The notes under the pieces are model-generated. The model saw only the letters and a program-made list of their open reading frames with translations. It made no database searches and was not told the DNA's origin. Below are positions 1 through 64,000 of a DNA stretch of 64,000 bases, piece by piece (the stretch's first letter is position 1; each line of letters begins with the position of its first letter). This stretch comes from Alicyclobacillus mali NBRC 102425 (lineage in GTDB: Bacteria; Bacillota; Bacilli; Alicyclobacillales; Alicyclobacillaceae), in NCBI RefSeq assembly GCF_001570745.1, contig NZ_BCSG01000004.1, forward strand, positions 62,001-126,000, in the 5' to 3' direction. The position numbers and the translations under genes are program-made.

Positions 1-669
1 CGGGTCCTCGACAAGCTGAAACCTCACCCAAACTTCACCTTTGTGTTCCATCTCGACGGCAAGCGCGAACACCACGACAAGATGGTGGAGCGCAAGGGCG
101 TCTTCGACATCGTGATGAAGGGCATCAAAGCGGCGAAGGAGCGCGGATTCCGCGTCGCAACCAACACCACGCTTTACAAGGGCGCGAGTGCCCAGGATAC
201 GGCAGAGCTCCTGTTGGAGCTCATGGACATGGGCGTCGACAACTGCATCGTGTCGCCGGCGTTCACGTACGAAGAGGTGGATCCGTCGAACAGCGACATT
301 TTTCTGCACCGCAAGGAAGTGCACCAGCTCGTCCAGGACATCATGGCGCGCTGCGGGGATCGCATCCGCTTTTACGACACGCCCATCTACTTCGACTTCC
401 TGCAGGGCAAGCGGGAATTGCGCTGCACGCCGTGGGCAATGCCGAACCGCAACCCGAAGGGCTGGAAAGGCCCCTGCTACCTGTTGACGGATGAGCACTA
501 CGACACGTTCCAGGAGATGATGGAGAAGACCAACTGGGACGAGTTCGGCTACGGCGAGAATCCCCGCTGTGCGAGCTGCATGATGCACTCGGGCTACGAG
601 ATGGCGGCGCTCAAGGCCCTCACGCCGAGCGACACCTGGCGCCTGGTTCGGTGGTTCTTCGCCTCGTGA
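1..669 (+). CDS. hpnH: HpnH, hopanoid radical SAM protein (5'-truncated by window)
   Basis: The gene enters the window already open, so only its last 222 residues are visible and no start can be assigned. They match the C-terminal part of HpnH, the radical SAM enzyme that adds a 5'-deoxyadenosyl group to a C30 hopene to give adenosylhopane, first step of C35 hopanoid side-chain extension. FHLDGKREHHDKM and VDNCIVSPAFTYEE are characteristic of the family. The CxxxCxxC cluster motif lies upstream and cannot be checked. A C-terminal Cys pair (NPRCASCMMHSGYE) is present. Its TGA overlaps the GTG of the following hpnG-like gene, so the two are translationally coupled. Identification is firm; completeness cannot be judged. 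Confidence 0.93.
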   Translation, partial: RVLDKLKPHPNFTFVFHLDGKREHHDKMVERKGVFDIVMKGIKAAKERGFRVATNTTLYKGASAQDTAELLLELMDMGVDNCIVSPAFTYEEVDPSNSDIFLHRKEVHQLVQDIMARCGDRIRFYDTPIYFDFLQGKRELRCTPWAMPNRNPKGWKGPCYLLTDEHYDTFQEMMEKTNWDEFGYGENPRCASCMMHSGYEMAALKALTPSDTWRLVRWFFAS

Positions 670-1292
670 GCCTGCTCGTCGTCACCGCGCTCGGGTTTGA
701 GCGCGCGGCGTTTGACTATCTGGCGCGCCGCCCCGGCTGGCGCGTCGCTTCGACGGGCGTGGGGCCGGTTCGCGCAGCGGATGGGCTCGCGCGGCTCGTC
801 CGGGCGGAGCGACCAGCGCTCATTGTCGGCACAGGGGTGTGCGGCGCGCTTGATGCCGCGCTTCGCCTTGGCGATCTCGTCCTGCCGGCGGAGGCGGTGA
901 CGCCGGACGGCTCCCGCGCGCCGCTTGCCCTCGACGAGCGGCTGTGCGAACTCGCCCGGCGCTTCGCCGATGCCCACGGCGGATCGGCGCAGATCGGCGG
1001 TCGCATCGTGTCGGTCGAGCGCATCGCCTCCACGCCGGCGGACAAGCGCGAACTGGCCCGCCGGTCCGAGGCGTCGGCGGTCGATCAGGAGACGTTCGCG
1101 TGGGCACGCGTGGCCCGCGAGGCGGGCATTCCGTTTGTCGTCGTCCGCGTGGTGCTGGACGAGGCCGGCGAAGCCCTCGCCTCGTGGCGGCCGTCCACGT
1201 GGCGAAGCGCGCTGTGTCTGCCCGCGCGCGCACTCCAGGCGCGCCGCACGCTTCGCGCTTTCGGGAGGGAATGGCCTTGCTGGCGTTCGTGA
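666..1292 (+). CDS. hpnG: HpnG, hopanoid-associated nucleoside phosphorylase
   Basis: This is a 208-residue protein starting at a GTG that overlaps the hpnH stop (GTGA). HpnG belongs to the purine-nucleoside phosphorylase/MTA-SAH nucleosidase fold. In family knowledge it removes adenine from adenosylhopane to give (phospho)ribosylhopane. Visible features are the N-terminal VTALGFERAAF strand, the VGTGVCGALD glycine-rich segment and a late acidic segment near VDQETFAWARVA that fits the nucleoside-binding region. An in-frame start 15 bp upstream exists, but the coupled GTG is the simpler choice. The 3' end overlaps hpnA by 22 bp. Position between hpnH and hpnA supports the assignment over a general MTA nucleosidase. 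Confidence 0.88.
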   Translation: MSLLVVTALGFERAAFDYLARRPGWRVASTGVGPVRAADGLARLVRAERPALIVGTGVCGALDAALRLGDLVLPAEAVTPDGSRAPLALDERLCELARRFADAHGGSAQIGGRIVSVERIASTPADKRELARRSEASAVDQETFAWARVAREAGIPFVVVRVVLDEAGEALASWRPSTWRSALCLPARALQARRTLRAFGREWPCWRS

Positions 1293-2266
1293 CCGGGGGA
1301 TCCGGCTTTGTGGGCTATCACGTCGCCCGGGTGCTGATCGAACACGGCCACCGCGTGCGCGCATTGGTGCGCGATCCCGGCCGCGCCCCGCACCTTCAGG
1401 CGCTCGGCGCGGAGATGATCCAGGGCGATCTCGCCACCGGCGAAGGCTTGCGCGCCGGGATCGACGGCTGCGACGCCGTGTTTCACGTGGCGGCGCACTA
1501 CTCGCTCGATCCGCGCGATGACGCGCTCATGTACGCGGCGAACGTCGAGGGGACGCGCCGCGTGCTCGAGGCGGTCCGCGAGGCGGGTGGCCCGCGGCTC
1601 GTCTACACGAGTTCCACCGCCGCGGTCAAGCTGAGACACGACGGCCAGCCCTCGACCGAAGCGGACGGCTTCAACGATCCCGACCGCGTCGTGAGCACGT
1701 ACAAGCGCACCAAGGTGCTCGCCGAGCGCCTCGTCATGCAGGCGGCCGCGGAGGGGATGGACGTGGTCATCGTCAATCCGTCCACGCCGGTCGGCCCGTA
1801 CGATGTGAAGCCGACGCCGACGGGCCGCATTGTGCTCGATACCATGCTCGGCAGGATGCCTGGCTACGTGGAGACGGGGCTGAACCTTGTGGCGGTCGAG
1901 GACGTGGCCATCGGGCACCTGCTCGCGTATGAGAGGGGACGCGCGGGCGAGCGGTACATTCTCGGCAATCGGAACATGCACTTCGGGGAGTTGGTCCGGC
2001 TCATCGCGGAGATTGCCGGCCGGAAGCCTCCGCGGCTCAGAATCCCATTTTTCGCGGCCATGGCGTATGCCGTGATCGACGAGCGGGTTCTGGCGCCGCT
2101 CATGAAGCGGCCGGCGCGGGCCCCTGTGGCCGGGGTGCGGCTTGCGAGGGAGCCGATGTATTTCGACGCGTCCAAGGCGGTGCGGGAGCTTGGGCTGCCG
2201 CAGTCGCCCGTGGAAGACGCCTTGCTTCGCGCAATTGAATGGTTTCGGAGCGCCAGGATGGCGTGA
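1271..2266 (+). CDS. hpnA: HpnA, hopanoid-associated NAD-dependent sugar epimerase
   Basis: This is a 331-residue extended SDR. The start ATG at 1271 directly follows a GGGAGGGA ribosome site lying inside the end of hpnG. The N-terminal FVTGGSGFVGYHVA segment is the GxxGxxG nucleotide-binding loop. STYKRTK supplies the YxxxK catalytic pair and the LVYTSSTAAV strand carries the catalytic Ser/Thr. HpnA proteins are conserved companions of hopanoid operons and are thought to act on a sugar-derived head group; the exact substrate is not certain for the family. The C-terminal part (REPMYFDASKAVRELGLP) is typical of HpnA and related dihydroflavonol-reductase-like epimerases. Confidence 0.88.
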   Translation: MALLAFVTGGSGFVGYHVARVLIEHGHRVRALVRDPGRAPHLQALGAEMIQGDLATGEGLRAGIDGCDAVFHVAAHYSLDPRDDALMYAANVEGTRRVLEAVREAGGPRLVYTSSTAAVKLRHDGQPSTEADGFNDPDRVVSTYKRTKVLAERLVMQAAAEGMDVVIVNPSTPVGPYDVKPTPTGRIVLDTMLGRMPGYVETGLNLVAVEDVAIGHLLAYERGRAGERYILGNRNMHFGELVRLIAEIAGRKPPRLRIPFFAAMAYAVIDERVLAPLMKRPARAPVAGVRLAREPMYFDASKAVRELGLPQSPVEDALLRAIEWFRSARMA

Positions 2267-2304
2267 CAGGACGGACCATCATCACGGTGAAAGGGGGAGG
2301 TCGG

Positions 2305-4200
2305 ATGGCTGAGCAGTTGGTGGAAGCGCCGGCCTACGCGCGGACGCTGGACCGCGCGGTGGAGTATCTCCTCTCCTGCCAAAAGGACGAAGGCTACTGG
2401 TGGGGGCCGCTTCTGAGCAACGTCACGATGGAAGCGGAGTACGTCCTCTTGTGCCACATTCTCGATCGCGTCCATTGCGATCGCATGGAGAAAATCCGCC
2501 GTTATCTCCTGCACGAACAGCGCGAGGACGGGACATGGGCCTTGTACCCGGGCGGACCGCCGGACCTCGACACGACCATCGAGGCGTATGTGGCGCTCAA
2601 GTATATTGGCATGGCGCCCGACGAAGAGCCGATGCAGAAGGCGCTGCGGTTCATCCAGAGCCAGGGCGGCATCGAGTCGTCGCGCGTCTTCACGCGGATG
2701 TGGCTGGCGCTCGTCGGCGAATATCCGTGGGCGAAGGTGCCCATGGTTCCGCCGGAGATCATGTTGCTCGGCAAGCGCGTGCCGCTCAACATCTACGAGT
2801 TTGGCTCGTGGGCCAGGGCAACGGTTGTGGCGCTCTCCATCGTGATGAGCCGCCAGCCTGTGTTCCCGCTGCCCGAGCATGCGCGCGTGCCCGAGCTGTA
2901 TGAGACCGACGTGCCGCCGCGCCGGCGCGGGGCCAAGGGCGGCGGTGGGCGGATGTTCGACGCGCTCGACGCCGCGCTGCACTGGTATCAGAAGCTGTCC
3001 GTGCACCCGTTCCGCCGCGCCGCCGAGATTCGGGCCCTGGACTGGCTGCTGGAGCGCCAGGCCGGCGACGGCAGCTGGGGCGGGATTCAGCCGCCTTGGT
3101 TTTACGCGCTCATTGCGCTCAAGATCCTCGACATGACGCAGCATCCGGCGTTCATCAAGGGCTGGGAAGGTCTCGAACTGTACGGCGTGGAACTGGATTA
3201 CGGCGGATGGATGTTTCAGGCTTCCATCTCGCCCGTGTGGGACACGGGTCTCGCCGTACTCGCGCTGCGCGCTGCGGGGCTTCCGGCCGATCACGACCGG
3301 TTGGTCAAGGCGGGCGAATGGCTGTTGGACCGGCAGATCACCGTGCCGGGCGATTGGGTGGTGAAGCGCCCGAACCTCAACCCGGGCGGCTTCGCGTTCC
3401 AGTTCGACAACGTGTACTATCCGGACGTGGACGACACGGCCGTCGTCATCTGGGCGCTCAACACGCTGCGACTCCCGGACGAGCGCCGCAGGCGAGACGC
3501 CATGACGAAGGGATTCCGCTGGATTGTCGGCATGCAGAGCTCGAACGGCGGCTGGGGCGCATACGACGTCGACAACACGAGCGATCTCCCGAACCACATC
3601 CCGTTCTGCGACTTCGGCGAAGTGACCGATCCGCCGTCGGAAGACGTCACCGCCCACGTGCTCGAGTGTTTCGGCAGCTTCGGCTACGACGACGCCTGGA
3701 AGGTGATCCAGCGCGCGGTGGCGTACCTCAAGCGGGAGCAGAAGCCGGACGGCAGCTGGTTCGGTCGCTGGGGCGTCAACTACATCTACGGCACGGGCGC
3801 GGTGGTGTCGGCGCTGAAGGCGGTCGGGATCGACATGCGCGAGCCGTACATTCAAAAGGCGCTCGATTGGGTGGAGCAGCATCAGAACCCGGACGGCGGC
3901 TGGGGCGAGGACTGCCGCTCGTACGAGGACCCGGCGTACGCGGGCAAGGGCGCGAGCACCCCATCGCAGACGGCGTGGGCGCTCATGGCGCTCATCGCGG
4001 GCGGCAGGGCGGATTCCGAGGCCGCGCGCCGCGGCGTACAATACCTCGTGGAGACGCAGCGCCCGGACGGCGGCTGGGATGAGCCGTACTACACCGGCAC
4101 GGGCTTCCCGGGGGATTTCTACCTCGGCTACACGATGTACCGTCACGTATTTCCGACGCTCGCGCTCGGCCGCTACAAGCAAGCCATCGAGCGCAGGTGA
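2305..4200 (+). CDS. shc: squalene-hopene cyclase
   Basis: This 631-residue enzyme cyclises squalene to hop-22-ene and hopanol in one step on the cytoplasmic membrane face. The catalytic DxDD motif is visible as DVDD at residues 374-377 (D374, D376, D377), the numbering used for the A. acidocaldarius enzyme. Many QW repeats occur, for example QAGDGSWGG, QSSNGGWGA, QKPDGSWFG, QNPDGGWGE and QRPDGGWDE. The length and most of the sequence agree with my memory of the A. acidocaldarius protein, with scattered substitutions (for example VHCDRM near residue 56), so this is another strain or close relative. ATG 2305 was chosen for the AAGGGGGAGG site at 2291-2300. The gene sits centrally in the hopanoid operon. 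Confidence 0.98.
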   Translation: MAEQLVEAPAYARTLDRAVEYLLSCQKDEGYWWGPLLSNVTMEAEYVLLCHILDRVHCDRMEKIRRYLLHEQREDGTWALYPGGPPDLDTTIEAYVALKYIGMAPDEEPMQKALRFIQSQGGIESSRVFTRMWLALVGEYPWAKVPMVPPEIMLLGKRVPLNIYEFGSWARATVVALSIVMSRQPVFPLPEHARVPELYETDVPPRRRGAKGGGGRMFDALDAALHWYQKLSVHPFRRAAEIRALDWLLERQAGDGSWGGIQPPWFYALIALKILDMTQHPAFIKGWEGLELYGVELDYGGWMFQASISPVWDTGLAVLALRAAGLPADHDRLVKAGEWLLDRQITVPGDWVVKRPNLNPGGFAFQFDNVYYPDVDDTAVVIWALNTLRLPDERRRRDAMTKGFRWIVGMQSSNGGWGAYDVDNTSDLPNHIPFCDFGEVTDPPSEDVTAHVLECFGSFGYDDAWKVIQRAVAYLKREQKPDGSWFGRWGVNYIYGTGAVVSALKAVGIDMREPYIQKALDWVEQHQNPDGGWGEDCRSYEDPAYAGKGASTPSQTAWALMALIAGGRADSEAARRGVQYLVETQRPDGGWDEPYYTGTGFPGDFYLGYTMYRHVFPTLALGRYKQAIERR

Positions 4201-4208
4201 GGGTTGCG

Positions 4209-5084
4209 ATGGGATCTGTGCCAGTCGAACTCCGAGGCGATTTCGAGGTCTGCCGCCGGCTCACGCGAAGCCACTACGAAAACTTCTCGGTGGTGTCGCT
4301 GTTCGTGCCGCGCCATCTTCGTCCGCACTTTTATTCGGTTTATGCCTTTTGTCGCGGCGTGGACGATCTCGGCGACGAATACGCGGGAGACCGCATGGCG
4401 GCCCTCGACGCCTACGAGGAGGAGCTGCGGCGCGCGTTTGCGGGCGAGGCCACCACGCCCGCGTTCCGCGCCCTTCAGTTCACCATCGACACCTGCAACC
4501 TGCCCATGGAGCCGTTTCTCCGCCTCATCGAGGCCAACCGGCGGGATCAGCGCAAGCACACGTACGAGACCTGGGAGGATCTTCGCGACTACTGCCGCTA
4601 TTCGGCCGATCCCGTCGGCCGGCTCGTGCTCGGCATCTTCGGCTGCCTGGACGACGAGCGCGCGCGCCTGTCCGACGCCACGTGCACGGCGCTGCAGGTC
4701 GCCAACCACATGCAGGACATCGATCGCGATCTCGCCCTCGACCGCATCTACGTCCCGCGCGCGGACCTCGAGCAGTTCGGCGCGACGCTGGACGACATTC
4801 GCGCCCGGCGGGCGACGGACGGCGTGCGCCGCTGCATCGCGCTCGAGGTGGATCGCGCCCAGGCGCTGTTCGACGAGGGCCGCAGGCTCGAATCCCTCGT
4901 TCCACCGCGCCTGGCTCGGCAGCTGAAGCTGTATCGCCTGGGCGGTGAGGCCATTCTCGCGGCCATTCGCCGCCAGGACCACAATCCGTTTGCCGGCAGA
5001 CCCGTGGTCTCGGGCAGGCAAAAGCTCCGCATCGCGCTTTCGGTGCTCGCCGGCGGCGCGAATGGTGAAGGAGGGTCGGCATGA
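4209..5084 (+). CDS. hpnC: HpnC, squalene-synthase-like (hydroxysqualene synthase)
   Basis: This 291-residue protein is a trans-isoprenyl diphosphate synthase fold enzyme. In the HpnCDE route HpnC converts presqualene diphosphate to hydroxysqualene. The first Asp-rich motif is GVDDLGDE and the second is NHMQDIDRD. RSHYENFSV near the N-terminus is a hallmark that separates HpnC from HpnD. ATG 4209 is preferred because AGGTGAGGG at 4195-4203 stands just upstream; an in-frame GTG at 4197 overlapping the shc stop is the alternative. The stop overlaps the hpnD start as ATGA. The role comes from family knowledge and the neighbouring hpnD and hpnE. Confidence 0.92.
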   Translation: MGSVPVELRGDFEVCRRLTRSHYENFSVVSLFVPRHLRPHFYSVYAFCRGVDDLGDEYAGDRMAALDAYEEELRRAFAGEATTPAFRALQFTIDTCNLPMEPFLRLIEANRRDQRKHTYETWEDLRDYCRYSADPVGRLVLGIFGCLDDERARLSDATCTALQVANHMQDIDRDLALDRIYVPRADLEQFGATLDDIRARRATDGVRRCIALEVDRAQALFDEGRRLESLVPPRLARQLKLYRLGGEAILAAIRRQDHNPFAGRPVVSGRQKLRIALSVLAGGANGEGGSA

Positions 5085-5950
5085 ATCTGGCTTCAGCCTA
5101 CGAATACTGCGCGCGGCAAACGCGCGAAGCTGGCAGCTCGTTTTACTACGGCATGCGCATGCTGCCGCCCGCCAAGCGCCGCGCCATGTACGCCATCTAC
5201 GCGTGGAGCCGTCTCTGCGACGACGCCGTGGACGATCACACCGGCGCCGACGCCGCCTCCCACCTCGCCACCGCCGAGCGCATCTACCAGGCCGCCTACG
5301 CCGACGACTACCTCGCGTCGTCCCATCCCGTCGTCCTGGCGCTCGGAGACGCCGTGCGGCGCTACGGCATCCCGCAGGAGCCGTTCGCCCATCTCATCCG
5401 CGGCATGCGGGTCGATATGGCGCCTGTGCGCCTCAAGTCCCAGGCCGATCTCGACGCCTACTGCGACGACGTGGCCGGCACCGTCGGACTCATGTGCGTG
5501 CACATCTTCGGCTTTCGCGACCCGCGCGCGCTCGACCTCGCCCGGGACATGGGCCGCGCGCTGCAAATCACCAACATTCTGCGCGATCTCGCCGAAGACC
5601 TCGCGCGCGACCGCGTGTATCTGCCCGAAGAGGAAATGGAGCGGTTCGGCTACTCCCAGGCCGATCTCGCCGCTCGGCGCACGACGCCCGCCTTTTTCGC
5701 CCTCATGCGCGCGCAGGCCGAGCGCGCAAAAGCGTACTACGCGCGCGCCGCGGGGCTGTTCTCGCTCGTGGAGCCCGACAGCCTCCGCTGCCTGAGCATG
5801 CTGTATGTGATGTACCGGCGCCTCTTGGACAAGATTGAGGCGCGCGGCTTTCGGGTCTTCGATGAGCGCATCTCGCTCAGCGGATCGCAGAAATTGAGGC
5901 TGGTGTGGGGGGTCCTATGGAACAAGCGCGCGATCGGATCATCGTCGTAG
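5081..5950 (+). CDS. hpnD: HpnD, presqualene diphosphate synthase
   Basis: This 289-residue paralogue of HpnC condenses two farnesyl diphosphates to presqualene diphosphate, the first step of squalene formation in the HpnCDE pathway. The motifs are RLCDDAVDDH for the first Mg-binding site and NILRDLAEDLARDRVYLP for the second, both intact. The ATG overlaps the hpnC stop as ATGA, with GAAGGAGGG just upstream. The C-terminus ends at a TAG inside the first codons of hpnE, so the three genes form a tightly coupled unit. The sequence also resembles phytoene synthase, but the neighbours hpnC, hpnE and shc decide the call. Confidence 0.93.
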   Translation: MNLASAYEYCARQTREAGSSFYYGMRMLPPAKRRAMYAIYAWSRLCDDAVDDHTGADAASHLATAERIYQAAYADDYLASSHPVVLALGDAVRRYGIPQEPFAHLIRGMRVDMAPVRLKSQADLDAYCDDVAGTVGLMCVHIFGFRDPRALDLARDMGRALQITNILRDLAEDLARDRVYLPEEEMERFGYSQADLAARRTTPAFFALMRAQAERAKAYYARAAGLFSLVEPDSLRCLSMLYVMYRRLLDKIEARGFRVFDERISLSGSQKLRLVWGVLWNKRAIGSSS

Positions 5951-7260
5951 GCGCAGGTTTTGCGGGCGTGAGCGCCGTCCACCACTTGCTTTGCGCCGGT
6001 GTGCCAGGGGAACGTGTCCTGCTCTTGGAGCGCGCGCCGCACGTGGGCGGCCGCGCCTTTTCCTTTGTCGACCGGGAGTCGGGCCACGTGTTGGACAATG
6101 GCCAGCACGTGCTGCTCGGCTGCTGCACGGCCTTCACGCACCTCTTGCATCAATTGACCCGCCAGCCGGGCGTCCGCTTTCAGTCGCTCCTGTCCATCCC
6201 GGTGTACGCCAACGGGCGCTTCTGTTCCATCGAGAGCCGCAGGCTCCCCGGACCGCTTCACCTCGTGCCATCGCTCCTCCGGTACGCGCACGTCTCACTC
6301 GACGGGCGCCTGCGCATCGCTCAGGCCGCGTTCGCCATGCTCGCCGCCCGGCCTGGCGATCTCGACATGCATTCGTTCCGCGCTTTTCTCGAGCGCCACG
6401 GACAGACGGACGAGGTCATCCGCCTCGTCTGGGATCTCGTCGGCACCGCCATCCTGAACGGCCACGCGGACGATATCTCCGCCGGGCTCGCCGTCGAATC
6501 GTTCCAGATAGGCTTTTTGCGCGGCCCCGAGCCGAGCCGGCTCGGCCTCTTCACGCGCCCGCTTGGTGATCTCGCCGCGGAAGCCGTGGCGTCCCTGCAA
6601 GCGCGCGGGGTCGAGGTGCGGCGCGGCCGCGCGGTCGGAATCGTCGCGGACGAAGCCGGCGTGAGGAGCGTGCGGCTGGCGGACGGATCGTCGCTCGACG
6701 CACGTTGCGTCATCCTCGCCGTGCCACACGATCAGGCGCGGTCCGTCCTTCCCGACGGCGCCATCGACCGGGCGGCGTGGTTCGCGCGTGCGCGCTACAG
6801 CCCGATTTTGAACGTGTACCTCGAGTATCCGCACGCCGTCATGGAGTCGGACGTCGCGGCCTCGTTCGCGATGGGCGGCATGTTCGCCTTCAACCGCGGC
6901 CGTCTTCTGGGCGATGCCGAACTCGACGGGCGCCTTTTGTCCATCTCCATTTCGGCCGCGGACGCGTATCGGGCGTGGGACGCGGACGAGATCGCCCGGG
7001 AAGTCGAGGCGGCGGTGGTCGAGATGTTTCCCGCCGCGAGGGAAGTGGGTGCACGCTGGCGCAAGGTGATCTGGCAGCCGAAGGCGACGTTTCTCGCGGA
7101 GCCGGGGCTAGGGCTCAGCCGCCCAGGTGTGCGATCCCGCCTCAGGGGCCTGTACCTCGCTGGCGACTGGGTGGACACGGGATGGCCAGCCTGCCTGGAG
7201 GGGGCCGTTCGCAGTGGAGAAATGGCGGCCGCGGCTGCGCGCGAGGACGGATGGACGTGA
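5917..7260 (+). CDS. hpnE: HpnE, FAD-dependent hydroxysqualene reductase
   Basis: This 447-residue flavoprotein of the amine oxidase/phytoene desaturase family reduces hydroxysqualene to squalene, completing the route that feeds the cyclase. The N-terminal IIVVGAGFAGVSAVH is the FAD dinucleotide-binding loop. LERAPHVGGRAFSF follows as the second FAD segment, and the C-terminal GLYLAGDWVDTGWPACLEG is the conserved FAD-closing motif. ATG 5917 has a G-rich site at 5907-5913. A GTG four codons earlier (5905) with GAGG at 5896-5899 is equally possible, so the N-terminus is uncertain by four residues. The gene overlaps the hpnD 3' end. It is the last clear member of the hopanoid operon. Confidence 0.92.
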   Translation: MEQARDRIIVVGAGFAGVSAVHHLLCAGVPGERVLLLERAPHVGGRAFSFVDRESGHVLDNGQHVLLGCCTAFTHLLHQLTRQPGVRFQSLLSIPVYANGRFCSIESRRLPGPLHLVPSLLRYAHVSLDGRLRIAQAAFAMLAARPGDLDMHSFRAFLERHGQTDEVIRLVWDLVGTAILNGHADDISAGLAVESFQIGFLRGPEPSRLGLFTRPLGDLAAEAVASLQARGVEVRRGRAVGIVADEAGVRSVRLADGSSLDARCVILAVPHDQARSVLPDGAIDRAAWFARARYSPILNVYLEYPHAVMESDVAASFAMGGMFAFNRGRLLGDAELDGRLLSISISAADAYRAWDADEIAREVEAAVVEMFPAAREVGARWRKVIWQPKATFLAEPGLGLSRPGVRSRLRGLYLAGDWVDTGWPACLEGAVRSGEMAAAAAREDGWT

Positions 7261-7358
7261 GGGCGCAGGGCAGGGACCGATGGTGCAGACGCGGGAATCC
7301 GCGCTGTTCAAGCTTTCGATGCGGTTTCAAGGTTGGAGAAGCATACTAAGCGCAGAAA

Positions 7359-7370
7359 AGGTCAAGACCT
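7359..7370. promoter_or_regulatory. short palindrome upstream of the HtrA-like gene
   Basis: AGGTCAAGACCT is a perfect inverted repeat with 5-bp arms and a 2-bp centre, 19 bp before the start of the protease gene. It could be an operator, but 12-bp palindromes also arise by chance. No convincing sigma-A promoter was found in 7261-7389, so the protease may be read partly from the hopanoid operon. Confidence 0.25.
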
Positions 7371-7389
7371 GGATAAAGGGTGATCGTGC

Positions 7390-8697
7390 ATGCGCTTCTA
7401 TCGTCCGCGCTCGGACAGCGGCTTCTTCTACGAACCCGGTGGGACGCTGCGCTGGATTGTGACCGTGGTGGTTTCGGCGCTCGTCGGGGCAGGCGCGACG
7501 CTCGGCGTCGTCGCCGCGACGCGAAACGAAAATCTGTCGCTCAACACGACCAACGGCACCGTGCCGCCTTCTTCGGCCACCAAGCCGATGTCGGTGAACG
7601 TGAACATCAACGACGACATCACACAGGTCGTGAAGAAGGTCGAACCTGACGTCGTGGCCGTGGTGAACTACACCACCACCAGCAACTTCTTCACGCAGCA
7701 GTCGCAGACCCAGGAGTCGGACATCGGCTCGGGCGTCTACTTTTACAAAAGCGGCGACAATGCGTACATTGTCACCAACAACCACGTGGTGCAGGGCGGA
7801 TCGAAAGTGCAAATCGTGCTCATGACGAACAAGCGCGTCAACGCCACGGTGGTGGGCACGGACCCATACACGGACCTCGCGGTCCTGCGCGTGCCCGCGT
7901 CGACGTTCCCGGGCATTCAACCGGCCCAATTCGCGAACTCGGACGACGTCCAGGTTGGTGAGCCCGCGATTGCCATCGGCACGCCGATGGGACTGGACTT
8001 TGCCGACACGGTGACGGCCGGGATCATCAGCGGCGATCAGCGGATGATGCCGGTCGAGGACCCGACGTCGGACGCGGTGCTCGACTATCAGCCTGTCATC
8101 CAGACGGACGCGGCCATCAACCCCGGCAACAGCGGCGGGCCCTTGTTGAATGCGACCGGGCAGGTGGTGGGCATCAACTGTAGCAAGATCGTGGCGCCCA
8201 ACTTCGAGGGCATGGGCTTTGCGATTCCGTCGAACGAAGTGCTGAACATCGCGTTCCAGATCATCAAGACGGGCCACGCGGTGCACCCGGCGCTCGGCAT
8301 CGAAGGCATCGACTTGTCCAGCATCCCGAGCGGTTACCTGCCAAACAACATTCCTGTGGATTACGGCGTGTACATCGAGTCGGTGGATTCGGCGAACGCC
8401 AAGCGCGCAGGCCTGCAGCAGGGCGACGTGATCATCGGCCTCAACGGCAAGACCGTGCAGTCCATCGCGGATCTTCGTACAGAACTGTTCACGCTGAAGC
8501 CCGGTCAGACCGTGCCCATTGTGGTGTACCGCGGGGACAGGAAGCTGACCCTTCAGATCAAGATTGGCGAGGAACAGTCGCCCAACACGACGGAGAGCGG
8601 CAGTTCTTCGAACCAATCGTCGCAGAACCCGTTCAGCTCGGGAGGAGGAAGCATCTTTCCGAATCCGTTCAATTCGACGAACCCGTTTGGGCAATGA
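7390..8697 (+). CDS. HtrA/DegP-type membrane-anchored serine protease with PDZ domain
   Basis: This 435-residue protein degrades or refolds damaged exported proteins outside the membrane. It has a short cytoplasmic N-terminus, one membrane anchor (IVTVVVSALVGAGATLGVVAA), a linker, a trypsin-like protease domain and one PDZ domain from about residue 300 to 390. The catalytic triad is visible: His132 in TNNHVVQGG, Asp162 in YTDLAVLRV and Ser248 in NPGNSGGPLLN. The tail is rich in Ser, Asn and Pro (SSNQSSQNPFSSGG) and probably disordered. Start ATG 7390 follows AAAGGGTGATCGTGC. A strong terminator follows immediately, so the gene ends its transcription unit. The nearest named relatives are Bacillus HtrA/HtrB/YyxA; I cannot say which. 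Confidence 0.95.
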   Translation: MRFYRPRSDSGFFYEPGGTLRWIVTVVVSALVGAGATLGVVAATRNENLSLNTTNGTVPPSSATKPMSVNVNINDDITQVVKKVEPDVVAVVNYTTTSNFFTQQSQTQESDIGSGVYFYKSGDNAYIVTNNHVVQGGSKVQIVLMTNKRVNATVVGTDPYTDLAVLRVPASTFPGIQPAQFANSDDVQVGEPAIAIGTPMGLDFADTVTAGIISGDQRMMPVEDPTSDAVLDYQPVIQTDAAINPGNSGGPLLNATGQVVGINCSKIVAPNFEGMGFAIPSNEVLNIAFQIIKTGHAVHPALGIEGIDLSSIPSGYLPNNIPVDYGVYIESVDSANAKRAGLQQGDVIIGLNGKTVQSIADLRTELFTLKPGQTVPIVVYRGDRKLTLQIKIGEEQSPNTTESGSSSNQSSQNPFSSGGGSIFPNPFNSTNPFGQ

Positions 8698-8708
8698 TGA
8701 TAGGACGT

Positions 8709-8737
8709 GGTCGGGCAGCGCCCGGCCATCTTTTTTT
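8709..8737 (+). terminator. rho-independent terminator after the HtrA-like gene
   Basis: GGTCGGGC and GCCCGGCC form an 8-bp stem (one G:U pair) around an AGC loop, followed by ATC and seven T residues (8731-8737). It separates the protease gene from the germination operon. Confidence 0.9.
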
Positions 8738-8738
8738 G

Positions 8739-8766
8739 GCATGAGATGGTGTTAAATTCCATAATA
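8739..8766 (+). promoter_or_regulatory. possible sigma-G-type (forespore) promoter of the germination operon
   Basis: GCATG at 8739-8743 and CATAATA at 8760-8766 fit the loose sigma-G -35 (GHATR) and -10 (CATNHTA) patterns, with a 16-bp spacer that is slightly short. Germination receptor operons are known sigma-G targets in Bacillus. The -35 begins two bases after the T-run of the preceding terminator. Confidence 0.5.
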
Positions 8767-8786
8767 TATGCTAGGAGGTGATGGAG

Positions 8787-10571
8787 GTGAAAAATGGTGT
8801 GCGCATCCGCCCGCGGCAGCGACCGCAAGGGAGCGCATTCCCGCCGGACGCCGAACAAGGGAATCACGTCCAGCCGGGCGCCGAACAGGGGAATGATGCG
8901 CAGTCGGGCGGAGAACAGGCGAGCGGTGCGCCCGCTGGCGGAGCGCCGGACGCGACTCCTCCGGCGAAGCGCCGGACGAGGGCGGCGGCGGACCGCCGGG
9001 GTCAGGGCCGTGGCGGGGCTGGGACATCCGCGGGCGCTCCGTCTGCGCAGTCGGAGCCTGGGGGCGCTGCGGCCAAAGAGCGGCTTCATCGGGCACTGGC
9101 GGACAATCTCGCCGTGCTGCACGAACTTTTCACTGGCTGCTCGGACGTCCAGTTTCGCCACCTTGAGCTTGAAGCTTCGCGCCACGCCGCGCTCGTCTAT
9201 TTCACGGGCATGGTGGCGCTCGACGAGCTGAGCGATGAGGCGCTGGTGCCGCTTTTGACGGCCTTTCATCCTCACGTCGTGGGAGATTACGACCCGAAGC
9301 AGTTGGCAGGGCGGTCGCTTCCGGTGGCGCGGGCGGATGTGGTGCGGACCATCGACGACGTGGTGGACGCCATTGTCCTGGGCCGTGCTGTGCTGTTCGT
9401 CGACGGATTTGACGCCGCCATCTCGCTCACCACCACGTCGCCTCCGCGCCGAGCCATCTCGGAGCCGGAAACCGAGTCCGTGGTCCGCGGGCCGCGCGAG
9501 GGGTTCACCGAGGACATCACCTTGAATATGTCGCTGTTGCGGCAGAAACTGCGCACGCCGAAGCTGAAGTCCGTCCCCTATTACATCGGCAAGTACACCA
9601 AGACCGAGGTCAGGCTGGTGTACATCGAGGGCTTGGCTGATGAGCAGGTCATTGCGGAGGCCAAGCGCAGAATCGAGGGAATCGAGATCGATGGCGTTCT
9701 CGAGAGTGGATACCTGGAGGAGCTCATCGAGGATCAGCCGCTGTCGCCGTTCCCCCAGTTTCAGTACTCGGAGCGGCCGGACACCGTCGCGGCGCAGCTT
9801 CTCGAGGGCCGGTTCGCCATTCTCACGAACGGGACGCCGTTTGCGCTGGTGGCCCCGGTGACGTGGTGGCAGTTTTTGCAGGCGAGCGAAGACTACTATG
9901 AGCGATTCTTTCTGGTGTATCTGGTGCGCGTGCTGCGCTATGTGTCGCTGTTCATCGCACTGTTTCTCCCGGCCATGTACATCGCGGTGACCACGTATCA
10001 CCAGGACATGCTGCCCACCAATCTCGTCATCAGCATTGCGGCGGCCCGGGAGAGCATTCCGTTTCCGGCTATCATCGAAGCCCTTGTCATGGAGCTGACG
10101 TTCGAGGCGCTGCGCGAGGCGGGCATCCGCCTTCCGAGGGCGGTGGGGCATGCCGTCAGCATCCTGGGCGCGCTCGTCATCGGGGAGGCGGCGGTGGAGG
10201 CCGGCATCGTCTCGGCGCCGATGGTCATCATCGTGGCCCTGACCGGCATTGCCTCATTCACAGTGCCGCGGTACAACGCCGCCATCGCCATTCGCCTGCT
10301 GCGATTTCCCATGATGCTCCTCGGAGCCGTGCTTGGCATGTTCGGCCTTGTCATCGGCGTGATGTGGGTCACCGTGCACCTGTGTAAACTGCGATCGTTT
10401 GGCGTCCCGTATCTCTCCGGTTTCGCCCCGTACAAGCGCAAGGAGGTCAAGGATCTGTTTGTCCGGCCTCCCTGGTGGGAGATGGTGTATCGGCCTTCTT
10501 CGTACGCCCACCAGAACCGCAAACGCATGAACAAGCAGATGATGCCTCGCCCGGAAGGCAACCCGCAGTGA
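8787..10571 (+). CDS. GerA-family spore germination receptor, A subunit
   Basis: This 594-residue protein is the A subunit of a spore germinant receptor, placed in the spore inner membrane. The N-terminal third is a hydrophilic cytoplasmic region; the conserved GerA core begins near LADNLAVLHELFTGCSD, and about five membrane segments follow from roughly residue 375. LTNGTPFALVAPVTWWQFLQ and EALVMELTFEALREAGIRLP are family signatures. GTG 8787 is chosen because AGGAGGTGAT at 8773-8782 stands 8 bp upstream; GTG 8778 and ATG 8781 lie inside that site. The extreme N-terminus carries three 10-residue repeats. It heads the A-C-small protein-B operon. Confidence 0.92.
   Translation: MKNGVRIRPRQRPQGSAFPPDAEQGNHVQPGAEQGNDAQSGGEQASGAPAGGAPDATPPAKRRTRAAADRRGQGRGGAGTSAGAPSAQSEPGGAAAKERLHRALADNLAVLHELFTGCSDVQFRHLELEASRHAALVYFTGMVALDELSDEALVPLLTAFHPHVVGDYDPKQLAGRSLPVARADVVRTIDDVVDAIVLGRAVLFVDGFDAAISLTTTSPPRRAISEPETESVVRGPREGFTEDITLNMSLLRQKLRTPKLKSVPYYIGKYTKTEVRLVYIEGLADEQVIAEAKRRIEGIEIDGVLESGYLEELIEDQPLSPFPQFQYSERPDTVAAQLLEGRFAILTNGTPFALVAPVTWWQFLQASEDYYERFFLVYLVRVLRYVSLFIALFLPAMYIAVTTYHQDMLPTNLVISIAAARESIPFPAIIEALVMELTFEALREAGIRLPRAVGHAVSILGALVIGEAAVEAGIVSAPMVIIVALTGIASFTVPRYNAAIAIRLLRFPMMLLGAVLGMFGLVIGVMWVTVHLCKLRSFGVPYLSGFAPYKRKEVKDLFVRPPWWEMVYRPSSYAHQNRKRMNKQMMPRPEGNPQ
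8844..8933 (+). repeat. three tandem 30-bp repeats in the germination A-subunit gene
   Basis: Three adjacent 30-bp units (8844-8873, 8874-8903, 8904-8933) encode PDAEQGNHVQ, PGAEQGNDAQ and SGGEQASGAP. The first two are very similar at DNA level and the third is degenerate. They keep the reading frame, so copy number could vary without breaking the gene. Confidence 0.85.
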
Positions 10572-10583
10572 TGGGGTGAGACC

Positions 10584-11786
10584 ATGCGCGCAAAGACGCG
10601 AAAGTGGGCGGTGGGGATGCTGGCCCTCGCGCTCGTGCCCTTCGTCTCCGGATGCTGGGACCGCCGCGAGATCAACGACATGGCGTTCGTCACGGCCTGC
10701 GCGGCGGATCGCACGGAGGACGGGAAGTACCGGGTGACGGTGGAGGTGCCGCTGCCTGGGAAGATCTCGTCCGTGGGCAACCTCGGTGGGGGCGGCGGAT
10801 CGAGCGGAACGAAGGCGTACTTCATCGACTCGACGGTGGGCGACACGTTTCGGCAGGCAAACGCAGATCAGCAGAAGGCGATGTCCCGCCAGCTGTACTT
10901 TGCGCACATGCGCGTGTTCGTGTTTGGCGAGGAACTTGCGCGAGACAACATTGCGCAGGCCATCGACGTCATGGCGCGGCTGCCGCAGAATCGCATGACG
11001 ACGTATCTGGTGGTGAGCGAGGGGCCTGGCGCCGATGTGCTCAACACCGAGTCCAGCATGGAAAAGACGCCGGCCGAATTTCTGCGCGAGCTCGCGAGCC
11101 AGTTCGAGCGGCATCCGCGAACGGTGAAGCGGGTGACGGAGGCCCTGCTGGCGGAAGGCCAGGATCCGTATATGCCACTCGTCTCCGTGATTGAGACCAC
11201 GCCCGGCGACGAGGCGCGCCGCCAGACGTATGTGAAGGTCACCGGACTCGCCATCTTTCGCGGTCCGCAGATGGTCGGCATGCTGAAGGGGCCCGAGGCC
11301 GACGGCGTGCTGTGGGCTCTCGGTGAGATCAAGCGGCCGACCGTGACGGTGCCGGCTCCGCACGGCGCGGGGCACATCTCCGTCATCGTCACGCGCTATC
11401 GGACGCGAGTCGCCATGCACCGAGATGGCGATGGCGTCTCCTGCCGCATCACGGTCAAGGCGATGGGGACGCTCGCCGAAAACACGTCGCCGTATATGTA
11501 CGAAATCACGAAAAACCTGCCGCGCCTCGAACACGAGGCGTCCCTCGAAATTGCGGGCGAGATGGCGTCAGGGATGAAGGCCCTCAAGTCCATGCGCGCG
11601 GATCCGGTGGGGCTCTGTAACCGGGTGTATCGGCTCTATCCCGCGCTCTGGCACGCAAAGAAGCAAAACTGGCGCGAGTCGCTTTACGCACACATTCCGG
11701 TCGAGGTGCACGTGGAGCTCGATCTGCGCAACAGCGGCAACGCGACGTCGCCGGTCGCGATTCCAGAGGAGGATTTGAAGGCGTGA
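10584..11786 (+). CDS. Ger(x)C-family germination lipoprotein, C subunit
   Basis: This 400-residue protein starts with a lipoprotein signal (RKWAVGMLALALVPFVSGC) whose lipobox cysteine is residue 24. The mature protein begins CWDRREINDMAFVTACAADR, the usual GerC start. C subunits are lipid-anchored on the outer face of the spore inner membrane and work with the A and B subunits of the same receptor. A glycine-rich insert (LGGGGGSSGTKAYF) lies near residue 70. The C-terminal WHAKKQNWRESLYAHIPVEVHVELDLRNSG is the typical family ending. ATG 10584 follows GGGGTGAG and is 12 bp after the A-subunit stop. The stop overlaps the next small gene as GTGA. Confidence 0.93.
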   Translation: MRAKTRKWAVGMLALALVPFVSGCWDRREINDMAFVTACAADRTEDGKYRVTVEVPLPGKISSVGNLGGGGGSSGTKAYFIDSTVGDTFRQANADQQKAMSRQLYFAHMRVFVFGEELARDNIAQAIDVMARLPQNRMTTYLVVSEGPGADVLNTESSMEKTPAEFLRELASQFERHPRTVKRVTEALLAEGQDPYMPLVSVIETTPGDEARRQTYVKVTGLAIFRGPQMVGMLKGPEADGVLWALGEIKRPTVTVPAPHGAGHISVIVTRYRTRVAMHRDGDGVSCRITVKAMGTLAENTSPYMYEITKNLPRLEHEASLEIAGEMASGMKALKSMRADPVGLCNRVYRLYPALWHAKKQNWRESLYAHIPVEVHVELDLRNSGNATSPVAIPEEDLKA

Positions 11787-11989
11787 TTGTCAACTTCATT
11801 GAGGCGGCTGCCTTTATCGCCGCCCTGTGCGCGCTCCAGTGGAAGGAGTGGCGCCAGGCCAACCGGCCGACCAAAATCGCAATGGTGACCATGATGACGC
11901 TTGCAGCGGGCGCATGGGTGGTATCCAACGTGTTCCCAGATATGCACACGTCCTTTGCATGGCTGCCCAAGCCCTTTCACGTGAGGTGA
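11783..11989 (+). CDS. small two-helix membrane protein inside the germination operon (candidate D subunit)
   Basis: This 68-residue protein begins at a GTG overlapping the C-subunit stop, with AGAGGAGG at 11765-11772. It has two predicted membrane helices, about residues 3-19 (NFIEAAAFIAALCAL) and 33-52 (AMVTMMTLAAGAWVVSN), joined by a short charged loop (WKEWRQANRPTK). Small two-helix proteins called D subunits are encoded in some Bacillus germinant-receptor operons and modulate receptor output. Size, topology and location agree with that, but I recognise no sequence motif, so the role is an inference from context. Confidence 0.7.
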   Translation: MIVNFIEAAAFIAALCALQWKEWRQANRPTKIAMVTMMTLAAGAWVVSNVFPDMHTSFAWLPKPFHVR

Positions 11990-11996
11990 ACCGCGG

Positions 11997-13094
11997 ATGA
12001 ATCAGGTGTCGTCCCGGCAAGTGGTGCTGATGGGCTTTTGTTACGTTTTTTCCGCGACGCTCGTGACCTGGCCCGGGCAGATCCTTCGGTCCGCCAAGCA
12101 GGACGCGTGGGTGGGCGTACCCTTGTGCAGCCTCGGGGTTCTCATGGTGCTGTGGCTGACGGATCGGGCGCTGGCGCGAAACCCGGGGAAAGACCTCCTG
12201 ACGCTGTTCGTGGAGAAGTTCGGCTGGCTGGGCAAGGCCGTGCTGTTGCTGTACGTTTTGTTTTCACTTGTGATTATGGCGAAGGACGTTCGGCTCGGCG
12301 TCGACTTCGTCAGCGTGGTGTTCCTGCCGGTGACGCCAGCGGTGGTGGTCGGCGCGCTGATCGTCGCGACCTGTGTGTTCATGGTGCGGGGCGGGATTGA
12401 GGTCATCGCGCGGATGACGGAGCTGTATCTGCCGGTGTTTCTCCTCTTTTCCCTGTTCTGCGGCGCCCTACTCATTCCCGATCTGAGTTGGCAGTATCTG
12501 CAACCGTTCTTTGAGTACGGCATGCAGCGCCCGGTGATTGGCGTGTGGTACGCCCTGAACGCCATCGGGAGCATCACGATTCTGCCCCTGCTCTTTTCGC
12601 ACGAGCGGTTTTCGTTCCGTCAGGCCTGCATCTCGCTCGCCTTTTCTTCCTTGTTCCTCGAGTTTGTCCTTGTCATCTGTCAGTTGAATCTCGGCAGCCT
12701 GCTCGCGGGTCATCTCATGTATCCCGCGTACGAAGCGGTGCGCGAGGTGCGCGTGACGGACTTTCTGGATCGGTTCGACATTCTCATCGTGGGCATCTGG
12801 CTGCCGACCATCGTGATCAAAATCGCCTTGAACCTGTATTTCATCATCGCCTGTATGCGGCAGGTCATTCCCCAACTTCAGGCGGCGCAGGTGGCGCCGT
12901 CCCTGGGGGCGCTGGCGCTGGTCGTGAGCCTGTGGCTGTTTCACACGTCGACGGAGGTCGTTGCGGTGGACGACTTGTGGCCGGCCGTCGTCATGGCGCT
13001 GTGGCTTGGAATTCCGGCCCTCGGAGCCATCGTGGCGGCCCTGTTGACGCCCAAGCCTCGCGCGCGCCAGCCGAAGCCTCAGCGCGCGCCGTAG
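11997..13094 (+). CDS. GerB-family germination permease-like protein, B subunit
   Basis: This 365-residue integral membrane protein has about ten hydrophobic segments and belongs to the APC-superfamily GerAB group, the subunit that binds germinants in Bacillus receptors. The N-terminal VSSRQVVLMGFCYVFSATLV is the usual family start, and IPDLSWQYLQPFFEYG is the conserved mid-protein segment. The start ATG has GTGAGGTG at 11981-11988. The C-terminal tail is short and basic (KPRARQPKPQRAP). The TAG stop ends exactly at 13094, and the stop of the opposite-strand VOC gene begins at 13095, leaving no spacer. Confidence 0.92.
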   Translation: MNQVSSRQVVLMGFCYVFSATLVTWPGQILRSAKQDAWVGVPLCSLGVLMVLWLTDRALARNPGKDLLTLFVEKFGWLGKAVLLLYVLFSLVIMAKDVRLGVDFVSVVFLPVTPAVVVGALIVATCVFMVRGGIEVIARMTELYLPVFLLFSLFCGALLIPDLSWQYLQPFFEYGMQRPVIGVWYALNAIGSITILPLLFSHERFSFRQACISLAFSSLFLEFVLVICQLNLGSLLAGHLMYPAYEAVREVRVTDFLDRFDILIVGIWLPTIVIKIALNLYFIIACMRQVIPQLQAAQVAPSLGALALVVSLWLFHTSTEVVAVDDLWPAVVMALWLGIPALGAIVAALLTPKPRARQPKPQRAP

Positions 13095-13493
13095 TCAATA
13101 CATCATGCGATCGTCGAAGTAGTACTTGAACTCCAGAAGATTGTTGGACGGGTCCATCAAGAAGAAGGTCTCGTGCTCCTCGATGAGGCCCTCGAAGCGC
13201 CGGGACAGGTCGTGGTAGAACGGGATGCCGCGCTGTTTGGCGAGCTTGTACAGGTTGTCGAAGTGCTTCTTGTCGCGGAACGTGATGCCAAAGTGGCGGG
13301 GATACATGCTCACTTCGCGGTCCCAGCGATCGGACAAGTGGCATACCAGCTGATCGCCGAAGAAGTCGAGGGTGATCCGATCCGGATACCTGCGCGCCAG
13401 CTTGCAGCCGAGCTTCGTGACGTAGAAGTCGTACGCCTCGTCGAGATCGCGCGCAGGAATGGCCAGGTGAAAGACGTCGTTCGGATTTCGCAT
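13095..13493 (-). CDS. VOC-superfamily (glyoxalase/dioxygenase-like) protein
   Basis: This 132-residue single-domain VOC protein shows two beta-alpha-beta-beta-beta modules. The metal-ligand positions look filled: His in VFHLAIPARDLDEA, His in YPRHFGITF and Glu in SNNLLEFKYYF. That pattern fits a metal-dependent lyase, isomerase or dioxygenase, but substrate cannot be read from sequence. ATG 13493 is chosen, with GAGGAGG 9 bp upstream on the minus strand; a TTG one codon earlier is possible. It lies just downstream of the comA-like gene on the same strand (14-bp gap), so they probably share a transcript. Confidence 0.8.
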   Translation of the reverse strand: MRNPNDVFHLAIPARDLDEAYDFYVTKLGCKLARRYPDRITLDFFGDQLVCHLSDRWDREVSMYPRHFGITFRDKKHFDNLYKLAKQRGIPFYHDLSRRFEGLIEEHETFFLMDPSNNLLEFKYYFDDRMMY

Positions 13494-13507
13494 CAAGGTC
13501 AGCCTCC

Positions 13508-14329
13508 TCAGGAATGCCAGAACGCGGGCTCGGCGTCCACCAGCGAAAGATCGCCCGTCTCAAACTGGAGCAGCGTGTCGGACCTCAGCCCTCTGCGCAG
13601 GGTCTCCAGGGGAATGGCGTCGCCGATGGCCACGTTGGCGAGGTTCACGTTCGGCCCCAGCTTGTCGATGAAGTACTTTTGCAGGGCCTTGTTGGGCGCT
13701 TCGAAGATGAGTCGATTCGTGTCGAGAGAGGACTCCAGGATCTCCTCGATGAGCCCGAAACGCAGCTCCCCGTTTTCGCGGCAGATGCCGCTCGTGCCCG
13801 ACTCGCGCGCCTCCGTAATCACATACGAGGCGCCCGCGGCAAAGTCCTCCCGGATGAACTGAATCCAGCGATGCGGCGGAAGGAGCAGCGATTGCTTCAC
13901 GTCCTTGTAGCCCACTTCGCTCAACACACGGAAGCGGCGAGCAAACCGCTCGATGAACCGGGCCTTCTCCACGTTGGCGAGCGGCACGGTGCCGTTTGAG
14001 ATCTCGACATCCCGGCAGCCATAATGCAGGCACATCGCTTCGTAGTCGTCCATCCGCCCCTGGATGAGAAACTTTTCAAACAGCGTGCCGCCGAAGAAGT
14101 AGCGAATGCCGAGCCGATTCAGGACCTCAATTTTTTCCTCCAGCTTCGGGGTGACCATGGCCGTCCCCCAGCCGAATTTCACGCAGTCGATCCACGCCCC
14201 GTTCGACTCCATGGCGTCGCGAAACCACCCAACCGGGACCCCGTTGTCGATCACGACGGTCAAGCCGACATCCCTCGGTTTGTTAGGCCGCTCTGGCAGG
14301 TTCAACGCGTCTCTCCATTGTGAATCCAT
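13508..14329 (-). CDS. phosphosulfolactate synthase (ComA family)
   Basis: This 273-residue (beta/alpha)8-type protein matches ComA, which adds sulfite to phosphoenolpyruvate to give phosphosulfolactate. Signatures are CVKFGWGTAMV, GIRYFFGGTLFEKF, VEISNGTVPL and SLLLPPHRWIQFIREDF. In methanogens the product leads to coenzyme M; in sporulating Bacillus it leads to 3-sulfolactate, abundant in spores. That second role is the likely one here. ATG 14329 has GGAGGGGATGGGCG upstream. On the minus strand CATACGCT at 14348-14355 resembles a mother-cell sigma-E -10, but I see no good -35. The sulfate assimilation genes at 27-32 kb could supply sulfite. Confidence 0.87.
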   Translation of the reverse strand: MDSQWRDALNLPERPNKPRDVGLTVVIDNGVPVGWFRDAMESNGAWIDCVKFGWGTAMVTPKLEEKIEVLNRLGIRYFFGGTLFEKFLIQGRMDDYEAMCLHYGCRDVEISNGTVPLANVEKARFIERFARRFRVLSEVGYKDVKQSLLLPPHRWIQFIREDFAAGASYVITEARESGTSGICRENGELRFGLIEEILESSLDTNRLIFEAPNKALQKYFIDKLGPNVNLANVAIGDAIPLETLRRGLRSDTLLQFETGDLSLVDAEPAFWHS

Positions 14330-14626
14330 CGCCCATCCCCTCCGCCAAGCGTATGTCGCAGGTTTGGCTCGAGCATACGGGCCCAAGCTTGAATTGCGGT
14401 TGAAATTTGGCCGGCCGGAGCTTTTTTCTCAAAAAAAGTTCAAAGGAAAAACAGCGCTCGGTCCTTCCCGTTCGATGAGTGATGTCTCTTGCTGGGCAAA
14501 AAAAGCGAATCGATCAAGCAGGAATTCTTCGTTTGCTGTCGAATATCCGTGCTTCGTAGCGAGAAAGCGCGTTGCGCGGCCCAGTCTGTCGCAAACGTGC
14601 GAAACTTGGGGTTGTGGGGAGCGATT
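14330..14626. other. divergent intergenic region between comA-like and NlpC/P60 genes
   Basis: About 300 bp without a gene. It holds an AT-rich stretch (14420-14455) with T- and A-runs and a GGCCGGCC palindrome at 14410-14417. Promoters for both flanking genes must lie here, but no confident -35/-10 pair was found. I looked for a c-di-AMP (ydaO) riboswitch, as such motifs often precede cell-wall hydrolase genes, and recognise none of its conserved elements. Confidence 0.4.
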
Positions 14627-15802
14627 ATGCGGATCCGAACCAAATGGTTGACTGGAGCATCGGTCGTCGTTGCCCTGTCGTTCGCGGTTTGTCCCAAGCC
14701 CGCCAGCGCGGAAACGCTTTCGCAGGCGCAGCAGCAACTGACGCAGTTGCAGAGCCAGAAACGAGCCGTCGAAAGCCGCCTTTCCGAAGATGCCGTCAAG
14801 GAAGAGACGCTGAAGAACGCCATTCAGGCGTACCAGGTCTCCATTGACAACGTGCAGAGCCAGATCCAGGCGAATCAGGCCCGCATGGAAGCGCTCCGCC
14901 AACAGGAGCACGAGCTAGGCATCCAGCTGCAGCAGAACGAGGCGCAATTGAATCAGGCCGAGGAAGAGCTCGCCCAGATTGTGCGGGGCGAGTACGAGGA
15001 CGGCAATGTCTCGTACCTCGAAGTGTTGTTCAACGCCACGAGTTTCACGGACTTCCTCTCGCGGTTGTATGATCTCGCCGTTGTCTCCAAGACCCAAAAC
15101 CAGGTCGTGCAGTCGGTCAAAGCTCTGCAGGCGTCCATCGTCGAAAAGCAGCACCAAGTCCAAACCGCCGAGCAGCAGGCGGAACAGGTGGGCCAACAGC
15201 TCGGCCAACTCGAAGCCATGGACGAGGCCCTCAAGCAGGCGCAGCAGGTCAAGTTGAACGCCGTTCTGCAGGACATCGAGCAGGGCAAGCAGCAACAGGG
15301 CATGCTCGAGAGCCAGATTCAACTGACGCAGTCGGATATCCAGGCCATCGAAGCGGCGACGGCGGCAGCCGAGCAGAAGGAATCGAATGCGCAATATGTG
15401 GCACAGCAACAGGCAGCGCTCGTTCCCGCTGATCCCAACAGCATCATCGGCTACGCAGAGCAATTCTTGGGAACGCCCTACGTTTGGGGCGGCGAATCGC
15501 CGAGCGGCTTCGATTGCTCGGGCTTCACGCAGTACGTGTTTTCGCACTTCGGCATCCAAATCCCGCGGACATCCGAAGAACAGTTTGCTGTGGGCGTTCC
15601 GGTCAGCCAGAACGACCTGCAGCCGGGCGATCTCGTCTTCTTCAGCACGTACGCCCCCGGGGCCACGCACGTCGGAATCTACATCGGCAATGGACTGATG
15701 ATCGACGCGCAGGATATGGGCGTCTCCATCGACAGCGTGTTCAACTCGTACTGGGGACCGAAGTACCTGGGTGCTCGCCGGTTCATCAGCACAGGTGGTT
15801 GA
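14627..15802 (+). CDS. secreted NlpC/P60 peptidoglycan endopeptidase with coiled-coil domain
   Basis: This 391-residue protein has a signal peptide (cleavage likely after KPASA, residue 31), a long Gln/Glu-rich coiled coil (about residues 35-260, similar in plan to PcsB/CwlO) and a C-terminal NlpC/P60 domain from about 270. It should cut peptide stems of peptidoglycan during growth. The catalytic Cys297 is in SGFDCSGFTQYV and His348 in GATHVGIYIG. The third polar position, His in many relatives, falls in the MIDAQDMGV segment and appears to be Asp. ATG 14627 was chosen because it begins the signal peptide and has GGGGAG at 14616-14621; earlier in-frame starts give a non-secretory N-terminus. 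Confidence 0.92.
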   Translation: MRIRTKWLTGASVVVALSFAVCPKPASAETLSQAQQQLTQLQSQKRAVESRLSEDAVKEETLKNAIQAYQVSIDNVQSQIQANQARMEALRQQEHELGIQLQQNEAQLNQAEEELAQIVRGEYEDGNVSYLEVLFNATSFTDFLSRLYDLAVVSKTQNQVVQSVKALQASIVEKQHQVQTAEQQAEQVGQQLGQLEAMDEALKQAQQVKLNAVLQDIEQGKQQQGMLESQIQLTQSDIQAIEAATAAAEQKESNAQYVAQQQAALVPADPNSIIGYAEQFLGTPYVWGGESPSGFDCSGFTQYVFSHFGIQIPRTSEEQFAVGVPVSQNDLQPGDLVFFSTYAPGATHVGIYIGNGLMIDAQDMGVSIDSVFNSYWGPKYLGARRFISTGG

Positions 15803-15842
15803 ACCAAACGCGTGCCCTGCTTCAGCTGGTCCAGTCTACGCC

Positions 15843-15882
15843 AAAGGCGCCCGCTGTCCCGAGGAGGGATGCGGACGCCTTT
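15843..15882. terminator. possible bidirectional terminator hairpin between convergent genes
   Basis: AAAGGCGCCCGC (15843-15854) and GCGGACGCCTTT (15871-15882) pair as a 12-bp stem with one mismatch around a 16-base loop. It lies between the NlpC/P60 gene and the convergent glycosyltransferase. Terminal A/T bases could act as short U-tracts on both strands, but they are only three long. Confidence 0.45.
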
Positions 15883-15926
15883 CGCGTCGCCGCCAGCGCA
15901 CCAGGCCATGGGACCTGGGTGACAGG

Positions 15927-17120
15927 TCACAGGCCTCGGCGCAGTTCGCGCAACGTGTAAAACGTGTCCCGCCACACAAGCCCTCCCCGACGAACCGCCA
16001 GCACCGCCGAACGGATGAACGCGTAGCTGTACAGCAGCATGCCGAGCGGCAGGATGAGGAACTGGTGCTTTGGCAGCCTCAGAAAGACCGCATGAAGTTC
16101 ATATAAGATTCCCATGAGAACGAGACAATACAGGTACAACAGCCGATACCAACCCGGTCCGACAATCGCCCCTGCGAATGGGGTGGTGTAGAGCGCCATC
16201 ATCAGTATCATCGCGGCCGTCAGAAGCGCGGCCGAATAGTGAAACGCCGGCAGCGGAGCCTTCTCCATGCCAATGATCATCGAGCGGAAACTCGGGTACC
16301 ACTCGATTTCGATCATGTCCTGCGCCACGACGAATCGCTGCCGAAATCCGTGTCGCTTGATAAGTTTGCCGAGGTGGAGGTCGTCGTCGGGGCGCAAGCT
16401 GATGGCCCGATGCGTGCCGATGCACTCGTACGCCTCCCGGCTGACGAGGTTGAACGCGCCGATGCCGGCGTGCGCGCGGGTGCGCCTGCGGTACGCGCTC
16501 TGGGGCCGCTTGAACAGTACGTAGTTGAAGATGTACACCGCCGTCAACAGCTTCAGCGCGTAGCCCGATGCGATGAGCCTCGGCGCCACCGTCAGGTGAT
16601 GCAACCGATGCGCGTGCGCGTAGGCCATGGCCCGTTCCACCGCGTCCGGGTAGAATCGGACGTCCGCGTCCGCGAACAGCAGCCAGTCGCCCGTCGCGCG
16701 CATGGCCCCGAGGTACAGTGCGTGGTTTTTGCCCAGCCACCCGCGCGGCAGTTCCCCGATGTGCACCGGCACAATGCGCGAGTCGCGTGCCGCCATCCGG
16801 TCGATCACGTCGCCCGTCCCATCCGAGGACCGATCATCGACCGCGACGATTTCGAGATCCGCGTACGTCTGGCGCAGAAGTGACGCGAGCGTGGTTGCAA
16901 TGTGCTCCCGCTCGTCGCGCGCAGCAACGACGATGCTCACGCGGCCATACATCTCTGGGCTTGCGCGCGCGGCCTCACGGGGCCGAAGGCGCGGCGTTCG
17001 CACGAGGTCCGGGATGGTTCGGAGAAAGATGGCCGTCCACACCACCGCGCACAAGGCGGGCAACCACGCCGCCCGCGGAAGCGCGTGCGCAAGCCAGGAC
17101 CACACGGCGTTGGAGAACAT
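15927..17120 (-). CDS. membrane-bound family 2 glycosyltransferase (HpnB/CrtQ-like)
   Basis: This 397-residue protein has one N-terminal membrane helix, a GT2 domain and three or four C-terminal helices. Catalytic motifs are VSIVVAARDEREHIATTL, EIVAVDDRSSDGTG, WLLFADADVRF (DxD) and RPDDDLHLGKLIKRHGFRQ. The GWLGKNHALYLGA segment is shared with the hopene-associated transferase HpnB and with carotenoid glycosyltransferases of the CrtQ group. Since the window encodes hopanoid synthesis but no carotenoid gene, a hopanoid head-group role is attractive, yet distance from the hpn operon leaves it unproven. ATG 17120 has AAAGGGGGATG upstream. Confidence 0.78.
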   Translation of the reverse strand: MFSNAVWSWLAHALPRAAWLPALCAVVWTAIFLRTIPDLVRTPRLRPREAARASPEMYGRVSIVVAARDEREHIATTLASLLRQTYADLEIVAVDDRSSDGTGDVIDRMAARDSRIVPVHIGELPRGWLGKNHALYLGAMRATGDWLLFADADVRFYPDAVERAMAYAHAHRLHHLTVAPRLIASGYALKLLTAVYIFNYVLFKRPQSAYRRRTRAHAGIGAFNLVSREAYECIGTHRAISLRPDDDLHLGKLIKRHGFRQRFVVAQDMIEIEWYPSFRSMIIGMEKAPLPAFHYSAALLTAAMILMMALYTTPFAGAIVGPGWYRLLYLYCLVLMGILYELHAVFLRLPKHQFLILPLGMLLYSYAFIRSAVLAVRRGGLVWRDTFYTLRELRRGL

Positions 17121-17281
17121 CGGATCATCCCCCTTTCGCCCCGCGGGGATCAACAACTTTATGGTAATCTAGGCGTGGGGCGCAGTCCAACAAATCCTGC
17201 CTGCCCATTTCATTGTACGCCGATCTCGCCGCGCCCGCACGGCGCCGGATTTGGGCCCACACCAAAGGACGAGGTTATGGT

Positions 17282-19369
17282 ATGCGATTTTGGAAACGCG
17301 AAGAACTGACTGAAGAGGAACGCCGCTGGCGCAAGCGCCAGTTTCGCATGCACGTGATTTACGCCATGACCTTTCTTTCGTTCACGAGCCTTGTGCTGCG
17401 CGCCGCGTACGTGCAGATCTCGAATGGAAAGGCGTATCGACAGGCTGAACTCAGCATTCCCAAGGCGCGCATCCCGGTTCTCCCGCAGCGCGGCTGGATC
17501 TACGATGCCAACGGTCAGGTCCTGGCGTGGGATAAACCATCCCTGTCCATCGTGATGAACCGGTATTCGACCACCTCAGATGCGACGTACAGGCGGCTCG
17601 CCGCCGCGCTGGCGCCCGTGTTGCACCAGACGCCCCAGGCGCTCTACAGCCTGATGAAGTCAAATACCGACTCGATTCAGGTGACCCTCGCAAGCGACGT
17701 GTCGCTCAGCCAGGTGGCCTACGTGGTGGAACACCAGTCCGAGCTCCCCGGCGTGCAGGTGATCCAGGACTACATCCGCGAGTATCCTTTCGGCGATCTC
17801 GCCGGGCAGGTGCTCGGGTACGTCGGTGCCATCACCGCCGAGAACGTGAGCAGGTACAAGGGATATCTGTACAGCCAGAAGGTCGGGGAGACCGGCGTGG
17901 AGGAGCAGTACGAGTCTGTCCTTCAGGGCAAGCCCGGCTACGAACTCGTGACCATCAACAGCGCCGGCAATGCCATCGCGCAGGCGGGGGAGATCCCGCC
18001 GAAGAACGGCGAAAACCTCCAGCTCACGCTCGACGGACACGAACAGGCGTGTGCGCAGATGATCATGCAGGACATGATCCAAAAAGCGAGCAACAAAAAC
18101 GCGGTGGAAAACGCTGCGGCCGTCATGCTCGACGTGAAGACGGGCGGCGTCATTGCCATGGTCAGCTACCCGTATTTAGATCCCAACTGGTTCACGCTGG
18201 GCACGCTCGGTCAACACGCGCACTACGTGTCGAACTCGGGGGCACAGGTGAACAACGCCATCGCGATGATCAACTATCCGGGATCGACGGTAAAGCCAGC
18301 GAACCTGTTGACCGCGATGAAGGCGGGCCTCGTGAATCCGCAGACCACCATCCAGGATGACGGGTACATCTACATCGGGAAGTCGCGCAAGAACGAGGAC
18401 GAGGGATTCGCGTTCGGCGCCGTGGATCCCGTCGAGGCGCTGACGGTGTCGAGCGACGTGTTCTTCTACGAGGTCGGGCTGTGGCTCGGCAAGTGGTTCG
18501 GATCGAGCCCGACGCAGGGCGGGTCCTGGCCGGCGCAGGACGGATCGTACCAACACTATCTCAATACGGATCTGGCGAAGGGCATGAACGCGCTGTTTCA
18601 GGGTGAGGCGGACTTTGGCCTCGGTTACAAGACCGGCATCGACCTGCCGTACGAGAACGACGGCGCTTTTTATATCCTCGACTCGCGCCAGGGAAATCGG
18701 CAGGTCGCGTACGATTTGAAGGCGAGCGAGCGGTCCATCGCCAAGACGGGGGAATACGCGAACTACGGATCACCGGCGAGTTTGGCGGATGCCGCCATTG
18801 GCCAGTCGCAGATGTTCACGCCGCTTCAACTCGCGGAATACGCGCTCGCGCTTGCCAATCGCGGAGTCCGCCTGACACCGCACGTCTTGCAGGCGGCATA
18901 CGGGCCGAACGGCACGCCGACGAACGGCGCCAAGCCCGTGTCCACGGCGAAGCCGAAGGTGGCTGGTCGGTTAGACGCGCCGAATTGGCAGTGGAATCTC
19001 GTGGAGCGCGGCATGATAGGCGTGACGTCGAATCCAAACGGCACGGCGTACGGCGCGTTCGCGGGAGCTCCGTATCAGGTGGCGGGCAAGACGGGTACGG
19101 CGCAGATCATGCTCGGGGGCAAGCCGACCGACAACTCGGTCTTCATCTGTTATGCGCCGGCAAACAATCCGCAGGTCGCGGTGGCTGTGATGGCGCCGGG
19201 CGGAGGGTACGGCGCCCAGTTTTCGGCCGTGATCGCGCGGCAAATGCTGGACGCGTACTTCAACGAGCATCACGCGCCGTTCATGCCGAAGAGCGGGTGG
19301 ACAGACACCTCCATCCCGGCGAACTGGAAGTCCTCGCCGGCGTATCAAATCCCGGAGCAAAGTCCGTAA
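17282..19369 (+). CDS. class B penicillin-binding protein (PBP2-like transpeptidase)
   Basis: This 695-residue peptidoglycan transpeptidase has a short cytoplasmic N-terminus, one membrane anchor (about residues 25-45), a dimerisation/pedestal domain and a C-terminal transpeptidase domain. The active-site set is complete: S335-x-x-K in PGSTVKPAN, S-x-D in SSDVFFYEVG, and KTG in VAGKTGTAQ. QRGWIYDANGQVLAWDKP is the usual PBP2 opening of the pedestal. PBP2-type enzymes work with a SEDS polymerase in elongation or sporulation; no SEDS gene is nearby. ATG 17282 follows GACGAGGTTATGGT; an upstream in-frame start at 17213 would add an unlikely 23-residue extension. Confidence 0.92.
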   Translation: MRFWKREELTEEERRWRKRQFRMHVIYAMTFLSFTSLVLRAAYVQISNGKAYRQAELSIPKARIPVLPQRGWIYDANGQVLAWDKPSLSIVMNRYSTTSDATYRRLAAALAPVLHQTPQALYSLMKSNTDSIQVTLASDVSLSQVAYVVEHQSELPGVQVIQDYIREYPFGDLAGQVLGYVGAITAENVSRYKGYLYSQKVGETGVEEQYESVLQGKPGYELVTINSAGNAIAQAGEIPPKNGENLQLTLDGHEQACAQMIMQDMIQKASNKNAVENAAAVMLDVKTGGVIAMVSYPYLDPNWFTLGTLGQHAHYVSNSGAQVNNAIAMINYPGSTVKPANLLTAMKAGLVNPQTTIQDDGYIYIGKSRKNEDEGFAFGAVDPVEALTVSSDVFFYEVGLWLGKWFGSSPTQGGSWPAQDGSYQHYLNTDLAKGMNALFQGEADFGLGYKTGIDLPYENDGAFYILDSRQGNRQVAYDLKASERSIAKTGEYANYGSPASLADAAIGQSQMFTPLQLAEYALALANRGVRLTPHVLQAAYGPNGTPTNGAKPVSTAKPKVAGRLDAPNWQWNLVERGMIGVTSNPNGTAYGAFAGAPYQVAGKTGTAQIMLGGKPTDNSVFICYAPANNPQVAVAVMAPGGGYGAQFSAVIARQMLDAYFNEHHAPFMPKSGWTDTSIPANWKSSPAYQIPEQSP

Positions 19370-19459
19370 GGGTTGGAAATAGGTGGCGTGCGGCGGTGAG
19401 CATGAAGCCGCGCGTGCGTGGGACACTTCACTTGACGAAGTTTCGGCGGAGGTGTCCCG

Positions 19460-20104
19460 ATGAATGCAAGGCGGCTTCTCCTCATCCAGGTGATCATCCT
19501 CGTGGTCATCCTCGCGGCTGGGTTCGTGGGGTATTACTTCTATCACCAGTCGACGCTCTATCTGAAGACGGACGACGCGCAGGTGACAGGGCGACAGATT
19601 GTCATCACGGCGCCAGCCTCCGGTGAACTCACCTCATGGAACGGAACCGAAGGCGCGCAGTTTTCGGCCGGAGATGTGATTGGCACCATTTCGGTGCCGG
19701 GGGCGAAGGGCGCATCGGCCAGTGTGACCGCGCCGGAGACCTCCACGATTGTCCAGAATCAGGCGGTGAACCATGAGTTCGTCGCCGCCGGCACGCCTCT
19801 CGCGTACGCGTACAACCTGAATGACCTCTGGGTGACGGCGAACGTCAAGGAGACGGACATCAATGACGTGCACGTCGGCCAGAACGTGGACGTCTACGTG
19901 GACGCGTTCCCGGGCACGTCCTTCCAAGGTGTTGTACAGCAGATTGGCCTCGCGACCGCGGCCACGTTTTCCCTTTTGCCTCAGACGAACAACAACGCGA
20001 ACTTCACCAAGGTGACCCAGGTCATCCCGGTGCGTATTCGGCTGCAGACGTACACAGGTCAACTCGTGCCGGGGATGAGCGCGACGGTGCGCATTCACAA
20101 GTAA
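19460..20104 (+). CDS. EmrA/HlyD-type membrane fusion protein, short form
   Basis: This 214-residue protein has an N-terminal signal-anchor (LLLIQVIILVVILAAGFVGYY) followed by a biotinyl-lipoyl-like hybrid domain (TDDAQVTGRQIVITAPASGEL) and a beta-barrel domain (DLWVTANVKETDINDVHVGQNV). It lacks the long alpha-helical hairpin of Gram-negative EmrA, which is expected in a cell without an outer membrane. ATG 19460 has GGCGGAGGTG upstream. It is 12 bp before the DHA2 transporter and should form one export unit with it. The substrate is unknown, and I see no adjacent MarR- or TetR-type regulator. Confidence 0.9.
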   Translation: MNARRLLLIQVIILVVILAAGFVGYYFYHQSTLYLKTDDAQVTGRQIVITAPASGELTSWNGTEGAQFSAGDVIGTISVPGAKGASASVTAPETSTIVQNQAVNHEFVAAGTPLAYAYNLNDLWVTANVKETDINDVHVGQNVDVYVDAFPGTSFQGVVQQIGLATAATFSLLPQTNNNANFTKVTQVIPVRIRLQTYTGQLVPGMSATVRIHK

Positions 20105-20116
20105 GGGGGTGGGCGC

Positions 20117-21802
20117 ATGCAGGGCGAACGGACCATTGCCGGCCGCCCGCTCGAGCCGGGGCCGGGCGGGCCCACGGGGGAGCCGGTGGTGCACAAGGGC
20201 CCCATCCTCTTCTCGCTCATCCTGGGGGCGTTTGCGGCCATTTTGAATCAAACGCTGTTGAACGTCGCGGTGCCGAAGCTCATGGCCGATTTCAACGTGT
20301 CCGCGAGCACGGTGCAGTGGCTGTCGACGGCCTACCTTTTGACCAACGGCATCGTCATTCCGATGACGGCGTTCCTCATTGGCACGTTCACCACGCGCCA
20401 GTTGTTTCTTGGGGCCATGTTCATTTTCGGCGTCGGAACGCTCCTGTGTGCGTTGGCGCCCGATTTCCCCGTGATGCTCATCGGGCGAATTGTCCAGGCG
20501 GCTGGAGCAGGCATCATGATGCCGCTCATGATGACCGTCATTCTGAACCTGTATCCGCCGGAGACGCGCGGCCGCGCCATGGGCACCATCGGCATCGCGA
20601 TGTTCTTTGCGCCCGCGGTCGGCCCGACGCTGTCCGGCTGGATTGTGCAGAATTACTCGTGGCGCGTGCTGTTTTACATCGTGCTGCCCGTCGCCGTGAT
20701 CGATCTCGTCGTGGCGTCCGTCTTCCTCAAGAATGTCACGGAGCGCACGTTCCCGAAGTTTGAGTTCTGGAGCTTCGCGGCATCCACCATTGGGCTTGGG
20801 GCCCTCTTGTATGGCTTCAGCGAGGCGGGTAACAAGGGCTGGGGGGCGGCGGAAGTCCTGGTGAGCATTGTGCTCGGCGTGGTATTTCTGATCCTGTTTG
20901 TCGTCCGAGAACTGACGTCGGATCACCCGCTCCTGAACCTGCGCGTCTTTCGATACGGCGGCTTCACCATCGCGGCCATCGTGAGCTGTGTGGCGAACAT
21001 GGCGATGTTTGGCGGTTCGCTCCTCACGCCCATCTACGTGCAGGACGTGCGCGGCTATTCGGCGCTGGACTCCGGTTTGATCCTGCTGCCTGGAGCCATC
21101 CTGATGGGCATTATGTCGCCCATCTCCGGCGCGTTGCTCGATAAAATCGGGATTCGGCCGCTCGCCATCGTGGGACTTGTCATCACGGTCGTCACGACGT
21201 GGGAGTTGAGCCGCGTCAACCTGCAAACGCCGCTCCGTGACATCATGTGGATCTACACGCTTCGCATGTTCGGGCTGAGCTTCATCATGATGACCATCAT
21301 GACGGCCGGGTTGAATCACCTGCCGCGGCAGTACAACAGCCACGGCACGGCGGCGGCCAACACGGTGCGGACCATTGCGGCGTCGCTCGGCACGTCGCTT
21401 CTTATCACCATCATGACGGATCGATCCAACATGCACTACCAGCAGCTCGTCGATTCGGTGAACATGAACAATCCATTCCTGAACATCACGCTGTCCCAGT
21501 TCGCGCAGACGCTTCAGGCGATGGCGTCCATGACGATGGAACAGGCGCAGGCCGTGGTCACCTATCTGATGTACGGCCAGGCGCAACTCCTCTCCACCGT
21601 GGAGGGCATCGACGACAGCTTTCTGGTGGCGGCTGGAATTGCGCTTGTGGCGCTCGCCATGTCGTTCTTCTTGCGCAACGTCAAGCGGACCGGCGCGTCT
21701 GCACAAGCGCCGACGGAGGCGGCGCCACCCGCGGTGGCCGAAGGCTCGCGTCGCAGGGTGGCCGTCGTTCGCAGGACACTTCGACCTCGGCCCGAGGCAT
21801 AG
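20117..21802 (+). CDS. DHA2-family (EmrB/QacA-like) major facilitator drug exporter
   Basis: This 561-residue transporter has about 14 membrane helices. LNQTLLNVAVPKLMADFN in helix 1, WLSTAYLLTNGIVIPMTAFL and GRIVQAAGAGIMMPLMMTVI (motif C region) are DHA2 signatures, and ETRGRAMGTIG is the motif A-like loop. It uses the proton gradient to export lipophilic compounds together with the fusion protein encoded 12 bp upstream. The C-terminal tail is Arg- and Ala-rich and cytoplasmic. The start ATG has GGGGGTGGG at 20105-20113. Export of a lipid or an amphiphile is as possible as drug efflux. Confidence 0.92.
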   Translation: MQGERTIAGRPLEPGPGGPTGEPVVHKGPILFSLILGAFAAILNQTLLNVAVPKLMADFNVSASTVQWLSTAYLLTNGIVIPMTAFLIGTFTTRQLFLGAMFIFGVGTLLCALAPDFPVMLIGRIVQAAGAGIMMPLMMTVILNLYPPETRGRAMGTIGIAMFFAPAVGPTLSGWIVQNYSWRVLFYIVLPVAVIDLVVASVFLKNVTERTFPKFEFWSFAASTIGLGALLYGFSEAGNKGWGAAEVLVSIVLGVVFLILFVVRELTSDHPLLNLRVFRYGGFTIAAIVSCVANMAMFGGSLLTPIYVQDVRGYSALDSGLILLPGAILMGIMSPISGALLDKIGIRPLAIVGLVITVVTTWELSRVNLQTPLRDIMWIYTLRMFGLSFIMMTIMTAGLNHLPRQYNSHGTAAANTVRTIAASLGTSLLITIMTDRSNMHYQQLVDSVNMNNPFLNITLSQFAQTLQAMASMTMEQAQAVVTYLMYGQAQLLSTVEGIDDSFLVAAGIALVALAMSFFLRNVKRTGASAQAPTEAAPPAVAEGSRRRVAVVRRTLRPRPEA

Positions 21803-21834
21803 CGGGCGTGCGCCCAATCAAGCGGCCGGGCGGA

Positions 21835-22629
21835 TTATGAGCGGGCGGCGCTCTGCGATGCTGCGGCCGTCCGCCGGACGCGCGCCAGTGCCTGTGCCGC
21901 GCGCGCCCAACCTGACGGATTGCCGATGTCAAATCGTTCCCCGGCCAGGCACTGCGCGTACACGCCATCCGGCAGAAGAAGACGAATGGCGTCCGTCAAC
22001 TGGATCTCGCCGCTCGCATCGGGCGCCGCCTCGGACAACGCGTCGAAGATGCGCGGCTGAAACGCATATCGCCCCACCATGGCGACATTGGACGGCGCCT
22101 GCGTCGGCTCCGGTTTTTCCACGACTTCCACCACGCGCGCTCCTTCGTACAATCCGACCATGCCATACTGGTGCACTTCGTCGGGCGGGACCTTCTGCGT
22201 TCCCACGAGTGCGGCCCACGATGCGGGTGCGTTCCGCCCCAGCGCGAGGAGGGCGGGTGTCTCGGCGAAGAACAGCTCGTCCGGCAAGAGGACGTAAAAC
22301 GGCTCCTCTCCTACAGCGTCTTTCGCACTCCACACCGCGTGTCCGAGGCCGAGCGGCCGTTCCTGGACCACAAACTGGATTTCCGGCACTTCACCTTTGC
22401 TCGCTCGCAGCTCTTTCGCCCAGTTTTGCACGAAGTCCACGAGCATCCTTTTTCCCGGATGGATCACGACAATCACGCGCGCCACCTTGGACATACGCGC
22501 CTCCTCAAGCCCGAATGCGATGGCGGGCGTGTCCAGGATGGGGAACATCTCCTTTGGAATCCACAGTGTCGCCGGTCGCAGCCTCGTACCTAGACCTGCG
22601 GCCGGAATGACGGCGCAGCCAATGTGCAT
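21835..22629 (-). CDS. galU: UTP-glucose-1-phosphate uridylyltransferase
   Basis: This 264-residue nucleotidyltransferase makes UDP-glucose from UTP and glucose-1-phosphate, for glycolipid and wall sugar synthesis. Its motifs are VIPAAGLGTRLRPAT (nucleotide loop), PKEMFPILDTPAI, ERPLGLGHAVWSAKD and EVVEKPEPTQAPSNVAMVGRY, as in Bacillus GtaB. It is slightly shorter than the usual 290 residues because the C-terminus is trimmed. ATG 22629 is chosen with GAGGAGAGG upstream. It is transcribed divergently from the YkcB-like glycosyltransferase, and the region between them carries a notable repeat array. The convergent MFS gene ends 32 bp away. Confidence 0.92.
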   Translation of the reverse strand: MHIGCAVIPAAGLGTRLRPATLWIPKEMFPILDTPAIAFGLEEARMSKVARVIVVIHPGKRMLVDFVQNWAKELRASKGEVPEIQFVVQERPLGLGHAVWSAKDAVGEEPFYVLLPDELFFAETPALLALGRNAPASWAALVGTQKVPPDEVHQYGMVGLYEGARVVEVVEKPEPTQAPSNVAMVGRYAFQPRIFDALSEAAPDASGEIQLTDAIRLLLPDGVYAQCLAGERFDIGNPSGWARAAQALARVRRTAAASQSAARS

Positions 22630-22690
22630 CGGTCTCAACCTCTCCTCGCCATCCAAGTTGTTGCCATCACCGCCATCTTGCTCTCCGAGC

Positions 22691-22786
22691 CTGAAACGGG
22701 CCTGAACCGAGGCTGAAACGCTGTTGAACGGCTGCGTTCAGCGGCGCCCTCAGGATCCTTTCAGCTTGCGCTCAAACGCGATTCAG
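22691..22786. promoter_or_regulatory. array of 11-bp-spaced CTGAA repeats (response-regulator-like operator)
   Basis: On the plus strand CTGAAA, CTGAAC, CTGAAA and TTGAAC begin at 22691, 22702, 22713 and 22724, exactly 11 bp apart. On the minus strand similar units end at 22741, 22753, 22764, 22775 and 22786 (CTGAA, CTGAG, CTGAA, TTGAG, CTGAA), spaced 12, 11, 11 and 11 bp. Direct repeats at one helical turn are the footprint of tandem OmpR/PhoB-family regulators such as PhoP. The array could control galU, the YkcB-like operon or both. Confidence 0.72.
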
Positions 22787-22826
22787 GTTGTTCGCGCATG
22801 ATGTCCACGCAACGACACGAGCACAG

Positions 22827-25052
22827 ATGGGGAGTGGAGTGGCATTGGAGACCAAGCGCCGATGGACCTGGGACAGGAGCGTGCTCGCACTTATCGCGGC
22901 CGTGGCCCTGTTCCTCAATCTGTACGCGCTCAACAAGGAGGGCTACGCGAACGAGTACTACGCTGCGGCCGTGCGCAGCATGCTGGAGAGTTGGCACAAC
23001 TTCTTCTTCGCCTCGTTCGATCCCGGCGGCTTCATCACCATCGACAAGCCGCCTCTTGACTTTTGGATTCAGGCTGCATTCGCTTACGTGTTCGGCTTTC
23101 ACGGCTGGGCTCTCATCCTGCCGCAGGCGCTGGCGGATGTGGGCTCCGTGCTGCTGATGTTCACGCTGGTCAAGCGTCACTTTGGCAAGGTGGCGGGTCT
23201 CATCGCGTCGGCCGCCATGGCGCTCACGCCCATTGCCGTCGCGGTGAGCCGCACCAATCAGGTGGACGGGATGCTGGTGTTTCTCATGCTCCTCGCCACC
23301 TGGTTCCTGTTCCGCGCCATCGAGACGAACCGCCTGCGCCCGCTGATAGGCGTCGCCGTCATGGAGGGGCTCGCGTTTAACACGAAGATGATGGAGGCCT
23401 ACCTCATCCTGCCTGCCATCTACGCGGGCTACTTCGTCGCGTGCAAACTTCCCTGGCGCAGGAAACTCGCCTACCTCGGCGTCATGACGGCGCTCCTCGG
23501 CGCGATTTCGTTCAGTTGGGCGACCGTGGTGCAACTGACGCCTGCGAGCGAGCGCCCTTACGTAGGCAGCACCACCGACAACAACGAATTCACGCTCATC
23601 TTTGGTTACAACGGCGTGAACCGGCTCACGGGCAACATGGGAGTCGGCGGACGAAATTTCAGGATGGAGTTCGGCCGTTTCCCCGGCGCGGGCGAATTCG
23701 GACGCCGCTTCACGCAGGGCGCGGGTGGATTTCCGGGCGGCGCCTTCCCGGGCTCGAGTTCGGCCGGCAGTCAAAGCGCGGGGCAAGGCGGGGCAGGCCG
23801 GGCCTTCGGCGGATCGGGCGCAGGATTCCCAGGCGGCCAGGGCAGTCAGGCGCCGTTCCCGTTTGGCAGCGGCGAGTTTCGCCGAGCGTTCGGGACGGGC
23901 GGCTACGTCCATCGCTTTGGCGACGGCTTCGGCGGTGGCTTTGGTGGCGGCGGCTTTGGTGGCGGCGGCTTTGGCGGCGGTGGCATGTTCGACACCGGCA
24001 CGCGCGGCGTCCTGCGCCTCTTCCAGGCCCAACTCGGGCCGCAGATCGGCTGGCTTTTGCCCATCGCCTGCCTCGCCCTTGTGCCGCTGCTTCGCAACGT
24101 GCGCTGGAAGCGGCGCCGCGAGCTGACGGATGCCGAGCGGGCGACCCTCTTCTGGGCCGCGTGGCTCATCCCTGTCGGCGCGTTCTTCAGCGTCGCGGGG
24201 TTCTTCCACCAGTACTACCTCATCACGCTGGCGCCTGCCATCGCCGCGCTGGTCGGGGCGGGGCTCGTGGCGATGTGGCGCGACTTCCGGGCGGGTGGCC
24301 GCTGGAAGTGGTACTTGCTCGGCGTGGTTTTGCTCGATCTCGTCTACGAGTGCCTGATGGTCCGCAGCTATCCGACGGTGCGCGTCGCGCTCATCGCGGT
24401 GACGGTCGCGCTGGCGGCTTTCTCGGCGGCGCTTTTGTTCCTTCCGCGGCTGTCTTTGCGCTGGCGGCGCGCGGGCGCCGTCATCGGACTCCTCTCCCTC
24501 CTCGCCGTGCCGGGGTACTGGTCGCTGACGCCCGCACGCTACGGGGTAAACGGCACGATGCCCGCGGCGGGTCCGGCGGGATCGACGAGCGGTGGCATGG
24601 GGGTTGCGGGCCGGACGAGCGAGAACGACAACGTCGCGCAGTATGAGAAGCTCATTCGCTACCTGGTGGCGCACTACCGGCCGTCCAAGGGATCGTTCCT
24701 CGTGGCGACGCTGAACGCCCAGCCCGCAGAGCCCATCATCATCGCGACAGGTCTGCCGGTGATGGCGATGGGAGGCTTCTCGGGATCCGACGGGGCGATG
24801 ACCGTCGCGAAGCTCGAGCAGCTATGCGAGGAGGGCAAGGTGAAGTACTTCCTCCTCGACGGCGGCGGTGGCTTCGGCGGGCGAGGCAACAGCCAGATCG
24901 TCACCTGGATCGAAAAGCACTGCAAGCTCGTGTCGGCGAGCGCGTGGGGCGGCGTGTCGTCGAGTTCGGCGGCGAGTCGCGGTGGCTTTGGCGGATTCGG
25001 CGGCATGGGGGGGCTTGAACTGTATGTCTACACAGGTAACGCCCAGTCGTGA
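22827..25052 (+). CDS. YkcB-like membrane glycosyltransferase (PMT/ArnT superfamily, GT-C fold)
   Basis: This protein of about 741 residues has some 11 membrane helices. The N-terminal YANEYYAAAVRSMLESWHNFF and DPGGFITIDKPPLDFWIQA are characteristic of the Bacillus YkcB group, which uses polyprenyl-linked sugars on the outer membrane face. A large Gly-rich insert (about residues 270-390) lies in an extracytoplasmic loop. The soluble C-terminal domain ends with YLVAHYRPSKGSFLVATL and another Gly-rich patch. The start is ambiguous: ATG 22827 is used here, but GTG 22839, with GGGGAG just upstream, has the better ribosome site. It overlaps the YkcC-like GT2 gene by 29 bp, and that partner probably makes its lipid-linked sugar donor. 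Confidence 0.88.
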   Translation: MGSGVALETKRRWTWDRSVLALIAAVALFLNLYALNKEGYANEYYAAAVRSMLESWHNFFFASFDPGGFITIDKPPLDFWIQAAFAYVFGFHGWALILPQALADVGSVLLMFTLVKRHFGKVAGLIASAAMALTPIAVAVSRTNQVDGMLVFLMLLATWFLFRAIETNRLRPLIGVAVMEGLAFNTKMMEAYLILPAIYAGYFVACKLPWRRKLAYLGVMTALLGAISFSWATVVQLTPASERPYVGSTTDNNEFTLIFGYNGVNRLTGNMGVGGRNFRMEFGRFPGAGEFGRRFTQGAGGFPGGAFPGSSSAGSQSAGQGGAGRAFGGSGAGFPGGQGSQAPFPFGSGEFRRAFGTGGYVHRFGDGFGGGFGGGGFGGGGFGGGGMFDTGTRGVLRLFQAQLGPQIGWLLPIACLALVPLLRNVRWKRRRELTDAERATLFWAAWLIPVGAFFSVAGFFHQYYLITLAPAIAALVGAGLVAMWRDFRAGGRWKWYLLGVVLLDLVYECLMVRSYPTVRVALIAVTVALAAFSAALLFLPRLSLRWRRAGAVIGLLSLLAVPGYWSLTPARYGVNGTMPAAGPAGSTSGGMGVAGRTSENDNVAQYEKLIRYLVAHYRPSKGSFLVATLNAQPAEPIIIATGLPVMAMGGFSGSDGAMTVAKLEQLCEEGKVKYFLLDGGGGFGGRGNSQIVTWIEKHCKLVSASAWGGVSSSSAASRGGFGGFGGMGGLELYVYTGNAQS
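23925..23984 (+). repeat. 15-bp-period GFGGG coding repeat
   Basis: Sixty bases encode about four GFGGG units in near-identical 15-bp steps, within a wider Gly-rich insert from about 23640 to 23990. The repeats stay in frame. They lie in a predicted extracytoplasmic loop of the YkcB-like protein. Confidence 0.85.
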
Positions 25053-26085
25053 GTGGCCTCGCGGGCAGGCGCACACGGTCAGCTCGGTCCTTCCGGGCGA
25101 CGTGGGCCTGCCCGGAGGCCGGCGCCCACAAGGCCGCAACCTCCTCTCCGTGGTCGTCCCGGTGTTCAACGAGGAGGACGTAATCCTCACGACGCACGAG
25201 CGGCTGACGTCGGTGCTCGACGGGCTCCCTCTGTCGTGGGAGCTCCTGTACGTGGACGACGGCAGCAACGACGCCTCTCCTGTGCTGCTCGACAAGCTGG
25301 CGGAAGGAGATTCGCGCGTGCGCGTCATTCACTTCGCGCGCAACTTCGGCCACCAACTGGCGATCACGGCCGGGATCGACGCGGCCATGGGCGACGCCGT
25401 GGTCGTGATCGACGCGGATCTGCAGGACCCGCCGGACCTCATCCCCGAGCTCGTCGCCAAGTGGCGCGAGGGGTACGATGTCGTGTTGGCGCGCCGAGCC
25501 ATCCGCTTTGGCGAGACGTGGTTCAAGCGCGCGACGGCGGCGGCCTTTTACCGGGTGCTGAATCGCATGACGGACGTGGAAATTCCGGTGGACGTGGGCG
25601 ACTTTCGGCTGATGGACCGAAAGGTGTGCGACGTGCTCCGGGCACTGCCCGAGCACCGCAGGTTCGTGCGCGGGCTCGTGGCCTGGATGGGCTTCCGCCA
25701 GGCCGAGGTGGAGTACGTCCGCCAACCCCGCTTCGCCGGCGAATCCAAGTATCCGCTTCGCAGGATGATGCGTCTGGCGTCGGACGCGGTGACGTCGTTT
25801 TCCACGCGCCCGCTTGGCTGGCCGCTTTACGCGGGTGCGGTGGCAGGCCTGTTGGGACTCCTCGCTTTCGCGGCGTTCGCGGCGCTCTTTGCCGCGAGCG
25901 GGAAGATGATGGACGTGATGGCGCTCGTGCTTTCGGGGGTGGTGGTCTGCACGAGCGCCGTGCTGGTCTCGGTCGGACTTCTCGGGCTCTACGTGGGCAA
26001 CGTCCTCGACGAGGTTCGCGGTCGGCCTCTCTATATTGTCGATCGCGCCGTGGGCTTGCGGAGGGAGGCTTCTCCGCGTGAGTGA
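25024..26085 (+). CDS. YkcC/GtrB-like polyprenyl-phosphate glycosyltransferase (GT2)
   Basis: This 353-residue protein has a DPM1-like GT2 domain (residues about 45-275) and two C-terminal membrane helices. LSVVVPVFNEEDVI, ELLYVDDGSNDASP, VVVIDADLQDPPDLIPE (DxD) and PVDVGDFRLMDRK are the catalytic motifs. Enzymes of this group transfer a sugar from a nucleotide donor to undecaprenyl phosphate on the cytoplasmic side. The ATG lies inside the end of the YkcB-like gene with a G-rich site (25010-25016). Its own 3' end overlaps the following GT-C gene by 8 bp. The three genes form one glycosylation operon. Confidence 0.9.
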   Translation: MSTQVTPSREWPRGQAHTVSSVLPGDVGLPGGRRPQGRNLLSVVVPVFNEEDVILTTHERLTSVLDGLPLSWELLYVDDGSNDASPVLLDKLAEGDSRVRVIHFARNFGHQLAITAGIDAAMGDAVVVIDADLQDPPDLIPELVAKWREGYDVVLARRAIRFGETWFKRATAAAFYRVLNRMTDVEIPVDVGDFRLMDRKVCDVLRALPEHRRFVRGLVAWMGFRQAEVEYVRQPRFAGESKYPLRRMMRLASDAVTSFSTRPLGWPLYAGAVAGLLGLLAFAAFAALFAASGKMMDVMALVLSGVVVCTSAVLVSVGLLGLYVGNVLDEVRGRPLYIVDRAVGLRREASPRE

Positions 26086-27313
26086 GGCGTCCGCGCGCAT
26101 CGTGCACAAGATCCCTGCCTGGGCGTGGTTTGTCGCGTGCTGCCTTGCGTCGCTGGCCATTCAGCTGGCGCTTGCCGCCACCACCCGCGGCTACGTGGCA
26201 GATCAGGCCATCTTTCTCCGCTGGGCGGAGGCCGTACGCACGGCGGGCCTGTCGCGCGCGTATGAGGCGGGCGGGATCGACTATCCGCCGCTCTACCTGT
26301 ACGTGCTCGACGCCTACGCGCGCCTTGCGTCGGCGCTGCATTTGGGCCTTCGCCCGGGTACGTTCTGGGCCAAGCTGCCCGGCATCGCCATCTACGCGGC
26401 GCTCATGCCCGCGATGTGGGCGCTGTCGCGGGGCATGCGAGCGGAGAAGCGCCGGTGGGCCATCGCCGGGTACTGCCTGAACCCGGTCCTCATCTTCGGC
26501 ACCGCGGTGTGGGGGCAGGTGGACGTCATCGACGCGACGCTCGCGCTCGCCGCGGTGTGGCTGGTGAGCAAGCGGCCGCTTGTGGCGGGCGTGGCGTTCG
26601 GGCTGGGTCTTGCGGCGAAATTCGAGACCATCGTGGTGCTGCCGGTGCTGCTCACCGCCGCGTGGGCGCAGCCGCCGCGCCTGCGCCGCCTGGGCCAGCT
26701 CGCGTGTGGGGCGTTGATGTCTCTCGTGCTTGTCGCCCTGCCGCTTTGGGGCGGAGGGCTTTGGCCCATGATTCGCTCTGCGTACATCGCCACGACCGGC
26801 GAGTACCCGTACCTCAGCATGAACGCGATGAATATCTGGTTTGATTTCTTCGACGCGTCGCCGTACGCGTCGGATCGCGCGCCCGCCATCCTTGGGCTCA
26901 CCTACAAGGAGGTGGGGCTCTCGCTTCTCGCCGCTGCCTGTCTGGCCGCCCTCGCGTATCTCGTCCGATCCCGTCAGGCCCTTTCCATCCGGGCAACGAG
27001 CGCCGCCGCGTTCGTCGGCTTCTCGTTTTTCATGCTGGCGACCGAGATGCACGAGCGGTACGTGGTGCTCGCGGTGACCCTCGTCTCATGGCTCGCCGCG
27101 CTCGACAGGCGGTGGCGCGCCGTGGCCACGGCGCTAGCGTTCAGCGCGTTCTGGAACCTGTGGGTCGTGTGTTTTGGCGCGGTGAACGCGCAGCAGGACG
27201 CGTGGATGGTCTACCTGAATCTCGCCGCGTACGGGGCGATGGGCGTGGTCATGGCTCGGGAGGTCATGCCTGGGCGCCGGGCCCGTCGGCCTGTCGCCGA
27301 AGCAACCGAATGA
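26078..27313 (+). CDS. multi-spanning GT-C-type mannosyl/glucosyltransferase-like protein
   Basis: This 411-residue protein has about ten membrane helices and resembles the DUF2029/PIG-M-like polyprenyl-sugar-dependent transferases. The first extracytoplasmic loop carries VADQAIFLRWAEAVRTAGLSR and GIDYPPLYLYVL, where acidic residues fit the GT-C catalytic site. Later motifs are GTAVWGQVDVIDA and FMLATEMHERYV. GTG 26078 is chosen because GGAGGGAGG at 26060-26068 is well placed and overlaps the YkcC-like stop. The acceptor is unknown; cell-wall polymer or glycolipid are both possible. The last 50 bp overlap the opposite-strand sirC gene tail to tail. Confidence 0.82.
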   Translation: MSEASARIVHKIPAWAWFVACCLASLAIQLALAATTRGYVADQAIFLRWAEAVRTAGLSRAYEAGGIDYPPLYLYVLDAYARLASALHLGLRPGTFWAKLPGIAIYAALMPAMWALSRGMRAEKRRWAIAGYCLNPVLIFGTAVWGQVDVIDATLALAAVWLVSKRPLVAGVAFGLGLAAKFETIVVLPVLLTAAWAQPPRLRRLGQLACGALMSLVLVALPLWGGGLWPMIRSAYIATTGEYPYLSMNAMNIWFDFFDASPYASDRAPAILGLTYKEVGLSLLAAACLAALAYLVRSRQALSIRATSAAAFVGFSFFMLATEMHERYVVLAVTLVSWLAALDRRWRAVATALAFSAFWNLWVVCFGAVNAQQDAWMVYLNLAAYGAMGVVMAREVMPGRRARRPVAEATE

Positions 27314-27818
27314 ACGAATCGCCGCCTGTTGTGAGATCATGTTCCAGCGCTTCGCGGAGGCGTTTCGCGAGACCGGGATTGGATCCACCGGTTGCGATGG
27401 ACACCGAAACCTCGCCGACCTGGACGACGCTTGCGAAGTCGAGATCGCTATCGGAAGCGTCGTCCGCCCGGTTGCACCAGATGCCGCGCACACGCGCCTC
27501 CTCGCGCACTGCCGCATTGACCTCCGCATCGTCCGTCGCCGCGACGGCGAGGGCAAAGCCGGCGAGGTCGCCGGGCCGGTAGGCGCGGTCGATCCACGTC
27601 ACCACGCCACGCTCGACGAGAAGGGCGGCCTCCGGTCCAAGCGCCGGGCTCACCAGGGTGACCTTCGCGCCAGCCTCCGCCAGCCGCCTGGCGCGCCTCG
27701 CGCCCACGCGTCCGCCGCCGATCACGGCGCATGCCATGCCGCGAGGCTTCAGCCAGACGGGGACCCGGTTCCAGGACGCGGCTTCGCGTCGGCGCGGACG
27801 TTCGGCAGAATGGGACAC
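27264..27818 (-). CDS. sirC: precorrin-2 dehydrogenase (siroheme synthase NAD-binding domain)
   Basis: This 184-residue protein oxidises precorrin-2 to sirohydrochlorin, second step of siroheme synthesis from uroporphyrinogen III. The Rossmann loop is CAVIGGGRVGARRARRLAEAG, and the middle segment LAVAATDDAEVNAAVREEARVRGIWCN is a family hallmark, followed by SVSIATGGSNPGLAKRLRE. The start is a GTG at 27818 with GAAGGGAG about 9 bp upstream. A separate SirB-like ferrochelatase is encoded at 32.0 kb and the methyltransferase at 30.6 kb, so the three activities fused in CysG are split here. The gene is divergent from cysH. Confidence 0.93.
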   Translation of the reverse strand: MSHSAERPRRREAASWNRVPVWLKPRGMACAVIGGGRVGARRARRLAEAGAKVTLVSPALGPEAALLVERGVVTWIDRAYRPGDLAGFALAVAATDDAEVNAAVREEARVRGIWCNRADDASDSDLDFASVVQVGEVSVSIATGGSNPGLAKRLREALEHDLTTGGDSFIRLLRRQADGPGAQA

Positions 27819-28107
27819 ACCGCATGCTCCCTTCAGGCGCGCCGCCCGACATCGACGGGCCTTCGATCCACGGGCCTACGGCCCTCATGCGCGGATCCGG
27901 CGCCTCCTGCAAATTTCCCCCTTCCATGATAGGTCACGCTCCTGCTTTCACCAAGCCAAAAAATCATCGCGATGGGGGCCAACCGTCCGACGAGCTCGCG
28001 CGAGACGCGCCTGTGTGCAAACTCGGCCGCGGACTCGGGCGCGGACGCCACGCAAGAGCTGGGCCGAGGAATCGGCCGCGTTCCGGCCCAATCACCCCAA
28101 AATCCGA

Positions 28108-28136
28108 TTGACATTATGGTTAAACGCGATTAACGT
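28108..28136 (+). promoter_or_regulatory. probable sigma-A promoter of the cysH operon
   Basis: A perfect TTGACA at 28108-28113 is followed after 17 bp by TAACGT at 28131-28136, a weak -10. A weak -10 with a perfect -35 suggests an activated or tightly regulated promoter. The transcript would start about 45 bp before the cysH GTG. Confidence 0.5.
28119..28134. promoter_or_regulatory. inverted repeat GTTAA-N6-TTAAC within the cysH promoter
   Basis: GTTAA (28119-28123) and TTAAC (28130-28134) form a perfect inverted repeat lying between the -35 and -10 elements. This position suits a repressor operator. A second palindrome, CCAATTGG at 28163-28170, lies further downstream. I cannot name the regulator; CymR- or CysL-type control would be the first to test. 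Confidence 0.42.
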
Positions 28137-28188
28137 GGAGATACGGTGGAATGTCGCATAAACCAATTGGAATTTGGGGTGAAGGTCC

Positions 28189-28893
28189 GTGGCTGTGACC
28201 CTGGAAGAGGCGGCGTGGATTGAGGAGTTGGCCGCGACGTACGAAGATGCGCAACCCGAGGACATCCTGCGCGAAGCGCTGCGCAGGGTGCCGAACATCA
28301 CCTTTGCTTGCTCGTTCGGCGCCGAAGACATGGTGATCCTCGACATGCTGATGTCCATTGACAAGCAGGCCGACGTGTTCTATCTCGACACGAATGTGCT
28401 GTTTCCCGAGACGTACGAGTTGATTGAGCAGGCCGTCGCCAAGTACGGCATTCCGAACCTGCACCAGGTGCTGCCGAAGCTCACGCTCGCGGAACAGGCG
28501 GCCCAATACGGCGACGCGCTCTGGAGCCGCAATCCGAACCAGTGCTGCAAGATCCGCAAGGTGGAGCCCCTCGCGGACTTTCTCGCTGGCTACGACGGCT
28601 GGATCACCGGCATCCGGCGGGAACAGGCGCCGACGCGGCGCAACGCCAAGGTGTTCGAGTGGGACGCGAAATTCAACATCGTCAAGGTCAATCCGCTCGT
28701 GCGCTGGACGGAGAAGGACGTCTGGAACTACATCGTGGAACGCGGCGTCCCCTACAACCCCTTGCACGATCGCAACTATCCGTCCATCGGCTGCCTGCAC
28801 TGCACGCGTCCCGTGAAGCCGGGCGAAGACCCGCGGAGCGGTCGCTGGGCCGGCTTCGACAAGACCGAGTGCGGCCTTCACGCGGATCAATGA
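28189..28893 (+). CDS. cysH: phosphoadenylyl/adenylyl-sulfate reductase (iron-sulfur type)
   Basis: This 234-residue enzyme reduces activated sulfate (APS or PAPS) to sulfite using thioredoxin. ITFACSFGAEDMVILDML is the nucleotide-binding start of the PP-loop fold. The paired cysteines NQCCKIRKV and CLHCTRPV mark the [4Fe-4S] type that acts on APS, often also on PAPS in Bacillus. The C-terminal TECGLH holds the catalytic Cys. The start is a GTG at 28189 with GGTGAAGG upstream; a second GTG two codons later is possible. Sulfite produced here is used by the sulfite reductase encoded 12 bp downstream. Confidence 0.94.
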   Translation: MAVTLEEAAWIEELAATYEDAQPEDILREALRRVPNITFACSFGAEDMVILDMLMSIDKQADVFYLDTNVLFPETYELIEQAVAKYGIPNLHQVLPKLTLAEQAAQYGDALWSRNPNQCCKIRKVEPLADFLAGYDGWITGIRREQAPTRRNAKVFEWDAKFNIVKVNPLVRWTEKDVWNYIVERGVPYNPLHDRNYPSIGCLHCTRPVKPGEDPRSGRWAGFDKTECGLHADQ

Positions 28894-28905
28894 GGGGGTG
28901 CGCGC

Positions 28906-30588
28906 GTGTCTGAGGAGAAGCTGTCGAAGGTCGAGATCATCAAGAAGAACAGCCGGTTCCTGCGCGGGCCGCTTCAGGAGGAACTCCAGAACGACGCGTC
29001 CCATTTCACCGAAGAGGCCGTGCAGGTGCTCAAGTTTCACGGCACGTACCAGCAGGACGATCGCGACCTGCGCCGGGAACTGACGAAGCAGGGCAAGGAA
29101 CGTCACTACATCATGATGATCCGCGCCCGCATCCCGGGCGGCGTCCTGAGCGCGGAGCAATACCTCGTGTTCGACCGCCTGGCCGACGAATATGGCAACG
29201 GCAGCATGCGCGTCACGACGCGCCAGACCTTTCAGCTCCACGGCGTACTGAAGCGGAATCTGAAGTCCACGATTCGCCGCATCAACGAGGCGCTCATCAC
29301 CACGCTCGGCGGCTGTGGCGATCAGGTCCGCAACACCGTCGGCTGCGCGCATCCGCACCAGGGCCCGTTCGAGGAGGCGGTCCGCCGGGACCTGCTCCGG
29401 CTCGTGGACGAGACGAGCGCCAAGACCAACGCGTACCACGAGATCTGGCTCGACGGCGAGCGGGTGGACCCGGAGGTCGATGGCGCGCGGGAGACGCTGT
29501 ACGGCGAAACGTACCTGCCGCGCAAGTTCAAGATTGGCTTCGCTTATGAAGGCGACAACTGCTCGGACGTGTACTCGAACGACATCGGCATCGTGGCCCA
29601 CCGGGACGGCGAGCGGGTGGCCGGGTACACGCTCCTCATCGGCGGCGGGATGGGGCGCACCGCGAGCGATAAGGAGACGCACCCGGCGCTCGCGAAGCCC
29701 TTTGCCTTCGTCACGCCGGATGAGCTCGTCGATGTGGTCAAGGCCATCATCACCATCCAGCGCGATCACGGCAATCGCGAGAACCGCAAGTTCGCCCGCA
29801 TGAAGTACCTCGTCGAGTCGCGCGGGGTGGACTGGTTCCGCGAGGAGACCGAGCGCCGTGTGGGGAAAAGGCTCGCACCGCCGCGCGAACTCGTCTGGCA
29901 CTCGTCGGACGATCACCTCGGACGCATCGAGGACGGCGACAAGGTGCACCTCGGGCTGTACGTGGAAAACGGCCGGATCGCCGACAAGCCAGGTTTTCCG
30001 CTCAAGTCGGCGCTCGCGGCCGCCATCGCGAAGTACCGCCCGACCGTGCGCCTCACGACGCAGCAAAACCTGATTCTGGCCAACCTCGCCCCCGAGGCGG
30101 CCGACGCCCTCCAGGCGGATCTCGCCGCGCAGGGCATCCGCCTGCCGGACGCGTACTCGCCCGTCAAGCTGCGGTCCATGGCCTGCCCGGCCATGCCGAC
30201 GTGCGGGCTCGCCATCGCGGAATCGGAGCGCGTGTTCCCGAAGGTCGTCGAGCGGCTCGAGGCGCTGCTTGCGGAACTCGGCCTCGCGGATGAGCCCATC
30301 ACCGTGCGCATGACGGGCTGCGCCAACGGGTGCGCGCGGCCGTACATCGCGGAGATTGGCTTTGTGGGCCGCGTCATCGGCAAGTACGACATCTTCCTCG
30401 GCGCCAACGTCGCCGGCACGCGCCTGAACGCGCGCTTTCGCGAGATGGTGCCGTTTGACGATCTCGTCCCGACGCTCCGCCCGGTGCTCGAGCTGTACCG
30501 CGACGAGCGGCTGCCCGGCGAGCGGTTCGGGGATTTCTGCCATCGCGTCGGGCTGGAGCGGCTGAAGGAAGCCGTCCCGGTCTCGTGA
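28906..30588 (+). CDS. cysI: assimilatory sulfite reductase hemoprotein
   Basis: This 560-residue siroheme/[4Fe-4S] enzyme reduces sulfite to sulfide. It shows the duplicated nitrite/sulfite reductase repeat: MRVTTRQTFQLHGV and VRLTTQQNLILANL, TVGCAHPHQGPF, and the cluster ligands CPAMPTCGLA and TGCANGCARP. TYLPRKFKIGFA and DNCSDVYSNDIG favour CysI over NirA. The start is a GTG with GAGGGGGTG just upstream. No cysJ flavoprotein gene is adjacent, so electrons must come from a ferredoxin or a partner elsewhere. The siroheme cofactor genes follow directly in the same operon. Confidence 0.93.
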   Translation: MSEEKLSKVEIIKKNSRFLRGPLQEELQNDASHFTEEAVQVLKFHGTYQQDDRDLRRELTKQGKERHYIMMIRARIPGGVLSAEQYLVFDRLADEYGNGSMRVTTRQTFQLHGVLKRNLKSTIRRINEALITTLGGCGDQVRNTVGCAHPHQGPFEEAVRRDLLRLVDETSAKTNAYHEIWLDGERVDPEVDGARETLYGETYLPRKFKIGFAYEGDNCSDVYSNDIGIVAHRDGERVAGYTLLIGGGMGRTASDKETHPALAKPFAFVTPDELVDVVKAIITIQRDHGNRENRKFARMKYLVESRGVDWFREETERRVGKRLAPPRELVWHSSDDHLGRIEDGDKVHLGLYVENGRIADKPGFPLKSALAAAIAKYRPTVRLTTQQNLILANLAPEAADALQADLAAQGIRLPDAYSPVKLRSMACPAMPTCGLAIAESERVFPKVVERLEALLAELGLADEPITVRMTGCANGCARPYIAEIGFVGRVIGKYDIFLGANVAGTRLNARFREMVPFDDLVPTLRPVLELYRDERLPGERFGDFCHRVGLERLKEAVPVS

Positions 30589-30610
30589 CGAATGTGAAGG
30601 AGGGGGCGAC

Positions 30611-32041
30611 ATGGCATACGGCCGTGTGGCGCTCGTCGGCGCCGGCCCCGGCCATCCGGGGCTTCTGACCGAGCGCGCCCGAGCGCTCGTCGAACAGGCG
30701 GATGTGGTGGTCTTTGACAGGTTGGTCTCGCCGCGCCTGCTCATGCACGCCAAACCGGACGCCGCGCTGTTGTACGCTGGCAAGGCGCCAGGCTGCCACG
30801 CGCTCGCGCAGCGGGAGATTGAGGCGATGCTCGTCGATTTGGCGCGCCATCACGGCCTCGTCGTCCGCCTGAAGGGGGGCGACCCGCTCGTCTTTGGCCG
30901 CGGCGCGGAGGAAGCGGCCGCGCTGCGCGAGGCGGGCGTGCCGTTCGAACTGGTGCCAGGCGTCACGTCGGCCGTGGCCGTGCCCGCGTTTGCGGGCATT
31001 CCGGTGACGTTGCGCGGCGTGAGTCGCTCGTTCGCCGTGGCGACGGGGCATGCGGGCGACGGGCTGCGGGCGCATCTCGACGCCCTCGCGGGCGCCGAGA
31101 CGCTCGTTCTGCTCATGGGCGTCGCCGAACTGCCGCGCATCGCGGAGGAGCTTCGGGCCCGGGGCGTCTCGCCCGACACACCGGCCGCCATCGTGGCGTG
31201 GGGCTCGCGCGCCAAGCAGCGGTCCCTGCGCGCGACGCTCGCCACACTGGCTGCGGAGGCCGAGCGGCGGGGCATCGGATCGCCCGCCGTGATCGTCATC
31301 GGCGACGTGGCGGCGGACGCGTCGCTCGGCTCGTGGTTCGAAGCCATGCCGCGCTTCGGCGAACGCCACCTTCTGTTCGCCTCCTCCATGCGCGAGGCAC
31401 TGGCGCACGCGGCGAAGCTCGAGGCCGAGGGGGCGGAGGTGCTCGCGCACACGTGGGATCGAGCGCAGAGTGTGCGCCTGGCCGAATTGGAGGCCGCTGT
31501 GTCCATGTCGGCGCAAGGGAAGCCGGTGGGCTTCGCCTTCCGCACGGCGCTCGGTGTCGAGATGTGGTTCTGCGCTGTGCAGCGCGCAGGGCTTGATCTG
31601 CGCCGGCTCTCGAGCCTCAAGCTCGCCGCCGTCGACGGCTACGTCACACAAGTCCTGCGCGATGGCGGCCTTGCGCCCGATGCCCGCTCGCTCGGCGAGA
31701 TGGCGCGGATGCCCGTGGAGGTGTGGTTCGCCGAGGTGCCCGGCTCGGGCCGCGACGCGGACGTGGAGGCGGCCTGCAGGGCGAGCGGCGCCGAGGTGCG
31801 GCCGCTTCACCTCCTGGGCCCGCGGCTCGCGCCAGCGGTGCCCCCACGCTGGCAGCCGTTCGTGCGGGCGTGGCGCGACATCGTCGCCGAATGGCTGGCC
31901 GAAGGTCCGGCCGACCTGTGGGCGCTCGGCGATCCCGCCCTGTTGCGCCCGCTCGCCGACGACGTGGGAATGGGCGGCGAGCCGCTGCGCCGCGCCGACG
32001 CGTTTGGACTCGCGGCCGCCGAGGCGGTGTGCGGCGCATGA
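30611..32041 (+). CDS. cobA: uroporphyrinogen-III C-methyltransferase fused to a uroporphyrinogen-III synthase-like domain
   Basis: This is a 476-residue two-domain protein. Residues 1-240 are a SAM-dependent methyltransferase: VGAGPGHPGLLTERA, VVRLKGGDPLVFGRGAEE, GVTSAVAVPAFAGIPVT and AAIVAWGSRAKQRS are all conserved. It makes precorrin-2 from uroporphyrinogen III. Residues about 250-476 have the size and position of a HemD domain, as in other Firmicute CobA-HemD fusions, but the match I can see by eye is weak and the domain may be divergent. ATG 30611 follows GAAGGAGGGGGCGAC. The stop overlaps sirB as ATGA. Confidence 0.9.
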   Translation: MAYGRVALVGAGPGHPGLLTERARALVEQADVVVFDRLVSPRLLMHAKPDAALLYAGKAPGCHALAQREIEAMLVDLARHHGLVVRLKGGDPLVFGRGAEEAAALREAGVPFELVPGVTSAVAVPAFAGIPVTLRGVSRSFAVATGHAGDGLRAHLDALAGAETLVLLMGVAELPRIAEELRARGVSPDTPAAIVAWGSRAKQRSLRATLATLAAEAERRGIGSPAVIVIGDVAADASLGSWFEAMPRFGERHLLFASSMREALAHAAKLEAEGAEVLAHTWDRAQSVRLAELEAAVSMSAQGKPVGFAFRTALGVEMWFCAVQRAGLDLRRLSSLKLAAVDGYVTQVLRDGGLAPDARSLGEMARMPVEVWFAEVPGSGRDADVEAACRASGAEVRPLHLLGPRLAPAVPPRWQPFVRAWRDIVAEWLAEGPADLWALGDPALLRPLADDVGMGGEPLRRADAFGLAAAEAVCGA

Positions 32042-32811
32042 CGGGCGGAGCGGGCAAGGTTCTGTTCATCGGGCACGGGACGAGGCTTCCAGGCGGAATG
32101 GACATGTGGCACCGGTTTGTGGACGATGTCGCGGAGCGCGCGGGGCTTGGCGATGAAGACGTGGCGCGCGCGTTTGTCGAGATCGCCCAGCCGGATGTGG
32201 CGGAGGCGCTCGTTCGGCTGGCCGCGGCGGGCGTGCGGCGCGTGCACATGGTGCCGCTCCTCCTCTTCTCGGCGGGGCACATGCGCGTGGACCTGCCGCA
32301 GGCCGTGGCGTGCGCGGAGGAACAGGTGGGGCGGCTTGACCTCACTTGGAGCCGGCCGTTCGGGGACGAGTCGGCGTTCATCGATGTGGCCGTCGATCGC
32401 GCCCAGGCGCTCGTCGCGCGCATGCCGGAGGGGGCTGGCGTCGTCCTGGTTGGGCGTGGCAATCGCGACGAGGGCGCGCAGCGCGCGTTTGCGGGCGTGG
32501 CGGAGAATGTGGCAGGCCGGATCGGCCGACCGCTTGTCCACGGCTACCTGGCTGGCACGGGGCGCTCGCTGGAAGGGGCGCTCGAGGACTTGTGGCGCAT
32601 GGGCTGCGGGCACATCGCCGTGGTGCCGTATCTCTGGTTTCCGGGGCTTCTCACCGAGGGACTTCCGCAGCGGGTGAACCGATGGCGGGGCGAGAGGCGC
32701 ATCTCGTTTCGGGTGGCGGAGCCGCTCGGGCGAGATCCGCGGCTGGTGTCGCTTGTGGCTGAGCGGGCGCGCCAAGTGGCGCACGGGCCTGCCGCCGGCA
32801 GCTCGGCGTGA
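32038..32811 (+). CDS. sirB: sirohydrochlorin ferrochelatase, SirB/CbiX family
   Basis: This 257-residue chelatase inserts iron into sirohydrochlorin, completing siroheme. It has two CbiX-like halves: the first with VLFIGHGTRLPGG and MVPLLLFSAGHMRVDLP (metal-binding His), the second with VVLVGRGNRDEGA and IAVVPYLWFPGLLTEGLPQ. The ATG overlaps the cobA stop. With sirC (divergent) and cobA upstream, all three steps from uroporphyrinogen III are present around the sulfite reductase that needs the cofactor. A strong terminator lies about 70 bp downstream. Cobalt chelation cannot be excluded from sequence, but no cobalamin gene is nearby. Confidence 0.9.
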   Translation: MTGGAGKVLFIGHGTRLPGGMDMWHRFVDDVAERAGLGDEDVARAFVEIAQPDVAEALVRLAAAGVRRVHMVPLLLFSAGHMRVDLPQAVACAEEQVGRLDLTWSRPFGDESAFIDVAVDRAQALVARMPEGAGVVLVGRGNRDEGAQRAFAGVAENVAGRIGRPLVHGYLAGTGRSLEGALEDLWRMGCGHIAVVPYLWFPGLLTEGLPQRVNRWRGERRISFRVAEPLGRDPRLVSLVAERARQVAHGPAAGSSA

Positions 32812-32879
32812 TGGGGCCTCGTGAAAACGCACCTCGCGATGAGGCTCGTCCGCTTCACCCACCATCTGCTCAAGGAGGC

Positions 32880-32917
32880 GACCCTCTCGAACGAGGCAGG
32901 GTCCCTTTTTCCTTTTT
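32880..32917 (+). terminator. rho-independent terminator of the cysH-sirB operon
   Basis: GACCCT (32880-32885) and AGGGTC (32898-32903) enclose a further CTCG/CGAG stem. The hairpin is followed by CC, five T, CC and five T. It lies 68 bp after the sirB stop. Confidence 0.88.
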
Positions 32918-32949
32918 CATACCAGCATGCGAGACAGCCAGTGAGCATG

Positions 32950-32973
32950 AAAAAGGGGCTAGCCCCTGCCCCC
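32950..32973 (-). terminator. minus-strand terminator downstream of the Gly-Tyr protein gene
   Basis: Read on the minus strand, GGGGC-AGGGGCTA-GCCCC forms a hairpin followed by TTTTTC. It lies about 35 bp beyond the stop of the gene at 33009-33374. The flanking CCTTTTTCAT (32911-32920) and ATGAAAAAGG (32947-32956) are inverted repeats linking it to the opposite terminator. Confidence 0.75.
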
Positions 32974-33008
32974 TTCGAACGGATGGGCTTGGGGACAGCC
33001 CCATCGGC

Positions 33009-33374
33009 TTACCACCAGTAGCCAGGGTAACCGTAACCGTACCCATATCCATAACCGTAGCCGTAGTACGGGTACGGGCGGGCCATCGTCGCGCCGAGCG
33101 CCGTGCCGAGCGTGAGGCCAGTCAGGGCGCCGAAGGCAAAGTAGCCGACCGGCGCGTACACCGTCTCCACGTCACCGCTCGTCGCCTCGTTGAGCGTCGA
33201 AAACCGCTCTTCGCCCTGACCCGCCGCGTGGGCAATGGGGCGGACGTTGAGAAGATAGATGCCGTGATCGCGGACGCTGTGCAGGATGCCGTGATATCGG
33301 CGGCCGTTCACGTGGTGTACGATGACGGGTCGCCCGACGTATTGCTTCGCAATGGGATATAACGGATGTGGCAT
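33009..33374 (-). CDS. Sm-like-fold protein with a Gly-Tyr repeat tail, function unknown
   Basis: This is a 121-residue protein. Residues about 8-45 (QYVGRPVIVHHVNGRRYHGI then LHSVRDHGIYLLNV) have the beta-strand spacing of an Sm/LSm-like barrel, as seen in some spore-coat-associated Bacillus proteins. A Gly/Ala-rich hydrophobic segment follows (FAFGALTGLTLGTALGA). The C-terminus is a run of alternating Gly and Tyr encoded by 6-bp repeats, ending PGYWW. Such tails occur in adhesive or cross-linked coat proteins. ATG 33374 has AAAGGAGG 10 bp upstream. A longer reading would overlap purU and is rejected. Function cannot be assigned. Confidence 0.75.
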   Translation of the reverse strand: MPHPLYPIAKQYVGRPVIVHHVNGRRYHGILHSVRDHGIYLLNVRPIAHAAGQGEERFSTLNEATSGDVETVYAPVGYFAFGALTGLTLGTALGATMARPYPYYGYGYGYGYGYGYPGYWW

Positions 33375-33463
33375 GGCGAAACAGCCTCCTTTCGCTTCAG
33401 CGTATGCCACGCTGGCGGACGCCGAAGCGACAGCCGCCCATGCCACATCCTCGCGGCATGTTT

Positions 33464-34327
33464 TCACGCGAACACGATGGTCTTGTTGCCGTGCACGATG
33501 ACCTTATCCTCCAGGTGCCATTTCACGGCGCGGCTCAGCACAGCCCGCTCCACCTGACGTCCCGCGATGCGCAGGTCGAGCGCCGTGAAGCGGTGGTCGA
33601 CCCGCATCACGTCCTGCTCGATGATGGGCCCTTCGTCGAGTTCCTCGGTCACGTAGTGGGCCGTCGCGCCGATGAGCTTCACCCCGCGCTGATACGCCCG
33701 CTGATACGGATTCCGCCCGATGAATGCCGGCAAAAACGAGTGATGGATGTTGATGATGCGCTGCGGATAATGCTCGAGAAACGACGGGCTCAGAATTTGC
33801 ATGTACCGCGCGAGGACGATGACGTCGATCTGGCCATCCAGGAGTGCGAGCGCTTGGGCCTCGGCCTCCGCCTTGGCCTCCGGCGTGACCGGGATGTGGT
33901 AGTATGGAATGCCGAGGCTTTCCACGAGGGGCCTCGCGTCCTCGTGATTGGAGATGACCATCTTGAGATCCGCGTCGAGCAGGCCGTCCTGCCATTCCCA
34001 CAAAAGCTCCTGCAGGCAATGCAGCTCGCGCGAGACGAAGATGGCCATGCGCTTTTTCTTCCGCGCGGGGTGATACCGCCAGCGCATCTGGTATTCCTCG
34101 GCCAACTTTGCGAAGTCGCGGCAGAGCGCCTCCTCGCGGTTGGGCAGGTCTTCGAGTTCGAATTCCACGCGCATGAAGAAGTCGCCGCCCCAGGGGGCCG
34201 TGGAGTGCTGCGCCGATTCGGCGATGTTCGCGCCGCACGAGGCGAGAAATTGGCCGATGGCGCCGACGATGCCGATTTGATCCGGACACGAAATGAGCAG
34301 GCGACCGCGATTCTCCCGGGATGTCAT
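33464..34327 (-). CDS. purU: formyltetrahydrofolate deformylase
   Basis: This 287-residue enzyme hydrolyses 10-formyl-tetrahydrofolate to formate and tetrahydrofolate, balancing one-carbon pools. An N-terminal ACT domain (about residues 1-80, RLLISCPDQIGIVGAIGQFL) is followed by a formyltransferase-type domain. The catalytic residues are visible as INIHHSFLPAF (Asn, His) and VTEELDEGPIIEQDV (Asp). HYVTEELDEGP and MQILSPSFLEHYP are PurU hallmarks. The ATG overlaps the stop of the upstream thioesterase gene as ATGA, so the pair is coupled. Earlier in-frame starts lie inside that gene and are not supported. Confidence 0.94.
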   Translation of the reverse strand: MTSRENRGRLLISCPDQIGIVGAIGQFLASCGANIAESAQHSTAPWGGDFFMRVEFELEDLPNREEALCRDFAKLAEEYQMRWRYHPARKKKRMAIFVSRELHCLQELLWEWQDGLLDADLKMVISNHEDARPLVESLGIPYYHIPVTPEAKAEAEAQALALLDGQIDVIVLARYMQILSPSFLEHYPQRIINIHHSFLPAFIGRNPYQRAYQRGVKLIGATAHYVTEELDEGPIIEQDVMRVDHRFTALDLRIAGRQVERAVLSRAVKWHLEDKVIVHGNKTIVFA

Positions 34328-34755
34328 CCTTTTGCCTCCAACCCCTCCATGCCAAGCTGTTTTTGTTTCTCCGCGCTGAGGACCATCATCTTGGCCGTCG
34401 ACGACGCCTTCAGCTCGCCGTCTTCGCTCTCCACGGCCGCTTCCACCACCAGAAGGCGCGACGAAACCTTCGTGGGCCTGGCCCACACGCGGAGCCGCTC
34501 GCCGACGTGGACAGGCTTCTTGAACGAGATGTTCAGCTCGGCCGTCACGGTCACGAGCCCCAGGAAAAACGGCACATAGGCCGAAGCCTCGTCGAGCAGC
34601 GTGCACGTGATCCCGCCGTGCTGCACGTTTGGCCAGCCGATATGATGTTCCTGTGTCTGGAAGTGGCAGACCACGCCGTCGCCGTCCCGCTCAAAGTGCA
34701 TGTGGAGGCCGTGCGGGTTGTCCTTTCCGCACGCGAAACAGTAGTCGAATCCCAT
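34324..34755 (-). CDS. PaaI-like hotdog-fold thioesterase
   Basis: This 143-residue single hotdog domain opens with FDYCFACGKDNPHGLHMHFE, the Cys-containing start common in one PaaI/YbgC-like subgroup. WPNVQHGGITCTLLDEASAYV is the central helix with the expected Gly-Gly and acidic residue. It probably hydrolyses an acyl-CoA; the acyl group is unknown. ATG 34755 has GGGAGGTG upstream. It is the first gene of a two-gene unit with purU, driven by the promoter at 34797-34826. Confidence 0.85.
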   Translation of the reverse strand: MGFDYCFACGKDNPHGLHMHFERDGDGVVCHFQTQEHHIGWPNVQHGGITCTLLDEASAYVPFFLGLVTVTAELNISFKKPVHVGERLRVWARPTKVSSRLLVVEAAVESEDGELKASSTAKMMVLSAEKQKQLGMEGLEAKG

Positions 34756-34796
34756 GGCGCACCTCCCGTATCTGTCCCTGTCAGACCACTTGTTCT

Positions 34797-34826
34797 ATTA
34801 TGACAGCCGCGCCGGTGCATGGGCAA
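34797..34826 (-). promoter_or_regulatory. probable sigma-A promoter for the thioesterase-purU unit
   Basis: On the minus strand TTGCCC (34826-34821) and CATAAT (34802-34797) are separated by 18 bp. The -10 matches five of six consensus bases. The start would be about 35 bp before the thioesterase ATG. Confidence 0.5.
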
Positions 34827-34896
34827 CCGCAGGCAGGAGATGGCGCGCCTGGCGTCGTAGTTTGAGAGGGGATGCTCAATAGGGAGTGAAGGCCCT

Positions 34897-36228
34897 TTGG
34901 AGACTACATCGGAAGCGTTGCACACAGGATCTCAGGGAGGTTCCCAGGCAGAGAAGGCCGTGCGCGTCAGCCTGCGCGTGAAGATGATCGTCGTCGTGAT
35001 CGTCAGCCTCGCGGTGAGCGTCCCCATTGCGGACGCCATCAACGCCGCGATTCGCCGCGCGGTGCCGGACAGTCATTACGGGATCTACGTCAACAGCGCG
35101 GTCAGCGTGATTGTGTCGGCTGCGCTTTTGCTCGTGGCCATCCAGATCCTCGTCATCCGGCCGCTCGGCCGGCTGGTGCGCGCGGTGCAGGACGTGGCGG
35201 CGGGCAATCTCGCGGCGCGCGTCGCCGTCGAGACCCAGGATGAGATGGGACTTCTCGCACGCGAGCTGAACGCCGCCACCGCCGCCATGCAGGAGGTCAT
35301 CCGCGAGCTCGCGCGCACCTCTGGCGATCTCGCCGCGGCAAGCCAGGAACTCGCGGCGAGCGCGGAGGAGACGGGCAAGGCGGCGGAGCAGATTGCGTTC
35401 ACCATCCAGGACGTGTCCTCCGGCGTGCGGCGGCAGGACGAGCGCATCGTCCGTTCGACCGACGTGTTTCAGCTTCTCTCTCGCGGCATGAACGACATGT
35501 CGGCCCGGTTTCAAGGCGCCAGCGAGGCGACGTCCCAAGCCAGGGAGGCGGCCAGGGAAGGGGGCGCGCACGTGGCCCAGGCGTCCGCGCAGATGGCCTC
35601 CGTCGAAGGGGCTTTTGAACACCTGGCGCAGGCGGTGCGGGGGTTTGCGTCGAGATCGCAGGAGGTGGGCGCGATTGTGGAGGTCATGACCCGCATCGCC
35701 AAGCAGACGCACCTTTTGGCGCTGAACGCGGCCATCGAGGCGGCTCGCGCGGGCGAGGCGGGGCGCGGCTTTTCGGTGGTGGCGTCGGAAATCCGCAAAT
35801 TGGCGGAGCAGTCGGCCGACTCATCGAAGCAGATTGCGTCGCTGGTGGATGCGATTCGGGCCGACATGGAGAACGCGGCGGCCCGCATGGCCTCGTCGCG
35901 CGAGCAGGTCGAGGCGGGGCGGGCCTCGTTCGAAGCGGTGGACGCGTCGTTCGCGCGCATCCGCCAGGCGGTGGAGCGCGTGGACGGTGAGCTGCAGGGC
36001 GTGCTGACCTTCGTCAACCGGCTCGGCCGGGCGTCCGCGCAGTTGCGCGAGGGCGTGGACGAGATCGCGCAGGTGTCTGCACAGACGAGCGCGGGCATGG
36101 AAACGGTGGCGGCGACGACGGAGGAGCAGCTCGCCTCCATGCAGGAGATGACGGCGTCGGCCGCCGCGCTCGCGCAAATGGCGGAGTCGCTGCAGCGCAT
36201 GGTGGCCAATTTTCGACTCGAGGCGTGA
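34897..36228 (+). CDS. methyl-accepting chemotaxis-type protein with minimal ectodomain
   Basis: This 443-residue protein has two membrane helices (about residues 28-46 and 66-88), a HAMP domain and a long coiled-coil signalling domain. The hairpin tip [32 protein letters not shown] is the classic MCP motif that binds CheW/CheA. Only about 20 residues separate the two helices, so there is no room for a ligand-binding ectodomain; it may sense the membrane or an intracellular signal. The start is a TTG at 34897 preceded by GGGAGTGAAGG. No other chemotaxis gene is nearby. Confidence 0.9.
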
Positions 36229-36288
36229 TCAGAAGAGAAATTGTGAAACATGATGCCAGAGACATTCGATTCTGCGGGAGTGAGATGA

Positions 36289-37089
36289 GTGCATCAGGAC
36301 CCTTACGTCCGCATCGGGCGTGCCAAGGTTTTCATCTTCGATCTCGACGGCACCGTCTACGCGGAGACAGAGCACTTTGAGGCGTACGCCCGCGAATTGG
36401 CGTCGTTTTTGCCGGAAGCGCAGCGCGAGGCGTTCCTCGAGGACGCTCACCGCGCGCTTCTGCGCGACGGCCAGGCGTTTTACGGACACGCGTTTTCGCG
36501 CGAGACGGGCGAGCGCGTGGAGGTGGCCGAGGAGGACAGGCCGGATCGGGCGTATCTGCACGTGGACGACCCGTGGGGTCTGCTGCAGGTGGTGGCGATT
36601 CGGCATGGGATTGGCCCGCGCGAGCGGGACGAGGCGTTTTTGCGCACGCGCGACTTCATGGCGGGCCCGTTTCCCATGCAGCCGCTCGGCGGGCTGCGGG
36701 AGGCGATGGAGGAGATCCGGGCGCGCGGCGGCCACGTGGTGCTCGCCACCAACAGCCCCGAGCCGGACAGCCGCGCGATTCTGCGCAAGCTGAATTTGGA
36801 GGACGTGATCGAAGACTTCGTGTTTCGGGCGGTAAAACCGTACCGGACGGAGGAGCACTTCCGCAAGTGGCTCGCGAAGTACGGCGTGGCGCCCGAGCGG
36901 GCGGTGTCCATAGGAGATCACTACCGGAACGAGATGCGGCCGGCCATCCGCCTGGGGATGCTGACCATCTACATTGATCGGTATATCGGCCGGGAGCGGC
37001 CGGACGTGACCCTTCGGCTGACGCATCCGGGGGAATTGGGAGACGTGCTCATGACCTGCCTCAGGCGAGCCGAGGAAGCCGAGGCGTGA
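36289..37089 (+). CDS. HAD-superfamily hydrolase
   Basis: This 266-residue phosphatase-like protein shows HAD motif I as VFIFDLDGTVYAE, motif II in VVLATNSPEPD, the motif III Lys in AVKPYRTEEHF and motif IV in VSIGDHYRNEMRPA. A helical cap lies between about residues 30 and 120. The substrate is unknown; pyrophosphatase-like and phosphoglycolate phosphatase-like members share this plan. The start is a GTG at 36289 after GGGAGTGAG. It is 13 bp upstream of the aldo/keto reductase gene, so they are probably co-transcribed. Confidence 0.86.
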   Translation: MHQDPYVRIGRAKVFIFDLDGTVYAETEHFEAYARELASFLPEAQREAFLEDAHRALLRDGQAFYGHAFSRETGERVEVAEEDRPDRAYLHVDDPWGLLQVVAIRHGIGPRERDEAFLRTRDFMAGPFPMQPLGGLREAMEEIRARGGHVVLATNSPEPDSRAILRKLNLEDVIEDFVFRAVKPYRTEEHFRKWLAKYGVAPERAVSIGDHYRNEMRPAIRLGMLTIYIDRYIGRERPDVTLRLTHPGELGDVLMTCLRRAEEAEA

Positions 37090-37102
37090 GGAGGAGAGGA
37101 CG

Positions 37103-37993
37103 ATGGAATACCGCGAGTTTGGACGCACGGGTATGCGCGTGAGCGCGCTGGGGTTTGGCGGATCGGAGATTCGCGGATCGGACGTGGCGACGGTGGAGCG
37201 CCTGCTCGCGAGCGCGCTCGACGCGGGGCTGAACGTGATTGACACGGGCGAGTGTTACGGGGACAGCGAGGAACTCATCGGCCGGGCGGTGGGGAACCGC
37301 CGCGGGGAGTACTTTCTGTTCACGAAGTGCGGCCATCAATCGGGCCTCGAGACCCCGGACTGGGCGCCGGAGACCATCCGCGCGAGCATCGACCGGAGCC
37401 TGAAGCGATTGCGCACGGACTACGTGGATCTGATGCAGCTCCACAGCTGCTCCATCGAGGTGCTGAAGGAGGGCAGCGTCATCGAGGAGCTGCAAAAGGC
37501 GAAGGAGGCGGGCAAGATCCGCTTCCTCGGCTACAGCGGCGACAACGAGGCGGCGAAGTACGCCGTGGAACTCGGCGTGTTCGATAGCCTGCAGACCTCG
37601 GTCAACGTGGCGGATCAGAGCGCCATCGATGGGGCGATTCCTCTGGCTGCCGCGCGCGGCATGGGGATCATCGCCAAGCGGCCGGTGGCGAACGTGGCGT
37701 GGCGGTATCACGAGAAGCCCGACGTGGATTATTACGTCGAGTATTGGCGCAGGCTCAGGGAACTGAAGTTCCCCTTCACCGAGCGGCCGCTCAGCGAGGC
37801 GGTTGGGGTGGCGCTCCGCTTCACGCTCTCCATCCCGGGGGTGACGACGGCCATCGTGGGGACGCAGAATCCGGGAAGGTGGCAGGAGAACGCGCGCTAC
37901 GTCGACGAGGGGGCGCTGACGAAGGAGGAGTTTGACGCCATCCGCGAGGCGTGGCGGCGCGTCGCGCGGCCTGACTGGGTGGGACAGACCTGA
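37103..37993 (+). CDS. aldo/keto reductase
   Basis: This is a 296-residue (beta/alpha)8 NADPH-dependent oxidoreductase. The catalytic tetrad is visible: Asp and Tyr in NVIDTGECYGDSEELIG, Lys in LFTKCGH and His in VDLMQLHSCS. The C-terminal VTTAIVGTQNPGRWQEN is the usual cofactor-binding end. ATG 37103 has GAGGAGAGGACG directly upstream. The substrate cannot be assigned; general aldehyde or ketose reduction is likely. Confidence 0.9.
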   Translation: MEYREFGRTGMRVSALGFGGSEIRGSDVATVERLLASALDAGLNVIDTGECYGDSEELIGRAVGNRRGEYFLFTKCGHQSGLETPDWAPETIRASIDRSLKRLRTDYVDLMQLHSCSIEVLKEGSVIEELQKAKEAGKIRFLGYSGDNEAAKYAVELGVFDSLQTSVNVADQSAIDGAIPLAAARGMGIIAKRPVANVAWRYHEKPDVDYYVEYWRRLRELKFPFTERPLSEAVGVALRFTLSIPGVTTAIVGTQNPGRWQENARYVDEGALTKEEFDAIREAWRRVARPDWVGQT

Positions 37994-38078
37994 CGCCTTC
38001 CGTCGGTGTCACAGGATGGCGGCGCATTCCGTCTAATCCATGTGGTCTGTGCGCGAAGCGCAGAAGGAGGCGGATGGA

Positions 38079-40274
38079 ATGCGCCGTTGGATGTGGTTGG
38101 GTGCCGTGTGTGGCGTGTGTGGCGTGCTCGCCGTGGGCTGTGGCGCGCAAGGCGTCTCGGGCGAGAAGGCGCCGGGCTCTTTACCAGGCTCTTCAGCGGC
38201 CGGGGCGAACGCGAACGGGACGCCTGCCAAGGGAGCCGAAGTCACGGCAGATGCGAACCGTTCGAGTACCGGGGGCGCGCTCGCGAGCCGCGGAGCGTTT
38301 GAGATCCTGGGCCATCCAGGTTGGGGACCGGCTCGCGTCACGCAGGTCATCCCGCCGAGCTTCGCCGGCGCCACTGCGTTTGCGGCGCTCGTTGGACAGT
38401 CTTCGAGCGCCATCATCAAAAGTGTGGCCGGCAAGCCTTGGCATGTGGTGAGCGAGATCCCGGGTCAGGTTGCGGCCATCTCGTTTTCGAGCCCATCGGA
38501 CGGGGCCGTCATCACCGTCGCGCGCGGAACGGCGAGCCCCACCACCGCAGAGGGGCCGGCCACGTACCGCATCTGGCTGACGCGCGACGCGGGTGCGTCG
38601 TGGCATTCCGTTTGGCAGACCACGGTGTCCACAGGCCATGAGATGTCCGCGGAGACGCCGGTCCTCGCGCTGTTTGGGGCGACCGGCTACGCTGCGGTGA
38701 GCGGCGAACTGCTGCGATCGGCGGACGGCGGAGCCACCTGGGCTCGGGTGCCGCTCCAGGACGCGGTGCTCGATGCCGCCTTCCCGTCGCCGACGCGGAT
38801 CTGGCTGAGCGAGGTATCGCCGCAGGTGTTTCGCGCGGGCAATCACCCCGCGCCTGTCGTGATCGCCGAGAGCGAGGACGGGGGGCGCACGTTTCACACC
38901 GTGTTGACAGGGCCGAGCGTCGTGCCGTGGGAGGCGGATCTCGCCATGACCGCAAGCGGCGTCGGCGTGTGGGTGGTCAAGGATCTCGGCAGTTGGGAGA
39001 CGCGGGTTCTTTGGACCACAAACGGGTGGGCATCGTGGCGCGAGGCCATGCCGCAAGCGTATCAGGGGCGCGTCGCGCAGTCGGTGCCGGTCCTCGACGG
39101 AAGCGTCGCGTACATCGGCCTGTGCCCGGGCGCGGCGCCGTTTCCCGGCGGCGTGACGTCGTTTGACCTCCGGACCGGGCACGCGTCGACCCTCGCAACG
39201 GTCCCGTACTGGAACAGCGTCGCGCTGGCCCTAAGCCCGTCCGGCACCTGGTACGCCGCGCCGTCCTCGTCCGAGCCGACAGGACTCTACGCGAGTGGAC
39301 CGGAGCTCGACATGTGGCACAGGGTCGCGCCGGCGGCGCCGCCCGACGTGCAGGTCGTCGCGGATCCCGCGCTGGGTTCTGCTGGACGGCCGGCGCTCGT
39401 GGGCATCGATAGCGATCTGTTTCAGGGCACGGTGGAGGAGAGCGAGGACGGCGGCGCCTCGTGGCGCATCCTGACCCGCATGCCTCATCAGACGCCCATC
39501 GCGGTCGCGGCGGGCCCCGGCAAGCTCCTCGCCGTGGCCACGGTAGGAACTTCGGGTGGCGCTTCGGGTGACAACGACAACGGCCCGCTGCGCCTGTGGG
39601 TGAGCCGGGACGGCGGCCAACAGTGGACGGAACTCGGCGCAGCGGACCTGCCCAGCAGCGTGGTGCAGAGCCTGACGCCCTTCGGTCCGTCGGACGCGGC
39701 TTTGTCCGTGACGGCGGATGGCTACCTCCTCGCCATAGCGGCCATGCCGAAGAACCTGGTGCTGGAATCGCGGGACGGCGTGCACTGGTCGACCGTCCGC
39801 TCCGTCCCCAATGACGATCTCGCCTTGGCGCCCGCCTTCGACGGAGGAACCGTCTGGTGGCTCGACAACAAGCTGATCCGCCCGGGCAGCAAGTCGAACG
39901 GCAAGGACACCGGGCCGGTGCTTCAGCCCGTGCTCACGGCGTCTCCGGTCACCGGGAACGCAGAGCGCACGGTCTCGCTTCCCGAGGGGTACGACGCGCT
40001 CGCGATGGCGTGGGCGGGATCGCGCGGGATGGTGGTGTGCGCCTCGTCCGCAACCATGGACCCGTCCCAGGGGCTCACCCTATTCGTGACCACGGATGAC
40101 GGCGCCACGTGGCGTGCGCGTCATCTCGCGCCCGGGCCTCAATCGAAGTTGCCCGACGAGGTCATGAGCCTGACGCTCGCGGGAGGCGACTTCGGCGCGC
40201 TCCTGACGGATGCCGGCCTGCTCGTGACGCGGGACGGCGGCTGGACGTGGGCGTACGCGCCCGACGAAGGCTGA
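38079..40274 (+). CDS. exported lipoprotein with Asp-box (BNR/sialidase-like) beta-propeller repeats
   Basis: This 731-residue protein has a lipoprotein signal (MRRWMWLGAVCGVCGVLAVGC) with the lipobox Cys at residue 21, a low-complexity Gly/Ala/Ser linker to about residue 75, then Asp-box motifs of the form S/T-x-D-G-G-x-x-W/F: SADGGATW, SEDGGRTF, SEDGGASW, SRDGGQQW, TDDGATW and TRDGGWTW, plus weaker TRDAGASW and SRDGVHW. These repeats build beta-propellers in sialidases and in Ycf48/VPS10-type proteins. There is no sign of a sialidase active site, so binding or scaffolding at the cell surface is more likely. ATG 38079 has AGAAGGAGG 8 bp upstream. Confidence 0.85.
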   Translation: MRRWMWLGAVCGVCGVLAVGCGAQGVSGEKAPGSLPGSSAAGANANGTPAKGAEVTADANRSSTGGALASRGAFEILGHPGWGPARVTQVIPPSFAGATAFAALVGQSSSAIIKSVAGKPWHVVSEIPGQVAAISFSSPSDGAVITVARGTASPTTAEGPATYRIWLTRDAGASWHSVWQTTVSTGHEMSAETPVLALFGATGYAAVSGELLRSADGGATWARVPLQDAVLDAAFPSPTRIWLSEVSPQVFRAGNHPAPVVIAESEDGGRTFHTVLTGPSVVPWEADLAMTASGVGVWVVKDLGSWETRVLWTTNGWASWREAMPQAYQGRVAQSVPVLDGSVAYIGLCPGAAPFPGGVTSFDLRTGHASTLATVPYWNSVALALSPSGTWYAAPSSSEPTGLYASGPELDMWHRVAPAAPPDVQVVADPALGSAGRPALVGIDSDLFQGTVEESEDGGASWRILTRMPHQTPIAVAAGPGKLLAVATVGTSGGASGDNDNGPLRLWVSRDGGQQWTELGAADLPSSVVQSLTPFGPSDAALSVTADGYLLAIAAMPKNLVLESRDGVHWSTVRSVPNDDLALAPAFDGGTVWWLDNKLIRPGSKSNGKDTGPVLQPVLTASPVTGNAERTVSLPEGYDALAMAWAGSRGMVVCASSATMDPSQGLTLFVTTDDGATWRARHLAPGPQSKLPDEVMSLTLAGGDFGALLTDAGLLVTRDGGWTWAYAPDEG

Positions 40275-40360
40275 GCGCGCATCGCCTGCCGATGGCCAGC
40301 GGCCGGATGGACGAGCGCATCGACGGCAGTGCGTCGCGGCGGTGCGGCTCGAGACGCGCG

Positions 40361-40396
40361 AAAAAAAGCCGGACGGAGTTCTTCCGCCCGGCTTTT
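40361..40396. terminator. bidirectional rho-independent terminator
   Basis: AAAAGCCGG and CCGGCTTTT, with an inner CGGA/TCCG stem, form a hairpin flanked by an A-run on one side and a T-run on the other. It lies between the lipoprotein gene and the convergent fabF and can serve both. Confidence 0.88.
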
Positions 40397-40420
40397 CGAT
40401 TGCTGCTCGGATGACGCGGC

Positions 40421-41680
40421 TCAGAGTTCGGCCTTTTTCCAGATGAGCACGCCGTTTTGGCCGCCGAAGCCAAACGAGGAGCTGAGCGCCGTGCGGATGT
40501 CCGCCCTGCGGCTCCGATTCGGCACCACGTCGCGCGGCGCAATCTCCTCCTTGTCGTCGCAGTTCAGGGTGGGCGGCAGCCATCCCGTCTCGAGCGCCTT
40601 GACGCAGGCGATGGACTCAATCGCCCCGGCGGTGCCGAGCATGTGGCCCACCGCGCCCTTGATGGAGCTCACCGGGATCTCGTCGATGTGCGGTCCAAAC
40701 ATGTCGCGAAGCGCCGTCGACTCCGCCACGTCCCCCGCCGGCGTCGCCGTCGCGTGCGCGTTCACGTAGTCGATATCCTCCGGGGCGAGATTCGCGTTTT
40801 TCAGCGCCCGCGCCATGGCCAGTTTCGCGCCGTGGCCGGACGGATCCGGCGAGGTCTCGTGGTACGCGTCGTTCGACGTGCCGTACCCCACGAGTTCGCC
40901 GTAGATGGTGGCGCCGCGCTCGAGCGCCCGCTCCAGCGTCTCCAGCACCAGCACCGCCGCGCCTTCGCCCATCACCATGCCGGTCCGGCGCTTGTCAAAC
41001 GGCCGCGACCACGCGCCGCAGTCCTCCGGCCCTTCCGTCGCCAGCGCCCCCGCCGCGCGCAGGCCCGCCAGGATGGCCGGGCTGAACAGGCACTCCGCGC
41101 CGCCCACCAGCGCCATGTCGATCTCGCCGAGCCTCAGCCAGTAGCTCGCCTCGCCGATGGCGTTGGCCGACGAGGCGCACGCGGTCGAGTACGTCATCAC
41201 CGGCCCGCGAATGCCGTAGCGCATGGCGATCCCGGCCGCAGCCGCGTTGGGGATGGACTTCGGCACAAGCCTCGGGCCCACGCGCGTCGAGCGCCCCGAC
41301 GCGAGCCGGTTGGATCCTTCCTCCAGCGTCTGCACGCCCCCGAACGCGCACCCAATGGAAATCCCGATGCGGTCCCGCTCATACGGACCAAACGCGCCGC
41401 CGTCGCCAAACCCCGCGTCCCGAATGGCCTCCGCCGCCGCGACCAATCCCATCTGCGTGAATCGGTCGCTGTTTTGCACCTGCTTCTTATCCAGATACGC
41501 CGCCGGATCAAAGTCGCGGGCCGCCGCGACCACCGGCGCCCACGTGCGCAACAGCTCGTCCTCCGTCTCGCGCACGGCCGACCTGCCGGCGACGATGTTC
41601 TCCCAAAACGTCGAAACCCCGACCCCGAATGGCGTCACGGCGCCCATTCCGGTGACGACGATGCGCGTCTTGTCCGCCAT
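40421..41680 (-). CDS. fabF: beta-ketoacyl-ACP synthase II
   Basis: This 419-residue condensing enzyme extends acyl-ACP with malonyl-ACP. The Cys-His-His triad is visible at C168 (TYSTACASSAN), H309 (VNAHATATPAGD) and H346 (SSIKGAVGHMLGTAG), with the conserved K341. The N-terminal RIVVTGMGAVTPFGVGV is the FabF start. ATG 41680 has GAGAGGAG upstream; an earlier in-frame reading would cover the operator region. It is divergent from a FabL-type enoyl reductase, and a FapR-like box lies in the shared region. In this organism it would elongate branched and omega-cyclohexyl chains. Confidence 0.95.
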   Translation of the reverse strand: MADKTRIVVTGMGAVTPFGVGVSTFWENIVAGRSAVRETEDELLRTWAPVVAAARDFDPAAYLDKKQVQNSDRFTQMGLVAAAEAIRDAGFGDGGAFGPYERDRIGISIGCAFGGVQTLEEGSNRLASGRSTRVGPRLVPKSIPNAAAAGIAMRYGIRGPVMTYSTACASSANAIGEASYWLRLGEIDMALVGGAECLFSPAILAGLRAAGALATEGPEDCGAWSRPFDKRRTGMVMGEGAAVLVLETLERALERGATIYGELVGYGTSNDAYHETSPDPSGHGAKLAMARALKNANLAPEDIDYVNAHATATPAGDVAESTALRDMFGPHIDEIPVSSIKGAVGHMLGTAGAIESIACVKALETGWLPPTLNCDDKEEIAPRDVVPNRSRRADIRTALSSSFGFGGQNGVLIWKKAEL

Positions 41681-41735
41681 GAAGGTTCTCCTCTCGCTGT
41701 CAGACTCTACGTGAATCTGAACCGCCCGCACAAAT

Positions 41736-41752
41736 TTATGACTTGGTGCTAG
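41736..41752. promoter_or_regulatory. FapR-like operator between fabF and the enoyl reductase gene (weak match)
   Basis: TTATGACTTGGTGCTAG shares the TTA...AC.TGGT..TAG spacing with the boxes at 53361-53448 and with the known Bacillus FapR site (TTAGTACC core, from memory). It lies about 10 bp downstream of a minus-strand TATGAT (41768-41763) that could be the fabF -10. FapR represses lipid synthesis genes until malonyl-CoA releases it. Confidence 0.45.
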
Positions 41753-41802
41753 TTCCATCTCTATCATACCACGTCCACCGGCGCCAGGCGACGAATTTGG
41801 CT

Positions 41803-41831
41803 GGGACAAGGCGCCCTGCGTTTGGTATCAT
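41803..41831 (+). promoter_or_regulatory. possible promoter of the enoyl reductase operon
   Basis: GGGACA (41803-41808) and TATCAT (41826-41831) are 17 bp apart. TATCAT matches five of six -10 bases and the -35 matches four. The start would be about 33 bp before the TTG codon. Confidence 0.38.
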
Positions 41832-41870
41832 GGAGCGAGGATTGGCTTCCCGTGGAATGGAGGATGTAGC

Positions 41871-42647
41871 TTGGCTGAGACAGGGCGGGCGCCTCGGCGC
41901 TTTGAAGATAAGGTGGTGCTCGTCACCGGCAGCTCGCGCGGCATCGGCCGCCGGCTCGCCATTCGCTTCGCCGAAGAAGGCGCTCACGTGGTGGTGAATT
42001 ACTTCCGGAATGGCGATCTCGCCCGCGAGGTCGTGGCCGAGATCGAGCAGATGGGCAGGCGGGCCATCGCCGTGCGCGCCAACATGGCGCAGGAGGAGAA
42101 GATTGTCGCGCTGTTTGACGAGGTGCGCGAAGTGTTCGGCCGCCTGGACGTCTTCATCCACAACGCCGCCTCGGGCCGCAACCGCGCGGCGCTTGAGGTG
42201 GACACGAAGGGCTTTGACTGGACCGTCGACGTGAACGCCCGGGCGTTTCTCATCGGCGCGCAGCAGGCCGCGAAGCTCATGCCGGAGGGCGGCGCCATGC
42301 TCGCCATCTCGTCGTTCGGGGCGGATCGCGTGTTTCCGTACTATTTGTCGGTCGGCACGAGCAAGGCCGCGCTCGAATCGATGGTGCGCTACTTTGCCGT
42401 GGAGCTCGGGCCGCGCAGGATCAACGTGAACTGCATCTCGGCCGGCGCGGTCCTCACGGACGCGCTGGATCACTTCCCGGACATGGATCAGACGCTGAAG
42501 AAGCTCGAGGAAAAGATGCCGTATCACCGGATGGTGACGCCGGACGACGTGGCGAATCTCGCGCTCTTTTTGTGTTCGCCCGAGGCGGAGATGATCCGGG
42601 GTCAGACGGTGCGCGTGGACGGCGGCGTGACGCTCGTCCTGCCGTGA
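41871..42647 (+). CDS. FabL-type enoyl-ACP reductase (SDR with Yx6K active site)
   Basis: This 258-residue SDR closely resembles Bacillus FabL, the NADPH-dependent enoyl-ACP reductase that completes each elongation cycle. The cofactor loop is LVTGSSRGIG, followed by FIHNAASGRNRAALE. The active site has Y158-x6-K165 (YLSVGTSK), the spacing of enoyl reductases rather than the YxxxK of ketoreductases. MIRGQTVRVDGG is the usual C-terminal motif. The start is a TTG with GGAGG 7 bp upstream. It heads an operon with a thioesterase, an SDR and an SRPBCC protein, divergent from fabF. Confidence 0.88.
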   Translation: MAETGRAPRRFEDKVVLVTGSSRGIGRRLAIRFAEEGAHVVVNYFRNGDLAREVVAEIEQMGRRAIAVRANMAQEEKIVALFDEVREVFGRLDVFIHNAASGRNRAALEVDTKGFDWTVDVNARAFLIGAQQAAKLMPEGGAMLAISSFGADRVFPYYLSVGTSKAALESMVRYFAVELGPRRINVNCISAGAVLTDALDHFPDMDQTLKKLEEKMPYHRMVTPDDVANLALFLCSPEAEMIRGQTVRVDGGVTLVLP

Positions 42648-42662
42648 CGCGAGGTGAACGAC

Positions 42663-43070
42663 ATGGAAGGGTTTCGCTATCACTACGATCTCGAGGTGCG
42701 ATGGTCCGAGGTGGACGCTCAGCGCATCGTGTTCAACGCCAATTATCTGATGTACCTCGATCTCGCCTATCAGGAGTTTTTCCGGAGCGAATTGAGGCTC
42801 TATGACGACGTGCCGACCACCGTCATCGCCACGTCCACGCAGACCTTTCTCAAACCGGCGCGCTGGCGGGACAAGCTGTCCATCTGGGTGCGGCCGAAAC
42901 GCATTGGAAACACGAGCGTGACGCTGGAATTTCTGATGACGCGCGAGGGCGAGTCCATCTTCCGCGCGGAGACGGTGTACGTGCACGTGGACGAGAACGG
43001 GCGGCCGGAGCCCATCCCCGCGTTTTGGCGGGAGCGGCTCAGGGCCTATCAGGAGGAGGCGCTGGCATGA
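42663..43070 (+). CDS. 4-hydroxybenzoyl-CoA thioesterase-family (YbgC-like) acyl thioesterase
   Basis: This 135-residue single hotdog domain carries VRWSEVDAQRIVFNANYLMYLDLA, which contains the conserved Asp and the N-x-x-Y-L motif of the 4HBT family. It should hydrolyse acyl-CoA or acyl-ACP, perhaps controlling product release or recycling failed intermediates. ATG 42663 has GAGGTG 6 bp upstream; a GTG three codons earlier overlaps that site. The stop overlaps the next SDR start as ATGA. The location in a fatty-acid operon suggests an acyl-ACP substrate. Confidence 0.86.
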   Translation: MEGFRYHYDLEVRWSEVDAQRIVFNANYLMYLDLAYQEFFRSELRLYDDVPTTVIATSTQTFLKPARWRDKLSIWVRPKRIGNTSVTLEFLMTREGESIFRAETVYVHVDENGRPEPIPAFWRERLRAYQEEALA

Positions 43071-43834
43071 GGGACATGGAGGGCCGCGTGGCCATCGTGA
43101 CGGGCGGCGCGGGCGGCATCGGCAGCGCGACGGCGCGCCGTTTGGCCGAGCGCGGCGTGCGCGTGGTGGTGGCGGATCGCGACGAGGCGGGCGCGCGGCG
43201 CGTTGCCGATGAGATCCGGGCGGGGGGCGGCGAGGCGGAAGGGATGTTCGTTGACGTCACGGACGAGGCGAGCGTGAACGCGCTTGTCGATGCGGCGGTG
43301 GCGCGATTCTCCCGCCTCGACATCATGTTCAACAACGCCGGCGTGTTTGGCGACGGCGCGCGAAATTTCCTGGACGATCCGCCGGAGGAATACTTTCGCG
43401 TCGTATCCATCAACCAGCATGGCGTCTTTTACGGCATGCGTGCGGCGGCGCGATACATGCGCCAGGCAGGCACGGGCGGTGTCATCATCAACACGGCGTC
43501 GATTTACGCGTTCATCGCGGACAGGAACCAGCTCCCGTACCACGCGAGCAAGGCGGCGGTCGTGGCCATGACGAAGGCCGCGGCGCTCGATCTCGCCCGC
43601 CACAACATCCGCGTCGTCGCGGTGGCGCCGGGCATGGTGAACACGGGCCTCGTCGACAACTGGCGGCAGGACGAGCGCGTGTGGAACACGATTCAGCGGG
43701 CGCACATGCGCCGGCGCATGGCGGAGCCGGACGAGATCGCCCGCGTGGTCGCCTTTTTGGCGTCGGACGACGCGCGGTTTATCAACGGCCATGCCATCTG
43801 CGTGGACGACGGCGCGCTGTCGTTCAAGAGGTGA
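43067..43834 (+). CDS. classical short-chain dehydrogenase/reductase (FabG-like)
   Basis: This 255-residue SDR has the cofactor loop IVTGGAGGIGSATA, the NNAGVFGDG motif and the YxxxK active site in LPYHASKAAV, so it is a keto/alcohol oxidoreductase rather than an enoyl reductase. The acidic residue after strand 2 (VVVADRDEAG) suggests NAD(H) preference. FabG-like ketoacyl reduction or oxidation of a ring hydroxyl are both possible. It is coupled to the upstream thioesterase gene through ATGA, with AGGAGGAGG at 43051-43059. Confidence 0.85.
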   Translation: MRDMEGRVAIVTGGAGGIGSATARRLAERGVRVVVADRDEAGARRVADEIRAGGGEAEGMFVDVTDEASVNALVDAAVARFSRLDIMFNNAGVFGDGARNFLDDPPEEYFRVVSINQHGVFYGMRAAARYMRQAGTGGVIINTASIYAFIADRNQLPYHASKAAVVAMTKAAALDLARHNIRVVAVAPGMVNTGLVDNWRQDERVWNTIQRAHMRRRMAEPDEIARVVAFLASDDARFINGHAICVDDGALSFKR

Positions 43835-43843
43835 TGCGAGAAC

Positions 43844-44272
43844 ATGGCCAAACTCCCAGACATCGTATTGGACGTGGTGATCGAGGCGTCACCGGAGAAA
43901 ATCTGGCCGTACGTCGCGACGGCGGACGGACTCGGCGCGTGGTTCATGGGGAGCACGCTCCGTCCCATCGAGGACGAACCGTTCTTCCTGCACGCGGGGC
44001 CGTACGGAGACTCGCCATGCCGAGTCATCGCTGTCGAACCGCCGACTCGCTTCGCGTTTGACTGGGACGCCCATTGGAGCGTGGAATTCATCCTGGAGCC
44101 ACTGGATGGGCGCACCACGCGCGTGACGCTGCGGCACGCAGGGTGGGACGATGATCACGTGTCGCCCACAGGCCAGTCGCACGCCGTCATTCGCCAGATC
44201 ATGGAGGGCGGCTGGAGGCGCAAGCTGACCGAAGACCTTCCGCGTGCGGTGCTCGGCCCATCGACCACGTGA
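43844..44272 (+). CDS. SRPBCC/AHSA1-like domain protein
   Basis: This 142-residue START-like domain opens with DIVLDVVIEASPEKIWPYVATADGLGAWFMG and continues with FILEPLDGRTTRVTLRHAGW, both typical of the AHSA1 group. These proteins form a hydrophobic pocket that binds lipids or other nonpolar molecules; a specific role is not known. ATG 43844 follows GAGGTGATGCGAGAAC and is 9 bp after the SDR. It is the last gene of the FabL-type operon and runs toward the convergent Rpn-like gene. Confidence 0.78.
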   Translation: MAKLPDIVLDVVIEASPEKIWPYVATADGLGAWFMGSTLRPIEDEPFFLHAGPYGDSPCRVIAVEPPTRFAFDWDAHWSVEFILEPLDGRTTRVTLRHAGWDDDHVSPTGQSHAVIRQIMEGGWRRKLTEDLPRAVLGPSTT

Positions 44273-44291
44273 GGACCGACGCACCTGCGTG

Positions 44292-45086
44292 TCAGTGGAC
44301 CTCGCTCTGCATCTGTTCAAGTCTTTCGCGAGGCAGGCCCGTCGCTTTTTCCACAACGTCGACGGGCACGCCTTCGGCCAGCAGGCGGTGTGCAATGTCC
44401 TCAGCAGCCTGTTGTTTGCCGTCGTGGCGACCGTCTTCATACAGTTCTTCTGCCATGCGGAACACGTTCTTCAGCTCCTTCCGCAATTTCCTGCGGTCTT
44501 CGTCTGACAACGCCCTGTCACCGAACGCGAGGACGGCGCTCGCCACGAGTTCGCGCTCTTCGTCGTCCGGAACGCGCGGGAGTAGGTTGAGCACGCGGGC
44601 CATGGCTTGATGGCGGTCTTCGACGCGCATCGAGAGCGCGAGACCCAGCCGAAGGCGATCGGCGGGTTCCCATCGTCCCACGCGAAGGTGAGCTTCAACT
44701 TCGTCCAGTGCGCCATCGCCGTCGAGCGCGGAGAGGAACACGTTTTCCACGCGATAGATGGCGGTGCCGATGTCCAACTCCTGCGGCGCGCTGGCAACAT
44801 GCGCGTGGTACAAGACGACCGTGCGAATTCTGGCCTTGACCTGATTGGCAAGGCGGGCATCGTATTCCAAAAAGCGGTGAAGCGTGCGCTCGCGGCGATC
44901 CTGGAATTCCATGTGAAACACGTCGCCGTTTGCCATCCTCCACGCCCGATCCATCCTCAGCGTGCTGGCGGGAAGTTCGGTCGTGAATGGCTCGAGCGTC
45001 TCTACGCCGCGCACGCCGAGGGCTTCAAGCGCACCGCCTGACAACGTGCGCGTAAGCGCCTTGAGTAAGCTGTCCTGTCCGGGCAT
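44292..45086 (-). CDS. Rpn/YhgA-like PD-(D/E)XK nuclease-family protein
   Basis: This 264-residue protein resembles the Rpn family of recombination-promoting nucleases (transposase_31-like). The core strand GDVFHMEFQDRRERTLHRFL supplies the E-x-Q active-site pattern, preceded by TLRMDRAWRMANG with the Asp. The C-terminal half is helical and charged, ending with DVVEKATGLPRERLEQMQ, a segment that often closes Rpn proteins. ATG 45086 is used; a GTG six codons earlier (45104) is an alternative. No mobile-element ends are visible around it. Biological role in the cell is uncertain. Confidence 0.75.
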   Translation of the reverse strand: MPGQDSLLKALTRTLSGGALEALGVRGVETLEPFTTELPASTLRMDRAWRMANGDVFHMEFQDRRERTLHRFLEYDARLANQVKARIRTVVLYHAHVASAPQELDIGTAIYRVENVFLSALDGDGALDEVEAHLRVGRWEPADRLRLGLALSMRVEDRHQAMARVLNLLPRVPDDEERELVASAVLAFGDRALSDEDRRKLRKELKNVFRMAEELYEDGRHDGKQQAAEDIAHRLLAEGVPVDVVEKATGLPRERLEQMQSEVH

Positions 45087-45488
45087 CGAAGCGTATCCCA
45101 CCACCCATGATAGGAGATCCTGGTCGAAACCACAATGCGAGCCGGATTCCTCCGTGTTGCGCGGCCCGTCACGCGCCGCGCCATCCGCATGGAGGATGCC
45201 CCCAGTGTACGCCCACCCAACCCGTCCGTCGATGAGGCCGAGGAGAATGCGAACCGATGCGGTGAAAGCCGGTCATGATGTCCGCACCTGGACGCGCGCT
45301 TCTGCGTCCTCTGTGTCCTCTGCATGCCGGAAGCGCCTGGAAGTCGCCTGCAGCCACCAGTTTCCGTCCCCGCGGGCCACCAAAACCTGCCTTCGCAAAT
45401 GCCTCTCCTTCGCGTGACCGGGACAACGGGTGCCTGACGGACGCCGAGACATACGCGGTCTACCCCGCAGCACGTCTTTCCCGCGCGG
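45087..45488. other. gene-poor 400-bp stretch
   Basis: Only short overlapping open frames with poor composition are present, and none has a convincing ribosome site. The stretch may hold promoters for the Rpn-like gene and remnants of an older gene, but I see no named motif, hairpin or repeat. Confidence 0.4.
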
Positions 45489-46964
45489 CTACGGCAACAT
45501 CTCCGCCGGCCCCATTCGCTCCGCGCCAAACAGCCTCCTAAGCCGCCCGATGTTTCGCCGGTCCGACAGAATCAGCAGGTGATCCCCTGCCTGAAGCTCG
45601 GTCGCGCCGCGGGGCACAATGACCTGGTCCCCTCGCACAATTGCGTAACACAGCGTGTTCTGCGGAAACTCGATCTCGACCATCTTTCGCCCGACGAGAT
45701 CGGACGAAGCGTCCACCTCGATTGGCGTGATCACGGCGTTTTCGCGCGCGATGCGCACCAGTTCAAGCAGATCTCCGGACGGGGCGCGCTCCAGCAGATC
45801 GAGTTTTGCGGCGAGCGGGCGGACGGTGAGACCCTGAATCAGGGTGGACGCAATGACGACGAAAAACACGGCATCCAGCATCGGCGCGGGCGTGTAGGCC
45901 GGAGAGAGCATGGCCGTCATCACGAGTACGATGGGCACCGCGCCGCGCAGCCCGGCCCAGGAGACAAACACCTTCTCCGCCGCGGAGAAGCGCATGCCGA
46001 TGGTCGAGATCCACACAGCGACGGGCCGCGCCAGAAAGAGGGCGCCTGCGGCGAGCAGCACGCCGGGCACGAGGATGGACCCAAGCCGCGCGGGGGAAAT
46101 TTGCAGGCCCAGCACGACAAACATCACGATGTGCATGGTCCAGGACAGCCCCTCGTGAAACCGCAGGATGCTGTGGCGATGCTCGAGCCTGCGGTTGCCC
46201 ATCACCACCGCGGCGGTGTAGACGGCGAGAAAGCCACTGCCGTGCAGCAGGACGGCGACGCTGTAGCTGAGCAGCGCAAACGCGAGGGAGAGCGTCGGGT
46301 ACAGGCCGCCCGTGTCCAGCTTGATGCGCTGATTGGCCAGCGAGCCGAGGTATCCGATCACGGCCCCCGCAATGAGGCCCATTGCCATCTGCAGGGCGAA
46401 GGTCGAGATCGCATAACCGAGCGCACCCCACGGTCTGCCGATGCCGTGTTCCGACCACTGAATGAGCAGGATGGTCAGAAAGAACGCCATGGGATCGTTC
46501 GTGCCGGATTCGACCTCGAGCACGTCGACGAGACGCCGGCGCAGCGGCTGACGGCCGAGGATGGAGAAGACCGAGGCGGCATCCGTCGAACTCACCGCGA
46601 CGCCGAGAAGCGCCGCCGCGTACCAAGGGAGGTGAAGCAGCGCGTGCGCCATGACGCTCAGGATGGCGCCGCTGATGACCACCCCCGCGGTGGCGAGCGA
46701 CAGGGCCGGTTTCCACACGCTGCGGATGCGGTCGAGCGGGGTGTGCAGGCCGCCTTCGAACAGGATGAGAATGAGCGCGAGATAGCCGATGGATTGGGCG
46801 ACGGAGATGGGGACGTGGGGACCAAGCCGAAGTCCGCCCGGGCCGAGCAACATGCCGATGGTCACGAAGCCAATGAGTACCGGAAAGCCCAACCGATTGC
46901 CGAGGTGCGCGGACCATACGCCCGCAAGCAAAATGAGTGAAAGAATGAGCAGGAAAGTCTCCAT
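45489..46964 (-). CDS. CPA1-family cation/proton antiporter with C-terminal RCK_C domain (NhaP2/CvrA-like)
   Basis: This 491-residue protein has about 12 membrane helices (residues 1-385) followed by a cytoplasmic TrkA-C/RCK_C domain (VDASSDLVGRKMVEIEFPQN then LILSDRRNI). The membrane part carries GVAVSSTDAASVFSIL and LEVESGTNDPMAFFL, the paired acidic motifs of CPA1 transporters. It should exchange Na+ or K+ for protons. NhaP2/CvrA is usually K+/H+. In an acidophile such exchange helps pH and ion balance. ATG 46964 has AAAGGAGG upstream. The promoter at 47135-47163 gives it an unusually long leader. Confidence 0.9.
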   Translation of the reverse strand: METFLLILSLILLAGVWSAHLGNRLGFPVLIGFVTIGMLLGPGGLRLGPHVPISVAQSIGYLALILILFEGGLHTPLDRIRSVWKPALSLATAGVVISGAILSVMAHALLHLPWYAAALLGVAVSSTDAASVFSILGRQPLRRRLVDVLEVESGTNDPMAFFLTILLIQWSEHGIGRPWGALGYAISTFALQMAMGLIAGAVIGYLGSLANQRIKLDTGGLYPTLSLAFALLSYSVAVLLHGSGFLAVYTAAVVMGNRRLEHRHSILRFHEGLSWTMHIVMFVVLGLQISPARLGSILVPGVLLAAGALFLARPVAVWISTIGMRFSAAEKVFVSWAGLRGAVPIVLVMTAMLSPAYTPAPMLDAVFFVVIASTLIQGLTVRPLAAKLDLLERAPSGDLLELVRIARENAVITPIEVDASSDLVGRKMVEIEFPQNTLCYAIVRGDQVIVPRGATELQAGDHLLILSDRRNIGRLRRLFGAERMGPAEMLP

Positions 46965-47134
46965 TTTCGCCTCCTTTGAACAAATCGAAGTTCAGGCGCG
47001 GCGCGAGAGACACTGTCCACGATGAAGTTGCGACGATCCCTGCGGAAGTGGTTCAAAATCAGGGTGCGAACGAGGTAGGAAGTTGCATCCAACAAGGGGA
47101 AGACAGGGATGGGATCCCGATTCCGATTATCCTT

Positions 47135-47163
47135 AGTTTAACACATATATTTGAGTGTGTAAA
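47135..47163 (-). promoter_or_regulatory. probable sigma-A promoter of the antiporter gene, overlapped by an inverted repeat
   Basis: On the minus strand TTTACA (47163-47158) and TAAACT (47140-47135) are 17 bp apart. An imperfect inverted repeat TTTAACACA (47137-47145) / TGTGTAAAG (47156-47164) covers both elements, which suggests an operator. Confidence 0.55.
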
Positions 47164-47195
47164 GAAAGTTGTGCTGCTTCCGGTTCGGGCAAGGC

Positions 47196-47213
47196 CGGGC
47201 GCCGGGGCGCCCG
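47196..47213. terminator. GC-rich hairpin downstream of the 47223-47537 gene
   Basis: CGGGCGC and GCGCCCG pair around a four-base loop. It lies just beyond the stop of the minus-strand gene. No T-run follows, so termination is doubtful. Confidence 0.3.
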
Positions 47214-47222
47214 TTCCGTTCA

Positions 47223-47537
47223 TCAGCTTCGGAATGTCTTGGCATACGATCCGGCTTGCAGCACGACGGTTTGGCCGGGCTTCAAGGTGACGGTCTGCTG
47301 GTAGAACAACCCGTTTGGCGCGGCGCCCACGAGGATGACGGGCTCGCGCAAGTTGCCGGAGAGCACCACTTTCACGTAGGCGTTTGGCCGGATGAGAATG
47401 TCCGCGCAGCTCGACGGGTTCGCCTTGAGGATGGGCGCGCTCGATGCACTCACCGGATTCTGAATCGAAACCTTACGGGTCGCTCCGAGGCCGACGAGGA
47501 AGTTCGTCGGCGGCGCCAGGTGCTTCTTCTGCGCCAT
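47223..47537 (-). CDS. hypothetical small protein
   Basis: This is a 104-residue protein with a clear ribosome site (AAGGAGG, 7 bp before the ATG). It has a basic N-terminus (MAQKKHLAPPTNFLVGLG), no signal peptide and no membrane helix. The rest is rich in beta-prone residues: ADILIRPNAYVKVVLSGN and FYQQTVTLKPGQTVVLQAG suggest a small beta-sandwich. I do not recognise a family. It is divergent from the L,D-transpeptidase gene, which hints at an envelope or spore-surface role, but this is only context. Confidence 0.65.
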   Translation of the reverse strand: MAQKKHLAPPTNFLVGLGATRKVSIQNPVSASSAPILKANPSSCADILIRPNAYVKVVLSGNLREPVILVGAAPNGLFYQQTVTLKPGQTVVLQAGSYAKTFRS

Positions 47538-47707
47538 GGTCTAACCTCCTTCCGTCGGAGGATGCCATAGCTCATGCGCGCAGAATCTCGCTTGACCTCG
47601 ACAACCGCCGCGCGGGCGAATCCAAACCAAGCGAGAACACATAGCGCTCCTCCGCCATGCGCAGCAGCAACTGCTCGCACATAGGCTGAGGGCGGAGGCG
47701 ATTAGCC

Positions 47708-48046
47708 GTGGCGAACTACGAAATTATCGTCGATCTTTCCGACAGGCGCCTATATCTCCTGGAAGCGGGGAAGGTGCTCCGCGCGTTTCCCGTCGGGATC
47801 GGCAGGATGGTGACCCGGACGCCCATCGGGCAGTACACCATCGTGAACAAGGAGCCGAATCCCGGCGGGCCCTTCGGCGCGTACTGGATGGGCCTGTCCA
47901 AGCCGCACTACGGCATTCACGGCACGAACGATCCGTCGAGCATCGGCAAGCTCGTCTCGCACGGGTGTATCCGCATGTACAACGAGGACGTCACCTGGCT
48001 GGCGCACACGGTGCCGTTAGGAACGCCGGTGACGATACGGCCGTAG
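47708..48046 (+). CDS. minimal L,D-transpeptidase (YkuD domain)
   Basis: This 112-residue protein is essentially a bare YkuD catalytic domain, without signal peptide or LysM. The active site is complete: His in HYGIHGTND and Cys87 in [12 protein letters not shown]. YkuD enzymes form 3-3 peptidoglycan cross-links or attach proteins to the wall. The lack of an export signal is common in short Firmicute members, some of which are spore-associated. The start is a GTG with GGAGGCGATTAGCC upstream. Confidence 0.9.
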
Positions 48047-48198
48047 TGGGACTTCAACGGTTACAAGAGATCGGATTGGCACGGATCCGCTGCCACTCGC
48101 AAAATACGCTTCCCCGATGTTGAGGACCAGAAGGATTGAGCGCGGCGCGAGGAGAAATGCCTTCTCACAACCGTCAAAGGCGAGGGGGAGCGCGGGGG

Positions 48199-49515
48199 AT
48201 GCGAGCATCACGTCATGTTGAGCGAATCACGGCCGCTGTGTCGTTGGCCTTCCTTTTCACTGGGATGGCGGCGCCAAAGCTCGAAGCGCAGGTGATACAT
48301 CGCTTGCCATCGGTCCAGATTGCACATGCGAGTTCCATGTCAGCCGAACGTACCATCTATCGATTGGCGTCACCGCCTACAGGAGGCGACGTGTCGCTTG
48401 TGGAGGCGGCGATAAACGTTGGAAGGACTTCTATCCCGATGGATCTCTGGGTTACGGGTTCTTCGGACTCTGGCGAGCTGTATGTCCCGCTCAATATTCT
48501 GCAAAACGCGTTGGATTCCATTGGCCTTCGCTCTTCTTGGAACGCAAGCCAATTCACATGGGCGATCCAGACACCCGCATCGCGCGCGGACACTTGGGGG
48601 TTCCCCATCGGAACCGGAATTGGGGCGGTGGAGGTGGACGGGAGCCTGGTCACCAGGCTCAACGTCGTACCCGGCGTGGATTTGACTTCGGGATGGAACG
48701 GCGTCGACACGGTCTTTTTGCCGCTGCCTCAAGTTTCGCAACTTCTCGAAGATGTCGGCGTTCAGAATGCGTGGGACGGCGCTTCGCGGGTGTGGACGTG
48801 GGTCCCTCCTCTCCAAACGAGTGAGCCGCTTGGCCCATCCCAGGGTGTCGAGGAAGTGCGGGCGGACATCGTGGCCAGCGGAGCGAACATCGTGCTTCGG
48901 AATCTGCAGGTGGACGGCGACGTGTTTGTCTCTCCGTCTCCTGACGGTTCTGTTTCGCTCGATCACGTCAGCATCGATGGCAAGTTGGTCATCCTGGCGA
49001 GCTCGGGCGCACCGATTCAGCTGTCGGACGTCGCGTCGCCTCGCATCGACGTCGATAGCGAGGGACCCGTGTCCATCCAACTCAACGGAGGAGCCGTCGG
49101 CGTGCTCGACGTGTTGCCTGGCGAGGGCGGCCTGCAAGTCACTGGTACGAAATCATCCGTCCTTGAGGTGGACGACTTTGCGACGTCACCGGTCGTGCTC
49201 GCGGGAAGCGCCTATGAGTCTGCGGAAATCCGAGCTGCCGATGGCGTCCTGAAGGCCGAAACTTCCCTTCCTCTTGTCAGGGTTCAAGCTTCGGGCGCCA
49301 CGTTCACTGTGGGGCAAGGTCAGACAATCGGCCTGCTCCAGGTGTCGCCAGCGGTGAACGGTTTCTCTGTGGACAACTTCGGAACCATTCAGTTTCTCGT
49401 GAACAGTTCGCCACAACCGGTGTCAAGCCAGGGAACCGGCTCAGTCGTAGCCGCGATGGGGGCGATGACCTCATCGCAGGCAAGCGGGCCGGCATCGGGC
49501 GCCACGGGAGCGTGA
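48199..49515 (+). CDS. secreted protein with stalk-like domain and beta-helix-like C-terminal region
   Basis: This 438-residue protein has a signal peptide (RITAAVSLAFLFTGMAAPKLEA, cleavage near residue 31). Residues about 60-220 (VSLVEAAINVGRTSIPMDLWV, LYVPLNILQNALDSIGLRSSW, FLPLPQVSQLLEDVGV) resemble the paired strands of the copper-amine-oxidase-N-like stalk domain common in Firmicute surface proteins. From about 230 the sequence has short regular strands (VDGDVFV, VSLDHVSIDGKLVIL, SEGPVSIQLNGGAVGVLDVL) like a right-handed beta-helix. The C-terminus is Ser/Ala/Gly-rich. ATG 48199 has GAGGGGGAG upstream; earlier starts lack a site at the right distance. No enzyme motif is seen. Confidence 0.72.
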   Translation: MRASRHVERITAAVSLAFLFTGMAAPKLEAQVIHRLPSVQIAHASSMSAERTIYRLASPPTGGDVSLVEAAINVGRTSIPMDLWVTGSSDSGELYVPLNILQNALDSIGLRSSWNASQFTWAIQTPASRADTWGFPIGTGIGAVEVDGSLVTRLNVVPGVDLTSGWNGVDTVFLPLPQVSQLLEDVGVQNAWDGASRVWTWVPPLQTSEPLGPSQGVEEVRADIVASGANIVLRNLQVDGDVFVSPSPDGSVSLDHVSIDGKLVILASSGAPIQLSDVASPRIDVDSEGPVSIQLNGGAVGVLDVLPGEGGLQVTGTKSSVLEVDDFATSPVVLAGSAYESAEIRAADGVLKAETSLPLVRVQASGATFTVGQGQTIGLLQVSPAVNGFSVDNFGTIQFLVNSSPQPVSSQGTGSVVAAMGAMTSSQASGPASGATGA

Positions 49516-49526
49516 AGGGGCTTCCC

Positions 49527-50558
49527 TCACACCCCCACCATCTCCCGCGCGCTCGCGCCCTCGTCCGATCCCGCCAGCGCCAGCGCCACGCGGTTCACCT
49601 CTTGCACCATGCGGCCGAACTCCTCATAGTCGATGGTCTGCGCCGCGTCAGACATCGCTTGGTCCGGCACTGGGTGAATCTCCACAATGACGCCGTCCGC
49701 TCCGGCCGCCACGCCGGCGCGGGCCATGGGGCGCACAAACGCGCGCTTGCCGACGCCGTGGGACGGATCGACGAGCACGGGCAGGTGAGAGAGCGACTTG
49801 ACCACCGGGATGGCGTTCAAATCGAGCGTGTTGCGCGTGGCCGTCTCGTACGTGCGGATGCCGCGCTCGCACAAAATCACGTTCGGGTTGCCCTGCGCCA
49901 GGATGTACTCGGCCGCCATCAGCCACTCTTCAATCGTCGCCGAGAGGCCGCGCTTCAGGAGCACGGGCTTGCCGGATCGCCCGGCTTCGCGCAGCAGCGG
50001 GTAGTTCTGCATGTTGCGCGCGCCAATCTGCAGGATGTCCACGTATTCCGCGACGAGATCGACGAGACCGGGTTCCATGACCTCGGAGACGATGGGCAGG
50101 CCGGTCATCTCGCGCGCCGCGGCCATCATCTTCAGGCCCTCTTCGCCGTGGCCCTGGAACGAGTACGGGCTGGACCGCGGCTTGAAGGCGCCGCCGCGCA
50201 GCACGTGCCCGCCGAGGCGCTTCACGGCCTTCGCGACATCGACGATGTTCTCAAGCGACTCCACCGAGCACGGCCCGGCCATGATGGTCACGCCGCCCGC
50301 GCCGATGCGGTGGCCGCGGACCTCGACGACGGTGTCTTCCGGCTTGTACTCGCGGCTCGCAAGGGCATATGGCCGCGACACTTCGCGCACTTCGGTGACG
50401 CCAACCACCCGCGCCACGCGCTCGGCGAGACCCGGCTCCTTCGCCGCGAGCACGCTCACGCCTGCGCCTGCCGGGTAGAGGGCGCGTACCCATGCTCCCA
50501 GGCCCGCCTTCTCCAACACCTGCTTCAAATCCACCTTCCCGTGGCGAATCACCATCAT
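49527..50558 (-). CDS. aroF: DAHP synthase (3-deoxy-7-phosphoheptulonate synthase, type I-beta)
   Basis: This 343-residue enzyme joins phosphoenolpyruvate and erythrose-4-phosphate, the committed step to shikimate. A ferredoxin-like regulatory N-terminal domain (about residues 1-75) precedes the barrel, the arrangement seen in feedback-inhibited Thermotoga-type enzymes. Catalytic motifs are [10 protein letters not shown] (metal Cys), [29 protein letters not shown] and [11 protein letters not shown] (metal His). The ATG overlaps the stop of the acyl-CoA dehydrogenase-like gene as ATGA. No other aro gene is in the window, so its coupling to acyl-CoA genes suggests extra shikimate supply for the neighbouring pathway. 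Confidence 0.95.
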
Positions 50559-51715
50559 CTCCGCTCGCTCCTTTCCGAGGCCCGCTTGGCCTTGTCGATC
50601 ACGTCGCGCGCAATGACCATCTTCTGAATCTCCGACGTACCTTCCTCGAACCGCTGCATCCTGGCGTCCCGGTAAATCCGCTCAATTTCGCTCGACTTGA
50701 AGTAGCCCGGCCCGCCGTGGATCTGCAGCGCCTTGTCCGTCACGCGCTGCAGCATCTCCGTGGCGAACATCTTCGCCATCGCCGCCTCCACGGTGATGGG
50801 ATGGCCTTCGTCGAACCGCCGCGCCGCGTGGAGGACGAGCTGGCGCGCCGCCTCGATGTCCGTCGCCATCTCCGCGAGCCACATCTGGATGATCTGGCGC
50901 TTGGCGAGCGGCTGATCGAAGGTGACGCGCCGCAGGGCGTGCTGGGCCGCGAGCTCAAGCGCTCGCTCCGCCGCGCCGACGCAGGTCATGCCAATGGCGG
51001 TGCGGGACGGATCGAGAAACCCGCGGAACGCCACCTCCAGGCCGTCGCCCTCCTCGCCGAGCCGGTTGGCGACGGGGACGCGGCAGTCGCGCAGGCGAAG
51101 GTGCCCGTGCGCCGTGCCCGCGATGCCCATGGCCGGCGCCATGAATTCAATCGTGAGGCCCGGCGCGTCGCGCGGGACGAGGAGCGCGAGTGTCCCTTCG
51201 CCGCCCGACGTCCCCTCGAGCCGGCAGAAGAGCAAAAAGTAGTCCGCCACGTCGCTGAAGATGATCATCCACTTCTCGCCGTTCAGGACGTACGCGTCGC
51301 CCTCGCGCCGGGCTGTCGTCTTGAGGTCCGCGCCGGAACCCGAATTCGGCTCCGTCAGCGTGAAGGTCACGCGGATGTCGCCCGCGACAAACGGCTTCAC
51401 AAATCGCTCCACCTGATCCGGCGTCGCCTTCTGCGCGAGCGATCGCCACAGGCTGTTCGCCACATGCACGATGACCCGGATGGAACCGTGCGTGTGCGCG
51501 AAGCGGCGCAAGAGATCCAAATAATCCGTGAAGCTGAGCCCGTGCCCGCCGAGATGGGGCGGGGCGGCGAGCCGCAGGTAGCCGGCGTCGCGAAGCTCTC
51601 GCCACAAGGCTTCCGGCACCGTCCCCGTAGCTTCAATCTGCTCGGACCAAGCCCTGGCCGGGCCTGCCACGTAAGCGTCGACGTCCTTCCGCCACTCGTC
51701 CAGCGTCCGCATCAT
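50555..51715 (-). CDS. acyl-CoA dehydrogenase-like flavoprotein (first of two)
   Basis: This 386-residue protein has the three-domain ACAD fold. [17 protein letters not shown] and [17 protein letters not shown] are the FAD/substrate motifs, and the catalytic base Glu is in [14 protein letters not shown]. ACADs normally form a 2,3 double bond in an acyl-CoA with ETF as acceptor, but no etf genes are near. Here, between an acyl-CoA ligase and DAHP synthase, it may act on a ring substrate. From memory, an ACAD-like FAD dehydratase has been reported in streptomycete cyclohexanecarboxyl-CoA synthesis. ATG 51715 has GGAGG 9 bp upstream. Confidence 0.88.
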
Positions 51716-51730
51716 GGCCACCTTCCTCCG

Positions 51731-53335
51731 TCAGCCCGTCTTCTCGGCGCGCTCGCGCTCCAGCTTCCGCTGGATGTCCTGGCGCAGCACGTACTTCTGG
51801 ATCTTGCCGCTCGCCGTCCGCGGCATCTCGTCGATGATCTCGAGCCGCTCCGGCCAGTAGATCTTCGCCATGCCGCGCTCACCGAGGAAATCCGTGATGT
51901 CGCACAGTTCCAGCCGCTTGGCGCCCGGTTTCAGCACCACGTAGGCGCAGGCGCGCTCGCCGAGCCGCTCGTCCGGCATGGCCACCACGGCCGCGTCGGC
52001 GATGTCCGGGTGCTGGTACAGGAGGTCTTCAATCTCCACCACCGGGATCTTCTCGCCACCGCGGTTCACCACGTCCTTCTTCCGCCCCGTGATGCGCAGA
52101 TAACCGCCCTCGTCGATCACGGCGAGATCGCCCGTGTCGAAAAAGCCGTCCGGCGTCATGGCCGCCTCGTACCACTCGGGGTGATGGAGGTAGGTGACGA
52201 ACATGGCGGGCGTCTTCACCTGGAAGTTGCCCTCGGTGCCGGGCGGGAGCTCGCGGCCCTCCTCGTCCACCACGCGGATCTGCATGCGGTCGAGCACGCG
52301 CCCGTCTGTGCCCCACAGCTTCTCCGGCGGATCCGACGGCCGCCCGACGGTGACGAGGCACGATTCGGTGGACCCCCATGCGCCGACGACGGCGCACTGA
52401 AGCTTCTCGCGCGCCTCCTGCGCGAGCTGGCGCGGGATGGCGGCGCCGGTGGCGATGAAGAGCCGAAGCCCCTTCGGCGGCCTGTCCGCGCGGGTGATGT
52501 CAGAGAGAAACGGCATGGCGGCCTGGACGAACGTCGCGCCGTGCTCCTCAATGGCCGCGCGCGCCTTGTCCACGTCCCAAATGGCGTGATAAATTCCCGG
52601 GGCCCCAATATAGAAGGAAACGAGCATTCCGTAGAGAAATCCTGTCTGGTGAGCGGTCGGGGAGGGCACCCAGATCCGGTCCTTCGACGTGAGCCCGAGC
52701 GTGCGCGTGTGGATGAGAAGCGCCTCGGAAAGCGTCCCGTGCGTGTGCAACACGCCCTTCGGCTCGCCGGTGGTGCCGGACGTGTACAGAAGCTGCGAGT
52801 GGCTGTCCGGCCCAGGCCTTCTCGCCGAAAGCGCCTCCTTCGCCGCCTCGGCGTCCGCTTCCTGCGCGAGGAGGCCGCCGAGATCGGACGAAAGCGGGGC
52901 GTACGGGGCCATCGGCAGGATGAGCGCGTGTTCGACGCGCGGCGCTTCCTTCAGGACGCTCTCGACAAACGGCCGATAGTCGAAGCGGCGGAACGCGTCC
53001 GGCGCGATGAAGACGCGGCTCTCGGACGAGTTCAGGATGAAGGCTACCTCGCGCTCGCGGAGCTGAGGCAGGATCGGGCACGGCGTGGCGCCCACCTTCC
53101 AGATGGCGAGCGTCAGCGCCACAAACGGCCAGCCGCTCGGGAGCTGATACGCCACGGCCTCGCCGGGCTTCACGTCGAGCTGAAGCAGGCGCGCTGCGAT
53201 GCGCGCAGCAAGCCGGTCGAGCTCCGCGTAGGTGAGCATGACGGGCTCGTCGCCGTAGAGGTCGATCACGGCGATTTGTCCCGGGTTGTCGCGCAGGGTG
53301 GTTTCGAACTGATCCAAGAACAAAGGAGCGCTCAC
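51731..53335 (-). CDS. AMP-forming acyl-CoA ligase (first of two)
   Basis: This 534-residue ANL-superfamily enzyme activates a carboxylate via acyl-AMP. The motifs are QLLYTSGTTGEPKGV (P-loop-like), VVGAWGSTES, GFFDTGDLAVIDEGG, LRITGRKKDVVNRGGEKI and the C-terminal Lys in PRTASGKIQKYV. It resembles AliA/cyclohexanecarboxylate- and medium-chain CoA ligases. A role in activating shikimate or a derived ring acid fits the locus. The GTG start at 53335 has GAAAGGGG upstream; longer readings would run through the operator region. It is the promoter-proximal gene of the leftward arm. Confidence 0.9.
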   Translation of the reverse strand: MSAPLFLDQFETTLRDNPGQIAVIDLYGDEPVMLTYAELDRLAARIAARLLQLDVKPGEAVAYQLPSGWPFVALTLAIWKVGATPCPILPQLREREVAFILNSSESRVFIAPDAFRRFDYRPFVESVLKEAPRVEHALILPMAPYAPLSSDLGGLLAQEADAEAAKEALSARRPGPDSHSQLLYTSGTTGEPKGVLHTHGTLSEALLIHTRTLGLTSKDRIWVPSPTAHQTGFLYGMLVSFYIGAPGIYHAIWDVDKARAAIEEHGATFVQAAMPFLSDITRADRPPKGLRLFIATGAAIPRQLAQEAREKLQCAVVGAWGSTESCLVTVGRPSDPPEKLWGTDGRVLDRMQIRVVDEEGRELPPGTEGNFQVKTPAMFVTYLHHPEWYEAAMTPDGFFDTGDLAVIDEGGYLRITGRKKDVVNRGGEKIPVVEIEDLLYQHPDIADAAVVAMPDERLGERACAYVVLKPGAKRLELCDITDFLGERGMAKIYWPERLEIIDEMPRTASGKIQKYVLRQDIQRKLERERAEKTG

Positions 53336-53360
53336 GGGCGCCGCCCCTTTCCGCACAAAA

Positions 53361-53377
53361 TTCGTACCTGGTGATAA
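53361..53377. promoter_or_regulatory. FapR-like operator, box 1
   Basis: TTCGTACCTGGTGATAA matches 14 of 17 positions of a TTAGTACCTGGTACTAA-type FapR site as I recall it. It lies at about +1 to +20 of the minus-strand promoter at 53380-53409. GGTGATA (53370-53376) and TATCACC (53384-53390) also form a perfect inverted repeat overlapping it. Confidence 0.62.
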
Positions 53378-53379
53378 GC

Positions 53380-53409
53380 ATTCTATCACCGCTCGGTCGA
53401 CGGATTCAA
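53380..53409 (-). promoter_or_regulatory. probable sigma-A promoter of the acyl-CoA ligase-ACAD-DAHP synthase arm
   Basis: On the minus strand TTGAAT (53409-53404) and TAGAAT (53385-53380) are separated by 18 bp; the -10 matches five of six bases. The start would fall in FapR-like box 1. Confidence 0.58.
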
Positions 53410-53422
53410 TACCAGGTGTTAA
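53406..53422. promoter_or_regulatory. FapR-like operator, box 2
   Basis: TCAATACCAGGTGTTAA shares the TACC-GGT-TAA core with box 1 and overlaps the -35 of the minus-strand promoter. It also lies just upstream of a plus-strand TATAAG (53431-53436) that could be the -10 of the rightward arm. Confidence 0.58.
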
Positions 53423-53431
53423 TATCAGCTT

Positions 53432-53448
53432 ATAAGACCAGGTGCGAA
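53432..53448. promoter_or_regulatory. FapR-like operator, box 3
   Basis: ATAAGACCAGGTGCGAA repeats the ACCAGGTG core of box 2, 26 bp away. It overlaps the putative plus-strand -10 (TATAAG) and transcription start, a position suited to repression of the rightward arm. Confidence 0.45.
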
Positions 53449-53495
53449 AACATGCGTGCCGCGCGGGACGTGCGCGGCCGGGACGAGGTGACATC

Positions 53496-55505
53496 ATGCC
53501 AGAGAGATGGATGAAACGGCGCTATGAAGCGCTGGCCCAGCCGGGGAAGATTGGTTCACTGGAGCTTCCGCACCGCATTCTCATGGGCTCCATGCACATG
53601 GGCCTCGAGCACGACGACGACGAGATGATAGCGCGCCTGTGCGCCTTTTACCGCGAGCGCGCGCTGGGCGGCGCGGCACTCATCATCACGGGCGGCGCGT
53701 GCGTGCTGCCGGAGGGCGGCGGCCACATGTTGACGCTCACGAACCCGCGCCACGTGGAGCGGCTGGCGCAACTGCCGAAGGCCGTGCACGAGGTGGGCGG
53801 CCGCATCGCGCTTCAACTCTACCACGCGGGCAGGTATGCGTTTTCGGAGGAGATTGGCCAGCAGGCCGTGGCGCCAAGCCCGCTTCCGTCTCGGCTCACG
53901 CGCGAGACGCCTCGCGAGATGACGCTCGAGGACATCCGCCGCACCATCGAGGGCTACGCGAACGCGGCGCGCACCGCGAAGGAGATAGGCTTTGACGCCA
54001 TCGAGATCATGGGGTCGGAAGGCTATCTCCTCAACCAGTTTTTGTCGCCCGTCACCAACCACCGCAATGACGAGTACGGCGGCGATTTCGAGCGGCGCAT
54101 GCGGCTGCCGCTCGAGGTGGTGGAGGCGGTGCGCCGCGCCGTGGGGCCTGCGTACCCCATCATCTTCCGCATGTCCGGGCTCGACTGCATGCCCGGCAGC
54201 ACCACGGCGGAGGAGACCATCCAATTCGCGCAGGCGCTCGAGAGGGCGGGGGTGGACGCGCTCAACGTCGGCATCGGCTGGCACGAGGCCGCCGTGCCCA
54301 CGGTGCAGCAGGTGGTGCCGCGCGGCGGGTTTGCCGGCGTGGCTGGGTTCGTGCGCCAGCACGTCACCGTGCCCGTGCTCGCCGCCAATCGCCTGAACGT
54401 GCCGGAGGTGGCCAACGAGCTTGTGGCGGACGGCTTCCTCGACTTCATCGCCCCTGCGCGCCCGTGGCTCGCGGACGCCGAGTTCGCGAAGAAGATCCTC
54501 GAGGGCGATCGCGACGGCCTGAACGTGTGCATCGCCTGCAACCAGTCCTGCCTGGATCACACGCTCGTGAAGCCGTACCGCGTCGTGAGCTGCCTCGTCA
54601 ACCCGCGCGCGGGCTACGAGGCGCTCCGTCCGCGCGTGAAGGGCCCCGCGCGGCGGCGCGTGGCGGTGGTCGGTGGCGGGCCGGCGGGGCTCGAGGCGGC
54701 GCGCGCGGCCGCGGAGCGCGGGCACGAGGTCACGCTGTTCGAGCGGGACAAGGAGCTCGGCGGGCAGTTCCGCCTCGCCTCGCGCATCCCGGGCAAGGAC
54801 GAGTTTTTGGAGACGATTCGGTATTATGAGGTCATGCTTGAACGCCTGGGCGTGACTGTTACAATGCAGACAGAGCCGAGCCTGGACCAGCTCGCCGAGT
54901 TTGACGACGTGATCGTCGCGGTGGGCGTGAAGCCGAAGGCGCCGGGCATCCCGGGCGAGGATCTGCCGCACGTGGTGTCGTACCAGGATCTGCTCATGGG
55001 CCGCGTGCAGCCGGGCCGGAACATCGTCATCCTCGGCGCGGGCGGCATCGGCTGTGACGTCGCCGTGTTCCTCGGCACCAGGCGGCGCATGACACCCGAG
55101 GCGCTGGCGTTCTTCGAGGAGCAGGGGCTGCCGGTGCCAGAGCCCATTGAGCGCACCATCACCATGCTCGCGCGAAGCGACCGCATCGGCCGCGGCATCG
55201 GGCGCAGCACGCGCTGGGTGGTTCGCCAGGAGATGCAGCGGCTCGGCGTGAACGTCGTGCCGAACGTGGCGATGCTCGAAATCACGCGGGACGGCGTGCG
55301 AATTGCGCGCGAGGGCCGCGAGGAATTGGTCCCGGCGGATCAGGTGGTGCTCTGCACCGGACAATTGCCGCACGAGGCGGATTGGGTGGAGAAGCTCCCG
55401 CCGCGCGTGCGCGTGCACGTCGTCGGCGGCGCGAAGGACAGCCGCGACATCAACGCGGCGCGAGCCATCCGCGAGGCCTGGACGGCCGCGTACGAGATTG
55501 GATGA
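53496..55505 (+). CDS. 2,4-dienoyl-CoA reductase-type NADH:flavin oxidoreductase (FadH-like)
   Basis: This 669-residue protein has an FMN-binding old-yellow-enzyme barrel (about 1-360), a [4Fe-4S] segment with CIACNQSCLDHTLVKPYRVV then SCLVNP (C-x2-C-x3-C-x12-C), and FAD/NAD(P) domains (VAVVGGGPAGLEAARAA, IVILGAGGIGCDVAV). The active-site Tyr is in SEGYLLNQFLSPVTN and the His in GIGWHEAAVPT. Such enzymes reduce conjugated dienoyl thioesters by one double bond. In this locus a cyclohexadiene-carboxyl thioester is a reasonable substrate. ATG 53496 follows ACGAGGTGACATC. It opens the rightward arm after the FapR-like boxes. Confidence 0.9.
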   Translation: MPERWMKRRYEALAQPGKIGSLELPHRILMGSMHMGLEHDDDEMIARLCAFYRERALGGAALIITGGACVLPEGGGHMLTLTNPRHVERLAQLPKAVHEVGGRIALQLYHAGRYAFSEEIGQQAVAPSPLPSRLTRETPREMTLEDIRRTIEGYANAARTAKEIGFDAIEIMGSEGYLLNQFLSPVTNHRNDEYGGDFERRMRLPLEVVEAVRRAVGPAYPIIFRMSGLDCMPGSTTAEETIQFAQALERAGVDALNVGIGWHEAAVPTVQQVVPRGGFAGVAGFVRQHVTVPVLAANRLNVPEVANELVADGFLDFIAPARPWLADAEFAKKILEGDRDGLNVCIACNQSCLDHTLVKPYRVVSCLVNPRAGYEALRPRVKGPARRRVAVVGGGPAGLEAARAAAERGHEVTLFERDKELGGQFRLASRIPGKDEFLETIRYYEVMLERLGVTVTMQTEPSLDQLAEFDDVIVAVGVKPKAPGIPGEDLPHVVSYQDLLMGRVQPGRNIVILGAGGIGCDVAVFLGTRRRMTPEALAFFEEQGLPVPEPIERTITMLARSDRIGRGIGRSTRWVVRQEMQRLGVNVVPNVAMLEITRDGVRIAREGREELVPADQVVLCTGQLPHEADWVEKLPPRVRVHVVGGAKDSRDINAARAIREAWTAAYEIG

Positions 55506-55523
55506 GCCGGGGAGGCGACACGT

Positions 55524-56309
55524 TTGTTACTGGAAGGAAAGCGGGCATTCATCACCGGATCGAGCCGCGGCATCGGCCGCGCCATCGCTCTACAGATGGC
55601 CAGGCACGGCGCGGACGTGGTGGTCCACTACCGCCGTCAGCCGGAGGAGGCCGAGGCCACCGCGCAGGAGATTCGAAATCTCGGCCGCCGCGCCATGGTC
55701 GTCAAGGCGGAACTCGAGAGCCAGGACGAGCTGAACCAGGCGTTCGACCAGATTGAGCGCGAGTTTGGCGATCTCGACATCTTCGTCGCGAACGCCGCCG
55801 CGTCGGCGTTCAAGCCCATCGAGCAGCTGAAGGACTACCACCTCGACCGGACGTACCGCGTGGTGATTCACAGCACCGTGTTCGCGGCGCAGCGCGTCAT
55901 CCCCATGATGGAGCGGCGCGGCGGCGGCCGGATCATCACCATGTCGAGCATGGGCAGCACCTTCACGCTGCCCAATTACGCCACGCTCGGCACGGCGAAG
56001 GCGGCGCTCGAGGCGCTCACCCGCTACCTCGCCCGCGAGGCCGCGCCGAAGAACATCACGGTGAACGCCATCAACCCAGGCGTCGTCGACACGGAGTCCG
56101 CCCGCTTCTACGGGGCGGATCACTACGACGCTTATCGCCGCGACGTGGAGGCGCACACGCCGCTCGGCCGCCTCGCGTCGCCGGAAGAGGTGGCGGACGT
56201 CGCCGTCTTCCTCGCGAGCGATCTCAGCCGCTTTGTCACCGGCCAGGTCATCTGGGTGGACGGCGGTCTGACGCTTCTCACGGGCGGATTCGAAAGCTTT
56301 TCATCCTAA
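55524..56309 (+). CDS. enoyl-thioester reductase-type SDR (FabL/ChcA-like)
   Basis: This 261-residue SDR is a paralogue of the FabL-type protein at 41.9 kb. The cofactor loop is FITGSSRGIG, and FVANAAASAFKPIEQ replaces the usual NNAG. The active site is Y152-x6-K159 (YATLGTAK), the enoyl-reductase spacing. FVTGQVIWVDGGLTLL closes the protein. Streptomyces ChcA, which reduces 1-cyclohexenylcarbonyl-CoA to cyclohexanecarboxyl-CoA, is an SDR of this general kind, so this gene is the best ChcA candidate in the window. The start is a TTG with GGGGAGG 8 bp upstream. It is 18 bp after the dienoyl reductase. Confidence 0.85.
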   Translation: MLLEGKRAFITGSSRGIGRAIALQMARHGADVVVHYRRQPEEAEATAQEIRNLGRRAMVVKAELESQDELNQAFDQIEREFGDLDIFVANAAASAFKPIEQLKDYHLDRTYRVVIHSTVFAAQRVIPMMERRGGGRIITMSSMGSTFTLPNYATLGTAKAALEALTRYLAREAAPKNITVNAINPGVVDTESARFYGADHYDAYRRDVEAHTPLGRLASPEEVADVAVFLASDLSRFVTGQVIWVDGGLTLLTGGFESFSS

Positions 56310-56334
56310 ATCCTCTACGCAAAGGAGATGCGAC

Positions 56335-56589
56335 ATGGCAACGTTGAGCAGGGAAGATATCGAGGCGCGCGTGCGCAAGGTGGTTGCGAATCAGCTTCAA
56401 CTGTCCGAGTCTGAGGTGAAGCCGGACAGCCTGTTTGTGGACGATCTCGGCGCGGACTCTCTCGACCTCACCGAGCTCGCCGTCGCGTTTGAGGACGAGT
56501 TCGACCTCGAGATCCCCGAGGCCGACTTCGGCCAGTTGTCCACCGTGGCGGGCGTGGTCGACTACATCGAGCGCCGCCTGTCCGCGTGA
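56335..56589 (+). CDS. dedicated acyl carrier protein
   Basis: This 84-residue acidic four-helix protein has the 4'-phosphopantetheine attachment Ser42 in LGADSLDLTEL. It is similar in size to AcpP but lies among acyl-activating and reducing enzymes rather than beside fabF or fabD, so it is probably a second, pathway-specific carrier. ATG 56335 follows AAAGGAGATGCGAC. Its TGA overlaps a GTG of the following ligase frame, and the ligase start proper is 54 bp later. A ring acid could be carried on this protein while it is dehydrated and reduced. Confidence 0.93.
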   Translation: MATLSREDIEARVRKVVANQLQLSESEVKPDSLFVDDLGADSLDLTELAVAFEDEFDLEIPEADFGQLSTVAGVVDYIERRLSA

Positions 56590-56642
56590 CGGCCGGGCGC
56601 AAAGCTGAGGCGGCGCAAACTCCCCGAAGTGGAGGCGTGGCG

Positions 56643-58301
56643 ATGTTTGACTTTCCGGGCCGCACGCTGTCGGAAGAGCGTGCCAAACTGTACTTCGAAA
56701 AGGGCTATTGGACGAACGAGTCGTTTGTCGACGTCCTGTTCGAGGACGTGAAGAAGTATCCGAACTTTGTCCACCGCGACGAGGCGCGCGAGGTGACGTA
56801 CGAGAAGCTGTGGAGCGAGGTGGAGTCCGTGGCCGCCCATCTGTACCGGATGGGCGTGCGCAAGGGGGACACCGTCGCGCTGCAGTTGCCCAATGCGCTC
56901 GATTACGTCGTGGCCGTGTTCGCCTGCGCGCGCATCGGTGCCATCGGCGTGTCGCTGCAGATCGATCTCGGCCGCCAGGCCATCATCTCGAGCATGCGCA
57001 CGTCGCGGGCCAAGGTGTGGATCATCGCGGACTATTTCCGCGGCGAGTCGCTCTACGACATGGCCGTGAGCCTGAAGCCGGAGTTGCCGGATCTCACGCA
57101 CGTCGTCGTCCAGGGCGATCCGGAGCGCGCCCCCGAAGGCGCCACGACCTTCGCCAGCCTGCGCGAGGCCGGGGACAAGCTCGGCGAGGCGGAGCTTGAG
57201 GCCAACAAGCCCGGCCCGCTCGACGCCTTCTTGATGGTGTTCACCTCGGGCACCACAGGATCGCCGAAGGGCGTCGTGCACCTGCACGCGAACTACCTCT
57301 GGGCGGCCCGGGCGTACGCGAAAAACTTCGGCTATCAGCCGGGGGAGGCCGTGCTGTGCCTCGCGCCCATCTGCCACCAGACGGGCATGCTCGCCGGCGT
57401 CATGATGACCGTGGCGAGCGGCGGCCGGATCATGCTCCTCGACCGGTTCTCCGCGAGCCGCGTCATCGCGTGGATTGAGAAGTACAAGCCGGCGTACCTC
57501 GTCGGCGCGCCGCCGCACGTCATCCACGTGGCCAACGCGCCCAACCTGAAGCAGGCGGACACCTCGAGCGTGAAGCTGTTCATCTACGCCGGGGCGCCCG
57601 TGCCGAAGGCGGTGCTCGAGCAGCTGCAGCGCGACAGCGGCATCAAGGTGGGCTGCATGTTCGGCTGGACCGAGGGCTTCCTCGCCACCGCCACCCGGCC
57701 GGACGATCCGCTCGAGGCGCTCTCCTCCACCGTCGGCTTCGTCATCCCGGGCACGGAGGTCCGCCTGGTCGACGAGGACGGCAACGACGTCAAGCCGGGC
57801 GAGCCGGGCGAGATGTGGGCGCGCGGACCGAACTTCAGTGCGGGCTATTATCACAATCCCGAGGCGGCGCACCGCCAGTGGGACGAGGACGGCTGGTTCC
57901 ACTCCGGCGACATTCTGCGCCAGGACGAAAACGGCCGCTATATCTTCATCGCGCGAGCGGACGACATCATCAACCGCGGCGGGACGAAGATCGATCCGAA
58001 GACCGTGGAGGACGCCATCTCGAAGCACGAGGCCGTGCAGAACGTCGCCGTGGTCGGTGCGCCGGACCCGACGCTCGGCCAGATGACGGTGGCCTGCGTC
58101 ATCCTGAAGGAGGGCGCGAAGCCGTTCACGCTGCGCGAGCTGCGCGATTTTCTCGCCGAACAGGGGCTTGCGAAGTTCCAGTTCCCCGACCGGCTCGAGT
58201 TCATGACGGAGTTCCCGCAGACGCACTCCGGGAAGATCAAGAAGAAGGATCTGCGCGAGCGGTTTCGGCTCGAGGCCGAGGGCCAAGGCGTGAACGCGTG
58301 A
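56643..58301 (+). CDS. AMP-forming acyl-activating enzyme (second ligase)
   Basis: This 552-residue ANL enzyme resembles the benzoate-CoA ligase/2,3-dihydroxybenzoate-AMP ligase branch. Motifs are LMVFTSGTTGSPKGVVHLH, CMFGWTEGFLAT, GWFHSGDILRQDENGRY, IFIARADDIINRGGTKI and THSGKIKKKDL with the catalytic Lys. Its position directly after an ACP suggests it may load an aryl- or cycloalkyl-type acid onto that ACP, as DhbE-type enzymes do; CoA ligation is the alternative. ATG 56643 has GGAGG 7 bp upstream. An earlier GTG (56586) overlapping the ACP stop would add 19 residues. Confidence 0.88.
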   Translation: MFDFPGRTLSEERAKLYFEKGYWTNESFVDVLFEDVKKYPNFVHRDEAREVTYEKLWSEVESVAAHLYRMGVRKGDTVALQLPNALDYVVAVFACARIGAIGVSLQIDLGRQAIISSMRTSRAKVWIIADYFRGESLYDMAVSLKPELPDLTHVVVQGDPERAPEGATTFASLREAGDKLGEAELEANKPGPLDAFLMVFTSGTTGSPKGVVHLHANYLWAARAYAKNFGYQPGEAVLCLAPICHQTGMLAGVMMTVASGGRIMLLDRFSASRVIAWIEKYKPAYLVGAPPHVIHVANAPNLKQADTSSVKLFIYAGAPVPKAVLEQLQRDSGIKVGCMFGWTEGFLATATRPDDPLEALSSTVGFVIPGTEVRLVDEDGNDVKPGEPGEMWARGPNFSAGYYHNPEAAHRQWDEDGWFHSGDILRQDENGRYIFIARADDIINRGGTKIDPKTVEDAISKHEAVQNVAVVGAPDPTLGQMTVACVILKEGAKPFTLRELRDFLAEQGLAKFQFPDRLEFMTEFPQTHSGKIKKKDLRERFRLEAEGQGVNA

Positions 58302-58304
58302 AGG

Positions 58305-58343
58305 GTGGGGCGCCCGGGCTTGGCGCGGGTGCCCCACGGTTTT
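58305..58343 (+). terminator. strong hairpin with short T-run inside the operon (attenuator-like)
   Basis: GTGGGGC-GCCCG (58305-58316) pairs with CGGGT-GCCCCAC (58326-58337) as a 12-bp stem with a 9-base loop, followed by GG and four T. It lies between the second ligase and the second ACAD-like gene. With so short a T-run it may only partly terminate or may protect the upstream mRNA. Confidence 0.55.
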
Positions 58344-58377
58344 CGTGAGAACGGACCGCGCTTAGGGAGGAGCTTCC

Positions 58378-59604
58378 ATGGACATCTTGAACCCGTCGGC
58401 GCGAGACGCCATCGCGCCGTCGTTCCCATCGTATGACGCCGATCTCGTCGCGCGCGCGAACGAGATCCGCAACCGGGTCATTCAGTTTCGCGAGGAGGAA
58501 GGCGCCGAGTGGGGCGCGCAAATTGAGCGCGACGAACGCATTCCCGAGGCGCTCTGGGCGCGCATCCGCGAGCTCGGCTTCCACAAGCTGACGCAGCCCA
58601 AGTGGGTCGGCGGGGAGGGGCTGCCGCTCGGCCTCTATTTCCCCATCCTCGAAGAGGTCGCGCACATGCACGGCACCATCCGCATGATGGTGCACGCGTA
58701 CAACAGCATCTGGCGCACGGTGGGGCAGGGCACGCGCGAGCAGCAGGAATACTGGCTGAAGAAGCTGGTGAACGAGGGCGCGCTCGTCGCGTTTGCGCTC
58801 ACCGAACCCGACAACGGCACGGGCATCGATCTGCGCACCATCGCGACGTATGAGAACGGCAAATTCGTGCTGAACGGCCGCAAGCACCTCATCACGTTCG
58901 CCGAGGAGGCGGCCGTGATCGCCGTCATCGCGAAGATGGAGGGCGGCGCGGGCCGCACGGGCCTCACGGCGTTCCTCGTGCCGCAGGGCCGCAAGGGCAT
59001 GAAGCTCACGCCCATGCCGCACATGATGGGCGACAAGGGCTGCTCGCACGCCGTGATCGAATTCGAAAACTGCGAAGTCGGCGAGGACGAGGTGCTCGGC
59101 GAAATTGGCGAAGGGTTTGGCGTCGCGGTGCGCGGCTTTTTGGACCAGAGCCGCGCGTGCATCGCGCAGAGCGCGGTGGGGCTCGCGCAGGAGGCGCTGG
59201 ACCGCGCGCTCGATCACGTCCGGCGCCGCACGACGTTCGGCAAGGCGCTCGCGAGCCGGCAGGCCGTGCAGATGCGGCTGGCGGAGATGCAGATTGCGAT
59301 TCAGGGCGCAAGGCTTCTCTGCCTCGACGCGGCCTACAAGTACGACCAAGGGCGCGACATCTCGCTCGAAGCCGCCATCGCGAAGGCGAACGCCATCCGC
59401 ATGGTGGGCGAGGTGACGGACGGGGCGCTCTCGCTCTACGGGGGCATCGGCTACGCGGTGACAAGCCCCGTGGAGCGGCTGTACCGCGACGCGAGATCGC
59501 TCTGGTTCGAGGAGGGCACGCTTGAGATGCAGAAGATGACCATCGCGGAGGCGCTCTTGACCGAGGCGCGCCGGCGCGAGCGGGCGCAGAAGAGGGCTGA
59601 GTGA
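58378..59604 (+). CDS. acyl-CoA dehydrogenase-like flavoprotein (second of two)
   Basis: This 408-residue ACAD-fold protein carries ALTEPDNGTGIDLRTIAT and GRKHLITFAEEAAVIAV as FAD/substrate motifs; the catalytic Glu is in LWFEEGTLEMQKM. ALSLYGGIGYAVTSPVERLYRDAR is the usual C-terminal FAD-contacting segment. It differs clearly from the first ACAD, so the two probably handle different intermediates. ATG 58378 has GGGAGGAGC upstream. The zinc dehydrogenase gene starts 1 bp after its stop. Whether it dehydrogenates, dehydrates or reduces a ring thioester cannot be told from sequence. Confidence 0.88.
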   Translation: MDILNPSARDAIAPSFPSYDADLVARANEIRNRVIQFREEEGAEWGAQIERDERIPEALWARIRELGFHKLTQPKWVGGEGLPLGLYFPILEEVAHMHGTIRMMVHAYNSIWRTVGQGTREQQEYWLKKLVNEGALVAFALTEPDNGTGIDLRTIATYENGKFVLNGRKHLITFAEEAAVIAVIAKMEGGAGRTGLTAFLVPQGRKGMKLTPMPHMMGDKGCSHAVIEFENCEVGEDEVLGEIGEGFGVAVRGFLDQSRACIAQSAVGLAQEALDRALDHVRRRTTFGKALASRQAVQMRLAEMQIAIQGARLLCLDAAYKYDQGRDISLEAAIAKANAIRMVGEVTDGALSLYGGIGYAVTSPVERLYRDARSLWFEEGTLEMQKMTIAEALLTEARRRERAQKRAE

Positions 59605-59605
59605 C

Positions 59606-60631
59606 ATGCGCGCGCTCGTGTTTGATCCGGAAGGCGGCCTGCGCGTCGCGGAGGTGCCGACGCCACAGCCTGGGCCTGGCGAGGTCCTCATCCGCGTCGA
59701 GGCGTGCGGCATCTGCGGCAGTGACCGGCAACTCGTCCGCGGCGAGGGCGCGCCGTTGGGGACGTCGTATCCCGTCGTGTTGGGCCATGAAATTGCGGGC
59801 CGCGTGGAGGCGCTCGGCGAGGGCGTCTCGGGCCTCGCGCCGGGCGACGCCGTGGTGGTGCACCCGTTTGTGCCGTGCGGCCAGTGCGCCGCGTGCGCGC
59901 GGGGCGAGGAGCATCTGTGTCCGCATCAGGGCGTCCTAGGCTTCACGCGGGCCGGCGGCGACGCCGAGTACGTGGCGGTGCCGGCGCAAAACGCGATTCG
60001 CCGCCCGGACGGGCTCGATCCGGCCGAAGCGGCCATCCTGGTCGACGCGTACGCGACGCCGTACCGGGCCATGGTGTCGGCGGGGGTGGCCGAGGAAGAG
60101 GCGGTGCTCGTCATCGGCACGGGCGGGCTGGGGCTCGCGGCCGTGCAAATCGCCAAGGCCCTGGGCGTGCCGCAGGTGGCCGTGTTGAGCCGGCGAGAGG
60201 ACGCGGGGGCGCTCGCGCTCGTCTCGGGCGCGGACGAGTTCGTGACGCTCGCGGACGATCCGCGCCAGGCCGCGCGCAGGCTGCGGCGCATGGCGAAAGG
60301 CGGAGTGGGCCTCGCGCTCGACACGTCCGGCTTTGCCGACGGGATAGACTTTGCTCTCGACGTCCTGCGCCCGGGCGGCAAGATGGTGACGGTATCCATG
60401 CCGGCGGCGGACACGCCTCTGCCGCTTGCGAAGCTCGCGCGCAAAGGCATCTCGGTCATGGGGAGCTTTGGCTCGCGCCGCGCGGACGTCGAAGAGCTCC
60501 TCCGGATGGCGGCGGAGGGGCGCGTTCAGCCCGACGTCGTGGCGGGGCGGCGGGTGTCGCTCGACGAGGCCCCGGACGCTCTCCGGAACCCGTTTTTTGG
60601 GCGCGACGTGATCGTCTTCAGTGCGCCGTGA
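59606..60631 (+). CDS. zinc-dependent medium-chain alcohol dehydrogenase
   Basis: This 341-residue MDR-family enzyme shows catalytic zinc ligands in EACGICGSDR (C34/C37 region) and VVLGHEIAG (H61, E62), structural zinc Cys91, 94, 97 and 105 (PCGQCAACARGEEHLC), and the NAD loop VLVIGTGGLGLAAVQ. It resembles sorbitol-type dehydrogenases and 6-hydroxycyclohex-1-ene-carbonyl-CoA dehydrogenase of anaerobic benzoate degradation, an attractive parallel as that enzyme acts on a ring alcohol thioester. ATG 59606 is 1 bp after the ACAD stop, so they are coupled. It should oxidise or reduce a ring hydroxyl or ketone. Confidence 0.88.
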   Translation: MRALVFDPEGGLRVAEVPTPQPGPGEVLIRVEACGICGSDRQLVRGEGAPLGTSYPVVLGHEIAGRVEALGEGVSGLAPGDAVVVHPFVPCGQCAACARGEEHLCPHQGVLGFTRAGGDAEYVAVPAQNAIRRPDGLDPAEAAILVDAYATPYRAMVSAGVAEEEAVLVIGTGGLGLAAVQIAKALGVPQVAVLSRREDAGALALVSGADEFVTLADDPRQAARRLRRMAKGGVGLALDTSGFADGIDFALDVLRPGGKMVTVSMPAADTPLPLAKLARKGISVMGSFGSRRADVEELLRMAAEGRVQPDVVAGRRVSLDEAPDALRNPFFGRDVIVFSAP

Positions 60632-60649
60632 AGGCAGGGGGGAAATGGC

Positions 60650-61237
60650 ATGCCCGTGGATGTCGCCCATGAACTGTTGGCCAAGGGATGCCTGAGCCTG
60701 TATCGTGACGTTCGGCTCTGCCTCTCCGAGCGGGCCATGGACCTGCCCGTGCGCGAGGCGGCGTCGATGGATCATCTCCACACCTGGTTGCGCCGGCTCG
60801 CCGAAGCGGAGGAGGCGCCGATTCAGCTCGCAGGGGTGCGGTACGCCCTGCTGCAGGCGTTCCGGCACTTCAAGCCCTCGCTTGAGCCCGGCGAGCGCCA
60901 CGCGTGGCTCGATTTCATCCTGCGCGATCCGACCAAGGCCCGCGCGCAGGCGTACGAGCTCCTGCTGGCGCATCCGAATGCTGAGATCCTCAGTTCGTAT
61001 TATTGGCGGCACGACCGGTGGCGAATCGCCTGGTTTGAGCACGGCGGCGAGTGGTGGCAGATGTTCTGGCATTCGGATGCGGGCGACTGCACGTTTCGCA
61101 CGCGGGCGCAGGTCCTCGCCGAGGCCCGGCGCGACGGGGCTCGGTACGATCCGCACTGGCTGCACGAGGAGCGGCTCGCGGTGCAGTTTGAGAATGGCGA
61201 CGTGATTTATTATCCTTGGCTGGCGGAGGTTCAATGA
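60650..61237 (+). CDS. hypothetical protein
   Basis: This 195-residue soluble protein has a good ribosome site (AGGGGGGAAATGGC) 18 bp after the alcohol dehydrogenase. It is rich in aromatic residues (SSYYWRHDRWRIAWFEHGGE then WWQMFWHSD), with a helical N-terminal half and a likely beta-rich C-terminal half. No signal peptide, membrane helix or catalytic motif is evident, and I do not recognise the family. It could be the last gene of the acyl-thioester arm or belong to the following small gene cluster. Confidence 0.7.
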   Translation: MPVDVAHELLAKGCLSLYRDVRLCLSERAMDLPVREAASMDHLHTWLRRLAEAEEAPIQLAGVRYALLQAFRHFKPSLEPGERHAWLDFILRDPTKARAQAYELLLAHPNAEILSSYYWRHDRWRIAWFEHGGEWWQMFWHSDAGDCTFRTRAQVLAEARRDGARYDPHWLHEERLAVQFENGDVIYYPWLAEVQ

Positions 61238-61252
61238 AAGGGGCGCGATGTC

Positions 61253-61471
61253 ATGCCCAATCGGCCGGACGCCAAGGTCCGCAGGTACTTGTACGCCATC
61301 GGCGTGCTCGGCGCGCTCATCGTGATTGCGAGCACGGCGTTTTACAAGACGCACTCCGCGCTCTGGTTCATCGGCTACGTCATCGGGTTCATCTGCATGC
61401 TGATGGGCGCGATGGCGGGTTATGCGGCGTTTGAGGAGCGCGTGTCGAAGGATCACCGGGATCCGAAGTGA
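61253..61471 (+). CDS. small two-helix membrane protein
   Basis: This 72-residue protein has two membrane helices: about residues 13-30 (YAIGVLGALIVIASTAF) and 37-58 (LWFIGYVIGFICMLMGAMAG). Both ends are charged, with KVRRYLY before the first helix and EERVSKDHRDPK after the second. The start ATG has AAAGGGGCG about 10 bp upstream. I do not recognise a family. It follows the hypothetical gene by 15 bp and is probably in the same transcript. Confidence 0.7.
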   Translation: MPNRPDAKVRRYLYAIGVLGALIVIASTAFYKTHSALWFIGYVIGFICMLMGAMAGYAAFEERVSKDHRDPK

Positions 61472-61635
61472 ACGGCGCGGCAGGCGCGGCGCGCTGCGGC
61501 GGACGAGTCCATGCGCGCTGTGGAGTCGGCTGCACGGATGGCGTGCGAGCGCTTTGGTGGACGAGCCCACGGGGTGCACTTCCGTCGGCCGCCCGGCTGG
61601 CGTGAAGGCGGAGGACGTTTTCCAGCAGCTTTCGC

Positions 61636-61665
61636 TCATGCGCGGAGCCCTCGCCGAGCAGATTA
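61636..61665 (+). promoter_or_regulatory. possible sigma-G-type promoter of tlp
   Basis: TCATG (61636-61640) and CAGATTA (61659-61665) are separated by 18 bp, and partly match forespore sigma-G elements. Spore proteins of the Tlp group are forespore genes in Bacillus. The match is loose. Confidence 0.3.
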
Positions 61666-61698
61666 GCGACTGTGAATCTCGCGAGGGAGGGGTGGCGC

Positions 61699-61932
61699 AT
61701 GCCGAATCCGGACAACCGCGCGGACAACGTGGAGCGCCTGCAGGAGGCCATCCACAACACGATGGAAAACCTGCACGAGGCGGAGGACTTTCTCGCCGCG
61801 CACGCCGGCGAGATGAACTCGAAGGACGTGCGGAACCTGGCGGCGAAAAACGAGCGCAGGCGCCGGGCCATCGACGGATTTCGCGAGGAGATCCGTGACG
61901 AGGTGCACGACGCGCGGGATCGCCTGCAATAA
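61699..61932 (+). CDS. tlp: small acid-soluble spore protein, Tlp family
   Basis: This 77-residue protein begins MPNPDNRADNVERLQEAIHN and ends with AAKNERRRRAIDGFREEIRD, the two conserved parts of Tlp, a minor spore protein of Bacillus (named thioredoxin-like, though it is not a thioredoxin). It is highly charged and helical. ATG 61699 has GGGAGGGGTGG upstream; an in-frame start nine codons earlier has no clear site. A perfect terminator follows within 4 bp of the stop. It supports the host being a true endospore former. Confidence 0.92.
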   Translation: MPNPDNRADNVERLQEAIHNTMENLHEAEDFLAAHAGEMNSKDVRNLAAKNERRRRAIDGFREEIRDEVHDARDRLQ

Positions 61933-61935
61933 GCA

Positions 61936-61966
61936 AAAAGGAGCTGCCCGAGCGGCAGCTCCTTTT
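61936..61966. terminator. bidirectional rho-independent terminator between tlp and proS
   Basis: AAAAGGAGCTGCC and GGCAGCTCCTTTT form a perfect 13-bp stem with a 5-base loop. A- and T-ends serve both strands. It separates the convergent tlp and proS genes. Confidence 0.95.
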
Positions 61967-61969
61967 GTG

Positions 61970-63511
<1,542 letters not shown>

Positions 63512-63598
63512 CTATGGGTCCATCCTATCTGTGGGCACTTCGCACCATCGACAAGCGAGCCCGTTGAGGAGCGTTCACAAGGACGGTGAGTCGAACGG

Positions 63599-63880
63599 AT
63601 GATAAAGAAGGGATGGATAGCAGTCGGCAGGGCCCTTGGTATGGGCGTCATCGCTGCGCCGATAGCCATGGTGGTGTGGAAGGCGGACCATGTGCATGTC
63701 CGAGCGCACGAACTTCAGCTAGCGGAGGAAGTCGTCAGCCAATTTTGCACCGTCGTTGATATGGATTCTCAGTCCGAGGGGCATCCAAATCGTCCGACAG
63801 ACATGGATCAAGTTCGTGCGCTCCGGGACCAAGTCCTGACGATGCGAACACTGAGCAGAAGGCATCTTCAAGGATCTTGA
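63599..63880 (+). CDS. hypothetical small protein with N-terminal signal-anchor
   Basis: This 93-residue protein begins MIKKGWIAVGRALGMGVIAA, a basic start followed by a hydrophobic stretch to about residue 27, then a hydrophilic region (VRAHELQLAEEVVSQF, MDQVRALRDQVLTMRTLSRR). It may be membrane-anchored. The upstream site (GGACGGTGAG) is only moderate. Codon use is less GC-biased at third positions than its neighbours, which could mean recent acquisition or a false call. I recognise no family. The 120 bp after it hold only a short frame running off the window. Confidence 0.5.
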   Translation: MIKKGWIAVGRALGMGVIAAPIAMVVWKADHVHVRAHELQLAEEVVSQFCTVVDMDSQSEGHPNRPTDMDQVRALRDQVLTMRTLSRRHLQGS

Positions 63881-64000
63881 TGACAACCTTTTTCTAGAAA
63901 CCAACAGACATCTGGAGGTACCGAACTAAGGAATGACCATGGGCTATCGCCCCATGTGTGGCAGCACATTAAGCACGCTCTGTCCGCCGCCCGTTATCGG

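Follow-up and report, generated by a model that had tools for sequence, protein, structure and literature searches.

Organization of the galU-ykcB intergenic region

The DNA analyzed here, a stretch of 64,000 nucleotides (the window) from a 2.79-Mb genome of the genus Alicyclobacillus, contains two divergent genes separated by an intergenic region at positions 22630-22838. On the minus strand, a galU-like gene (21835-22629) encodes a nucleotidyltransferase (Pfam NTP_transferase) predicted to be a UDP-glucose pyrophosphorylase; its best NCBIfam model is galU, with a score of 201.3 bits that lies below the 326.8-bit cut-off of that model, and the protein presumably makes UDP-glucose. On the plus strand, ykcB (22839-25052, with a start at GTG 22839 or TTG 22845) encodes a membrane glycosyltransferase of the GT-C type with the Pfam domains PMT_2 and YkcB_C, which among the named relatives is closest by identity to those of A. 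fructus and A. sendaiensis. It is followed by an open frame (24868-26085, plus strand) for a ykcC-like polyprenyl-phosphate glycosyltransferase (Pfam Glycos_transf_2); translation probably starts farther downstream than 24868, and the gene is probably part of the ykcB transcript. The next gene, 3' of ykcC (26036-27313, plus strand), encodes a GT87-like membrane protein (Pfam GT87, 25.5 bits against a cut-off of 25) and possibly belongs to the same transcript; a GT87-like gene also follows ykcB-ykcC in loci L049 and L206.

A preliminary description of the intergenic region had reported nine CTGAA repeats, four forward and five reverse, and we located all of them. The forward copies (CTGAA at 22691, 22702 and 22713, TTGAA at 22724) are all separated by steps of 11 bp, and the reverse copies (TTCAG at 22737, CTCAG at 22749, TTCAG at 22760, CTCAA at 22771, TTCAG at 22782) by steps of 12, 11, 11 and 11 bp, so that the regular phasing of about one helical turn stands with the step from 22737 to 22749 as its single departure. 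Three of the nine copies (TTGAA, CTCAG and CTCAA) are variants. The repeat unit, previously given as CTGAAC-N5, makes better sense as TTCAG, oriented towards each gene and its promoter. When the minus strand is read towards the galU-like gene, from 22728 to 22691, the units are TTCAA (22724-22728) and three times TTCAG (22713-22717, 22702-22706, 22691-22695). Exactly 10 nt past the last TTCAG of this galU-facing array (22691-22728) stands a -10-like hexamer, CAAGAT (22675-22680, minus strand). The ykcB-facing array on the plus strand (22749-22786: CTCAG 22749, TTCAG 22760, CTCAA 22771, TTCAG 22782) has the same arrangement, with the -10-like hexamer CATGAT (22797-22802) exactly 10 nt past its last TTCAG. 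The extra TTCAG on the plus strand (22737-22741), 12 bp ahead of the next unit, is unconserved and probably not a core unit. Direct repeats at a pitch of about 11 bp, with at least two units per promoter, are thus present at both genes, as in the tandem-repeat promoters of OmpR/PhoB-family response regulators (RRs).

Conservation of the repeat units within Alicyclobacillus

Five Alicyclobacillus genomes share the region. In four close ones, 34 of the 35 bases in seven units of the two arrays are invariant, versus 19 of 36 in the spacers; with G014 as a fifth genome, whose left array is out of register in the alignment owing to an insertion, these values are 28 of 35 and 16 of 36. The three TTCAG units of the galU-facing array keep 14 of 15 bases in G003, G009 and G012, and all four ykcB-facing units are invariant in the five genomes. 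On the galU side, the hexamer at the matching distance is CAAGAT in G003, G009 and G014, and CATCAT in G012. The copy at 22737 has none of its five bases invariant across the five genomes, and the copy at 22724 is partly conserved (two of five bases in four genomes). On this alignment nine functional copies were rejected: seven, perhaps eight, are supported as functional. The preliminary description had staked its reading on the conservation of phasing in related genomes, and the phasing is indeed kept, both in the genus and beyond it (see below).

Genome-wide search and a candidate regulator

Both occurrences of CTGAA-N6-CTGAA in the window fall in the galU-ykcB intergenic region, while 100 dinucleotide-preserving shuffles of the window gave a mean of 0.06 occurrences and no shuffle with two. 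The whole genome was searched for TCAG repeated four times in steps of 11 bp, with up to two mismatches allowed. Of the five matches (one for the reversed control pattern), two are the arrays in the window, two are registers of a single array on contig C23, and the fifth is a chance-like match on contig C55 that has no fitting hexamer. With at most one mismatch, three matches are left genome-wide, the pair in the window and the C23 array (none for the control), which makes the latter the sole other array of this quality in the genome. The shuffles, the genome-wide search and the conservation of the units agree with the earlier statement that the regular array is hard to explain by chance.

Because the two-mismatch pattern also gave chance-like matches in the genus, genome-level counts were restricted to at most one mismatch. 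The two-mismatch matches that were inspected comprise those with a locus, the further matches of G004, G013 and G014 being listed without one. Nine of them (L136, two in L137, L141, L145, L151, L157, L160 and L163) lack a hexamer with A at the second and T at the sixth position (A2 and T6) at 10 nt. Four have it: L152 and the left arrays in L155 and in L156, all three also in a fitting place, and L161, which has at least the hexamer.

The C23 array reads TTCAG, TTAAG, CTCAG, TTCAG, followed after 10 nt by TACGCT, and precedes a gtrA-like gene, an OmpR-family RR gene and a histidine kinase (HK) gene. Since this array stands before an RR-HK operon, it points to the likely regulator of the window arrays: the RR encoded between gtrA and the kinase gene (G000:C23:32617-33354; domains Response_reg and Trans_reg_C). 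The curated PhoB model TIGR02154 gives this RR 199.9 bits, which is below the cut-off of 296.2 bits, and we do not claim PhoB membership for it; its closest solved RR by sequence is PhoP of Mycobacterium tuberculosis. At 13 loci of the genome, an RR DNA-binding domain passes the Pfam cut-off. The sites are thus linked to an OmpR-family RR encoded in the same genome, and cooperative binding by such a regulator, as first suggested for this region, would still be the best reading, now with a specific candidate. Moreover, the galU-like gene, gtrA, ykcB and ykcC fall under one site type, as in a regulon of the kind known for Bacillus subtilis YclJ: the window genome has arrays at galU, at ykcB(C) and at gtrA-RR-HK, and in G008 one precedes a galU-ykcB-ykcC-gtrA run.

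Co-occurrence of the candidate regulator and the arrays in the genus and family

An RR with at least 61% identity to the C23 RR is encoded in 10 of the 15 genus genomes, the next matches having at most 45%. Arrays with at most one mismatch occur in all ten genomes with this RR and in none of the five without it. Allowing two mismatches adds G002, G006 and G011, with chance-like matches. A ykcB homologue is present in G006 (47% over the best piece), a genome with neither the RR nor an array, and RRs of 42-43% identity are encoded in G002, G010 and G011, all of them genomes without such arrays.

Arrays between galU and ykcB were found in G000, G003, G009, G012 and G014 (on the galU side with two mismatches in G009 and G012), and G005 has an array at ykcB. 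The same six genomes have an array before RR-HK, with two mismatches in G005, and gtrA was matched between this array and RR-HK in G000, G003 and G005. Around the RR gene loci of G007 and G008 no strong array was found (best scores 12-15 of 20). G007 has a run like that of G008, with galU and ykcB as pieces only; at L194:2833-4983 these short pieces lie beside the array, ykcC and gtrA match well, and the run may be decaying. At 10 nt downstream of 22 distinct genus arrays with at most one mismatch, the hexamer has A2 in 22 of 22 and T6 in 20 of 22 cases, the two misses being TAAAAA in G004 and G013.

Two array sites in G008 have no clear target. One of them (L196:3441-3477) is a four-unit array with no mismatches and TATATT at 10 nt, with no clear open frame downstream; a small gene or RNA could possibly follow it. 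A variant array common to G007 and G008 (L195:3412 and L197:3612) has TACACT at 10 nt and lies about 450 bp ahead of the next co-directional open frame.

In the family as a whole, the RR is present in 20 of 41 genomes. Among the matches listed, and with exact tandem copies excluded by eye, arrays with at most one mismatch occur in 17 of the 20 genomes with the RR and in one of the 21 others (G040, with one near-tandem match). For three RR-bearing genomes outside the genus, G024, G025 and G032 (72% complete), there is no array with at most one mismatch among the matches listed. Exact 11-bp tandem repeats containing TCAG were seen, again among the matches listed, in G018, G019, G020, G027, G030, G033 and G041; the one at G018:C1:3377491-3377725 has about 20 copies, and all of them resemble minisatellites rather than promoter arrays.

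Arrays upstream of ykcB and RR genes in other lineages

A ykcB query returned 79 loci, of which 77 were scored (L085 and L103 were left out because upstream sequence was lacking), 72 of them outside Alicyclobacillus. For each locus, the unit derived from the window served to score the 330 bp ahead of the ykcB match, and other stretches of the same locus provided the comparison. Outside Alicyclobacillus, a four-unit array exceeded the background of its own locus at p<=0.05 in 54 of 72 loci and at p<=0.01 in 38 of 72. When an RR of at least 55% identity within the locus was counted as nearby, 33 of the 34 RR-bearing loci and 21 of the 38 others had an array at p<=0.05; at the sole RR-bearing exception (L100) the array stands at the RR itself. 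A. pomorum (L048) has ykcB-ykcC-gtrA and no array.

Strong arrays, with a score of at least 15 of 20, were found at 52 loci, including four from Alicyclobacillus. In all 52, A2 and T6 of the -10-like hexamer are present exactly 10 nt downstream, while the next-best offset, 13 nt, has them in 17 of 52. The hexamer played no part in choosing these arrays, which are related to one another and form 22 clusters at 75% identity. Of the 14 RR loci in the window genome, the one on C23 was the best match for each of the 35 RRs tested from the ykcB loci, at least 104 bits ahead of the next, and all 35 share the recognition-helix core NIVEVY. Units of the TTCAT type at an 11-bp step, ending 10 nt before TACAAT, were seen ahead of a Bacillus ykcB-like gene in L076, L084, L089 and L094; this gene adjoins what we take to be a yycB-type transporter gene.

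The regions upstream of the RR genes themselves contain an array at p<=0.05 in 18 of 34 loci and with a score of at least 15 in 16 of 34 (L083 was left out because its RR is cut by the locus end). A perfect score of 20 of 20 was obtained for L056, L073, L074, L080, L087 and L100, and GATAAT stands at 10 nt in L056, L074, L080 and L087. Applied mechanically, the hexamer rule holds for 13 of the 16 arrays. L073 and L100 fail it because the rule overran the array by one unit; on inspection, GATAAT stands 10 nt past their last true TTCAG. In L112, GATAA begins at 11 nt. The position relative to a -10-like element is thus fixed, as in the class II layout, for all 52 strong arrays ahead of ykcB and for 13 of the 16 ahead of the RR gene. 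In L074 and L087, opposed arrays lie between the RR gene and ykcB, with the RR gene in the place that galU has in the window.

For Bacillus spizizenii, an RR chosen by protein similarity alone (61% identity to the C23 RR, next 45%) also has divergent arrays, with four units towards the RR gene and four towards a PepSY gene. The PepSY-facing units end 10 nt before TACAAT; the RR side fails the 10-nt rule because AATAAT stands at 9 nt. At this locus (L179:4932-8846), the genes of the two-component system diverge from two PepSY-type genes, of which one was checked by Pfam, with the opposed TTCAG arrays in between, and the flanking genes are rocR/rocD-like and htrA-like by eye. We know of no counterpart of this locus in B. 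subtilis 168.

Comparison with known regulators

The kind of element described here, a tandem-repeat promoter of the OmpR/PhoB type, is already known. At the pho box of Escherichia coli, tandem 11-bp units bound by PhoB replace the -35 element about 10 nt from the -10 element in promoters of the phosphate regulon; the window arrays share this layout and differ in the unit (CTGTCAT in the pho box, TTCAG here). The boxes of PmrA/BasR, WalR and B. subtilis PhoP are direct repeats of 6-bp half-sites with spacers of about 5 bp, and their cores (TTAAG, TGTWA and TTAACA, respectively) set them apart from the window units. MprA and CutR were the first candidates, on account of supposed TCAG-like sites; MprA-box terms were not found in the open-licence PMC papers searched.

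In M. tuberculosis, PhoP binds 7-bp direct repeats with a strict 4-bp spacer, that is at an 11-bp pitch, as a head-to-tail dimer, and its binding is tighter and cooperative on three and four motifs in a row (PMC4832192). As far as the accessible text of that paper describes it, this geometry is that of the window arrays, and the Asn, Glu and Tyr of the base-contacting helix align with identical residues in the C23 RR. The motif itself, TCACAGC, differs from TTCAG, and so do Val213, Ser216 and Tyr220 of the recognition helix, which in the alignment are Ile, Val and Ala in the C23 RR. CutR was rejected by inspection, given that its binding motif, TAWATAAA (PMC12802291, in the portion available), differs from the TTCAG units. 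No report of TTCAG arrays paired with the lineage of the C23 RR was found in the titles and abstract openings of open-licence PMC papers, and it is this pairing that we have not found in print.

Proposed mechanism and alternative explanations

The sites, their phasing, their fixed distance to a -10-like hexamer, their conservation and their association with the RR were computed directly. Most likely, the arrays would be tandem boxes for one PhoP/PhoB-type RR that activates a surface-glycosylation regulon, functionally matching the YclJ regulon of B. subtilis. Under the specific model that we favour, at a probability of about 0.72, the intergenic region would hold paired back-to-back promoters, each behind three or four TTCAG units at an 11-bp pitch, for the RR encoded on C23. 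Phosphorylated RR monomers would stack head-to-tail and cooperatively along one face of the helix, one per unit. With the promoter-proximal unit 10 nt from the -10 element, the RR would stand in for the -35 element and recruit RNA polymerase; we infer such class II activation because a classical -35 element would have to lie inside the array, an arrangement shared with the pho box of E. coli. The expected outcome is co-activation of galU for the supply of UDP-glucose, of ykcB-ykcC for the synthesis of a lipid-linked sugar and its transfer outside the membrane, and, from their own array, of gtrA (a putative sugar-lipid flippase) with the adjoining RR and HK genes. The arrangement leads us to predict that the RR binds and stacks on the sites, that it activates instead of repressing, and that its targets act in glycosylation.

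Repression is the strongest competitor. The C23 RR might bind and repress one or both promoters, or activate one and repress the other, and the proximity of the last unit to the core promoter recalls positions from which some RRs repress. The fixed distance of 10 nt to the -10 element at both promoters fits activator layouts such as the E. coli pho box, which makes repression rather unlikely. Examples of repression from such positions come from CutR (PMC12802291, as far as its available text goes), whereas YclJ is described as an activator of the corresponding operons of B. subtilis (PMC7961091, likewise).

The layout of the promoters alone cannot fix which RR acts on them because the known activator of ykcBC in B. 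subtilis is YclJ, with YrkP also named, and the presumed YclJ of B. spizizenii has only 35% identity to the C23 RR. A different OmpR-family RR of the host (YclJ-like, YrkP-like, or the 42%-identical RR on contig C1) could therefore bind the arrays, with the link to gtrA-RR-HK being indirect, and the 13 RR loci of the genome offer such candidates. The promoter region of ykcB in B. spizizenii is also like that of the window (TTAAT-N6-TTCAT, an 11-bp step, 10 nt before TACACT), with a unit that differs from TTCAG. The B. spizizenii RR in L172 and L180, which we take from its place to be YclJ, is only 35% identical to the C23 RR, while another RR there reaches 61% (compared in one direction). It therefore represents a separate lineage rather than an orthologue, and its recognition helix (NIINVHMRRLREKI) differs from that of the C23 RR (NIVEVYISALREKL). 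A YclJ box was reportedly published by Ogura in 2010. The RR beside PepSY-like genes in L167 and L181, presumably YkoG, is 44% identical to the C23 RR and is not its best match, and was rejected as a counterpart.

For B. subtilis, YclJ is the described activator of ykcBC (PMC7961091), and the operon is listed in both the YclJ and the YrkP regulons (PMC5836110). The pathway modelled there, all under YclJ, comprises UDP-glucose synthesis (YngB), formation of a lipid-linked sugar (YkcC), a GtrA-type flippase (YngA) and transfer outside (YkcB) (PMC7961091). The function-matched counterparts of this regulon (ykcBC, yngABC) in the present genome would be galU, ykcC, gtrA and ykcB. Against binding by another RR, the presence or absence of arrays tracks the C23-type RR in 15 of 15 genus genomes, the RRs of 42-43% identity also occur in the array-less G002, G010 and G011, the RR's own upstream regions often contain arrays, and the 35 RRs of the ykcB loci all match the C23 RR best. 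We consider this explanation quite unlikely.

A decayed, functionless 11-bp minisatellite is brought to mind by the exact TCAG-containing repeats of the seven family genomes mentioned above. It is very improbable for the window, where the spacers all differ and drift while the units stay fixed, the two arrays are oppositely oriented, both end 10 nt from a -10-like hexamer, and the arrangement is kept far outside the family. Chance clustering of CTGAA, to which the shortness of the unit and the three variant copies might have pointed, has a negligible probability in view of the shuffles, the genome-wide search and the conservation.

Extent and significance of the proposed regulon

If the proposed activation by the C23 RR is correct, a two-component system whose range runs from Alicyclobacillus and Paenibacillus to Desulfosporosinus gains a DNA code that can be tested, a regulon of few genes and a probable role, the sugar decoration of the cell surface. 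Multi-unit arrays fixed 10 nt from the -10 element would also provide a clean natural system for the study of RR stacking and class II activation. According to the accessible text of PMC7961091, the biological role of the B. subtilis YclJK system is not known, and the conserved regulon in other genera therefore offers a way in.

A wider reading, which we put forward tentatively and would not yet favour, is that this two-component system is widespread in Firmicutes and runs a surface-sugar regulon through TTCAG arrays, in some lineages together with membrane redox and PepSY genes, and that in Bacillus it has been replaced by YclJ, from another lineage, with the regulon and the promoter geometry kept. 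The PepSY genes of B. spizizenii are one example of such additional targets. In G007 and G008, an array faces a ykcB-like gene that is back to back with peptidoglycan-binding and ApbE-like genes (ApbE-like by eye). In G004 and G013, an array comes first in a run of genes for a peptidoglycan-binding protein, an ApbE flavin transferase, a ferric-reductase-like membrane protein and the RR (L192:3179-6001 and L200:860-4000; domains checked for G004), and these two runs possibly represent a redox branch of the regulon.
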